Of a stretch of 23,652 bases of DNA, positions 1 to 23,652 are shown piece by piece. The notes beneath the pieces are model-generated. The model was not told where the DNA came from. It was given only the letters and a program-made list of their open reading frames with translations, and made no database searches. Location: the NCBI GenBank assembly GCA_001303705.1, contig LJUI01000023.1, forward strand, positions 1 to 23,652, read 5' to 3'. Both the position numbers and the translations under genes were made by a program. This DNA is from a candidate division TA06 bacterium SM23_40. GTDB taxonomy: Bacteria > LJUI01 > SM1-40. Positions within the stretch are counted from its first letter, which is position 1. Each line of letters opens with the position of its first letter.

Positions 1-2
1 TC

Positions 3-1343
3 GCCGAGGGCAAATGCGATGTGGTAGTCGGTCCGCGGTCCGCGGTCTTTGCGCCTGTACGGCATCTCGGGCTGGTGGTGATCGACGAAGAGCACGATGC
101 CTCGTACAAGCAGAGTGATGCGAATCCGCGATATCATGCACGGGATGTGGCGCTCGAGCGGTCCCGTCTATCGAGTGCTTCCCTGATTCTGGGGAGCGCA
201 ACTCCTTCGCTTGAGAGTTATCTCAGCGCGCAACACGGCGTCTATCGGCTCGCGACACTGCCGAGCAGGATTGGCGGACGGCCGCTCCCGCGCGTTGAGA
301 TCGTCGACATGCGGAACGAGCGCGGAGTTCACGCTGGTACGGCCATCGGAGCCCGGCTCTGCGATGCGATCGCCGATAGACTGCTCAAGAAGGAACAAGC
401 GATCATGCTCCTCAATCGCCGCGGGTTCTCGAACTACCTCCAGTGTCGGACCTGCGGCCACGTGATCCGCTGTCAACGATGCAGTGTCTCTCTGACCTAT
501 CACCGAACAGGGCCGGCGCTGCGTTGCCACTACTGCGGGCTTTCTGAGCGGCCTCCTGACGAGTGCCCCGAGTGTCATGGCACGTTCGTCGGAGGGCGGG
601 GGACCGGCACGCAGGCTGTCGAGGACGAACTCGGGGAACTCTTCCCGCGGGCACGGGTGTTACGGTTTGATGCCGATACGACACGGCGCAAGGGCGCACA
701 TAGGGACCACCTCGAGCGCTTCGGGCGTGGGGAGGCCGATATCCTGCTCGGCACGCAGATGATCGCCAAAGGGCTCGATTTCCCCCGCGTGACGCTCGTC
801 GGGGTGGTATCTGCGGATACCGCCCTCAACCTTCCCGATTTCAGGGCCGCGGAGCGGACATTCCAGCTTCTCGCTCAGGTTGCGGGACGGACAGGGAGGA
901 GCGAGCTGGGAGGAGAGGTGATCATCCAGAGCTACGCGCCGGATCACTATGCCGTCGATGCGGTACGGGGGCACCGGTACGCCGAGTTCGTTCAGCAGGA
1001 GCTCAGGGCGCGTCAGGAGTTGGACTACCCGCCCTTCAGCCGCATGGCCCTGCTGAGATTTCGTGCGCCGGATGAGGAGCGCGTGAGCAAGGCGTGCGAG
1101 GCTGTCGCCGAGACGTTGGCCGGTATCATCGGTGGACAGGATAGATCCGATATCAGCATTCTGGGTCCCGCCCCGGCCCCTATTGCTCGCTTGCGCGGAG
1201 CGCATCGCTGGCACATTATTGTCAAGGGCAAAGACATCGATCATGTCCGTTCTGTCGTGAGAGAGGCTCGCAAGAGGTCCGACGGCTTCAGGGTGCGCGG
1301 TGTGAGAGTCGCGATCGATATCGATCCGATCGAGGTCCTCTGA
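3..1343 (+). CDS. priA: Primosomal protein N' (PriA helicase), 3' part
   Basis: PriA is the DNA-dependent helicase that reloads the replisome at collapsed forks. Only the C-terminal ~446 residues are in the window; the frame is open to the left edge, so the GTG at 21 is internal, not a start. Visible: the GPRSAVFAP block, the DEEH Walker B box in VVIDEEHDASYKQ, the GSATPSLES motif III, and eight cysteines in four CxxC-type pairs (about codons 152-194 of the visible part) that bind the two zinc ions of PriA. These are followed by the helicase motifs GTQMIAKGLDFP and QVAGRTGR and the C-terminal PriA domain. The order is intact, with no frameshift. The gene ends in TGA and the next same-strand gene starts about 250 bp later. 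Family assignment is secure. Confidence 0.96.
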   Translation, partial: AEGKCDVVVGPRSAVFAPVRHLGLVVIDEEHDASYKQSDANPRYHARDVALERSRLSSASLILGSATPSLESYLSAQHGVYRLATLPSRIGGRPLPRVEIVDMRNERGVHAGTAIGARLCDAIADRLLKKEQAIMLLNRRGFSNYLQCRTCGHVIRCQRCSVSLTYHRTGPALRCHYCGLSERPPDECPECHGTFVGGRGTGTQAVEDELGELFPRARVLRFDADTTRRKGAHRDHLERFGRGEADILLGTQMIAKGLDFPRVTLVGVVSADTALNLPDFRAAERTFQLLAQVAGRTGRSELGGEVIIQSYAPDHYAVDAVRGHRYAEFVQQELRARQELDYPPFSRMALLRFRAPDEERVSKACEAVAETLAGIIGGQDRSDISILGPAPAPIARLRGAHRWHIIVKGKDIDHVRSVVREARKRSDGFRVRGVRVAIDIDPIEVL

Positions 1344-1594
1344 TCTGATAGGCTGGTTTCGATCGATTGGCTCGGCCCCGGTCCGGCCACGCACTTTCGC
1401 AGGTGTTGGTAAGGCGGTCTGGAGCTGTGGGCGAGCCGCTGCGGCGTATGCGGAGCTTCAGTGCCTGTCGGGCCAGACTGCTGGTCGGTTCCCGCAAAAT
1501 GCCCACTTAATCAATCGAGGATTTGCTGCTGTTGACGCATCGGTGGAAGGGAGTGTGGGTCGCGGCAGCGGATAGGGGAGTCAGGAGTCAACAG

Positions 1595-2254
1595 ATGGTA
1601 ACTCTGGAAGATATCAAGAAGAATGAACTGGTGGGCGCCTACCTCAAGCGGGCCGACGAGCAGCTGGGCGTCATCGGGTATACCGAGCACGGACCACGTC
1701 ATGCCGATCTCGTGGCGCACATCGCCTATAACGTGTTGTCCCGCCTCGAGCGGACGGAACGGGAGGCGCAGCTCGCGGCCATTGCGGGCTACCTCCACGA
1801 CATCGGGAATGTCGTCAGCCGGGTCGACCACGCCCAGACGGGTGCGATCATCGCCCAGTCGATCCTCGCGGACATGGGCATGTCGCCGGATGAATACACG
1901 GGAATCATGGCTGCGATCGGCAATCACCATGAACAGGACGGCAATCCGGTGAGCGACATAGCCGCCGCGCTCATCCTCGCCGACAAGTCTGATGTACACA
2001 AGACCCGGGTGAGAAACCCCGAGCTCATAAAATTCGACATACACGACCGCGTCAATTACGCTGCCCAGAACTCATTCTTGAGAGTGGATGGCGAGCGGCG
2101 CGCTCTCACTCTGGAGGTGACGATCGACACGGACATATCGCCGGTGATGGAGTACTTCGAGATTTTCCTCTCGCGAATGGTAATCGCCCGCCGGGCTGCA
2201 GACTTCCTGGGATGCGCTTTCGAACTCCTCATCAACGGGATCCGCCTCTTCTAG
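1595..2254 (+). CDS. HD-domain phosphohydrolase
   Basis: A 219-residue cytosolic protein with the metal-binding signature of the HD superfamily: H36 in EHGPRH, the H68-D69 pair in YLHDIGN, H111/H112 in IGNHHEQDG, and D130 in LILADKSDVH. HD proteins are metal-dependent phosphohydrolases, often acting on nucleotides; the substrate here cannot be read from sequence. The frame is open upstream to 1523, but I chose the ATG at 1595 because AGGAG (1583-1587) lies 7 nt before it and HD homology begins shortly after. The C-terminal ~80 residues (DVHKTRVRNPEL onward) form a conserved-looking extension rather than a known second domain. It stands alone: about 250 bp from priA and 720 bp from the next gene. 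Confidence 0.88.
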   Translation: MVTLEDIKKNELVGAYLKRADEQLGVIGYTEHGPRHADLVAHIAYNVLSRLERTEREAQLAAIAGYLHDIGNVVSRVDHAQTGAIIAQSILADMGMSPDEYTGIMAAIGNHHEQDGNPVSDIAAALILADKSDVHKTRVRNPELIKFDIHDRVNYAAQNSFLRVDGERRALTLEVTIDTDISPVMEYFEIFLSRMVIARRAADFLGCAFELLINGIRLF

Positions 2255-2494
2255 CCGGAACCACACCTTCAAGATATGATCCCCAATCAGCCAATGCGTC
2301 ACCAGTCCATCAATAATCGCCGGCCGGATTCACGGTGAGACGTCCGGTCAGATGGGGCAGTCGGCTGTACAGGCGCGGCCTCTGCGTGATACATGGCGCA
2401 GGAGGAGTTGCCTTATACGGTCTGTGGAGCGTACTCCTTCCTTTCATCAGTCCCTTGGCGGGCGAACCTCCGATGCCTCACGAAGGAGTATGAA

Positions 2495-2520
2495 CGTCAA
2501 GTCCGAAATCTTGTGTAAAT
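2495..2520. repeat. Possible IS256-like terminal inverted repeat relic
   Basis: On the minus strand this reads TTTACACAAGATTTCGGAC, which resembles the TTTACACAAAATT core of many IS256-family ends. No second end or transposase fragment is visible, so this is resemblance only. Confidence 0.25.
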
Positions 2521-2667
2521 TGGTTCCGTCTTCTTGGGATGGACCGGGTGATCGGATAGAGTGCGAAGCGAGCTAGGCTCACCCGGCCTGGAGGACCTGC
2601 CACAATCCATCCTCGTGGCTGGAGAGACGGCAGCAATGCGAGAGAGCTGCCTGCGCCCGAGCAAAGC

Positions 2668-2742
2668 ACGACATTTCTATTCTGGTGAAAGCCGGACATC
2701 TCTATGTGGCCAGGAACCGGACATTTCGGATCTTCATTGACA
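2668..2742. repeat. Three 25-bp-spaced GACATTTC repeats (IS terminal repeat relic)
   Basis: GACAT begins at 2670, 2695 and 2720, an exact 25-bp period. The shared unit is roughly CGGACATYTCTATKTGG, best kept in the first two copies and decayed in the third. Multiple short direct repeats at the ends are typical of IS21-like elements, and GACATTTCTA-type repeats are familiar beside DDE integrase-type transposases. No transposase gene remains here. The period is seen directly; the IS origin is inferred. Confidence 0.45.
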
Positions 2743-2886
2743 ATTTGTCGTTCGTACCTCGTATTCAAAGAAATTTCGCCCTGACATAGCTATCAGCTCG
2801 CAGGTAAAGAGTTTTGGCCGCAAGCGCGAGGTTCTTCTATGCAAAATCCACCCCTCAGTGAGGGATCGAGGCTCTCTTATCGGCAC

Positions 2887-2915
2887 TTGACGTACAGGGA
2901 GGATTGTGGTAGGGT
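2887..2915 (+). promoter_or_regulatory. Candidate promoter for the exported protein at 2975
   Basis: TTGACG (2887-2892) lies 17 bp before TAGGGT (2910-2915), about 60 bp upstream of the chosen start. The -35 matches consensus at five of six positions, but the -10 at only three of six. Confidence 0.25.
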
Positions 2916-2974
2916 ATGGTGTGCCGTACAGTCCATGTCACTTGGTGGTAACTCTTGAGGTGGAGGGTAGAGAC

Positions 2975-5347
2975 ATGTGCAAGTTGAGTGTAGTGCTTCT
3001 GGTGCTGGCAGCGCTCTGCGTGAGAGGAATCCCGGCAGGGGCGATGCCAGCGGCCGAGAGAAGAAGTGAGATCGCCCCATCAGCCGACCCCCGGGGAGCT
3101 CTGGATACCCCGTTCCCCAATACTGAGAGGAGGGATCATGATGTGGGCGAGCTCTGGCTCACCATCACAAACTGGGGGTTCTTCGGCACCGAATACGACC
3201 TCAATTTCTCCGGATGCACGTTTCCCGCCTACTCCAACACCTGCTATCTCTTCTGGGGCGGCTTGTGGGTGGGGGCGATCAACGAGGAGGGGGATACACT
3301 CGTATCGACCGGATGCGAGGGGTGGGCCGGTCCCCACTACGAGTTCTACCCCGGCCCTCTCGACGGGATCGATGACCACAAAGATGTGATCACCGAACGG
3401 TCGACCCGTGAGTCCTCGCCCTACTACAGCCCCCTGGCCGTCTCCGAACAGGACTTCATCGCCTTCTACAGCGATACTGCCACGAGCGCTACCTGGCCCG
3501 CGTTCATCGGGCCGGACCACGAGCCGCTCGGGATAGAGGTCACGCAGCGGAGCTTTGCCTGGAGTTACTCCCACGCGCGGGATTTCATCATTTTCGACCT
3601 CTCGCTGAAGAACGTGGGCGAGGACACATTGCGCGACATCTACGTGGGGTTGTTCCTCGATGCCGACTGCGGCCACTGTGGAGAGTATTGGGACAAGGCC
3701 TGGGATGACGTGACCGGATTTCGCCGCTGGCGAGATCCGGGCGATACGCTCTGGCCCGAGGGAACGACGTATTACTCATGGTTCTACCCCGACGGGATCG
3801 ATGTGGGCGGGACGGCGAAGGTGCAGTCTCCGGCCGATCGCATCGACGTGGCCTGGGCAGCCGATGCAAACGGGTTCTCGGCACCTGACGGCTGGCCCAC
3901 TCCCGGTGTATTCGGGACTCGACTGATCCAGACACCCAACCCTAATGTGAGGATTGCGTACAACTGGTGGTACTATCCGCCGAACGGATGGGCTCCGCCC
4001 GAAGTGTGCGCCCCGACTGACCCGGAAAACCCCGACGATGTCTTGGGCGAGCCGGATACTGATGAGCTGAAGTATATCCTCCTCACCAACGGGTATATCG
4101 ATCCGGACCAGCTCGATCCTGTGAACGGTCTGTGCGCCGCGCCCGCTGATGCGAGGTATGTTCTCTCGTGCGGACCCGTCTTTCCTCCCTGGAGGGATCC
4201 GAACGATCCGACGCAGTGGTATTGTGCCCCCGGGGACTCGATCCCCATCTACCTGGCGTATGTCGCCGGTGAGGCGTTCCACGTCGATGCCGCGATCCCC
4301 AACGGTCCGACCGACTATGAGGGGCACTATGACTTCAGCGATCTGGCGGTGAACGCGAGCTGGGCGTATACGGTCTACGACAATCCCGGGCTGGATACCG
4401 ATCAGGATGGATATCGCGGTGACTACGTCGTCAGTGCGTTCGGGGATACGGCCTGGCTCACCGGAGATCGTGTGCCCGATTTTCTCGCCCCAGGCCCGCC
4501 GCCTGCACCATCCGTGACGGTGGTGCCTGGCGATGGCAGGGTGACGATACTGTGGGATGGAGATCTGTCGGAAACGGCGATAGATGCGGTGACAGGTATC
4601 AAGGATTTCGAGGGGTACCGGCTGTACCGCTCCTACAGCAGCGCCACTGCGGAGATAGCGGGCTATTCGCGGCTGGCCCAGTATGATCTGCCGCTGCGGG
4701 ACGGGAGCTGGGTGTGGCACGGGGATACGATCCCTGCGGACAGTCTGAACCTCGGAATGGGCCACGATGATTGGCCTCCGCCGCCGGTGAGTGAAGAGCT
4801 GGCATCCGAATATCCGGCCTGCGACTACATGTTCGTCGATGAGCCTGTGCTGAACGGCCTTCCTGGATACTATTCGGTGACCGCATTCGACTTCGGGTTC
4901 CGGCGCGGCGGGCAGTGGTTTGCTCCTGTGCAGGTGGAGCCGATCGAGTCGGCTCCCAGCGCATCTCACGTCCGGGCGGTGGCGCATCCCGAGGCCGGTA
5001 CGGGCGTGGATGATCGCGTCTGGGTAGTGCCCAATCCGTACAAGGATTCGGAGGACTACAATTCGATTCGCTGGGAGAACTGGAATCGAGCCGGGTGGTC
5101 AGAGCATTCCAGGCGGCTTGACTTCTGTGGGCTGCCGCCGCGGTGCACGATACGGATCTTCAGCATGGGCGGTGACCTTGTGGACGAGATACGGCATCCG
5201 AGCGGGCACCCGGTGGCGACAGAGTCTACCGAGCCGTGGAATATCATATCGCGCGACTTCCAGGCGGTCGTCTCCGGGATCTATATCTTTTCGGTCGAAT
5301 ACGAGAACGGGGACAACCAGCTCGGGAGGTTCGTAGTCATCAAGTAG
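2975..5347 (+). CDS. Large exported protein with Fn3-like module and C-terminal sorting-type domain
   Basis: A 790-residue secreted protein of unknown function. The frame is open from 2906, but I start at ATG 2975. It is preceded by GAGGTGGAGGG, and the translation then opens with a clean signal peptide (MCKLSVVLLVLAALCV, cleavage near AGA). Residues ~50-500 form a Trp/Tyr/Gly/Asp-rich region with phrases such as YLFWGGLWVGA, common in large surface proteins of FCB-like candidate phyla. Around residue 505 a proline-rich joint (PGPPPAP) leads into a fibronectin-III-like stretch (GDGRVTILWDG, FEGYRLYRS). From ~684 a VPNPYKDS block and a beta-rich end (GIYIFSVEYENG to RFVVIK) resemble FlgD/type IX sorting C-terminal domains. 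It is probably extracellular or surface-anchored. A strong hairpin follows about 70 bp after the stop. Confidence 0.85.
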   Translation: MCKLSVVLLVLAALCVRGIPAGAMPAAERRSEIAPSADPRGALDTPFPNTERRDHDVGELWLTITNWGFFGTEYDLNFSGCTFPAYSNTCYLFWGGLWVGAINEEGDTLVSTGCEGWAGPHYEFYPGPLDGIDDHKDVITERSTRESSPYYSPLAVSEQDFIAFYSDTATSATWPAFIGPDHEPLGIEVTQRSFAWSYSHARDFIIFDLSLKNVGEDTLRDIYVGLFLDADCGHCGEYWDKAWDDVTGFRRWRDPGDTLWPEGTTYYSWFYPDGIDVGGTAKVQSPADRIDVAWAADANGFSAPDGWPTPGVFGTRLIQTPNPNVRIAYNWWYYPPNGWAPPEVCAPTDPENPDDVLGEPDTDELKYILLTNGYIDPDQLDPVNGLCAAPADARYVLSCGPVFPPWRDPNDPTQWYCAPGDSIPIYLAYVAGEAFHVDAAIPNGPTDYEGHYDFSDLAVNASWAYTVYDNPGLDTDQDGYRGDYVVSAFGDTAWLTGDRVPDFLAPGPPPAPSVTVVPGDGRVTILWDGDLSETAIDAVTGIKDFEGYRLYRSYSSATAEIAGYSRLAQYDLPLRDGSWVWHGDTIPADSLNLGMGHDDWPPPPVSEELASEYPACDYMFVDEPVLNGLPGYYSVTAFDFGFRRGGQWFAPVQVEPIESAPSASHVRAVAHPEAGTGVDDRVWVVPNPYKDSEDYNSIRWENWNRAGWSEHSRRLDFCGLPPRCTIRIFSMGGDLVDEIRHPSGHPVATESTEPWNIISRDFQAVVSGIYIFSVEYENGDNQLGRFVVIK

Positions 5348-5416
5348 GGGCGACGCCCGAACGTGACGCCGCAGTCTGCCCCCGGCCTTGCGGAAGCGGC
5401 CGACAGCCAATACGAT

Positions 5417-5456
5417 CGCCCTGCCGGGTCTCATAGTGCCGCGACCCGGCAGGGCG
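5417..5456. terminator. Strong hairpin between convergent genes
   Basis: A perfect 14-bp inverted repeat (arms 5417-5430 and 5443-5456, CGCCCTGCCGGGTC and its complement) around a 12-nt loop, followed on the plus strand by a weak T-containing tail (CTGCTGTTT). It sits between the stop codons of two convergent genes, so it probably serves as a bidirectional terminator. Confidence 0.75.
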
Positions 5457-5491
5457 TCTGCTGTTTCACTCGGCATCGATGTGCGCCGTCG

Positions 5492-5833
5492 CTATTTCCC
5501 CTGAAACAGACCTATGGCATTGCCGCTCATGTCGGCGAAGATTCCGAACCACCCCATGTTGGGGATTTCGGTCTTCTCCTGCACGATGGTTGCTCCGAGT
5601 CCCTTCGCCTTCTCCAGCGCTGCCGTGATCTCCTCGACGAGAACGTAGAAAATGATGTTCTGGGGTGTGTTCGGCCCCGGCTTCTGCAGCCCCCCTCCCG
5701 GTTCCTTCTCAGTCTGGAACATGATGTAATCGGAGCCGTACGGCTCCATCTTCCAGCCGAAGAGCGCTGAATAGAACTCCTTTGCCTTGTCCAGGTCAGC
5801 AACGGGTATTTCGACGTGACAGATGGTGTGCAT
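5492..5833 (-). CDS. VOC-family (glyoxalase/bleomycin-resistance fold) protein
   Basis: A 113-residue single-domain VOC protein. It opens with HTICHVEIPVADLDKAKEFY, the usual first beta-alpha unit with a metal-ligand His, followed by LFGWKM, then GLGATIVQEKTEIPNMGWFGIFADMSGNAIGLFQ, the standard second half with the FxDxxGN-type motif. VOC proteins form dimers around a divalent metal and range from glyoxalases to resistance proteins; the substrate cannot be assigned. The open frame extends upstream to 5905, but ATG 5833 is preceded by GGGGAGGG and starts exactly at the domain. It is a monocistronic minus-strand gene converging on the exported protein. Confidence 0.9.
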   Translation of the reverse strand: MHTICHVEIPVADLDKAKEFYSALFGWKMEPYGSDYIMFQTEKEPGGGLQKPGPNTPQNIIFYVLVEEITAALEKAKGLGATIVQEKTEIPNMGWFGIFADMSGNAIGLFQGK

Positions 5834-5988
5834 GGTACCCTCCCCTGTTTGGAGATATCCCTGGTAGAGGTGTGGCGCTAAGAATTCTGCCACAGGCGGG
5901 CTCACCTGTCAACTCCCGATCACTCGGCAGAAGCCGATTCTGAAGATGCCGAGACCAGATTCCGGAGATCGGGGATTCGTCTTAACGG

Positions 5989-6018
5989 TTGACTCAAGCC
6001 TGTCGGCTGTTGTAACAT
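5989..6018 (+). promoter_or_regulatory. Candidate promoter of the small-protein/permease/Usp unit
   Basis: TTGACT (5989-5994), 18-bp spacer, TAACAT (6013-6018), placed about 65 bp before the ATG at 6086. -35 matches five of six and -10 four of six. It lies in the only non-coding gap upstream of the three co-oriented genes. Confidence 0.4.
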
Positions 6019-6085
6019 GCGCATCAGGTTCCACGGGCCCGACCGGCACATGAGGCAGACAATCGAAAAAACGGGGAAGTTGCAG

Positions 6086-6334
6086 ATGGCTACTCAGGAT
6101 GGAGGATGCAGCAGTTCGATTCCCCGAGACGCGGGCGGCGATCGGGGCGGGTGGACCAAGCGGTTCGTGGCCAGGGGGCCACGGTACCGGGAGTGGGCTG
6201 CCCTGTACGAGTCTCTTGGCTTCGAGGTGCGCGTCGAATCGTTCGATCGTGGCGATCTGCCGGAGGAATGTGATTCCTGCGGCGAGTCCGAGCAGGGCGA
6301 TCTGTGGACCATCTACACGAGGCCGAGGGAGTGA
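6086..6334 (+). CDS. Small conserved-looking Cys-pair protein, unknown function
   Basis: An 82-residue soluble protein. The core is WTKRFVARGPRYREW, then YESLGFEVRVESF, then a CDSC pair near the C-terminus and a closing YTRPRE. The layout of a basic helix, a short beta strand and a CxxC near the end suggests a small metal- or redox-responsive fold, but I do not recognise a named family. ATG 6086 is chosen over the earlier in-frame ATGs at 6017 and 6050 because GGGGAAG lies at 6073-6079. The stop codon overlaps a GTG start of the next gene (GTGA, 6331-6334), implying translational coupling with the permease, so a role linked to transport is plausible but inferred. Confidence 0.7.
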   Translation: MATQDGGCSSSIPRDAGGDRGGWTKRFVARGPRYREWAALYESLGFEVRVESFDRGDLPEECDSCGESEQGDLWTIYTRPRE

Positions 6335-7779
6335 GCCCGATCCGGGGTAGCGGAGGTGAGTGGCGAAGCACCGCGGCTCGTCTGCTAATGGCGCGTCGGC
6401 GGAACTGGAGGCTCTTCACCCTCGCCGTTTCATTCGGCGTACTCATACTCATCAGCACGGCGCCGGCGCCGGACGGCCTCACTCAGCAGGGACAGAAAGC
6501 ACTGGCGATCTTCGCCATGTGCATCATCCTCTGGGTAACACACGCTTTCCCGCTGGCCGTTACGAGCTTCCTCGCTATCGCGCTCCTCCCGATCATGAAG
6601 GTGATGGATCCCGGCGAGGCATTCGCGCTGTTCGGTAACGAGGCCGTCTTCTTCATCATGGGGGCCTTCATCCTCGCAGCCGCCCTGCTCAAGTCCGGCC
6701 TCAGCACACGAATTGCCCTCATCTTCCTCTCGCGGTTCGGAGGGAATCCGGAGCACCTGCTCCTGGGAGTGCTCGCCTCCAGCGCCTTTCTCGCCTTCTG
6801 GATGCCGGCCCATGCGGTTGCCGCCCTCATGTTTCCGATAATTTTACAAATCGCGAGAAGCCTCGGACTCGAACCGGGTCGTTCGAGCTATGGCAAGGCG
6901 CTCTTTTTCTCGCTGGCGTGGGGATCGATCATCGGCGGTGTGGCCACGCTGCTCGGCGGCGCCCGTAATCCGCTCGCGATCGGAATTCTCTGGCAGCACC
7001 ACCACCTCCGGCTGGGTTTCGGGGAATGGATGGTGGCGGCTGTCCCGATAACGGTGGTGATGCTCTGCTGTGCCTACGGCGTAATCCGGTTCTTCTTCCG
7101 CATCGATGTCGCGGACATCAGCCGCGCGCGGGATGCGCTTCGCGCCGCCATCGATGACTTGGGGAAAGTCTCGTGGCCGGAGCGCTGGGTTGGCGTAGTC
7201 GTGGGGGGGACCATATGCTGCTGGATAGGCCTCTCACACACTGTCGGTCTGGCCAATATCGCTGTACTCGGAGCTGTCTCTCTCTTTGTCCTGAATCTTG
7301 TTCGCTGGAACGACATCGAGGACTACGTCAACTGGGGAGTCATCCTGATGTACGGGGGAGCCATCGCGGTGGCGACTGCGCTCACTGAAACGGGTGCTGC
7401 GCAGTGGCTGGTCGTCTCCCTTCTCACTCGCTACGAACTGACGCCGTTCATGCTCGTGGTGGCCATATCGCTGGTCGCGAAGGTATTGACGGAGGGGATA
7501 TCGAACGCTGCCGCGGTCGCCGTGCTGCTCCCGATCGGGTTCAGCTTGGGGGAGGTCTATGGAGTCCATCCTGTGTTGATGGTTTATGCAGTGGCGATTC
7601 CGTCAGGTCTGGCCTTCAGCCTTCCTATGGGTACTCCTCCGAATGCAATCTGTTATTCATCCGGGTACTACGGGTTGAGAGAGGCGCTGAAGGCCGGATT
7701 CGTGCTGAACGTCGCCTCGTGGATAGCATTTCTCCTCATGGTGAAACTCTATTGGCCGCTCATCGGGGTCCGCCTGTGA
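6331..7779 (+). CDS. SLC13/DASS-family sodium-coupled carboxylate permease
   Basis: A 482-residue integral membrane protein with about a dozen hydrophobic segments. The DASS fold shows in IILWVTHAFPLAVTSFLA near the N-terminus, FFIMGAFILAAALLKSG, a first hairpin motif GGVATLLGGARNPLAI, and a second in GTPPNAICYSSGYY; these two Asn-containing hairpins normally bind substrate and sodium. Members import succinate, malate, citrate or sulfate; specificity is not readable. I take GTG 6331, which overlaps the upstream stop as GTGA and has GAGG 8 nt ahead; ATG 6388 (MARRRNWRLF) is the alternative, closer to the first membrane segment but with no visible ribosome binding site. A universal stress protein follows 152 bp later. 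Confidence 0.9.
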   Translation: MSPIRGSGGEWRSTAARLLMARRRNWRLFTLAVSFGVLILISTAPAPDGLTQQGQKALAIFAMCIILWVTHAFPLAVTSFLAIALLPIMKVMDPGEAFALFGNEAVFFIMGAFILAAALLKSGLSTRIALIFLSRFGGNPEHLLLGVLASSAFLAFWMPAHAVAALMFPIILQIARSLGLEPGRSSYGKALFFSLAWGSIIGGVATLLGGARNPLAIGILWQHHHLRLGFGEWMVAAVPITVVMLCCAYGVIRFFFRIDVADISRARDALRAAIDDLGKVSWPERWVGVVVGGTICCWIGLSHTVGLANIAVLGAVSLFVLNLVRWNDIEDYVNWGVILMYGGAIAVATALTETGAAQWLVVSLLTRYELTPFMLVVAISLVAKVLTEGISNAAAVAVLLPIGFSLGEVYGVHPVLMVYAVAIPSGLAFSLPMGTPPNAICYSSGYYGLREALKAGFVLNVASWIAFLLMVKLYWPLIGVRL

Positions 7780-7931
7780 GGAGACGATGTGAGAGAGGGG
7801 ATGGATCGGGAGAGGATGTTGTACCACCTCGTACAGGGGTCGTGCCGCTGGCGAGGCAGCGGGGCCCGGGGAATCGAGCAGCGCAGATGCAGGGGTGAGG
7901 CGCAGCGGCGTTCTAGAAGAGGAGCAGGCTG

Positions 7932-8396
7932 ATGACGATCTTGCTCGCCTTGTCAACGACTCGAGAATCGAAGCACGGGGTGGAGTACGCCCTTTCGCGA
8001 GCGGCAGAGGCGGATGCTGAACTGGTGAGTCTCTTCGTGGTGGATCGAAACATCGCGGCGTCTCTCTTCGGGCAGCTTATGGATGCGGGGTTCGTGGGGG
8101 AAAAGGTCGGACGGGATCTCGAGGGGACGATCTTGAAGGACTATGCCGCACGGGGCCGCCGAAGGCTGGAGGCGATCGCCTCGGCGGCAGGCGAGCGAGG
8201 CATTCGCCTCAGGACTGAACTGGTCGAGGGGAATTTCGCTGAGGAGACCCTCCGCACGATGGAAGAAGTGGGGGCGGACCTTATAATTCTCATGCGCGCC
8301 GAGCGCTCGCAGCTCTCACGTCTTCTGTTCGGATCGGCGGTGAATCAGGTCAGGGAGCTCGCCATCTGTCCTGTGGAGATAGTAGAGGAGAGCTGA
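7932..8396 (+). CDS. Universal stress protein (UspA-like)
   Basis: A 154-residue alpha/beta Usp domain. It opens with MTILLALSTTRESKHGVEYAL, has the central GADLIILM strand, and ends ELAICPVEIVEES, matching the usual single-domain length. The ATP-binding form of the family carries GxxG-x9-GS. Here the FGSA part is present (in LLFGSAVNQV), but the preceding GxxG is replaced by RAERSQ-type residues, so it probably belongs to the non-ATP-binding class. AGAGGAG lies 7 nt before the ATG. Usp proteins often accompany transporters, and this one follows the DASS permease on the same strand. Its stop lies 11 bp from the stop of the convergent GGDEF gene. Confidence 0.93.
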   Translation: MTILLALSTTRESKHGVEYALSRAAEADAELVSLFVVDRNIAASLFGQLMDAGFVGEKVGRDLEGTILKDYAARGRRRLEAIASAAGERGIRLRTELVEGNFAEETLRTMEEVGADLIILMRAERSQLSRLLFGSAVNQVRELAICPVEIVEES

Positions 8397-8407
8397 GAAG
8401 ACCGGGC

Positions 8408-9349
8408 TCAGGTGGTGTCTCTCCGCTGGTCGATGAGATAGTTGCTGCCCCGCATCTGCTTCAGGCGGTGTTTGATCTCTGTCAGGATCTCTGCTACCTG
8501 GAGGTGGCTGGTGAAGTTGCGATGAACGTTTGTCGTCACGGAGAGAGAGATCGTCATAATGGGGAATTTCACGCCTTTGCCCGTTCTGTCTTCTGATAGG
8601 ATGTATCCTCTCTCGCGATCCCCCTCTTTGTAGTGTACCCCTATCGCACCGTCGAACCTCTTGATGATCTTCTGACACACGTCCTCGATCGATCCGGGGT
8701 CGGCGATTATCATGAAATCGTCGCCACCAACGTGTCCGATGAACGCATCCTCGTCGCCCGAGTGGATCACGAGGTTCTTCAGAATCCGCGCGACAAGCTG
8801 GATGACCTCGTCTCCTGCGGCGTATCCATAAACGTCATTGTAGCCTTTGAAGTTGTCGAGATCGACGTAACAGATCGCGAATGTCCTTTTTGCCAGGATC
8901 CGGTTCTTGATCTCCTCTTCGATGGCCAGGTTGCCGGGCAGCTTCGTGAGGGGATTGGCGCCGATGTGCTGTCTCGCCTCACGCAGCCTTGCCTTCACTC
9001 TCCATTTCAGCTCCTCCGGATCGAAGAACTTCGAGATGTAGTCTTCAGCGCCGAGTTCGAGGCCGCGGATGGTATCCTCAGTGCTGTCTCGGCCGCTGAT
9101 GAAGATGATCGGGATATTCGATCGGAATGGATTCTGCTTGAGTTTGCGGCAGAGTTCCAGGCCGTCCAGTTTCGGCATGTTGACGTCGAGAAGGATGAGA
9201 TCTGGTTCATCGATGAGCACGCGGTTGAATGCATCATTGCCGTCCTTGGCCTCTGAGACCGCGTATTCCCATGATTCTAAGATGTCCCGCAGCGAGGTGC
9301 GGACTAGCGGGTCATCGTCGACGATGAGGATTTTCTCCTTGATCGGCAC
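8408..9349 (-). CDS. Response regulator with GGDEF-type output domain
   Basis: A 313-residue cytosolic signalling protein. Residues 5-125 are a receiver domain: DDD at 11-13, phosphoacceptor D55 in LILLDVNMP, and conserved K107 in YISK. Residues ~130-305 are a GGDEF-type diguanylate cyclase domain: PLTKLPGN, DLDNFKGYNDVYGY, and the signature at 208-212, which reads GGDDF rather than GGDEF/GGEEF. The RxxD product-inhibition site expected just upstream is absent. If active it would make c-di-GMP when phosphorylated; the D-for-E change leaves activity uncertain. The start is GTG at 9349 with GAGAGGA about 10 nt upstream. No partner kinase gene is adjacent; the hybrid sensor at 21078-22946 is the only other two-component-type protein here. 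Confidence 0.93.
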   Translation of the reverse strand: MPIKEKILIVDDDPLVRTSLRDILESWEYAVSEAKDGNDAFNRVLIDEPDLILLDVNMPKLDGLELCRKLKQNPFRSNIPIIFISGRDSTEDTIRGLELGAEDYISKFFDPEELKWRVKARLREARQHIGANPLTKLPGNLAIEEEIKNRILAKRTFAICYVDLDNFKGYNDVYGYAAGDEVIQLVARILKNLVIHSGDEDAFIGHVGGDDFMIIADPGSIEDVCQKIIKRFDGAIGVHYKEGDRERGYILSEDRTGKGVKFPIMTISLSVTTNVHRNFTSHLQVAEILTEIKHRLKQMRGSNYLIDQRRDTT

Positions 9350-9724
9350 GGATGGGATGTCCTCTCATGAAGTAATCCGACTGCCTGGACTCTATCCTTG
9401 TTGCAGCAGGACAGTCCGGAAGAACCCCGCTCGCCGATAGTCAAGCATACCAGGAAAATCACTCTTCGTGATATTATGTAGTTCGAGCGGTGAAAACGCA
9501 ATACCTTTTCGAACATTTCCTGCCCTACGTGGGCCGCGGTGACAGGTCAGGGTGTGAGACCGGCCCGCGCGGATGAGCCAGGACTATTTTCGCTTGGTGG
9601 CCGGCCATTCGGCGCGAGCGTCCGGCCATGCGGACGAGTCGCAGCCGGGATCTCTGCGGCCAGGGCTCGAGTAGCTCGTTTTTCGATCCCGTTGAACCTC
9701 CACAGCCAAGAGGGAAGGGCGGCC
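9350..9724. other. Divergent intergenic region between GGDEF regulator and HAD hydrolase
   Basis: The 375 bp separate two divergently read genes, so promoters for both must lie here, but I see no consensus pair. An AT-richer patch at about 9450-9520 contains a short inverted repeat (GTTCGA 9481-9486 / TCGAAC 9509-9514). The plus-strand frame is open from 9539, but its translation is Arg/Ala-rich and unlike the HAD domain, so I treat it as non-coding. Confidence 0.4.
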
Positions 9725-10423
9725 ATGATCAAGGCGGTCTTCTTCGATTTCGGCGCCACTCTTATGGATGGTGAGAGCGATCGTACGGCACATCGAGAAC
9801 TCATGCGGGAAGTGGCGGAGTCGCTTGGGCTCTCCATCAGTGCTGACGAATTGCTCGTTCTCTTCGAGGGGGTGATCTTTCCTCGGGCCTCGATCCGGCC
9901 CCGGCGGTGGGTCACGACACGGCAGCTCGTGGAGGAGACGTTACCCGCGCTTCTCGGCGAGCGGTTCGGGGCCGATCTGGAGACCTGGGATTGGGATTGG
10001 TTCTGGAAGACCTATTTCGACACGCACCGCGAGCATGCGTCTCTGTTTCCTGCCGCCCGACGCACACTCGATTGGGTGAAGGCTCGGGACGTCCACCTCG
10101 GACTCATCTCTGACATCGACGACGACTATCTCTACTTCCAGATGGACACCTTCGGGATCACCGGACTATTCGATTCGATCACAACGTCGGAGGCAGTGGG
10201 GGTGGGTAAGCCGAACCCGAAGATCTTTCTCGCCGCGCTGGAGCAGGCGGGATGCAGCGGGGGCGAAGCAGTCTACGTGGGGGATTCCAGGGAAAAAGAC
10301 ATGATGGGAGCGAAGGCAGTGGGGATGATGACGATCTGGCTGGGAAGCGGCGAATGCCCTGAAGCCGACCACCAGATCGACGACATCGGATCAGTGCCCT
10401 CGATCCTCGAACCTGAACTCTAG
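9725..10423 (+). CDS. HAD-superfamily hydrolase
   Basis: A 232-residue phosphatase-type HAD protein. Motif I is FFDFGATL (nucleophile D8; the usual second Asp is Gly, as in some other HAD subfamilies). Motif II is GLISDIDDDY, motif III the Lys in VGKPNPKIF, and motif IV GDSREKDMMGA. An all-alpha cap lies between motifs I and II, as in the HAD-IA group (phosphoglycolate phosphatase / YjjG-like). The substrate is unknown. ATG 9725 starts exactly at motif I after a purine-rich GGGAAGGGCGG; an in-frame upstream extension to 9539 has no homology-like content. One base after the stop codon a tandem repeat array begins, and a second truncated copy of this gene's 3' end lies 548 bp downstream. Confidence 0.92.
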   Translation: MIKAVFFDFGATLMDGESDRTAHRELMREVAESLGLSISADELLVLFEGVIFPRASIRPRRWVTTRQLVEETLPALLGERFGADLETWDWDWFWKTYFDTHREHASLFPAARRTLDWVKARDVHLGLISDIDDDYLYFQMDTFGITGLFDSITTSEAVGVGKPNPKIFLAALEQAGCSGGEAVYVGDSREKDMMGAKAVGMMTIWLGSGECPEADHQIDDIGSVPSILEPEL

Positions 10424-10586
10424 CCCCCGGGGACGTTGGTAGGTTCAGAAGGTTACTGCGACGATCCCCCGGGGACGTTGGTAGGTTCAGAAGGTTACTG
10501 TGAACGACCCCCAGAGGACATTGGTAGGTTCAGAAGGTTACTGGGGGCGACCCCCAGAGGACATTGGTAGGTTCTGAAAGTTACTG
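10424..10586 (+). repeat. Four tandem ~42-bp repeat units
   Basis: Units start at 10424, 10466, 10508 and 10551. Each has a CCCCC lead, then GGGGACGTTGGTAGG or the variant AGAGGACATTGGTAGG, then TTCAGAAGGTTACTG, separated by ~7 variable bases. Units 1 and 2 are almost identical, as are 3 and 4, suggesting stepwise amplification. With such short gaps this is not a CRISPR array. The units share core words (GGACGT, GAAGGTTA) with the inverted copies at 10620-10835 and the degenerate copies at 12813-12975. Confidence 0.9.
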
Positions 10587-10619
10587 CGTTCGCAGCCCCC
10601 GACTGCGGGTCTCGTTCTC

Positions 10620-10835
10620 GGGGACGTACCTGGGAAATGAAGGTTATTACGTTTCGTTCGCCGGGACGTACCCGGCAAACAGGAAATGAAGGTTAATGTC
10701 CTGTTTCTGGCAGCGGTACGGAAAGCGGAAACGAGGAGAGAAGGCGTGGGGGCCCAGCCACAAAGGTGAATAACCCTCAAAACCCAGGTACGTCCCCGGA
10801 GGCGTGAATAACCTTGAAAACGCAGGTACGTCCCC
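10620..10835. repeat. Inverted REP/BIME-like repeat pair
   Basis: Two plus-orientation copies (10620-10649, GGGGACGTACCTGGGAAATG then AAGGTTATTA; and 10663-10697) face two minus-orientation copies (10766-10797 and 10804-10835, each starting GTGAATAACC and ending GGTACGTCCCC). The arms can pair over ~30 bases and enclose about 100 bp that itself contains an 8-bp stem (10677-10684 / 10699-10706). The mosaic of direct and inverted short repeats is what REP/BIME elements mobilised by RAYT transposases look like; no RAYT gene is in the window, so that origin is inferred. Confidence 0.75.
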
Positions 10836-10838
10836 GAA

Positions 10839-10971
10839 GGTTGAGGACGTGACAGGAGCGAAGGCAGTGGGGATGATAACGATCTGGCTGGGAAGCGGTG
10901 AATGCCCTGAAGCCGACTTCCGGATTGGCGGCATCGTATCAGTGCCTTCGATCCTCGAAAGCAGACTCTAA
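10839..10971 (+). pseudogene. Truncated second copy of the HAD hydrolase 3' end
   Basis: Positions 10849-10971 align without gaps to 10301-10423 of the intact HAD gene, 104 of 123 bases identical by hand count, and 61 of 63 in the core (10855-10917). The reading frame is preserved: GAKAVGMITIWLGSGECPEA, ending in an equivalent stop (TAA instead of TAG). Everything upstream of motif IV is missing and replaced by the inverted repeat mosaic, whose last unit ends at 10835. The fragment therefore cannot make a HAD enzyme. A GTG at 10849 could in theory start a 40-residue peptide. It is best read as the remnant of a tandem HAD duplication broken at the repeats. Confidence 0.85.
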
Positions 10972-10979
10972 CAGGCTTC

Positions 10980-12719
10980 TCATATCACATGGATCTCAAA
11001 CGAGGACTCGTCGGCGATGACTCCCGGGTAGATACCCACTCTCCCGATGATCGCATACGTTCCCTCTTGCGTCGCTAGCGGGATGTTGATCTCACAGTCG
11101 TAGGCGATGATCTCGCCCGACTCGAGCCCTCCGTGGATCGGGTTGTTGGGTACGTTGATGAGCCCGGCCGGGATCAGGCGCTCGGGGCCGCCCGAAGGTC
11201 TCACCATCAGCCAGAAGTCGCCGGTGACAGGCGACGCATGGAAGTTCGCAACCGTGATCGTGCAGCGAATGGTGTCGCCGGGAGGCAGGAGCGTCGGCCC
11301 GGTCGGGACGAGCTCCACGCAGACGCCAATCCGGCGTTCCCCGCGCGAGGCATAGATGTCGTAACCTCCCCAGCGGCGATAGTCCTGCCAGACGACATGT
11401 GGGGCATCCGGAGAGATGAGGGCGACGATTGGATTGTAGGCGGCGGAACCGGTCGTATCGTCGTCCACCCGTGAGTCGGGGACGGTCCAGCTGAGTCCGC
11501 CATCGGTCGAGGAAGAGAGATAGATATCCCAGTCGCCGTTTCTGTAGTCCATCCACGAGGCGCATGCGACTCCGTCCCGAGAGTAGAAGAGGCTGGGATA
11601 TGTGCCGACGCCCTGCTCGGCGTCGTTCGCCTGGCTGCTCGGCCCGAAGCTGAGTCCCCCGTCCGTAGAGGCGCTTACCCGCACCTCAGTCGGCCCTGCA
11701 AAATCATCGTTGTACCAGGCGATCAAGATTCTCCCCGTCTCATCTACCCCGATGACGCGCGATGCAACCTGCTGATAGTAGGCGCTGATATCATTCACTC
11801 TGACATTCGGTGTCCAGGAATCTCCCGCATCCGTGGAGCGAGCGAAGTAGACCTCGGGAAAACGCGACGGACCGGGCTCCCGCCAGTCGTTCCAGGTGCA
11901 GTACAGGTCGTCGAGATCGTCCGGACTGGCCCACAGGCATGACTCTCCCGCCACCGGATTGTTCCCGGTTTCGTCGCTAACGCGCACGTTCTCCGACCAG
12001 GTCGCACCGCCGTCCGTGGAGCGGGCGAAGTAGACTTGATGATAGACCCCTTCCCGCCAGTCGGTCCAGGAGACGTAGACCCGCTCCTGTCCATTGGCGG
12101 CGATTGAAGCACGCATGTAGTCGGAGGGGCTGGTGCTCGAGCCTGCCGTGTTGACCTTTACGTCCGGCGTCCACACCCACTCGCCCCCCTGGAGGATGCG
12201 GCGCGAGGAGTAGACATCCCAGACGCCGAGCCGATCGTCCTCCCACGCTGCATAGACATTTCCGTCTGCGTCGACGGCGACCGAAGGGAAGCGCGAGTAT
12301 GTTCCGGTCGTTCGGTCATCGACCAACTCGCTGGCAGACCAGGTCAATCCGCCATCTGTCGATTGAGAGAAGTAGATATGGTGCTGGCCGGTTCGGTCGT
12401 CCATCCAGACGACGTTGAGCCAGCCTTCCGGGCCGATCGCAAGCTCCGGCCAGAGATGTGTGCCGGCCGGTATGTCGTTGACGCGGACGTCGGGAGAGAA
12501 GACCCACCAGGAGAGTTCATCGATCGCCAGGATGGGATCGAACCCAGCCGGATCTCCCTCGATAGTTGTCCGGGCGCCAACGCAATCTGCTTCCCTCGAT
12601 CCCTCTGCCATCTCGAGCCTCACGGTACCTGTGGCGAGGTCATAGGCCGGCGTGATGTCGACGGCCGAGCCCGTGGCAAAGAGCAGCCATCCGATCATTC
12701 CACACTGCACCCACAACAT
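10980..12719 (-). CDS. Exported BNR/Asp-box repeat protein (sialidase-like propeller)
   Basis: A 579-residue protein with an N-terminal hydrophobic signal segment (WLLFATGSAV) and five Asp-box (SxDxGxxW-type) repeats at residues ~120, 235, 295, 351 and 404: STDGGLTW, STDGGATW, STDAGDSW, STDGGLSF, STDGGLSW. Between them AWEDDR/SWTDWR/TWNDWR/SWMDYR phrases mark repeating propeller blades. This is the sialidase/BNR beta-propeller layout, but no catalytic Arg triad or FRIP motif is evident, so a binding or structural role is as likely as glycosidase. Residues ~470-579 form an Ig-like C-terminal domain (LLPPGDTIRCTITVANF). ATG 12719 has GGAGGAGG close upstream. It lies between two clusters of the same repeat family, with its stop 8 bp past the HAD fragment. 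Confidence 0.88.
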   Translation of the reverse strand: MLWVQCGMIGWLLFATGSAVDITPAYDLATGTVRLEMAEGSREADCVGARTTIEGDPAGFDPILAIDELSWWVFSPDVRVNDIPAGTHLWPELAIGPEGWLNVVWMDDRTGQHHIYFSQSTDGGLTWSASELVDDRTTGTYSRFPSVAVDADGNVYAAWEDDRLGVWDVYSSRRILQGGEWVWTPDVKVNTAGSSTSPSDYMRASIAANGQERVYVSWTDWREGVYHQVYFARSTDGGATWSENVRVSDETGNNPVAGESCLWASPDDLDDLYCTWNDWREPGPSRFPEVYFARSTDAGDSWTPNVRVNDISAYYQQVASRVIGVDETGRILIAWYNDDFAGPTEVRVSASTDGGLSFGPSSQANDAEQGVGTYPSLFYSRDGVACASWMDYRNGDWDIYLSSSTDGGLSWTVPDSRVDDDTTGSAAYNPIVALISPDAPHVVWQDYRRWGGYDIYASRGERRIGVCVELVPTGPTLLPPGDTIRCTITVANFHASPVTGDFWLMVRPSGGPERLIPAGLINVPNNPIHGGLESGEIIAYDCEINIPLATQEGTYAIIGRVGIYPGVIADESSFEIHVI

Positions 12720-12812
12720 GATACTCCTCCTCCCAACTGGTTCAGTGCGCTTACCTTCCCTCTGTGCAACGATGATACACCAACGAGAGGGGCTCTGTCA
12801 ATGCCCCCTTAC

Positions 12813-12975
12813 AGGGACGTTGGTAGGGATTGAAGGTTGTCTCGTGCATCGCGTTCAGGGACGCTGGTGGGAGCGGTGACGGTCTAGGCTGGTGCCAGCA
12901 GGTACAGGAGGCACCATTGAGCGTTATTCTGACCAGCACGTGAATGGCGACGTTGGTTGCCATTGAAGGTCGTGT
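12813..12975 (+). repeat. Degenerate copies of the GGGACGTTGGTAGG repeat
   Basis: Three plus-orientation copies: 12813-12840 (AGGGACGTTGGTAGGG then ATTGAAGGTTGT), 12856-12885 (AGGGACGCTGGTGGGAGCGG, decayed) and 12947-12975 (GGCGACGTTGGTTGCCATTG then AAGGTCGTG). The first two are ~43 bp apart, the same period as the array at 10424. The spacing and core words show common origin with that array. Confidence 0.75.
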
Positions 12976-13099
12976 GGACGCTCGTTCGCCTGGAGATATC
13001 GGCACGATGGGGTGGAAGAGAACAGGGGATCGAGGACGAACCTATTCGCGGCTGCGAAAGGCATCGTCCCCGATTCTGCGGGATAGCCTCGGTATTCCC

Positions 13100-13129
13100 T
13101 TGACCTACTCCACAGCACAGAACTAGAAT
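13100..13129 (+). promoter_or_regulatory. Sigma70-type promoter for the HEAT-repeat gene
   Basis: TTGACC (13100-13105), 18-bp spacer, TAGAAT (13124-13129); each hexamer matches consensus at five of six positions. Transcription would start near 13137, about 95 nt before the ATG at 13231. Confidence 0.55.
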
Positions 13130-13230
13130 ATGGATCGGGTTCGAGACGCAGGTTCGGAATCATGAAGGACGAAGGTCAGGGTTGCGCTTCTGCGTCTGAA
13201 CAGCCGGGTGTTTCAACGGAGAGGCATTGG

Positions 13231-14322
13231 ATGCGGGAGAACCTCTGGCGATCCTTGTTCGTGGCGCTCCTTTGTGTACCTGCCGCGTGGCGCTCAGTGA
13301 CCTGGGCCGAAGTGGTGAGGTCCTCGGTCGTCGAAGAGCTGCTCGGGCAGGCCGCTGAGGCTGAGACAGAGGAGGGTCAGGACGAGCTCGCGGCCGGTCT
13401 GACTGAGTTCGGTATGGAGGCGCTCCCCGTTCTCATCGAGCACCTCTCGCTGTACCAGAACCGGCAACAGATTGTTCTCGAAAAGGGGATCGTCGGACTG
13501 GGGGAGGAGGCAGTCGCGCCGCTCATCGAGGCGATCGCAGGCAACTACTGGATCATCCAGCGCGGCATCGAGACCACGCTCGTGCGGTACGGCGAGCGGG
13601 CGGTGCCGCGCCTGCTCATCGCCCTGGCCCGGTCCGAGGACTCTACGACGAGGAGCATCGCCGCCAGGGCGCTCGGCTCGATCGGCGATGAGCGCGCGAC
13701 CGAAGCACTCATACGCACGTCCATCCGCGACCGCCGGTGGTCGGCGCGTCGCTCAGCCGCGGAGGCGCTCGGCTCGATCGGCGGCCGCAGGGCAACGCGT
13801 GCGCTGATCGAGGCACTTGGCGACAGGGATCCGGAGGTGCGGCGTGCGGCAGTCCAGGGGCTGGGGCGCATCGCTATCGAGCTCGGGTCCGACACCCTGG
13901 CTGCGCCTTACGAGATTGTCAGTCGCAGAGCCGTGCTCGAGCAGGCTGTGATTCCGCTTGTTCACAGGCTGGAGGATGAGAGCTACGGGGTGCGGACCTC
14001 CGCCGCAAAGGCGCTTGGCGAGATGGGGGGTGCGGCTGTCGGGCCGCTTTCCGAGGTGGCCAGGGGTGACGACCTGGCTGCTGCCGGGCTGGCGATCATG
14101 GCGCTCGGGGAGATAGGAGATGGGCGGGCCACCGATCTGCTCGTCGAGATGCTCGGGAGGAGGGAGTGGGCGCTGCGTGCCTGGGCAGCCGATGCCCTGG
14201 GCTCAATGGGCGGGAAGGATCTCGGCGGCGCGCTTCGCGCCGCTCATGTGGATGAGACTCATCCCCTTGTCCGCTCGCGTATCGAGCGTGCGCTCGAGAC
14301 GATTGACCAGCAGGGAGAGTGA
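13231..14322 (+). CDS. Exported HEAT-repeat (PBS-lyase-like) protein
   Basis: A 363-residue protein: signal peptide (RSLFVALLCVPAAW, residues ~6-20), then at least eight ~31-residue HEAT/PBS-lyase repeats. Typical helices read TRSIAARALGSIGDERATEA, ARRSAAEALGSIGG, VRRAAVQGLGRIA, VRTSAAKALGEMGG and LRAWAADALGSMGG. Such superhelices are protein-protein scaffolds; true PBS lyases act in phycobilisomes, which is not the context here. I start at ATG 13231 (GGAGAGG 6 nt upstream) because the signal peptide follows directly; the in-frame ATG at 13162 would add 23 residues ahead of it. It is single, converging on the ECF sigma operon 57 bp away. Confidence 0.9.
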   Translation: MRENLWRSLFVALLCVPAAWRSVTWAEVVRSSVVEELLGQAAEAETEEGQDELAAGLTEFGMEALPVLIEHLSLYQNRQQIVLEKGIVGLGEEAVAPLIEAIAGNYWIIQRGIETTLVRYGERAVPRLLIALARSEDSTTRSIAARALGSIGDERATEALIRTSIRDRRWSARRSAAEALGSIGGRRATRALIEALGDRDPEVRRAAVQGLGRIAIELGSDTLAAPYEIVSRRAVLEQAVIPLVHRLEDESYGVRTSAAKALGEMGGAAVGPLSEVARGDDLAAAGLAIMALGEIGDGRATDLLVEMLGRREWALRAWAADALGSMGGKDLGGALRAAHVDETHPLVRSRIERALETIDQQGE

Positions 14323-14379
14323 AGGGTCGGGTCACCTCGACGACTGTGTGTCAGCGGGCTCCGGCAGAGTTGGAGCTCG

Positions 14380-14694
14380 TTACTCGATCACAACCGCAGT
14401 TCCGTAGGCGAGGAGCTCAGCTGCCCCCTGCATCATGCTAGCGGTCGTGAAGCGGAGCCCCACCACGGCATTCGCCCCGAGCGACTTGGCCTCGTCGACG
14501 AGACGGTCGATGGCCTGCTCCCGTGACTCGGCGATCATCTTCGTATAATCCGTAATCTCACCGCCTACGAGACCCCTGAGGACGGCAAGCAGGTCCTTGC
14601 CGACGTGCCTGGCACGAATGGTGTTTCCTCTAACCAGCCCCAGGGTCTTGACTATCTTCCTGCCGGGCACTTCATCCGAAGTCACAAGGATCAT
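14380..14694 (-). CDS. YbjQ/UPF0145 (DUF74) family protein
   Basis: A 104-residue protein, the usual length for the family. It opens MILVTSDEVPGRKIVKTLGL and contains VRGNTIRARHVGKDL, LVGGEITDYTKMI, ESREQAIDRLVDEAKSLGAN, AVVGLRFTTASM and a closing LAYGTAVVIE, all hallmarks of YbjQ (pentameric, often described as a putative heavy-metal-binding domain; molecular role unproven). GGGGGGTGA precedes the ATG. The start overlaps the stop of the anti-sigma gene as ATGA, so it is the third gene of the ECF operon. The long upstream extension of the same frame (to 15042) is a shadow of the anti-sigma gene. Confidence 0.93.
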   Translation of the reverse strand: MILVTSDEVPGRKIVKTLGLVRGNTIRARHVGKDLLAVLRGLVGGEITDYTKMIAESREQAIDRLVDEAKSLGANAVVGLRFTTASMMQGAAELLAYGTAVVIE

Positions 14695-15137
14695 CGAATC
14701 ACCCCCCTGTACTTGTCCTTCCGCCATATGAAGATCCGCTCGCGCGCGACCGAGACGAACAGGACGACAACTCCTATGAGCAATGCGACGACGGCGACTT
14801 TGAGCAGGAGACTGACCTGTGGGTCGCGAACGAACTGGTCCACGAATCTGAAGGCGGCGTAGATGAGGACGAGGATCGTTCCTATGGAAGTGAGTATCCA
14901 GGCTACTCCCCGTTCCAGACGGTTGTACACATTCGCCCAGTAGCGCTCCCACACTTCGTCTTCTGGTTCTACGAATTTCATCTGATCCGTCACCCCCTTC
15001 AGCTTCCTGAACTCCTCCAGCTCGCGGGCACAGGCCGGACATTCCCTGATATGGTCTTCGAGCCGCACACGTTCGTCGGGTCCGATCTCACCATCGAGAA
15101 GGCTCATTATGAGCAGCTTGTAGTCGTCGCAGGGCAT
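14691..15137 (-). CDS. Zinc-finger (ZAS/HC2) anti-sigma factor, membrane-anchored
   Basis: A 148-residue protein with a cytosolic N-terminal anti-sigma zinc domain (C3, H29, C33, C36: the Hx3CxxC arrangement in EDHIRECPAC) and two hydrophobic segments in the C-terminal half (WILTSIGTILVLIYAAF at ~80-96 and LLLKVAVVALLIGVVVLFVSV at ~110-130). ZAS proteins hold ECF sigma factors inactive and release them on redox or envelope signals; there is almost no periplasmic part here, so sensing is likely cytosolic or within the membrane. It begins 17 bp after the sigma gene ends and overlaps the YbjQ start by 4 nt. The ribosome binding site (GAGAAGAG) is moderate. Confidence 0.92.
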   Translation of the reverse strand: MPCDDYKLLIMSLLDGEIGPDERVRLEDHIRECPACARELEEFRKLKGVTDQMKFVEPEDEVWERYWANVYNRLERGVAWILTSIGTILVLIYAAFRFVDQFVRDPQVSLLLKVAVVALLIGVVVLFVSVARERIFIWRKDKYRGVIR

Positions 15138-15154
15138 GGGCTCTTCTCACTGAA

Positions 15155-15718
15155 CTAAAGACGAGCGGTCAGCTTCTCCTTCAACGCCGCACGGGCGCGA
15201 TAGAGGCGCGACTTGACAGTTCCCATAGGACAGCCGAGCAGCGCGGCGATCTCCTCGTACTGGAGGTTCTCGAAGTGGCTCAGTACGATGATCTCGCGAT
15301 GCTCGGGATCGAGCTCCATGATGGCCCGCCACACTTCCTTGCTGAACTCCTCTCGCTCCAGTGAGGATTCGGGGGTCTGGCCATCAGGATCCCGCCATTC
15401 AAGGACTTCCTCTGACACGTCGACGAACGTCCGGCGGTGGCGCTTCCTCTTACGGAGGAACGTGAGTACGTGATTGCGCAGAATTGTATAGAACCAGGCG
15501 TAGAAGGTGAACCGTTCGTCGTACCGACTCAGTGCACGGTAGCACTTGACAAATGCCTCCTGTGAGAGATCGAGTGCATCCTCGTGATTGCCAACCAGGC
15601 CGAGGGCCATGAAGTAGGCACGCCGCATATACCTCTTCACGAGGAGCTCGAATGCCTTCTCATCCCCCTGCTTGGCCTTTATGACGAGTTCTCGATCTTC
15701 CTCATGCGACGACTGCAT
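15155..15718 (-). CDS. ECF-family RNA polymerase sigma factor (RpoE-like)
   Basis: A 187-residue ECF sigma factor. Sigma region 2 spans ~20-90, with DALDLSQEAFVKCYRAL and FYAWFYTILRNHVLTFLRKRKR. Region 4 (~130-185) has LDPEHREIIVLSHFENLQYEEIA, then the helix-turn-helix LLGCPMGTVKSRLYRAR. It is full length for the RpoE-like group. It directs RNA polymerase to a stress or envelope regulon and is normally restrained by the adjacent zinc-finger anti-sigma. A GGAACAT...GTATACT element just upstream (15739-15768) fits autoregulation. The ribosome binding site is weak, which may keep basal expression low. Confidence 0.95.
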   Translation of the reverse strand: MQSSHEEDRELVIKAKQGDEKAFELLVKRYMRRAYFMALGLVGNHEDALDLSQEAFVKCYRALSRYDERFTFYAWFYTILRNHVLTFLRKRKRHRRTFVDVSEEVLEWRDPDGQTPESSLEREEFSKEVWRAIMELDPEHREIIVLSHFENLQYEEIAALLGCPMGTVKSRLYRARAALKEKLTARL

Positions 15719-15738
15719 CGGAGAGCGGCTCCCACATC

Positions 15739-15768
15739 AGTATACTATCTCGCAGAAGGAATGTTCCC
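15739..15768 (-). promoter_or_regulatory. Candidate ECF-type promoter of the sigma operon
   Basis: On the minus strand GGAACAT is followed after 15 bp by GTATACT, about 20 bp before the sigma start codon. GGAAC is the classical -35 word of RpoE-like sigma factors, so autoregulation is plausible; TATACT could equally serve as a sigma70 -10. Non-coding position and spacing are seen; recognition is inferred. Confidence 0.4.
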
Positions 15769-15823
15769 GCGGCCGGCATTCGGGTGCGGGGGGGATCGGC
15801 GGCGCGGCTATCTCTAGACGTTA

Positions 15824-17596
15824 TCAGGACGTGCGCTCCAGCTCTGAGATGAGGAATGCCTCCAGCCCCTCGCAGACGGCGCGGGCGCAGCGCTGCTGGA
15901 ACTCGGCGGTACGGAGCAGCGCCTCTTGCTCCGGTACGATCATGAACGCCGGTTCGACGAGGACGGCGATCATGTCGGCTGGGCGACACATCGCCAGGTT
16001 GGCCCGGTACAGGCCGAAGTCCGGAAGGCCGAGCATCCCGGCGAAGCGCCCGTGGATCGAGCGCGCGAGCGCCAGGCTGTGCGGATGCCAGTAGTAGGTG
16101 CTGAAGCCGTTGTGGCGCTCGGGATCGACCCCTGGCGGCACGCTGTTGTTGTGAATGCTGACGAGGATCTCCGCACCGGCTTCCCGCGCGATCTCTGGTC
16201 TGCGGGTGAGGGGCACGGCCTCGTCTCCCGTGCGGATCATCGTCGTGGACGCCCCCCGCTCACGGCACATCTGATCGAGCGATCGAGCGATCGCCAGATT
16301 CACGTCCTTCTCTAGCGTGCCGAGCGGGCCGACGGCACCCGGTTCGGGTGAATGACCTGCATCGATGGCGAGCTTTCTTCCCAGAAGCGGACGCGCTGCG
16401 TCTATGGGGGGCGCAGCCCTCAGGTGGAGGATGAAACCCGGGTCCTCGTACGCGGCGCGATATCCCCAGATGGCCTCCTCGAGGAAGAGTTCGACCTCCA
16501 GCGTCTGAGGATCGACCTGCTGCCATATGATCTCCCCGACGAGATGTTCTTCTGGTCCGTACCTCGCCCAGTCGAGATGAGCCACCGCCCGGGAGATGGT
16601 GAGGTGGAGAATTCGTCGGTCGGTGCGCTCGGCGACCAGAACAGCATAGGGGCGGTCCATCGGGATCGCCACGGCAGCCCCCTCGGGTGTTGACGTTGTC
16701 CTGATGGCGGCGATTTGATTCATTACTGCCGGCGTGCCGGCCGGGAGTGCCGTGAGCGAACGCTCGTCGACCCACCCCTGGCATGTTCCGGAGAGTGCGA
16801 CACGACACTCGTTGCCAACCTTTCCAGTGATTTCGACGATGACTCCCGACGGGAGGATCGCCCCATAGCCCATGCCGGGCCCGGTGCGGACGACCGTCTG
16901 AGGGCTCTGCGTCTCCGCCAGTTCGGGGATGGGGGGAGAGGTGACGGTCAGTCGGCCCCGCGCCTCGGCCTCGGCGCGGGAACCCTTCTCGCCCCTCAGG
17001 GAGACGGTAATCCGGCCGTCTCGTACTCGATCATCCGGTCCTATGATGTAGGTTCCCACATACAACCCGGGTTCCCCTTCAGCGAACGGAGAGAGATCTG
17101 CCCCGAAGACAAACGGGGGCGGCGAGTCAGCTGGTCGGGGAAGACCTTGTGGCATCTCGGCCATCGGGGCGCCGTCGACAAGTTGCTCAATAGTGAAGTG
17201 TGCCCCGGCACCCGGCGTGCCGCGGCACGTGACCGTGAGCCTATCCCCTGGGCGAAGCGCGCGGTCGGTCGATGGCTGCACGCTCCCTTCGTCGAGCCAG
17301 CACTCTTCCGAGGGGCCGGGCTCCCGCTTTCCTGCAACCTGAACCGTGACGGTCTGCTCGAGGCGCCTTCCCGAGAGGGTCGCCGTGCAGGAGATCGCGA
17401 ATCGGCCGGGTTCGATCGGGATTGAGACGATGAACCCGCCATCTTGATGCACGCGGGCGGGGAGGCCGTTGACGACGACGTTTGCGCCCGGCGGGGCGGA
17501 CCCGATCACGAATGTCGAGGGCACGCAGGGGAGGTGATCGCCCTCGCCCGGGAAGACAATTGATAGTTCGGTAGCGTGTTCCGTCTTCATTCTCAT
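15824..17596 (-). CDS. N-acetylmuramoyl-L-alanine amidase (Amidase_3) with SH3-like domain
   Basis: A 590-residue cell-wall hydrolase. The C-terminal ~180 residues are an Amidase_3 zinc amidase: H415 in LAIDAGHS, E429 in TLEKDVNLAIA, H482 in VSIHNNS and catalytic E548 in VLVEPAFM. It cleaves the bond between N-acetylmuramate and the stem peptide. Residues ~230-285 form an SH3-like (SH3b) module (VRTGPGMGYGAILPSG, then CQGWVDERSL); ~10-90 look Ig-like. Between them lies an AMIN-like beta-rich segment. No signal peptide is visible at either Met (17596 or 17590), nor in the open frame just upstream, which is odd for a wall enzyme. The start lies 4 nt after the helicase stop, so it is translationally coupled. 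Confidence 0.9.
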   Translation of the reverse strand: MRMKTEHATELSIVFPGEGDHLPCVPSTFVIGSAPPGANVVVNGLPARVHQDGGFIVSIPIEPGRFAISCTATLSGRRLEQTVTVQVAGKREPGPSEECWLDEGSVQPSTDRALRPGDRLTVTCRGTPGAGAHFTIEQLVDGAPMAEMPQGLPRPADSPPPFVFGADLSPFAEGEPGLYVGTYIIGPDDRVRDGRITVSLRGEKGSRAEAEARGRLTVTSPPIPELAETQSPQTVVRTGPGMGYGAILPSGVIVEITGKVGNECRVALSGTCQGWVDERSLTALPAGTPAVMNQIAAIRTTSTPEGAAVAIPMDRPYAVLVAERTDRRILHLTISRAVAHLDWARYGPEEHLVGEIIWQQVDPQTLEVELFLEEAIWGYRAAYEDPGFILHLRAAPPIDAARPLLGRKLAIDAGHSPEPGAVGPLGTLEKDVNLAIARSLDQMCRERGASTTMIRTGDEAVPLTRRPEIAREAGAEILVSIHNNSVPPGVDPERHNGFSTYYWHPHSLALARSIHGRFAGMLGLPDFGLYRANLAMCRPADMIAVLVEPAFMIVPEQEALLRTAEFQQRCARAVCEGLEAFLISELERTS

Positions 17597-17600
17597 TGTC

Positions 17601-19664
17601 TCAATCTGCGATTGGAATCTGCATGAAAAAGCGATCGATATCGTCTCTCGACTCAGTCACCGGGCACGGGGGGAGCGAGTTGAGAAAGTACCTGCCATAC
17701 GACATCGTCTTCACGCGAGGATCGAGGATGGCGATGACCCCTCTGTCCTCCATCGTCCTGATGAGCCTTCCCACGCCCTGGCGGAGCATCATAATTGCTC
17801 CCGGCAACAGATAGCTGCTGAACGGGTCGAAGCCGGCGTCTGCGAGCGCCTCCATCCTCGCCTCGGTGACAGGATCAGTCGGTACATCGAACGGCAGCTT
17901 GACGATGATAACGCACTGGAGCGCCTCCCCGGGTACGTCCACTCCCTGCCAGAATGAGTGGACGCCGAACAGGGTGGAGTGCAGATCCTGGCGGAAGCGG
18001 TCGAGCAGCTGCTCGCGGGGAAGCTCTCCCTGCTGGAGGAGTGTATGTTTCGACCCCAGTGAATTGACAAGCCCGCTGACACGGCGCATCATCTCATAGC
18101 TCGTGAACAGCACGAAGGCTCGTCCCCTGCTCGCGTCGAGCAAGAGTTTCGTCTCCAGAGCAACGGAGTCGACGAAGGCGTTCGGTTCTCTCCGCGGGTC
18201 CGGGGCGCACGGAGGAAGATAGAGGAGGACGTTGTTCTCTGTGTCGAATGGTGATGGGAGGAGGAGTTCATCGGCATCGTCGAAACCGAGACGATACCTG
18301 AGATAATCGAAGCGGGAATCTACCGTCAGAGTGGCTGACGTCATGGCCACGGGGTGGATAGGTTCGAAGACCTCGCGGCGGAGGTGGCTGGCAACTTCGA
18401 CCGGAGCGGCATGCAGGGCGACCTCCTGGTCATCTCTCCCCTCGCCGATCGAGATCCAGTGGACGTGCCCCTCGAGATGAAGTTCGAGGAACGATGCGAT
18501 AGAGACTGCCGCTGCGTTCGCTCTCGCGGCAAGGCCCTCGACCTCGATCCGCTCCATCTCGTCCTCAATCGATAACGATGCCTCGGTGAGTGCGCTCGCG
18601 AGTTTGGTCAGGGGCTCCTGGAGCCCGCCACCCAACGCTCCCGTCTCTCGGATGCGGACCGCTGAAGGCCCTTCGCCCCACGTCATGAGTATTTCCCCGA
18701 AAAACCGATGTGATGCAGCCCGGGCCTCACGTACGCGGGCTCTGATCTGCCGCACAGCCTCGGGCTCGAACAGGTCCGGCAGCCCGACGATGCCCGAGCG
18801 GGTGCGCGGATTGTGGACCGAGTTGAGAAGATGTTCGATCTGCCGGTTCGAGAGATGGTAGCCGAAATGATCGCTGGCAACGTCTTCGAGATTGTGTGCC
18901 TCATCGAAGACGACAGCGTTGAAGGGAGGGAGGACATTCCCGCCCGATGCAAGATTGGCGAAGAAGAGGTGGTGGTTGACGACTAAGATATGGGCATCTT
19001 CCTGCTCCTGCCGCGCGTGGCGGTAGTAGCAGTTGTGAGCCTCGGGGCAGCGGTACCCGAGGCAGGCGTCCGGCGACCGCGATATCTCGTTCCATATCCG
19101 GTTCTCTTCGGCGAGCGCGAGTTCGGAGCGCAATCCCCTCCGGGTTCGCGCCTCCCACTCGACGATCGCCGAGATCAGGTCGCTCGAGGCCGGAATCGCC
19201 TTGCTGCCCCGATGCAGGAACTGGCGGAATCGCCTCGTACACAGGTAATTCGCCGCTCCCAGGCAGAGCGCATAACGGATGGGGATATCGAGACGATCTA
19301 CCAGTTGCGGTAGGTCTTTGTCGATGAGTTGACTCTGAAGGGCCTTTGTGAAGGTAGAGACGATGGCTCGACGATCTCCGTCGAGGACCCAGTCCGCCAG
19401 AGGTACGAGATAGGCAAGCGTCTTTCCGGTCCCTGTGCCCGCCTCGACGAGCAAGTGGCCTTCGGTCGCGAGGGTTCGCTCGATGCGCTTGGCCATCGCC
19501 ACCTGCTCGCGCCGGAACTCGAAGTGTGGTAGACGCGCCGCCAGCTTACCATGCGGGCCGAAGAAGTGCTCGATGTTCATCTCTTCGTTTAGGGTCATCC
19601 GACGAGGAACCTGAGCTTCTGTCGCCGGAGTCTCTCCGATCACCGAACTGGGGTGAGTTCTCAT
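17601..19664 (-). CDS. DinG/XPD-family ATP-dependent helicase
   Basis: A 687-residue superfamily-2 5'-3' DNA helicase. Walker A is EAGTGTGKT (74-82) and the DEAH box is at 254-257 (FDEAHN). The iron-sulfur cluster cysteines expected between them are present: C142, C201, C206 and C212. C-terminal motifs include AMTSATLTV, FVLFTSYEMMRR, FWQGVDVPG and GVGRLIRTMEDRG. Bacterial members (DinG, YoaA) unwind R-loops and damaged replication intermediates. I keep ATG 19664 because it overlaps the OsmC stop as ATGA; internal ATGs at 19598 and 19580 are alternatives, since the first 22 residues look poorly conserved. No exonuclease domain is fused at the N-terminus. Confidence 0.93.
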   Translation of the reverse strand: MRTHPSSVIGETPATEAQVPRRMTLNEEMNIEHFFGPHGKLAARLPHFEFRREQVAMAKRIERTLATEGHLLVEAGTGTGKTLAYLVPLADWVLDGDRRAIVSTFTKALQSQLIDKDLPQLVDRLDIPIRYALCLGAANYLCTRRFRQFLHRGSKAIPASSDLISAIVEWEARTRRGLRSELALAEENRIWNEISRSPDACLGYRCPEAHNCYYRHARQEQEDAHILVVNHHLFFANLASGGNVLPPFNAVVFDEAHNLEDVASDHFGYHLSNRQIEHLLNSVHNPRTRSGIVGLPDLFEPEAVRQIRARVREARAASHRFFGEILMTWGEGPSAVRIRETGALGGGLQEPLTKLASALTEASLSIEDEMERIEVEGLAARANAAAVSIASFLELHLEGHVHWISIGEGRDDQEVALHAAPVEVASHLRREVFEPIHPVAMTSATLTVDSRFDYLRYRLGFDDADELLLPSPFDTENNVLLYLPPCAPDPRREPNAFVDSVALETKLLLDASRGRAFVLFTSYEMMRRVSGLVNSLGSKHTLLQQGELPREQLLDRFRQDLHSTLFGVHSFWQGVDVPGEALQCVIIVKLPFDVPTDPVTEARMEALADAGFDPFSSYLLPGAIMMLRQGVGRLIRTMEDRGVIAILDPRVKTMSYGRYFLNSLPPCPVTESRDDIDRFFMQIPIAD

Positions 19665-20083
19665 GCGGGAGTGTCATTGAGAACGAGTTGGAAATCGATC
19701 TCGGGCGGCGAGAGGAACGTCGCCAGGACGGAGCAGTACTTAGTCCGGGAGAGATCGAATGCCTGGCGTAGTGCCGGGGATGGGATGTCTCCTCGCACAT
19801 CGATCGACACCAGGATCTGCTCCATGCGCTTCGGATAGTCCTCGGCGTGTCTGCTCGTCGCCGTTATTGAGAGCTTCTCGAGCGTGAGTCGCTTCTTCGT
19901 GAGGATACTCACTATGTCCCAGGCCATGCACCCTGCCAGGGCCACGAGCGGCAGAACGCCCGGTTTGATCCCAAACGCCTCACCTCCTCCCGGAGGCGGT
20001 CCTCCCAGGGCGAGGGTGTGGCCTGACTCGTCCCTGGCCAGAAAGGCGAGGTCCTTGACCCAATCGAGCGTTATCGTGGGCAC
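19661..20083 (-). CDS. OsmC-family thiol peroxidase-like protein
   Basis: A 140-residue OsmC/YhfA-type protein. The two redox cysteines are in place: C52 in LAGCMAWD and C117 in TKYCSVLATF. Also seen are LSITATSRHAEDYPK and the closing beta strands. OsmC/Ohr proteins reduce organic hydroperoxides; YhfA-like members have unproven substrates. The start is GTG at 20083, with GGAGGGT about 10 nt upstream. It lies 40 bp after the cyclophilin lipoprotein and overlaps the helicase by 4 nt, so the four genes probably form one operon. A Gly/Pro-rich loop at 27-34 (GGPPPGGG) is conserved in this subgroup. Confidence 0.93.
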   Translation of the reverse strand: MPTITLDWVKDLAFLARDESGHTLALGGPPPGGGEAFGIKPGVLPLVALAGCMAWDIVSILTKKRLTLEKLSITATSRHAEDYPKRMEQILVSIDVRGDIPSPALRQAFDLSRTKYCSVLATFLSPPEIDFQLVLNDTPA

Positions 20084-20123
20084 AGACAGCGACCCTCCCT
20101 GCCGTCTTGTGGAACAGTAGTTG

Positions 20124-20816
20124 CTACTCAGAATCTCCCGATCGGCGTGATATCGTGACTTTCTCCATGTAGACGGGCTCGATGGGTTTGTCCCGAGGTC
20201 CGGTTTCGACCTTTCCGATCGCCTGTACTACGTCGAGTCCCTCGATCGCCTGGCCAAAGACGGTGTACTTGCCGTCGAGGCCGGGCTGAGGCGCGAGGCA
20301 GATATAGAACTGGCAACTCGCACTATTGGGATCCGGCCCCCTCGCCATGGCGAGCGTGCCGGTCACGTGCTTGCGTTCGCTGAACTCGGCGGGGATCGTG
20401 TACCCTGCGTTCCCCCTGCCGTCGCCTCTCGGGTCGCCGCCCTGGATCATGAACCCTGAAATGACGCGATGGAAGGTGAGGCCGTCATAGAACCCCTTGT
20501 TGGCGAGCTTGATGAAGTTCTCGACGTGAAGGGGAGCCACGTCAGGATAGAACTCGAGGACGATTGTGCCGAGGGTGGTCTCGATAGTCGCGATCTCATC
20601 TCCCGTCAGCGTCACCTCTTCCTCTTCGCTTGCTTCTTCTTCCGCTTCCGCCGCTGCCTCTTTCTCGGCGGCTTCCTGAGCCTGATCCGCCCGCTCAGCT
20701 TCGCCTTCCGCTTGAGATTCGCTCTCTTCGCCAGACGTGCCACAGCCTGTCACAGCCAGGGCCAGCGTCATGATCAGCGGTAGTGTGAATAGGAATCGGA
20801 GTAGAGTTGTCCACAT
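20124..20816 (-). CDS. Cyclophilin-type peptidyl-prolyl isomerase, lipoprotein
   Basis: A 230-residue envelope foldase. The signal peptide ends in a lipobox (LAVTGC, lipidated C25), followed by a highly acidic Glu/Ala spacer (~30-67) and a cyclophilin domain (~75-228). Catalytic-site residues are visible: R117 in FHRVI, Q125 in FMIQGGDPRGDG, and the ARGPDPNSASCQF loop. It should catalyse cis-trans isomerisation of prolyl bonds on the periplasmic side. ATG 20816 is preceded by GGAGGGTGAGG. As the first gene of the OsmC/helicase/amidase unit it follows a 261-bp non-coding gap that should contain the operon promoter, though I see no consensus there. Confidence 0.95.
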   Translation of the reverse strand: MWTTLLRFLFTLPLIMTLALAVTGCGTSGEESESQAEGEAERADQAQEAAEKEAAAEAEEEASEEEEVTLTGDEIATIETTLGTIVLEFYPDVAPLHVENFIKLANKGFYDGLTFHRVISGFMIQGGDPRGDGRGNAGYTIPAEFSERKHVTGTLAMARGPDPNSASCQFYICLAPQPGLDGKYTVFGQAIEGLDVVQAIGKVETGPRDKPIEPVYMEKVTISRRSGDSE

Positions 20817-21077
20817 CGCCTCACCCTCCCTGGTAGATGTCGATCCCTTGCTGGCGGATGCTCCTCGCAGCGTTCTACTACTCGGATATCGATCGCGCTG
20901 GGTATGGTGTGCCCGCAGGGTCTTATGGTCCTCGCCGCACTGTCAGCAGATACGAACCCGGAATGCAGATCGGCGGCCCGGGATCCGAATGTGGGCTTCC
21001 GGTCCGGAACGGAGATCCGGGGCTCGAGATGCAGGCCTCCGGATGCGGCACCTGCCGGCGGGCTGGCCTCAGTCGGG

Positions 21078-22946
21078 CTACGTCTCACATGTGCGGGCGG
21101 CCATCGCTCGCGCGATCGCCGTATCGATCTTCTTCATATCGAACGGCTTGTACAGAACAGCCCGGAGTCCCTCTTTGCTCGATTTCACCAGAGCATGAGT
21201 CGGGTCGTACCCGTAGGCGGTCATGAGGATCACTTCTGTTTCCGGCGTACATTCCTTGATTTCACTGAAGACCTCATAGCCGTTCTTCTTGGGCATCTTG
21301 ATGTCGCTGAGGACCAGGTCGTAGCGGGTTGCCTTCGCCTTGTCTATCGTCTCCTGGCCGTCGGATGCGGTGTCGACCTGATGTCCCTTGGAGCTCAGGT
21401 ATTGGGAGAGAAACCTCCGTACGTACAGCCGATCGTCTGCCACGAGGATCCGATAGCGTTCTCTCTCATCTGTCACGCAGGTCTCGTCGATGTCGACCAT
21501 GGTGATCTTGTCGAGGTACGGTTTCGTCTTCAGCGTGCCCGTCTCGGCCATGAGCTGGAGCCGCTCCGTAATCTCGCCGATCCTCAGCGCCTCCTCATTG
21601 ATGGCGGCCAGTTGCTCGACCCTCTCCTCCCTCTCCTCCTTCAGGCCATGATCTTCGTACATCTTCACCACATCTTCTCGATCCAGTGAGAAGAGGGAGA
21701 GTTGTCCCGCGCTGATGATCCCCTCGAGGAAGTTGTTGATCTCGTGGCTCAGAGTCGTGGCGACATTGGCGAGCGTGGCGAGCTTCTCCGCGCGGATCAG
21801 CTCCTTCTCCAGCTTCTTGATCTCTCTCAGATCCTTGGAGATTCCCTCAGTCCCGCTCTCGTTGCCTTCGTCATCGTAGAGCATGGTGACGGAGAGACTG
21901 ATCGGGATGCGCTCGCCGCTCTTGCTCACCGCGAGCGCTTCGTAGTTGCGCAGCCTGCCGACCCCCCCGCACTCGGGACCCCTGAGCTTCCTCATCACAT
22001 TCCGCGCCTCCTCTTCACTCGCGTAGAAGATAGAGGCAGGCTTTCCCAGTACCTCTTCCTCTTTGTACCCGAATACCTCCTCCGCACCTTTGTTAATGAG
22101 CGTGATCCTCCCCTCGGCGTCCGTCGCGACGATGATGTCGACGCAGCTCCGAATGAGCGTTTCGAGATAGCGCTTCGTCTGTTTCAGCTCGTCATGGAGT
22201 TTCGACCGTTCCACGATCCGTCCGGCCATACTCGCAAAGAGCTCGATGATCTGGAGGGACTCGGCGGTAGGGCGTCGGCCATCGAAGGGGTCATCCACCG
22301 AGAGTGTTCCGATGATCTTCCCGTCGCTGCTCGTGAGGGGGACGAAGAGGAGGTCATTCGGGTCCCAATCGATGAAATCCTTCTCTGTCATATGGCTCTC
22401 GACGGCGTCCTCGGATATCTCCTGCGCGAGTTCGGTCGTGTGAGAGATGTAGTAGGACTGGCTGATGCGATATTCGGGGCGAAACGTCCTGGCGCGCTGC
22501 TCAGGAGACATGGGTGGCCGGCTCTGATGACTTCGTACGTCCTCTTTCGTGAGGCCAGCATATCCGACCTTGACGACACGCCATTCCTCGTCGAAGAGCG
22601 AAATGATCGCCCGCCGGTAGGTCTGCGAATCGACGACCGCGTGAGCGATCAGATTGAGCTGCTCCTCGAGGTCGGTCGCCCGCTGGAGCTCTGTACTCAC
22701 CCGGAAGAGCGTGAGGAGCTGCTGGGTCATGTGCTCTGGATCGGGCACGTGCTCCCCTCTGCGCGCTGCCGGCGTCTTAGCCCTGGCCTTGGCGTCTGCC
22801 CGGCGGGGCTTCTCCGTCCTGGGTTTTCTGCCCTTCGCTGGCATCGGTACCACGCGTCCCATGGTGATCACAATCGAAGCGAAATGGTCGGCCTCCCGGC
22901 CGATGGCTATCCACCAGCTGCCTGCTTTCGCCGCTCCTCCGTGCAA
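21078..22946 (-). CDS. GAF-PAS-HisKA-REC hybrid sensor protein lacking an ATPase domain
   Basis: A 622-residue cytosolic sensor with no membrane segment. Order: basic N-terminal tail (~36-65), GAF domain (~75-250), PAS domain (~262-375: IVATDAEGRITLINKGAEEV, FGYKEEEVLG), HisKA dimerisation segment with H-box H401 in TTLSHEINNF, then directly a receiver domain (~498-615: DD at 504-505, phosphoacceptor D548 in LVLSDIKMP, K600 in LYKPF). The N, G1, F and G2 boxes of a HATPase domain are missing; only about 30 linker residues separate HisKA from REC. I start at TTG 22946, which has GGGAGG 5 nt upstream and lies ~30 nt from a consensus promoter; ATG 22862 or 22844 are alternatives with poor ribosome binding sites. 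Confidence 0.88.
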   Translation of the reverse strand: MHGGAAKAGSWWIAIGREADHFASIVITMGRVVPMPAKGRKPRTEKPRRADAKARAKTPAARRGEHVPDPEHMTQQLLTLFRVSTELQRATDLEEQLNLIAHAVVDSQTYRRAIISLFDEEWRVVKVGYAGLTKEDVRSHQSRPPMSPEQRARTFRPEYRISQSYYISHTTELAQEISEDAVESHMTEKDFIDWDPNDLLFVPLTSSDGKIIGTLSVDDPFDGRRPTAESLQIIELFASMAGRIVERSKLHDELKQTKRYLETLIRSCVDIIVATDAEGRITLINKGAEEVFGYKEEEVLGKPASIFYASEEEARNVMRKLRGPECGGVGRLRNYEALAVSKSGERIPISLSVTMLYDDEGNESGTEGISKDLREIKKLEKELIRAEKLATLANVATTLSHEINNFLEGIISAGQLSLFSLDREDVVKMYEDHGLKEEREERVEQLAAINEEALRIGEITERLQLMAETGTLKTKPYLDKITMVDIDETCVTDERERYRILVADDRLYVRRFLSQYLSSKGHQVDTASDGQETIDKAKATRYDLVLSDIKMPKKNGYEVFSEIKECTPETEVILMTAYGYDPTHALVKSSKEGLRAVLYKPFDMKKIDTAIARAMAARTCET

Positions 22947-22981
22947 AGGCCTCCCGATGCGTATTGCTGGAGAATTGTTCG

Positions 22982-23011
22982 ATTATAAATATGGCCCATT
23001 TTCGTTGTCAA
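22982..23011 (-). promoter_or_regulatory. Consensus sigma70-type promoter of the hybrid sensor
   Basis: On the minus strand TTGACA (23006-23011) is followed after 18 bp by TATAAT (22982-22987): both hexamers match consensus at every position. Transcription should start near 22975, about 30 nt before the TTG start with its GGGAGG ribosome binding site. Confidence 0.75.
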
Positions 23012-23301
23012 CAGCAAATCGTATCGAGGCATTTTACCTCGCATGCTCCTGATGGCGGGGATCTGTCCGGAGGTTTGGGGGTATCTGAGGAAGGACACCC
23101 AGGGCGTAAGGGATTTGTCGCATTTGTCTATCTTCCACGGTGGGACGCCCATCGAAGACACAGGAGCAGGAGTGTCTGTGTTCAATGCGGGAATTCGCAC
23201 ATGGGGAATCCGTCCCTGTGGAGTAAAGGCCAATGAAGAGCGCACTTCCATGGCATGCTTTTTGCTCGGATCGACCGCGAGACTGGACTGGCGGGATCCA
23301 G

Positions 23302-23329
23302 AGGCCCGGCGAGCAGAATGCCCGGGCCT
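23302..23329. terminator. Hairpin, possible terminator of the gene at the right edge
   Basis: Arms AGGCCCGG (23302-23309) and CCGGGCCT (23322-23329) around a 12-nt loop. It lies 14 bp downstream of the minus-strand stop at 23343. There is no T tract on either side, so its role as a terminator is uncertain. Confidence 0.35.
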
Positions 23330-23342
23330 GTCAAGAACTGCA

Positions 23343-23652
23343 TCACACACCTCGCAGGAGTTCCGCATGATCGATCCGACGCTTCGAATCCTCATGCTCG
23401 ATGATGACCAAGCGGTCGTCTACCATCTGCGTCGACCCGGATCGATATGCGACACGCTCGAGTTTGACGAGTTCCCCAGCGAAGGAGAGTACAGCATAGA
23501 ATGTGCGTGTCCTGTTCCATCCTCCAGTCCATTCGGGCTTGTCGTTGACGGTGCGATACCAGAGCGGCTGCTGAGGCTCTGTGCACTGGGCGGCATCCGC
23601 ACGATCGACATGGACATCGTGCTCCTCTTCGTAAGCCACTACGCAACACATC
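23343..23652 (-). CDS. Unidentified protein, C-terminal part (strand uncertain)
   Basis: A minus-strand frame open to the right edge, giving at least 102 residues. Trp- and charge-rich stretches (PLWYRTVNDKPEWTGG, FAGELVKLERVAYRSG, LVIIEHEDSKRRID) look like a folded soluble domain, but I recognise no family. A hairpin lies just past its stop. Against this, the plus strand carries an equally open frame from ATG 23367 with AGGAG 6 nt upstream, also running off the edge. Codon positions do not separate the two clearly by eye. Only one is likely real; I favour the minus strand slightly. Confidence 0.4.
   Translation of the reverse strand, partial: MCCVVAYEEEHDVHVDRADAAQCTEPQQPLWYRTVNDKPEWTGGWNRTRTFYAVLSFAGELVKLERVAYRSGSTQMVDDRLVIIEHEDSKRRIDHAELLRGV

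Follow-up and report, generated by a model that had tools for sequence, protein, structure and literature searches.

The question raised by this locus is why the 3' end of a gene should be found a second time, in a decayed form, beyond a cluster of short repeats. The gene belongs to candidate division TA06 bacterium SM23_40 and was analysed within a stretch of 23,652 bp of contig LJUI01000023.1 (hereafter the window). It occupies positions 9725–10423 of the forward strand, ends with TAG and encodes a protein of 232 amino acids, which Pfam and NCBIfam models place in the HAD superfamily of hydrolases (subfamily IA-like). The protein matched HAD_2 (1.1e-22) and Hydrolase (3.6e-20) in Pfam, and in NCBIfam it matched TIGR02253 at 1.4e-37, yet under the cut-off of that family, while HAD-IA v1/v3 scored over the cut-off. 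Only distant homologues were found, of at most 38% identity over most of the protein, with archaea and unrelated phyla predominating; the genomes listed as relatives have only the same domain in common. The nearest homologues found were mostly archaeal (Thermococcus and other Euryarchaeota, with up to 38% identity), thus the HAD gene may have been acquired by transfer. The window yielded no match in Rfam and no tRNA.

The second gene end is readily recognized. In the self alignment, 10301–10423 (copy 1, the 3' end of the intact gene) is matched by 10849–10971 of the same strand without gaps, at an offset of 548, with 104 of 123 positions identical and 19 different. This is the match given in the preliminary description of the locus, and its further statement that the HAD frame and the stop position are preserved in the second copy was confirmed by the ungapped alignment and by translation. 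The similarity is far above chance (blastn E 8e-38 in a self-comparison within 4.4 kb), and tblastn with the HAD protein picked out the fragment as another HAD tail (70% identity over residues 189–231, E 1.4e-13). Read in the HAD frame, copy 2 gives KVEDVTGAKAVGMITIWLGSGECPEADFRIGGIVSVPSILESRL followed by a TAA stop, where the intact gene gives REKDMMGAKAVGMMTIWLGSGECPEADHQIDDIGSVPSILEPEL. From this comparison the similarity may begin 12 bases earlier than the match above, i.e., at 10837 (possibly 10289 in copy 1), directly behind the last repeat unit; these 12 bases before 10849 agree at 7 of 12 positions (AAGGTTGAGGAC against AGGGAAAAAGAC) and are read in frame as KVED against REKD. Copy 2 (10837–10971) has neither a start codon nor the catalytic N-terminal part of the protein. 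The stop of a convergent gene for a BNR/Asp-box repeat protein (10980–12719, reverse strand; an ORF of 579 amino acids, Pfam BNR_2 1.2e-9) lies 8 bp beyond it. When the whole draft genome was searched, tblastn included, no further copies of the HAD fragment were found; a dispersed fragment lacking a HAD gene, which the preliminary description had named, for relatives, as evidence against its reading, did not turn up in a search of this genome either.

What separates the two copies is a gap of 413 bp (10424–10836), which consists of a cluster of at least seven dispersed repeats of 26 bp each. Four direct units of type 2 (GGGACGTTGGTAGGTTCAGAAGGTTA) are located at 10424–10593 on the forward strand, the first of them immediately 3' of the HAD stop codon, so that CCCCCGGGGACG directly follows the stop of copy 1. 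They are followed by type 1 units (GGGACGTACCTGGG...GAAGGTTA), one clear and one degenerate, at 10609–10695 of the same strand, and by two inverted type 1 units (I1 and I2) at 10766–10836 of the reverse strand, which together with the forward units give a REPIN-like inverted arrangement. Copy 2 starts at, or no more than 12 bp from, CCCCG of the last unit. Both ends of the duplicated stretch thus coincide with the repeat cluster within 0–12 bp. The simplest reading is one event, or a linked series of events, at the cluster by which the adjacent gene end was duplicated. We favor, with a probability of roughly 0.6, a single duplication of the HAD tail that took place locally and in association with the repeats, followed by neutral decay of copy 2. 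A plain tandem duplication of a gene end of about 130 bp, unrelated to the repeats, which were inserted later at the junction owing to a preference for sites behind stop codons, seems to us unlikely. By rough ORF calls, the repeat clusters of this genome lie mostly between ORFs and many of them within ~25 bp of a gene 3' end, as in other genomes (PMC3733652), which would suit such a preference; however, the fit of the repeats to the junction is almost exact at either side, and this explanation needs a second coincidence.

The divergence between the copies gives an indication of how the second one has evolved. Paralogues that have long been kept functional are expected to differ mainly by synonymous change. 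Between 10289–10420 and its counterpart in copy 2, differences are found at approximately 6 of the 30 synonymous sites and 17 of the 102 non-synonymous ones (pS 0.197, pN 0.167), and over the tail (10370–10420) pS is 0.229 and pN 0.264. The excess of synonymous over non-synonymous differences expected of a paralogue that was functional before its truncation is absent from 10289–10420, and at a pS of 0.5 the probability of 6 or fewer synonymous differences at 30 sites is 0.0007. As pN is close to pS and the synonymous count is low, copy 2 has most likely been drifting neutrally for most of its existence. Aspartates 219 and 220 are replaced by glycine in copy 2; these aspartates are kept in 12 and 16 of 34 homologues, respectively, while glycine occurs in none. 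Polarising the differences by homologues gave a mixed result (V193 favors copy 2, while D219 and D220 favor copy 1), thus at most sites the changed copy cannot be named.

These values bear directly on the interpretation offered in the preliminary description, according to which copy 2 is what remains of an old tandem HAD paralogue, mostly deleted at the repeat cluster, whose motif IV region was later converted from the intact gene. That the HAD-tail duplicate is bounded by a repeat mosaic holds; the old paralogue lacks support and fits poorly with synonymous divergence as low as the non-synonymous one, unlike that of two long-functional genes, and the upstream HAD sequence of a second gene is absent. 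The preserved frame and stop of copy 2 are in its favor, and there is a precedent in the same genome, at L143, where the C-terminal domain of two tandem genes (8–490 and 2325–2798) shows 79% DNA identity and a repeat cluster lies directly 3' of the stop of the first gene. The main argument for conversion was the patchy identity of the copies, and here the counts were reproduced: 61 of 63 bases are identical in the core (10307–10369, two differences) and 14 differences fall in 10370–10423. Their strength is another matter. A scan for the emptiest 63-bp window gives P 0.0013 if the 19 base differences are treated as independent, but 0.056 for two or fewer if adjacent ones (CA/TT, CCTGA/AGCAG, TG/CA) are merged, which leaves 13 events. 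In simulations of drift in copy 2 combined with purifying selection on the core of copy 1, P was 0.06–0.23, depending on the freedom given to the tail of copy 1, with the weights of drift and constraint being assumed and the window length of 63 bp picked post hoc. With patchiness this weak, the core may have undergone gene conversion, but the data do not require it; a slight sign that the core is more conserved than usual persists. Taken as a whole, an old paralogue with later conversion appears improbable to us. Under the reading of a local duplication, the quieter core would reflect constraint on copy 1 together with chance.

The repeats themselves are not confined to this locus. Cores of 26–30 bp recur across the whole draft genome (2.88 Mb in 189 contigs, 89.8% complete), and if up to 3 mismatches are allowed, the type 2 core alone is present in 82 copies, of which 50 are forward and 32 reverse, while the reversed control gave none; in viral contigs the repeat had no match. 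Such short repeats throughout so fragmented an assembly could suggest that the second tail is an assembly artefact or a strain chimera. We consider this highly improbable, as 15% of the sites are different between the two tails and the fragment starts within the gene exactly at a repeat, whereas a chimera alone makes no truncated tail.

REP and REPIN elements are high-copy, short extragenic repeats, the units of which are imperfect palindromes tagged with GTAG or a similar sequence; inverted pairs of units form a hairpin, and a RAYT gene is flanked by the repeats. The high copy number in extragenic space is shared by the repeats described here, and so is the inverted pair forming one hairpin, as the block with the inverted units I1 and I2 (10600–10860) has a strong single-stranded DNA fold (z -4.55). 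In contrast to REP units, single units at this locus are not palindromic, their folding does not exceed that of shuffled sequences (z 1.69 and -0.39), and GTAG is found within the type 2 units instead of at a stem base. At C134 (L119, 1294–2461) lies a REP-associated tyrosine transposase remnant that appears to be split across two ORFs; it is the sole Y1_Tnp match in the draft genome, with 22.3 bits versus a cut-off of 23, and it matches NF047646 with E 1.4e-4. No repeat units were found beside it within L119, in a genome that is incomplete. The repeats are REP/REPIN-like rather than proven REPs.

Reiteration of such repeats together with adjacent DNA has been described before. Tandem units of a REPIN plus flanking sequence are known from Pseudomonas fluorescens (Bertels and Rainey 2011, PMC3116915), and in other genomes REP clusters are reiterated along with pieces of the adjoining DNA, often less than 20 bp from gene 3' ends (PMC3733652). 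Our locus resembles tandem REPIN clusters in having short dispersed extragenic repeats near gene ends, adjacent DNA reiterated with the repeat, inverted units that form one long hairpin, and a genome with a REP-associated tyrosine transposase remnant. It differs from them in that the reiterated flank is the tail of a coding gene including its stop, the second copy has no repeat after it, single units are non-palindromic and the transposase remnant has no adjoining units.

Two other loci of the genome support a local duplication. At L124 (1508–1751), a stretch of 111 bp, in which 83 bp of non-repeat DNA are joined to a type 1 unit, is tandemly duplicated at an offset of 133 with 87% identity, and at L153 a repeat unit is duplicated together with neighbouring non-repeat DNA (79 bp, 86%, offset 1025). 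Self-comparison of 34 further repeat loci revealed no gene tail across a repeat cluster; as the present locus is the only one examined with a gene tail beyond the cluster, a single case connects such a duplication with the repeats. In this search for target duplications, L143 proved to be a genuine pair of tandem paralogues with a common C-terminal domain, and L123 and L144 were found to contain long internal tandem repeats of the coding type.

If the tail was indeed duplicated locally, a single event would have copied the last 123–135 bp of the HAD gene, and the cluster of dispersed repeats would have arrived or expanded between this gene and its convergent neighbour jointly with the duplication. 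Copy 1 would have been retained as the functional gene end, and copy 2, beside the neighbour gene, would have drifted as a pseudogene fragment. Repeats and duplication would then share one cause, a candidate for which is that the repeat cluster was processed or repaired in an error-prone manner; alternatively, the tail and a repeat may have been duplicated in tandem, with the second repeat lost later. The data do not distinguish between duplication on insertion, duplication of tail and repeat with subsequent loss, and a plain tandem duplication into which the repeats were later inserted. The product has much in common with truncated tandem gene duplicates: it is a partial 3' copy that lies downstream of the intact gene, lacks a start, keeps the frame up to the stop and has diverged neutrally. 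It differs in that a repeat cluster stands between the copy and its parent. A bolder idea, to which we assign very little probability, would be that, in this poorly sampled phylum, the non-palindromic dispersed repeats insert immediately past stop codons through target duplications of ~130 bp, one side of which restores the end of the host gene while the other is left as a spare tail.

The feature is real but minor and largely ordinary genome wear, and the reiteration of repeats with their flanks has already been published (PMC3116915, PMC3733652). It provides a small example of duplicated gene ends being found along with clusters of extragenic repeats, as well as a caution that patchy identity over ~120 bp should not be taken as gene conversion. 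Should long target duplications turn out to be a general feature of these repeats, this would have a bearing on how REP-type repeats spread, which is poorly understood. Two degenerate type 2-like sequences (12814–12839 and 12949–12973) were also observed upstream of the BNR gene, outside any cluster.
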